Both the position numbers and the translations under genes were made by a program. From assembly GCA_913046275.1 (NCBI GenBank), contig CAJWSE010000026.1:1-11842 (forward strand): 11,842 bases of DNA. The letters are read 5' to 3'. The DNA comes from an uncultured Phycisphaerae bacterium (lineage in GTDB: Bacteria > Planctomycetota > Phycisphaerae > Phycisphaerales > SM1A02). Shown piece after piece: positions 1 through 11,842 of the stretch; positions within the stretch are counted from its first letter, which is position 1, and the number at the start of each line of letters is the position of its first letter. The notes under the pieces were generated by a model. It saw only the letters and a program-made list of their open reading frames with translations. It was not told the origin of the DNA and searched no databases.

Positions 1-93
1 GAAGAAAGAGAGTCGACTTGTTTTATTACACCAGGGTCTCGTGCTGTAGTAGATCAGTCTTCAAATGTAGTTGCTGAGTTGGATGTTTTCTAA
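1..93 (+). CDS. hyuA: C-terminal end of hydantoinase/oxoprolinase subunit A (HyuA), partial at window start
   Basis: Frame 1 is open from the window edge to a TAA at 91-93 and encodes 30 residues beginning EERESTCFITPG and ending ELDVF. An EERE(S/A)T..I.PG....VD..GN stretch just before the stop is characteristic of the C-terminus of HyuA-type proteins (N-methylhydantoinase A / 5-oxoprolinase family), ATP-dependent enzymes that open cyclic amide rings together with HyuB. The TAA overlaps the next ATG (TAATG), the tight coupling usual for hyuA-hyuB, and the following 40-odd residues look like the HyuB N-terminus, so the two assignments support each other. Only the tail is visible, so substrate cannot be judged. 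The evidence is motif resemblance in a short stretch plus context. Confidence 0.6.
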   Translation, partial: EERESTCFITPGSRAVVDQSSNVVAELDVF

Positions 94-221
94 TGCTAGG
101 TGGTTCAAAGGAGTTTGACGCAATATCACTAGGTATTCTTTGGGATCGTTTGGTTTCTATTACTGATGAGATAGAGTCAACTCTGGTTCGAACGTCCTTT
201 TCAACAATTGTTTCTGAAGCA
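93..221 (+). pseudogene. hyuB: N-terminal fragment of hydantoinase subunit B (hyuB), joined to mfd
   Basis: Residues 8-40 of the frame starting at 93 contain FDAISLGILWDRLVSI followed by TDEIESTLVRTSFSTIV. This fits the conserved opening of HyuB (N-methylhydantoinase B / oxoprolinase beta), where a DP(I/V)(T/S)LE(V/I)(L/I)W.RL.SI.DE....L.RT(S/A)FS.I pattern is typical. It directly follows a HyuA C-terminus through a TAATG overlap, as expected for hyuAB. The usual continuation (a DFS/DFA segment leading into a long catalytic body of 500 or more residues) is absent. From about 219-225 the translation continues as Mfd. The end coordinate is approximate: the family match fades between residues 41 and 44. 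A CAATTG hexamer occurs at 205-210 and again at 220-225, flanking the break. Base composition looks the same on both sides. Confidence 0.55.
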
Positions 222-2483
222 ATTGAAGAACTTGTCGCTCTTTCTAAAACACGTACGATTTTTTTAACTTGCAGAACGACTGGTGAAGTTTCTCGTATGA
301 AAGAGCTGGCTTCTGTTGGGCAACCACTAGCACTTGCAGATAATCTTTTCATTGAAAATCTATTTGTACACCGCGGTTTTTTAATTGGTGATAATGCTGC
401 AGTTATTCCTTCTCATGAGATTTTTCATCGCTATGAACTACGAAGGGGTGTGCGAAAGAAGAAGACAATGCGTCAGGCAATGGCTCATTTTAATTTAGAT
501 GACATCGTCGTTCACAGAGAACATGGTATTTCAAAGTATCTGGGGTTGAAACGTCTCGAAGGCCAAGGCGATATGGAGTTCATGACGCTTGAATTCGCCA
601 GTAGCAAACTGTTGCATGTTCCTGCGACTCATGCACATTTTGTTCAGAGGTATATTGGTTCTTTTAAAGGTCGACCAGAATTATCAGTACTTGGTGGAAT
701 GAAATGGTCAAATCAAAAAGATAGGGCTAAAGGTGCTGTTGTTGAATTGGCACATGAAATGATTCGCGTCCAAGCTGTAAGGGAGACAGCGCCTGGGATA
801 GCATTTCCACTAGATACTGAATGGATGAAAGAGTTTGAGGCAAGTTTTCCTTGGGATGAAACAGAGGATCAGCTGAATGCAATATCGTCGATGAAAAAAG
901 ACATGCAGTCTCCAAGGCCAATGGATAGACTGATTTGCGGTGATGTTGGATTTGGCAAAACGGAAATAGCTATACGAGCTGCATTCAAAGCAGCTGAATC
1001 GGGCAGGCAGGTTGTGATTCTTGTTCCCACAACAGTTTTGGCGGTCCAACATGAGCGAACAATTCGAAAACGTTTAGCAGATTACCCATTTGTCGTTGAA
1101 TCTATGACTCGCTTTCACAGTACAAGTGAACAAAAAGAAATTTTATCGAGAGTCGAAAGTGGAGAAGTGGATGTACTTATTGGGACACATCGTATTCTCA
1201 GCAAAGACGTTCATTTCAGTCGACTAGGTCTTGTAATAATTGATGAAGAGCAGCGGTTTGGAGTTGAGCATAAGCAGCGATTATTTGCATTTAGAGCTGA
1301 GGCAGATGTATTGACACTAACTGCAACGCCGATCCCTCGAACATTGCATATGGCACTTTTAGGTATAAGAGATATTAGCTCTCTTGAAACTGCTCCAGTT
1401 GATCGGAGGGCCGTTGTTACTGAAATTAAAAGCTGGGACAAACAAGTTATCAAGCAAGGTATTCAGAGAGAGTTGGCAAGAGAAGGCCAAGTGTTCTATG
1501 TTCATAATCGAGTTTCCGATATTGAAGAAGTCGCAAATGACATTCGAACCATGGTTCCAGAAGCCAAAGTAATCGTGGGTCATGGTCAAATGCCTCCTCG
1601 AGAGTTAGAAAAAGTAATGCTAAGTTTTGTTCAAGGCGATGCTGATATACTTGTTTCGACAACAATTATTGAATCCGGTATTGATATACCAACTGCAAAC
1701 ACAATGTTTATAAATGATGCTGATAGATTTGGTTTGTCTGACTTGCATCAACTTAGAGGTAGAGTTGGACGATACAAACATCGAGCATACTGCACTTTAT
1801 TGTTGCCTCGACAACGATTTTTAACTGAGACTGCTTTAAGGAGATTGCATGCAATTGAGCAATTCTCTATGCTTGGCGCAGGTTTTCAAATTGCTCTGCG
1901 AGATTTAGAGATACGAGGCGCGGGGAACCTTCTTGGTTCGGAACAATCAGGTCATATAGCAGCTGTTGGATATGAAATGTATTGCCAGCTTCTAGACCAA
2001 GCAGTTTCACATTTACGTGAAGGAAAAAATATAGGCCAAGTTGATGTTATGCTTGATTTAGGAGAAAGCGGTTCTATTCATTCTGTTTATATGGCGTCAC
2101 CGATTAGGCGATTAGCAATGTATTGCAGATTGGCATCTAGTGAAACCATGGATTCAATAAGTAAGATTGTTCATGATTTAGAAACTGGGTATGGTTCATT
2201 ACCAATTGCTACACAGAAACTTGTGAAATATCATGAGCTGAGGATTGTTTCTTCTGGTTTGCTCATTGACTCTATGATAATTGATGATTCAGATGTTGTC
2301 ATCAGAACAAAGAATGAGTCATTACTAACAGCTCAACTATCATCAAGCGGAACATTACGTTCTGTTGGTCAGCAATCAACTGCAGGTTTTACTTCAATGT
2401 ATTATCGTTATCCTTCTCGTTTTAAGGTAAGTGCTCTCGATAAACTGCATGCTGAATTGGTTAAATCAAGTTGCCTGCGGTAG
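93..2483 (+). CDS. mfd: Chimeric ORF: HyuB-like N-terminus fused in frame to N-terminally truncated transcription-repair coupling factor Mfd
   Basis: A 796-residue frame. From about residue 44 it is Mfd, the SF2 DNA translocase that removes stalled RNA polymerase and recruits UvrA. Visible are the RNA-polymerase-interaction domain (about 133-230, from DDIVVHREHGISKY), Walker A GDVGFGKT (283-290), the DEEQ box (384-387), TATPIPRT (410-417), IIESGIDIP, QLRGRVGR (553-560) and a C-terminal TRCF domain. Typical Mfd is about 1,100-1,200 residues. The UvrB-like D1/D2 modules and part of D3 (roughly the first 380 residues) are missing. In their place are ~43 residues resembling the start of HyuB (see 93-221). 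The ATG at 93 is the only start joined to this frame, because an in-frame TGA lies at 75-77. Translocation and polymerase binding should be preserved, but UvrA recruitment should be lost if the protein is real. An assembly misjoin is an equally serious explanation. The Mfd identity is certain; the native status of its 5' end is not. Confidence 0.85.
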   Translation: MLGGSKEFDAISLGILWDRLVSITDEIESTLVRTSFSTIVSEAIEELVALSKTRTIFLTCRTTGEVSRMKELASVGQPLALADNLFIENLFVHRGFLIGDNAAVIPSHEIFHRYELRRGVRKKKTMRQAMAHFNLDDIVVHREHGISKYLGLKRLEGQGDMEFMTLEFASSKLLHVPATHAHFVQRYIGSFKGRPELSVLGGMKWSNQKDRAKGAVVELAHEMIRVQAVRETAPGIAFPLDTEWMKEFEASFPWDETEDQLNAISSMKKDMQSPRPMDRLICGDVGFGKTEIAIRAAFKAAESGRQVVILVPTTVLAVQHERTIRKRLADYPFVVESMTRFHSTSEQKEILSRVESGEVDVLIGTHRILSKDVHFSRLGLVIIDEEQRFGVEHKQRLFAFRAEADVLTLTATPIPRTLHMALLGIRDISSLETAPVDRRAVVTEIKSWDKQVIKQGIQRELAREGQVFYVHNRVSDIEEVANDIRTMVPEAKVIVGHGQMPPRELEKVMLSFVQGDADILVSTTIIESGIDIPTANTMFINDADRFGLSDLHQLRGRVGRYKHRAYCTLLLPRQRFLTETALRRLHAIEQFSMLGAGFQIALRDLEIRGAGNLLGSEQSGHIAAVGYEMYCQLLDQAVSHLREGKNIGQVDVMLDLGESGSIHSVYMASPIRRLAMYCRLASSETMDSISKIVHDLETGYGSLPIATQKLVKYHELRIVSSGLLIDSMIIDDSDVVIRTKNESLLTAQLSSSGTLRSVGQQSTAGFTSMYYRYPSRFKVSALDKLHAELVKSSCLR

Positions 2484-2500
2484 ACAGCCGATAAATTTGT

Positions 2501-2884
2501 ATGAGTTCTACCATTCAACAAAGAAAGACACTTCCGCGAACCCATTCCTCAGTGACACATAAATTTGCTGTAAATGGGCATGAAGGGTACTTGACAATAG
2601 GCCTTTTTGAAAACGGCATGCCTGGTGAAATATTTATCAAAATGAGTAAAGAAGGTTCGACTCTTTCAGGCCTTATTCAAGGATTCTGCCGAGCATTTTC
2701 TTTGGCTATCCAATATGGTTTGCCTCTTAGCGATGCAGTGGAAAGATTTCGGAATATGCGTTTTGACCCAATGGGTCAAACTTCAAACCCTCTTATACCT
2801 CAAGCTACTAGTATATTAGATTACGTTGCTCAGTATCTTGATTATGAATTTGTACTCTCTTCTCGGGAGGCATCAGCTGCGTAA
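2501..2884 (+). CDS. Stand-alone TSCPD-domain protein (C-terminal domain of B12-dependent ribonucleotide reductase NrdJ)
   Basis: The 127-residue protein aligns by eye along its length with the C-terminal module of class II (adenosylcobalamin) ribonucleotide reductases. It has LPRTHSSVTHKF (11-22), GHEGYLTIGL (26-35), PGEIFIKMSKEGST (41-54), a helical stretch with LAIQYGLPL (68-76), RFDPMGQTSNP (87-97) and SILDYV. In full NrdJ this module follows the radical-generating barrel; here it stands alone with no catalytic barrel in the window. It may be a detached subunit comparable to split NrdJ systems, a regulator of the reductase, or an independent DUF-like protein; the role is unknown. It starts 17 bases after the mfd stop with no clear Shine-Dalgarno sequence, so it is probably read from the same transcript, and ends 29 bases before the terminator at 2914-2941. 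Domain identity is well supported; function is not. Confidence 0.8.
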   Translation: MSSTIQQRKTLPRTHSSVTHKFAVNGHEGYLTIGLFENGMPGEIFIKMSKEGSTLSGLIQGFCRAFSLAIQYGLPLSDAVERFRNMRFDPMGQTSNPLIPQATSILDYVAQYLDYEFVLSSREASAA

Positions 2885-2913
2885 TGCCGCCGATCCCTTC
2901 ACCCGTAAATGAA

Positions 2914-2941
2914 AAAAGGCCCGCTGCAAAGCGGGCCTTTT
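2914..2941. terminator. Bidirectional intrinsic terminator between convergent units
   Basis: A perfect 11-bp stem AAAAGGCCCGC / GCGGGCCTTTT (2914-2924 and 2931-2941) encloses the six-base loop TGCAAA. The A-run on one side and T-run on the other give a GC-rich hairpin followed by U-rich RNA in both directions. It lies 29 bases after the TSCPD gene (plus) and 18 bases after rplI (minus), so it can end both transcripts. Confidence 0.93.
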
Positions 2942-2959
2942 ATCTTATTTAGTTTTAAT

Positions 2960-3535
2960 TTACTCTTCAGTTAGTTCTTCTTTAGTTTCTTCAACTACTT
3001 TGCTTTCAATTTTTTCAACAACGATAAGGTTTCCTTCGTCATCAAATTCCATATCTTCTCTATCTTCAAGTGGTCTGTCGGGGTTTACGAGAATTTCAAC
3101 ATCAGCTTTCATTTCCGCGCCGAATTGGATGGTGACGTGGTATTCCCCAATTCTTCGGATAGCAGAGTGTAGTCGTATTGCTCTGGTGTCCACTGCGTAG
3201 CCATTTTCAATGAGAGCATCAGCAATATCTCGCTGGGTCACAGATCCGTAAAGACCGCCTTGATCATTTGCACTACGAGTGAGTGTAAGTACTTGTCCTT
3301 CAAGCTTATTAATAATGTCTGATTGTGCAGAGCGCGTTGCCTCGTACTCTTTGAGTGCAATCGCACGTTCTTCAGCAAGTGCTTCGACTTTTTCTGCTGT
3401 TGGAACTTCCGCCAAGCCCATTGGCAGAAGGAAGTTTCTTGCATAGCCCATTCGTACGCGAACAATGTCGCCTACAATCCCAAGGTTTTCTACATTAGAG
3501 GTGAGTAGTAATTCAATTCTTCTAGCGTTAGCCAT
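2960..3535 (-). CDS. rplI: 50S ribosomal protein bL9, with acidic C-terminal extension
   Basis: bL9 bridges the L1 stalk region of 23S rRNA and helps keep the reading frame. The 191-residue protein has the N-domain with NLGIVGDIVRVRMGYARNFLLP (17-38), a long connecting helix (about 45-80) and the C-domain with GGLYGSVTQRDIADAL (93-108) and IRRIGEYHVTIQFG. Bacterial L9 is usually about 150 residues. The extra ~40 residues at the end (from about 151) are rich in Glu/Asp, ending KEELTEE. The N-terminus carries a few residues (ANARR) before the usual start of strand 1. AAAGGA sits 7 bases before the ATG, which fixes the start. It is the last gene of the minus-strand operon, 88 bases after ssb; that gap can form hairpins. 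Confidence 0.97.
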   Translation of the reverse strand: MANARRIELLLTSNVENLGIVGDIVRVRMGYARNFLLPMGLAEVPTAEKVEALAEERAIALKEYEATRSAQSDIINKLEGQVLTLTRSANDQGGLYGSVTQRDIADALIENGYAVDTRAIRLHSAIRRIGEYHVTIQFGAEMKADVEILVNPDRPLEDREDMEFDDEGNLIVVEKIESKVVEETKEELTEE

Positions 3536-3623
3536 TATGTTGTCCTTTCAAAGAAAGTTAGGAGTCGCCGGCACAACCCCAACGGGTGAAAAGTGGCACT
3601 AACCGGTGTGCCATTGTGTTTGT
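3536..3623 (-). promoter_or_regulatory. Structured leader between ssb and rplI
   Basis: This 88-base gap holds no gene. On the minus strand it can form GGCAC-N8-GTGCC and, as an alternative, a longer GGCACA / TGTGCC pairing that uses the same 5' arm. A small CTTTC-TTT-GAAAG hairpin (3545-3557 on the plus strand) overlaps the rplI Shine-Dalgarno AAAGGA. Mutually exclusive pairings in front of a ribosomal-protein gene are compatible with translational control or with an RNA-processing site, but nothing identifies a known leader family. No T-tract terminator is seen. Confidence 0.35.
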
Positions 3624-4028
3624 TTAAAACGGAATATCATCTGTAGGGGGAGTCGCTCCAACAGGTGTTTGTGCGGGAGGTGTACTTGATTGGTTTCCTT
3701 TTGAGTCAACGAATTGGAAATTATCAATAACTACTTTAAGTTTAGATCTATTGTTGCCATCTTTATCTTGCCACTGATCTAATTTTAGCCTTCCTTCAAC
3801 AAATACAGGGCGACCTTTTGCAAGGTATTTTGCCATTGTTTCAGCCGTTTTTCCCCAGCTTTCACAATCAACATATGTAGTTTCTTCACGTTGTTCACCA
3901 GTCCTGTCTTTAAAACGTCTATTGACAGCAATGCTTATTTGAGCAACTGCCATATCATTTGATGTTCGTTTGAGCTCTGGATCTCGAGTGAGATTCCCCA
4001 TTAGAAGTACTTTGTTGTAGTTTGCCAT
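3624..4028 (-). CDS. ssb: Single-stranded DNA-binding protein
   Basis: SSB coats single-stranded DNA during replication, recombination and repair and recruits partner proteins through its C-terminal tip. The 134-residue protein has the bacterial OB-fold: NKVLLMGNLTRDPELKRT (4-21), ISIAVNRRFKDRTG (32-45), TTYVDCESWGKTAETMAKYL, KGRPVFVEGRLKLDQWQDKDG and a LKVVIDNFQFV strand. A short Gln/Pro/Ser linker then leads to the canonical acidic tip DDIPF (130-134). The linker is shorter than in E. coli SSB (178 residues), but the tip is intact. AAGGAGA sits about 6 bases before the ATG. It lies 47 bases after rpsF, the classic rpsF-ssb pairing, although rpsR, which usually follows, is absent here. Confidence 0.97.
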   Translation of the reverse strand: MANYNKVLLMGNLTRDPELKRTSNDMAVAQISIAVNRRFKDRTGEQREETTYVDCESWGKTAETMAKYLAKGRPVFVEGRLKLDQWQDKDGNNRSKLKVVIDNFQFVDSKGNQSSTPPAQTPVGATPPTDDIPF

Positions 4029-4075
4029 ATGTATTCTCCTTAAATGAATTTTAACAGAATTTTACTTTGAAAAAC

Positions 4076-4573
4076 TTATGCCTCAGCGACTTCTTCGGTT
4101 TCAGATGGAGTTACTTCTTCAGAGACATCGTCAGTTGGTGCAACTTCATTTTCATCTTTTCGAGTCATTGTGCTGGATGATGTATTGCCTTCTCCTGTTT
4201 TCTTTTCACTTCTAAGTTTAATCTCAGTAGCTAGCTCTTCAGATCGTTCATTTGATTCAATAATCTCTGTTGGGAGGTGCTCAGCTCGTGTGACCATCAT
4301 TCGAAGGATGTGCTCTGATTGATTGCAACGTCTTTCTAAATCGCTGATTGCTGAGGTTGGGGCATTAAAGTAAACCAAGAAGTAGACGCCTCGTTTATTT
4401 CCATTTATTTCATACGCAAGCCGGCGGTCATCCCACTTGCTGAAGTTAATAATGGAAGCATCGCACTTCCCAAGGATGTCCTTGAGATGGTCAATTGCTT
4501 CTTGAAGGTTTGCGGTGGCTGATTGTGGGAAGAGGAACATGCCCTCATATAGACCCGTACGTTGATTACTCAT
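4076..4573 (-). CDS. rpsF: 30S ribosomal protein bS6, with long acidic C-terminal extension
   Basis: bS6 binds 16S rRNA together with bS18 in the platform of the small subunit. The core is at residues 7-100: LYEGMFLFPQS, the WDDRRLAYEINGNKRGVYFLVYF strand pair (47-69), then IRCN-like helix and LRMMVTRAEHLP. Family members are usually about 95-135 residues. This one is 165 long, and the ~55 residues after about 110 are low-complexity, rich in Glu, Ser and Thr, and end EEVAEA. GAGG occurs a few bases before the ATG. The gene begins 4 bases after pth, indicating co-transcription and probably coupled translation. The partner gene rpsR is not in this operon. Confidence 0.95.
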   Translation of the reverse strand: MSNQRTGLYEGMFLFPQSATANLQEAIDHLKDILGKCDASIINFSKWDDRRLAYEINGNKRGVYFLVYFNAPTSAISDLERRCNQSEHILRMMVTRAEHLPTEIIESNERSEELATEIKLRSEKKTGEGNTSSSTMTRKDENEVAPTDDVSEEVTPSETEEVAEA

Positions 4574-4577
4574 AATA

Positions 4578-5165
4578 TTACCTCGTAGTTTCTGATTTTT
4601 GAGTTTCGTTAAATTGATTCATCGTTTCATCGATTCCAAGTTGAATCCAAGCAGAAGCTGCTTTAGCAGCCTTTGAGAGAGCTGGTTCTGTCATATCTTG
4701 TTGCTCAGGGGTGAATTTTCCAAGTACATAATCCGCTTGTGGGATTAAGCCTGGTTCATCAACACCAACTCTCAGTCGAGACCATTCGCCACCAGCGAGA
4801 TGGCAGGCAATATCTGCAAGGCCATTATGTCCAGCCGAGTTGCCCTCAGGTCTTAATCGAATTGTTCCGCAGGGGAGGTGGATGTCGTCAACGATGACGA
4901 GCAAATCCGTAGTTGGATCTGCTTTGTAAAAAGTAAGTGCTTGCTGAATAGGTTGGCCACTTTTGTTCATGAATTTTTGAGGTTTCATGAGCAAGACCTT
5001 CTCATCAGCAATTCGAGTTTCGATGATTACGCTGTCAAACTTAGTTATAGCTGATTCGCCTACTGCGATTTGTCTCGCAATACGGTCAATGACATCAAAT
5101 CCGACATTGTGTCGGGTTTGATTGTATTTTAAACCAGGATTGCCAAGACCAACAATGAACTTCAT
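4578..5165 (-). CDS. pth: Peptidyl-tRNA hydrolase
   Basis: Pth cleaves the ester bond of peptidyl-tRNAs released prematurely from ribosomes and recycles the tRNA. The 195-residue protein has normal family length. It has IVGLGNPG (4-11) with substrate-contacting Asn9, TRHNVGF (17-23) with catalytic His19, FMNKSG (65-70), IVDDIHLPCG (91-100) containing the catalytic Asp93 equivalent, and GHNGL (112-116). All key residues are present. The gene starts 3 bases after rplY; an rplY(ctc)-pth neighbourhood is common in bacteria. The C-terminus from about 180 is polar and probably disordered. Confidence 0.97.
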   Translation of the reverse strand: MKFIVGLGNPGLKYNQTRHNVGFDVIDRIARQIAVGESAITKFDSVIIETRIADEKVLLMKPQKFMNKSGQPIQQALTFYKADPTTDLLVIVDDIHLPCGTIRLRPEGNSAGHNGLADIACHLAGGEWSRLRVGVDEPGLIPQADYVLGKFTPEQQDMTEPALSKAAKAASAWIQLGIDETMNQFNETQKSETTR

Positions 5166-5168
5166 CTT

Positions 5169-5822
5169 TTATCCGTTTTCCTCACCCGAATCTTCAGGCT
5201 TTTCATTAATGACTTCTGGTGATGCTTCTTCAGCGCCTTCTTCGCTAGCTTCGGCATCATTTTCAGAGGCTTCTTGAACAATGGTGACATGTGCAATGTG
5301 TCGATCTGGATCGAGCGTTGCTTTAACGCCATCTGGTAAATCTAAGTCTCCAATCGTGAAGACTTCCTCAACAGTGCTCAAGTCAACTTTGATTGAATCT
5401 GGGATATCTTTAACCATGCATTCTATTTCAATTTGCGGTCGAGGTATCTCGAGCACGGCACCATTCGCAGATGCTTTGGTTGGCTGCCCATTGATTTCAA
5501 GAGTCATTGTAATTGTGACAACTTGTTTCAAATTGACTCTCGCGAAGTCGACATGAATAAGGTTATCGCCAAGATATCCAAATTGTAAGTCTTTCACTAA
5601 GACCGTTGCAGGATTCCCATCACCATTATCGAGTTCCATGACATGAGATCCGCCTTGAAGGTGGCTTATTATTTCACGTTCATCTATGCTTACTGATACA
5701 GGGTCAGTGCCTTTGCTATAGATGGTTGCAGGCATTCTTCCATTTTTTCTAAGACGGCGGGCATAACGTGTCCCTAACTTTTCCCTTAGTTCTACTGTTA
5801 TTATTGGAGTTTCATGTGACAT
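5169..5822 (-). CDS. rplY: 50S ribosomal protein bL25, CTC/TL5 type, with acidic tail
   Basis: bL25 binds 5S rRNA. This is the long two-domain form known as CTC (general stress protein) or TL5. It has the N-terminal 5S-binding beta-barrel (about 8-95, with REKLGTRYARRLRKNG and MPATIYSKG, then LIHVDFARV) and the C-terminal beta-domain (about 96-183, with VLEIPRPQIEIECMVKDIP and LPDGVKATLDPDRHIAHV). The last ~33 residues are almost entirely Glu, Ala, Ser, Asp and Asn. TL5-type proteins are usually about 185-220 residues, so 217 fits. The AGGA of a Shine-Dalgarno sequence lies 7 bases before the ATG. It follows prs by 18 bases, and prs-rplY-pth is a conserved order. Confidence 0.96.
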   Translation of the reverse strand: MSHETPIITVELREKLGTRYARRLRKNGRMPATIYSKGTDPVSVSIDEREIISHLQGGSHVMELDNGDGNPATVLVKDLQFGYLGDNLIHVDFARVNLKQVVTITMTLEINGQPTKASANGAVLEIPRPQIEIECMVKDIPDSIKVDLSTVEEVFTIGDLDLPDGVKATLDPDRHIAHVTIVQEASENDAEASEEGAEEASPEVINEKPEDSGEENG

Positions 5823-5840
5823 ATCTGTTCCTATCTAAAC

Positions 5841-6827
5841 TTATTTCTTCGGGCCTTGTCCATGATTGAACAAGCTCGATATTGACATATGATGGTGAAT
5901 TCGATGCACGGCTTCTCCAAGAAAACGCGCAACACTAAGTACTTTTAATGTGTCCTTGATTTCATCAAGTCTTCCATCTGGTTCGATTGTGTCTGTAAGA
6001 ATTATTTCACTTATTGGACTTGATTTAATACGTTCTACGGCAGGTCCTGCGCAAACACCATGAGTTGCTGCGGCGATTATTTTTGTTGCACCATGTTCTT
6101 TAACTAGTTTTGCAGCTTCGCATATGGTTCCGGCAGTTGAAATCATGTCATCAACCATTAATACTGTTTTGCCTTCTACAGAACCAATGAGTCTTTTTGA
6201 AACAACTTCACTTCCTGATTCTCTTCGTTTGTCAACAATCGCGAGTTTTGAATCAAGAAGACCTGCGTACATGTTTGCAACTTTTACATTCCCGACATCT
6301 GGTGAGACAATCACCATGTTGTCACCCTGCATATCATCGCGTGTTGCAAAATAATCACAGAACACTTTAGTTGCTGTTAAGTGGTCAACGGGTATGTCAA
6401 AGAATCCCTGTATTTGAGCTGCATGAAGATCCATGCAAAGGACTCGATTAGCTCCAGATGCAGTTATAAGATTTGCGGTCAACTTGGCAGTGATTGGAAC
6501 TCTGCCTTCGTCCTTTCGATCCTGACGGGCATAGCCAAAATAAGGAACAACTGCAGTGATTCGACCAGCGGAAGCTCTGCGAAGCGTGTCAATCCAAATC
6601 AGTAATTCCATTAAATTGTCATTAACAGGCATGGAAGTAGATTGGACAATAAAACAGTCGCGTCCTCGAACATCCTCATTAACTTTGACAATGATTTCTT
6701 TATCTGGAAAATGTTCTACTGTAGCAGCAGCAAGCGGCATCTCAAGGTGTTTGCACATTTCTATAGCAAGATGCTCGCCACCAGTGGCAGCGAAGATTTT
6801 TAATCGTTTATGATCATCATGACTCAT
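5841..6827 (-). CDS. prs: Ribose-phosphate pyrophosphokinase (PRPP synthetase)
   Basis: Prs transfers pyrophosphate from ATP to ribose 5-phosphate, making PRPP for purine, pyrimidine, NAD, histidine and tryptophan synthesis. The 328-residue protein has the usual length and motifs: FPDKEIIVKVNEDVRG (40-55), YFGYARQDRKDEGR (96-109, ATP-binding flexible loop), LHAAQIQGFFDIPVDHL (134-150), SPDVGNVKVA (175-184) and the PRPP-binding loop VDDMISTAGT (225-234). The N-terminus adds about seven polar residues before the first strand. AAGGA lies about 10 bases before the ATG; another ATG between them is out of frame and soon stopped. The gene begins 25 bases after the 3' end of tRNA-Gln on the same strand, so the tRNA is probably cut from the leader of this operon's mRNA. 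Confidence 0.97.
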   Translation of the reverse strand: MSHDDHKRLKIFAATGGEHLAIEMCKHLEMPLAAATVEHFPDKEIIVKVNEDVRGRDCFIVQSTSMPVNDNLMELLIWIDTLRRASAGRITAVVPYFGYARQDRKDEGRVPITAKLTANLITASGANRVLCMDLHAAQIQGFFDIPVDHLTATKVFCDYFATRDDMQGDNMVIVSPDVGNVKVANMYAGLLDSKLAIVDKRRESGSEVVSKRLIGSVEGKTVLMVDDMISTAGTICEAAKLVKEHGATKIIAAATHGVCAGPAVERIKSSPISEIILTDTIEPDGRLDEIKDTLKVLSVARFLGEAVHRIHHHMSISSLFNHGQGPKK

Positions 6828-6852
6828 CTCTTCATGTTCCTTTTCAAAGAAA

Positions 6853-6924
6853 CTGGCCCGCCAAGACTTGAACTTGGAATGCCTGGATCAAAACCAGGTG
6901 TGTTACCGATTACACCACGGGCCA
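6853..6924 (-). tRNA. tRNA-Gln (anticodon UUG)
   Basis: Read on the minus strand, 72 bases fold as a complete cloverleaf: acceptor TGGCCCG / CGGGCCA (7 bp), D-arm GTGT / ACAC with GG in the loop, anticodon arm CCTGG-TTTTGAT-CCAGG, variable loop CATT, and T-arm CCAAG-TTCAAGT-CTTGG. The anticodon is TTG (plus-strand 6889-6891). Pair U1-A72 and discriminator G73 match glutamine-tRNA identity. CCA is not encoded. It sits just upstream of prs on the same strand. Confidence 0.97.
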
Positions 6925-6969
6925 AATTTTTGAGATGCATCTTTGTAGAGCAACTCTTGCTAACCTCCT

Positions 6970-6990
6970 GCTTTCTATTGGATAGAAAGC
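6970..6990. repeat. Perfect inverted repeat (9-bp stem, 3-base loop) between RNA candidate and tRNA-Gln
   Basis: GCTTTCTAT (6970-6978), loop TGG, ATAGAAAGC (6982-6990). Its right arm overlaps a 12-base palindrome AAAGCATGCTTT (6986-6997). Neither direction is followed by a clear T-run, so it is not a textbook terminator. It could be an RNA-processing signal between the candidate RNA and tRNA-Gln, or a protein-binding site. Confidence 0.6.
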
Positions 6991-6996
6991 ATGCTT

Positions 6997-7143
6997 TAAT
7001 CGCGGAGGGACATACTTAAGCAAGCGAAGCCCAATCCGCGGCGATCTTCTCCGAGACTTGGAGCACTCATCGCCGCGATCAGTACCCCATGCAGAGCCAA
7101 GCATACGGCTTGTCACTGACGGTCCCTTTATTGGGAAGGATTA
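6997..7143 (-). ncRNA. Candidate structured RNA, possibly 6S RNA
   Basis: No protein gene fits here. On the minus strand, ~147 bases fold into one long rod. The outer closing pairs are TAATC (7143-7139) with GATTA (7001-6997), then AGGGAC (7127-7122) with GTCCCT (7011-7006). Next comes a large asymmetric bubble whose 5' side contains a small hairpin CAAGC-CGTAT-GCTTG. A perfect apical 9-bp helix CGCGGCGAT / ATCGCCGCG follows, topped by CTCC-N7-GGAG. Closing stem, wide central bubble and apical stem is the architecture of 6S RNA, the RNA-polymerase decoy. The apical part GAGTGCTCC...CGGAGAAG resembles the corresponding part of E. coli 6S RNA. A near-consensus promoter ends just before it. The helices are directly visible; the 6S identity is inference. 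Alternatives are a leader of the tRNA-Gln/prs operon or an unnamed RNA family. Confidence 0.4.
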
Positions 7144-7145
7144 GA

Positions 7146-7174
7146 ATTGTACTCTTACAAAAGGGAATTGCCAA
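7146..7174 (-). promoter_or_regulatory. Sigma70-type promoter for the structured RNA / tRNA-Gln-prs unit
   Basis: On the minus strand TTGGCA (7174-7169), a 17-base spacer and TACAAT (7151-7146) match the TTGACA-N17-TATAAT consensus at 5 of 6 positions in each box. A start about 7 bases downstream falls near 7139, at the base of the folded element 6997-7143. It lies just upstream of everything from the RNA candidate through tRNA-Gln and prs to rplI, so it may serve the whole unit. Confidence 0.65.
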
Positions 7175-7178
7175 GGGC

Positions 7179-7997
7179 TTAGTCGGTGATAGAGCTCTTA
7201 ATAGCAGTTTTTCGGCGTGTTTTAATGCTTTGTTGTAATTTCTTGAAGTTGCTGTCGGCTTCAGTTTTTAACGCTTCCTGATGCCATAGGTGTAGTACAG
7301 TGGCTCGATAATCACCACGGCGAACTAAACATCCATTTTGTATTGATCTAACAACTAAATCAGAGTCTTCATAGCCCCAGCCCGTAAATGATTCGTCAAA
7401 ACCACCACAGGCTATGAAGTCTGATTTGAACATAGAAAAGTTGCAACCCCTGACTTTTTTCCAATTGTGATGACTCAATTCTCTAAAAACACCTAGTGGA
7501 AGTTTAAGTAATGGGAGAAGTCGATTGATATGACCACTTACCTTGAGTTTTAAAAATTCAAAAAAAGACCAGTTTTGTGAGTTTAAATCGGGGTTATTTA
7601 TTAGGTGATGAGAGATTGTTTGGTCCATTAAAATTCGACTGCATCCAACTATCCTCAGTTTTTTTGCGAGATTTCTATGTTCTTTTATAAAATGTTTTCT
7701 AGGGATACAGTCGCCATCAAGGAATACAAGGTATTCGTTGTTTGCTTCAGTAGCGGCTTTATTTAAAATTGAGGCTTTTTGGAACCCATGATCTTCATGC
7801 CAAAGATGGCGAAATTTCCTAGATTTAGAGGCAGAAAACTCTTCAATTAAGTCTCTCGTCTCTTCAGTAGAGCCGTCATCGGCCAATATACATTCAAAAT
7901 CAGAATCGCTTTGTGAGTTTATGGCTCTAAGTACTAGGTGCAAAAAATCAGGTTGGTTATACGTACTGACGATGAGTGTAATAGTCGGTTTTTGCAC
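7179..7997 (-). CDS. Glycosyltransferase family 2 with galactosyltransferase-like C-terminal domain
   Basis: A 272-residue cytoplasmic or membrane-associated sugar transferase with a GT-A fold. It has the N-terminal VSTYNQPDFLHLVLRAI segment (10-26), ADDGSTEET (39-47) for the nucleotide, HEDHGFQKASILNKA (67-81), the metal-binding LDGDC (93-97), and near the end CGGFDESFTGWGYEDSDL (197-214). That last motif is the GWG.ED signature of the beta-1,4-galactosyltransferase/chondroitin-synthase type C-terminal domain. Such enzymes build lipopolysaccharide, capsule or other surface glycans; sugar and acceptor cannot be told. No signal peptide or membrane span is seen. The start codon is GTG (7997): an in-frame stop lies at 8022-8024 with no ATG between, and AAAGGA sits about 10 bases ahead. 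It is divergent from mrdA with only 51 bases between starts. Confidence 0.88.
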   Translation of the reverse strand: MQKPTITLIVSTYNQPDFLHLVLRAINSQSDSDFECILADDGSTEETRDLIEEFSASKSRKFRHLWHEDHGFQKASILNKAATEANNEYLVFLDGDCIPRKHFIKEHRNLAKKLRIVGCSRILMDQTISHHLINNPDLNSQNWSFFEFLKLKVSGHINRLLPLLKLPLGVFRELSHHNWKKVRGCNFSMFKSDFIACGGFDESFTGWGYEDSDLVVRSIQNGCLVRRGDYRATVLHLWHQEALKTEADSNFKKLQQSIKTRRKTAIKSSITD

Positions 7998-8048
7998 GCA
8001 ATGGGTGTCCTTTGCTGTACCTTACTCTAGTCTTCTTCACATTGCGTT
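7998..8048. promoter_or_regulatory. Divergent intergenic region between glycosyltransferase and mrdA
   Basis: Fifty-one bases separate the GTG start of the glycosyltransferase (minus) from the ATG of mrdA (plus). The promoters for both must lie here or inside the neighbouring gene starts. I do not see convincing -35/-10 pairs, and mrdA has no evident Shine-Dalgarno sequence. Confidence 0.3.
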
Positions 8049-10235
8049 ATGTTTAAGCGGTTAATTCTTTTCTATCGACGACTTCTCGTTCTAACAGTGT
8101 TCTGTTTGTTCACTGTGATCATTCTTATGTTTCAGTTAGGTCGCCTCACATTGTTAGAAGGCAATTCTATGTATGCCAAAGCGCAGGTTAGGCTGCACTC
8201 GACTTCATACTTGCCATCCTGGCGAGGAAATATAATTGATAGAAATGGCAAAACATTAGCAGTGGATGTCGCCTCGTATTCAATATCGATTGACTGGGAT
8301 GTAATCACAGGCGACAGAGCTGTTCGTTACGCAAGGGAAGATGCAAGGGATTCTGTTGGTCTTGAACATTGGAAAACGATTTCCCCTGAAATGCGGCAAT
8401 CTTATGTCAATTCTTATTTGCCGGCAAGGCAAAGTGAATTGTCAGATTTTTGGAATATTATTGCTCAGACTGGAGGTGTTGAATTATTCGAACTTGAAGA
8501 TACTCTCAAAAGTATACGCCTAGAAGTAGAACATACAGCACAAGTTGTTTGGGTGAGGCAAGAAGAAGCTCACAGGAAACGTTTTGGAGAGGATGTGCCA
8601 TTTGTAGCTCGGCCAATTAGGGAGCAAAAAGAGCCGCATATCGTCTTACCAAGAGTCTCGGATGAAATTGCTATCTCATTTGAACTTTTATCAAGACAGT
8701 TCGATGGCGTTATTCATGTAGATCATTCGAGGCAGCGTGATTATCCAAATAAATTGCATTCGGTTGTTTTAGATCGTTCTACATTGCCAAAGCCCATGCG
8801 ACAATATGACTCATCAAGAGTAGATCTAATTCATGTCGCAGATTTATTGATTGGCGATGTTAGGCAAGAAGTTTGGAAAGAGGACATACAAGAGAACCCA
8901 TTTAGAAAAAATGGACAAGTGAATTTGTCAGGATATAGGCCAGGCGATGAAGTTGGTAAGCGTGGTCTTGAAAAATCACTAGAGAAGACTCTGCGAGGAT
9001 CAAGAGGCAAAGTTGTCAAACATCGAAATGGAGATGAGCTTTCAAGAACTCAAATTAGAGGCGGGTCTGATGTTCAAGTAACGCTTGATATTGACTTGCA
9101 AGCAAGGATAGAAGCCATTCTTTCTCCGGAGTTTGGAATGATGGAAGTGCAGGATTGGCATCGAAATTCTTTTTTGCCTGAAGGTACACCGTTACGTGGA
9201 GCAGTAGTTGTTTTAGATGTTGAATCAAGCGAAATTCTTGCCATGGCTTCGACGCCGGCATTGCGTGATGAAAGAGATAAAGAAGGTTACCCATGGTTGA
9301 ATAGGGCTTCGGATGGGTTGTATCCTCCTGGTTCAATAATAAAACCACTTGTTCTTGCGGCCGCAATTACGGAAGAAAAAATTCAGTCAGATGGTGTAAT
9401 TGATTGTACAGGTCATTATTTTGATAATGTAAAAGATTCTGCACGTTGTTGGATTTACCGAGAAAACTATAAGTTTCAAACTCATGGAAGTTTATCTCCA
9501 GTGGATGCAATTGCTCGTTCGTGCAACATCTTTTTTTATGAGCTTGGTACTCGATTAGGTTTTGTAAAATTGCTTGAATGGCTTCAGTTGTTTGGTATGT
9601 CGGAACCTTTGTCATCCAAACTTGTTGAACCACTTGCAACTGGTCAGCAAGGACATGTGCCAAGTGATGCTGATATAATTGCTTTAAAAAAACGAGGTGC
9701 ATTAGCTTTTGAGACAGTTAGTATCTCTATTGGGCAGGGCGCATTGACTTGGTCGCCCTTGCATGCAGCTTCAGCATACGCAACACTTGCTCGCAGGGGG
9801 ATTTGGAAATCGCCAACGCTTATCAAAACAGAATTGCAAGAAGAGAGAGATTTGCTTCTTGATTCTTCTGGTGTGGATGCAGCTCTTGCAGGGTTGCATG
9901 ATTCAGTAACTAAGCGCCATGGGACTGGGTCTATATTACGTTTTAGTGCAACTGAAGATGAACCTCTTTTTAATGTTAATCGTGTACGGATTTGGGGTAA
10001 AACGGGTACTGCAGAAGCGCCGCCGTATCGTTTGAATCGAGAATCAAAACTCATAGATGGATTAGATCATTCTTGGTTTTTAGTAATGGCCTCACCAATT
10101 AATGTTCCTTCTCCGACGCATGTTGTTGCTGTCTTAGTAGAGCACGGTGGGAGTGGAGGCAGAGTGGCAGGGCCAATTGCAAATCAGATTTTACATGCAC
10201 TTCAAGATGAAGGTTATCTGGAGGTCGAAAAATGA
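8049..10235 (+). CDS. mrdA: Penicillin-binding protein 2 (peptidoglycan D,D-transpeptidase MrdA)
   Basis: PBP2 cross-links new peptidoglycan in the periplasm and partners with the glycosyltransferase RodA in the cell-elongation machinery. The 728-residue protein has a short basic cytoplasmic start, one membrane anchor (about 13-33), the class-B motif RGNIIDRNG (59-67), a long pedestal region, and a transpeptidase domain. The active-site motifs are complete: S-I-I-K (429-432, Ser429 nucleophile), S-C-N (491-493) and K-T-G (651-653). The active serine is at 330 in E. coli PBP2 (633 residues), so about 100 extra residues lie in the pedestal, mainly between about 90 and 230, a charged and helical-looking stretch. 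Spacing between SxxK and KTG is ordinary. The stop overlaps the rodA start by four bases (ATGA), so the two are translationally coupled. Confidence 0.95.
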   Translation: MFKRLILFYRRLLVLTVFCLFTVIILMFQLGRLTLLEGNSMYAKAQVRLHSTSYLPSWRGNIIDRNGKTLAVDVASYSISIDWDVITGDRAVRYAREDARDSVGLEHWKTISPEMRQSYVNSYLPARQSELSDFWNIIAQTGGVELFELEDTLKSIRLEVEHTAQVVWVRQEEAHRKRFGEDVPFVARPIREQKEPHIVLPRVSDEIAISFELLSRQFDGVIHVDHSRQRDYPNKLHSVVLDRSTLPKPMRQYDSSRVDLIHVADLLIGDVRQEVWKEDIQENPFRKNGQVNLSGYRPGDEVGKRGLEKSLEKTLRGSRGKVVKHRNGDELSRTQIRGGSDVQVTLDIDLQARIEAILSPEFGMMEVQDWHRNSFLPEGTPLRGAVVVLDVESSEILAMASTPALRDERDKEGYPWLNRASDGLYPPGSIIKPLVLAAAITEEKIQSDGVIDCTGHYFDNVKDSARCWIYRENYKFQTHGSLSPVDAIARSCNIFFYELGTRLGFVKLLEWLQLFGMSEPLSSKLVEPLATGQQGHVPSDADIIALKKRGALAFETVSISIGQGALTWSPLHAASAYATLARRGIWKSPTLIKTELQEERDLLLDSSGVDAALAGLHDSVTKRHGTGSILRFSATEDEPLFNVNRVRIWGKTGTAEAPPYRLNRESKLIDGLDHSWFLVMASPINVPSPTHVVAVLVEHGGSGGRVAGPIANQILHALQDEGYLEVEK

Positions 10236-11413
10236 GTATCCAGACGCGCTCAGGTTCGAAACAACTGCACCGCAAAAAATTACGAAGGTTTCATGCTGGC
10301 TGGCTAATCTTTTTTGCTGCATTGCTATTGATGATTTTCGGAGTAGAAGCTATTAGTACAACTCGTGGAAGCACTGCAACAAGACAGTTGTTTATTGGAT
10401 GTGTAGGAGTTCTCTGTGCGTTTTTAATTGCTTTTGTCCCTCAAAAAAGATTTCGTCAAGCGAGTTGGTGGCTTTATGCACTTGCCTTGCTTTTACTTTT
10501 ATTTCTGCTTATACCAGGCGTTCCAGATTTTATTGTTCACCCAAGGAATGGGGCAAGGCGTTGGATAAATTTGGGTTTTATAGACATGCAACCATCCGAA
10601 CTAGCTAAAGTAGCCTTTGTTTTTGCAATGGCTTCTCATCTTCGTTTTAAGAAACACTATCGTTCCTTTCAGGGTCTTGTTCTTGCGCTTTTTGTTTCGA
10701 TTCCACCGATGTTTCTCATTTTAGTCGAGCCAGATTTAGGCACTGCGATGTTATTTCTACCCTCACTAATTGCGATGCTTATAGTGGCGGGGGCCAAGTA
10801 CCGTCACTTGCTGATTATCGCACTTCTCTCTTTGATTGCAGCCGGTTCGATGTATCCAATATTACGCCCTCATCAGAAAGATCGCATTCAGGCTTTGATC
10901 GCCCAAGTGCAGGGTGATGATCGTTATGAACAATCTATTGGCTATCAAGGAGCAAGAGCAATGACACTTATTGGCGCTGGTCAATTAAACGGTGTCGGCG
11001 AAGTAAGAGCAGCCCAGTTACTCCATGCAAATCATTTGCCAGAAGAGCACAATGATATGATTTTCGCTGTGATTGCTCTTCGTTGGGGATTTTTGGGTGC
11101 AATACTCTTATGGTCTTTGTATTTGTTTTTTGCTTTAGGCGGAGTAATAGCAGCAATAGGTTGCAGAGATCCATTTCCACGGCTTGTTGCTGTTGGTTTA
11201 ACTACTATGATTCTTTCTCAGATGATTATTAATTCCGCAATGGCACTTGGGCTAGCCCCTATTACTGGTCTTACTCTCCCTTTTGTTAGTGCTGGCGGTT
11301 CTAGTTTAGTGATAGCGTGGCTCATGGCAGGTGTTTTATTTGGCATCGCTATGCGAAGAGATCCAAAAATGACACGAGAGGGATTTCAATTTACAGAAGA
11401 AAGAGTTTCTTAA
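10232..11413 (+). CDS. rodA: Peptidoglycan glycosyltransferase RodA (SEDS family)
   Basis: RodA polymerises lipid II into glycan strands with PBP2 during lateral wall growth. The 393-residue polytopic protein has about ten hydrophobic spans. SEDS hallmarks are NGARRWINLG followed by QPSELAK (120-126), EPDLGT (166-171), the loop segment PEEHNDMIF (270-278) whose Asp275 matches the conserved catalytic-loop aspartate, and near the end LAPITGLTLPFVSAGGSS. RodA rather than FtsW is favoured by the direct coupling to mrdA through an ATGA overlap. The first ~20 residues are strongly basic and cytoplasmic. The TAA overlaps the rsmG ATG (TAATG). Confidence 0.95.
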   Translation: MSIQTRSGSKQLHRKKLRRFHAGWLIFFAALLLMIFGVEAISTTRGSTATRQLFIGCVGVLCAFLIAFVPQKRFRQASWWLYALALLLLLFLLIPGVPDFIVHPRNGARRWINLGFIDMQPSELAKVAFVFAMASHLRFKKHYRSFQGLVLALFVSIPPMFLILVEPDLGTAMLFLPSLIAMLIVAGAKYRHLLIIALLSLIAAGSMYPILRPHQKDRIQALIAQVQGDDRYEQSIGYQGARAMTLIGAGQLNGVGEVRAAQLLHANHLPEEHNDMIFAVIALRWGFLGAILLWSLYLFFALGGVIAAIGCRDPFPRLVAVGLTTMILSQMIINSAMALGLAPITGLTLPFVSAGGSSLVIAWLMAGVLFGIAMRRDPKMTREGFQFTEERVS

Positions 11414-11842
11414 TGAGCGCAATAGAAAAAATACCTGTACATTTTCATGAGATGATTGCTGACTTTGGAGTGGAGTTTGATGAGCAAGATATTCCTAAAC
11501 TATCACTGTATCTTGACATTCTTTTGGATACCAATAAGTCATTTAATCTTACGGCAATTAAAGATTTCGAGCATGCCTGGATGAGGCATATCGCAGACAG
11601 CCTGTCCCTCATTCCCCGCTTAGTAACAGAGGAAGTCGAGCATGTAGTTGACATTGGTAGTGGCGGTGGGCTTCCAGGGATTCCGCTAGCAATAACTTTG
11701 CCTGATGTTACATTTACCCTTGTCGAAACTACAAAAAAGAAAGCGCTCTTTTTAAGTCAAACTGCTGAAGCTTTAGGCTTAGATAATGTTACTGTTTTAG
11801 CTGAACGTGCCGAGAATTTGTCAGCGCCTGATGGAGGGTTCC
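11413..11842 (+). CDS. rsmG: 16S rRNA (guanine-527-N7)-methyltransferase RsmG (GidB), cut by window end
   Basis: RsmG adds a methyl group from S-adenosylmethionine to G527 of 16S rRNA in the decoding-region neighbourhood. The first 143 residues are visible out of about 210 in the family. They contain FNLTAIKD (44-51), RHIADSLSL (58-66), the SAM-binding motif DIGSGGGLPGIPLA (80-93), TLVETTKKKALFL (102-114) with the acidic residue that contacts the cofactor, and a RAE segment (132-134). The ATG overlaps the rodA stop (TAATG), so it belongs to the mrdA-rodA unit. The C-terminal third lies beyond the window. Confidence 0.95.
   Translation, partial: MSAIEKIPVHFHEMIADFGVEFDEQDIPKLSLYLDILLDTNKSFNLTAIKDFEHAWMRHIADSLSLIPRLVTEEVEHVVDIGSGGGLPGIPLAITLPDVTFTLVETTKKKALFLSQTAEALGLDNVTVLAERAENLSAPDGGF

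Follow-up and report, generated by a model that had tools for sequence, protein, structure and literature searches.

An apparent HyuB-Mfd fusion at the left end of a Phycisphaerales contig is very probably an artefact of a chimeric join

The stretch of DNA analysed here (the window; 11,842 nucleotides from an uncultured Phycisphaerae bacterium, contig CAJWSE010000026.1) carries at positions 93-2483 of the forward strand a frame that is open throughout its 796 codons in the ORF list, and that begins as the hydantoinase protein HyuB and goes on as the transcription-repair coupling factor Mfd. Is this one gene, formed when two others were fused in a living cell, or are these two pieces of different genomes that were joined on the way to the assembly? 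The initial annotation of this locus had offered both possibilities. In the protein database the window's 796-residue protein, P0001, is assigned to a single contig, the longest length given being 11,842 bases. The window is therefore the entire contig, and the two parts meet some 200 bases in from one of its ends. We put at roughly 94% the probability that the left end of this contig is a chimera, with an hyuAB segment of another organism attached to a Phycisphaerales chromosome that begins inside mfd, and what looks like a HyuB-Mfd fusion is then, very probably, an artefact.

The left part of the window reads as the end of one gene running into the start of the next. At positions 1-93 (forward strand) a hyuA-type gene, truncated where the contig begins and apparently of other origin, is represented by its last 30 codons and its stop, a TAA that overlaps the ATG of the following frame (TAATG, 91-95). 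These 30 codons align with the C-terminus of a protein annotated as hydantoinase/oxoprolinase, encoded immediately before hyuB on a Rhizobium plasmid, with a BLOSUM62 score of 53 that none of 500 shuffles reached (largest 41), which bears out the HyuA C-terminus and overlapping start codon that had been read here from the letters alone. The 29-residue upstream piece matched nothing in Pfam or NCBIfam, and a distant DNA search of positions 1-90 against plasmids returned seven records, the five listed at E of about 3.

The start of the frame belongs to HyuB. When the first 48 residues were searched as a separate piece, positions 1-35 of the Pfam Hydantoinase_B profile matched residues 9-43 (25.3 bits, E = 6.8e-6, cut-off 26.8 bits), and inside the whole 796-residue frame the match covered profile positions 1-44 at 20.5 bits; both scores fall below the cut-off because the matched piece is short. 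The full domain of 519 positions is absent from the frame, the start of the profile being all that was matched. NCBIfam profiles gave no match for the 48-residue piece, and a sequence search of the PDB with it gave weak matches alone (E of 0.56 or worse). Residues 1-44, searched on their own among 5.8 billion proteins with candidates restricted to 0.55-1.75 times 796 residues, reached an E-value of 4.4e-16 and retrieved 73 proteins at E of 10 or less from 79 candidates; the 72 besides P0001 all carry PF02538 and are 445-559 residues long. The best match, P0121, is an intact HyuB of 548 residues on an 88,666-base contig. With this family (HyuB, or N-methylhydantoinase B, PF02538) the window shares the start codon, the first 42 residues (41/42 as in P0121) and the overlap with a hyuA-type gene, but it lacks the remaining 500 or so residues. 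Four of the matches to residues 1-44 carry an organism label (Hyphomicrobiaceae, Alphaproteobacteria, Pseudomonadota and Lautropia). Among the best 120 of 5070 matches to P0121 there are four more, three labelled Alphaproteobacteria and one Proteobacteria. Five of these eight labelled HyuB relatives are alphaproteobacterial, and none is nearer than about 65% to P0121 where a figure is given; going by these labels, the left segment was probably donated by another organism, a proteobacterium. A search for relatives of P0121 in a viral contig collection produced five pattern matches, none of them a relative.

The right part, from 219 to 2483 on the forward strand, is mfd from codon 301 (numbered as in its relative P0002) to the stop. 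Positions 213-904 of the 907-position TIGR00580 mfd model match residues 40-726 with 837 bits, above the cut-off of 800, and the Pfam families PF02559, PF00270, PF00271 and PF03461 (RID, DEAD/Helicase_C and TRCF) are all over cut-off in the frame. P0002, an intact Mfd of 1061 residues on a 35,322-base contig, is 91.6% identical to this part: residues 35-796 of the window's protein align with P0002 293-1061 at 698 identities in 762 aligned columns, and the gap columns, seven in all, equal the seven residues by which P0002 extends at the C-terminus. The window's protein thus agrees with Phycisphaerales Mfd in its RID, helicase and TRCF regions and differs in lacking the UvrB-like N-terminal module (within P0002 1-292), as UvrB_inter (PF17757), present at residues 127-212 of P0002, has no Pfam match in the window frame. 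In Mfd, the UvrB-like N-terminal module recruits UvrA.

Where the two parts meet, identity passes cleanly from one parent to the other. The first 34 codons of the frame (93-194, forward strand) encode residues of which 33 are identical to P0121 and 3 to P0002; the next eight residues, SFSTIVSE (195-218), are identical to both proteins at 8/8; and in the 60 residues that follow a single position is identical to P0121 and 51 to P0002. SFSTIVSES is present in all ten HyuB matches listed, of 72. As SFSTIVSE is encoded by both genes in the same frame, the switch lies somewhere within 195-218, and the join is in frame for the same reason. The initial annotation was therefore right that the frame opens as HyuB and continues as Mfd, but its placing of the joint near 205-225 needs correction: the switch is not a point there and may sit anywhere in the SFSTIVSE block. 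The repeated CAATTG (205-210 and 220-225) that had been taken to bracket the break does exist, but as a break signature it was rejected: the window contains 8 copies of the hexamer where 6.5 are expected, and of the pair the right-hand copy lies past the shared block, in Mfd codons. Compared with the mfd site of six relatives, the 24-base block matched at best 18 of 24 bases (locus L002), although relatives cannot stand in for the actual parent; the exact 24-mer had no match in the viral contig collection, as expected of viral sequences. A shift in GC as a sign of a foreign source was also considered and discarded, since 1-194 and 219-2483 have the same value, 0.407, and the window as a whole has 0.417.

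What the corresponding region looks like in related organisms was assessed by scanning genome contigs for Mfd and keeping the best 80 of 287 loci (L001-L080), nearly all of them titled as Phycisphaerae or other Planctomycetota, with a few 'uncultured bacterium' and one 'Chitinophaga pinensis'. The alignments to L001-L004 and L006, at 72-78% identity, start at query residue 36, which is the joint. In 73 of these best 80 loci the frame, counted from its first ATG, extends 190 codons or more upstream of where the match starts, and in the other seven no more than 435 bases separate the start of the match from a contig end. Each of the 13 genomes in the nearest genus (that of genome G002) has the N-terminal part of Mfd: in 12 of them the match runs from P0002 residue 19 or earlier (the listed match ending at 465 in G069 and at 382 in G070), and in G008 it runs from residue 67, with residues 1-60 as a separate piece on another contig. 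HyuB was found in none of the same 13 genomes, which are MAGs, so that absence is not proof, and HyuA over cut-off was likewise found in none, three of them having weak HyuA-type matches of about 40 positions below the cut-off; the same searches, as a positive control, detect these genes in 6 of 14 control genomes. An origin of the HyuB start within the genus was rejected on these 13 genomes. No HyuB was present in the fetched mfd loci, the best 80 of 287, either. Two HyuB proteins (in G009 and G010) occur among ten genomes reached through the loci, at 24-27% identity to P0121, and blastp of the first 44 residues against the longest frames of the G009 and G010 loci returned nothing, these frames having been chosen loosely enough that a HyuB frame may be missed.

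The gene neighbourhood points the same way. Directly upstream of mfd in L001 and L002 lie a helix-hairpin-helix gene and a GH10-like gene, relatives of both of which occur in L001-L007. Downstream, the order mfd, TSCPD, rplI, ssb, rpsF, pth, rplY, prs is the same in the window as in L001-L004 and L007. The gene that follows mfd in the window, at 2501-2884 on the forward strand, encodes a TSCPD-domain protein (PF12637) and is the usual 3' neighbour of mfd in the genus, lying downstream of it in L001-L005 and L007; in related genomes the TSCPD gene is immediately preceded by a full-length mfd, the observation that the initial annotation had named as the mark of a misjoin. Given the N-terminal part of mfd in the 13 genomes of the genus, in none of which HyuB was found, and the neighbours and gene order in the related loci, comparison of sequences indicates that what lies to the right of the joint is ordinary sequence for this genus and what lies to the left is not.

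Two features of this downstream region are recorded here in their own right. The stand-alone TSCPD protein, of 127 residues, matches the model NF005122 for B12-dependent ribonucleotide reductase over its positions 740-859, with 139 bits, a score far below the whole-protein cut-off of 859. In 37 of 90 loci, some of which represent the same genome twice, its gene starts no further than 1500 bases downstream of mfd. The rplI-ssb-rpsF cluster, at 2960-4573 on the reverse strand, contains no rpsR frame among ORFs of at least 80 residues.

The distribution of N-termini among Mfd proteins is similarly informative. Among 120 listed, of 8000 scored, P0001 alone has a HyuB start; 113 match P0002 residues 1-292, and six others besides P0001 begin inside Mfd. 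The joint therefore recurs in none of the other 119 listed proteins, nor in the best 80 of 287 loci, where the initial annotation had suggested looking for it in relatives. The P0001 cluster counts three member sequences and one contig, and a second copy of the joint may be present among its members. A separate case from the same group is P0024 (883 residues, contig 72249), an Mfd whose listed start falls inside the UvrB-like part and which has no UvrB_inter match, reflecting either a contig end or a real short form.

Taken together, a chimeric contig end is favoured because the two parents exist intact and separately on longer contigs, identity switches cleanly at an octapeptide common to both, and the switch stands at a contig end; because the Mfd N-terminal part is present in 13/13 genomes of the genus and HyuB in 0/13; and because the downstream gene order is that of L001-L004 and L007 while P0001 is the sole listed Mfd with a HyuB start. 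The two full-length parents (P0121 and P0002) are different proteins, and they share the sequence of the joint at 8 of 8 residues. The first 195 to 218 bases or so would come from the hyuAB operon of another organism and the rest would be ordinary Phycisphaerales chromosome, joined at the SFSTIVSE codons, where up to about 24 nucleotides would be common if the codons agree, the sharing being seen at the protein level. The joining itself may have been done by the assembler, at a small k-mer step, or have arisen as a chimeric library or amplification product. Metagenome assemblies are described as yielding contigs that mix the sequence of several genomes at k-mers common to their graphs (PMC7299287), and of template-switch chimeras formed in multiple displacement amplification (MDA) more than 70% are reported as primed at complementary stretches of 2-21 nucleotides, with more than 85% inversions and intramolecular joins favoured (PMC1855051). 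As far as these accounts go, the present contig resembles both in that two sources meet in a short stretch common to the two, which in this case stands near the end of the contig, and differs from the MDA chimeras in that inversion, which prevails among them, is not shown for this contig. Counted against a chimera are the in-frame join, which chance would give one time in three and which is expected if shared codons mediate the join, and the unchanged GC across the joint. The misjoin that the initial annotation had listed as one of two alternatives is thus strongly favoured.

A real in-frame recombination in one strain, in which a hyuAB operon gained by horizontal transfer stood next to mfd or had been inserted into it, and the start of hyuB was fused to mfd through microhomology of the SFSTIVSE codons, is improbable. 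It would fit a frame intact over 796 codons and a GC content alike on both sides of the joint, and biological end-joining, too, uses microhomology. Such an event, however, needs three steps: the gain of hyuAB, of which the genus showed no instance, its arrival next to mfd, and the loss of the UvrB-like module. Against it stand the lack of HyuB in the 13 genomes, the lack of any further case in the remaining 119 listed Mfd matches, the joint some 200 bases from the contig end, and a 91.6% identical relative, P0002, that is full length. The 'novel protein architecture' and 'hyuA-promoter-driven Mfd' first offered for this locus are not supported; were the fusion real, its product would be a translocase and coupling factor that lacks the UvrB-like module and is translated after hyuA. 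Least probable by far is that residues 1-43 are a diverged stretch of normal Mfd, or follow from an alternative start, and resemble HyuB by chance, a reading that the sub-threshold Pfam match of the short piece and the empty NCBIfam search would allow, but one against which the search with residues 1-44 (E = 4.4e-16, all 72 other matches with PF02538) and the identity counts (33/34 to full-length HyuB, 3/34 to P0002) speak decisively, with a HyuA-like C-terminus directly upstream.

On the preferred reading of a chimeric contig end, the UvrB-like module is missing because the contig switches source. A search of the open-licence literature found no paper that brings together Mfd, hydantoinase and fusion protein. 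The case offers a simple test for chimeras: both sides of a suspected joint are searched apart, and a stretch common to both intact parents is sought. The first 218 bases of this contig are no evidence of hyuAB in this planctomycete genus, P0001 with its 796 residues should be taken neither for a short Mfd nor for a fused one, and in the intact source organism mfd is most likely full length, at about 1060 codons.
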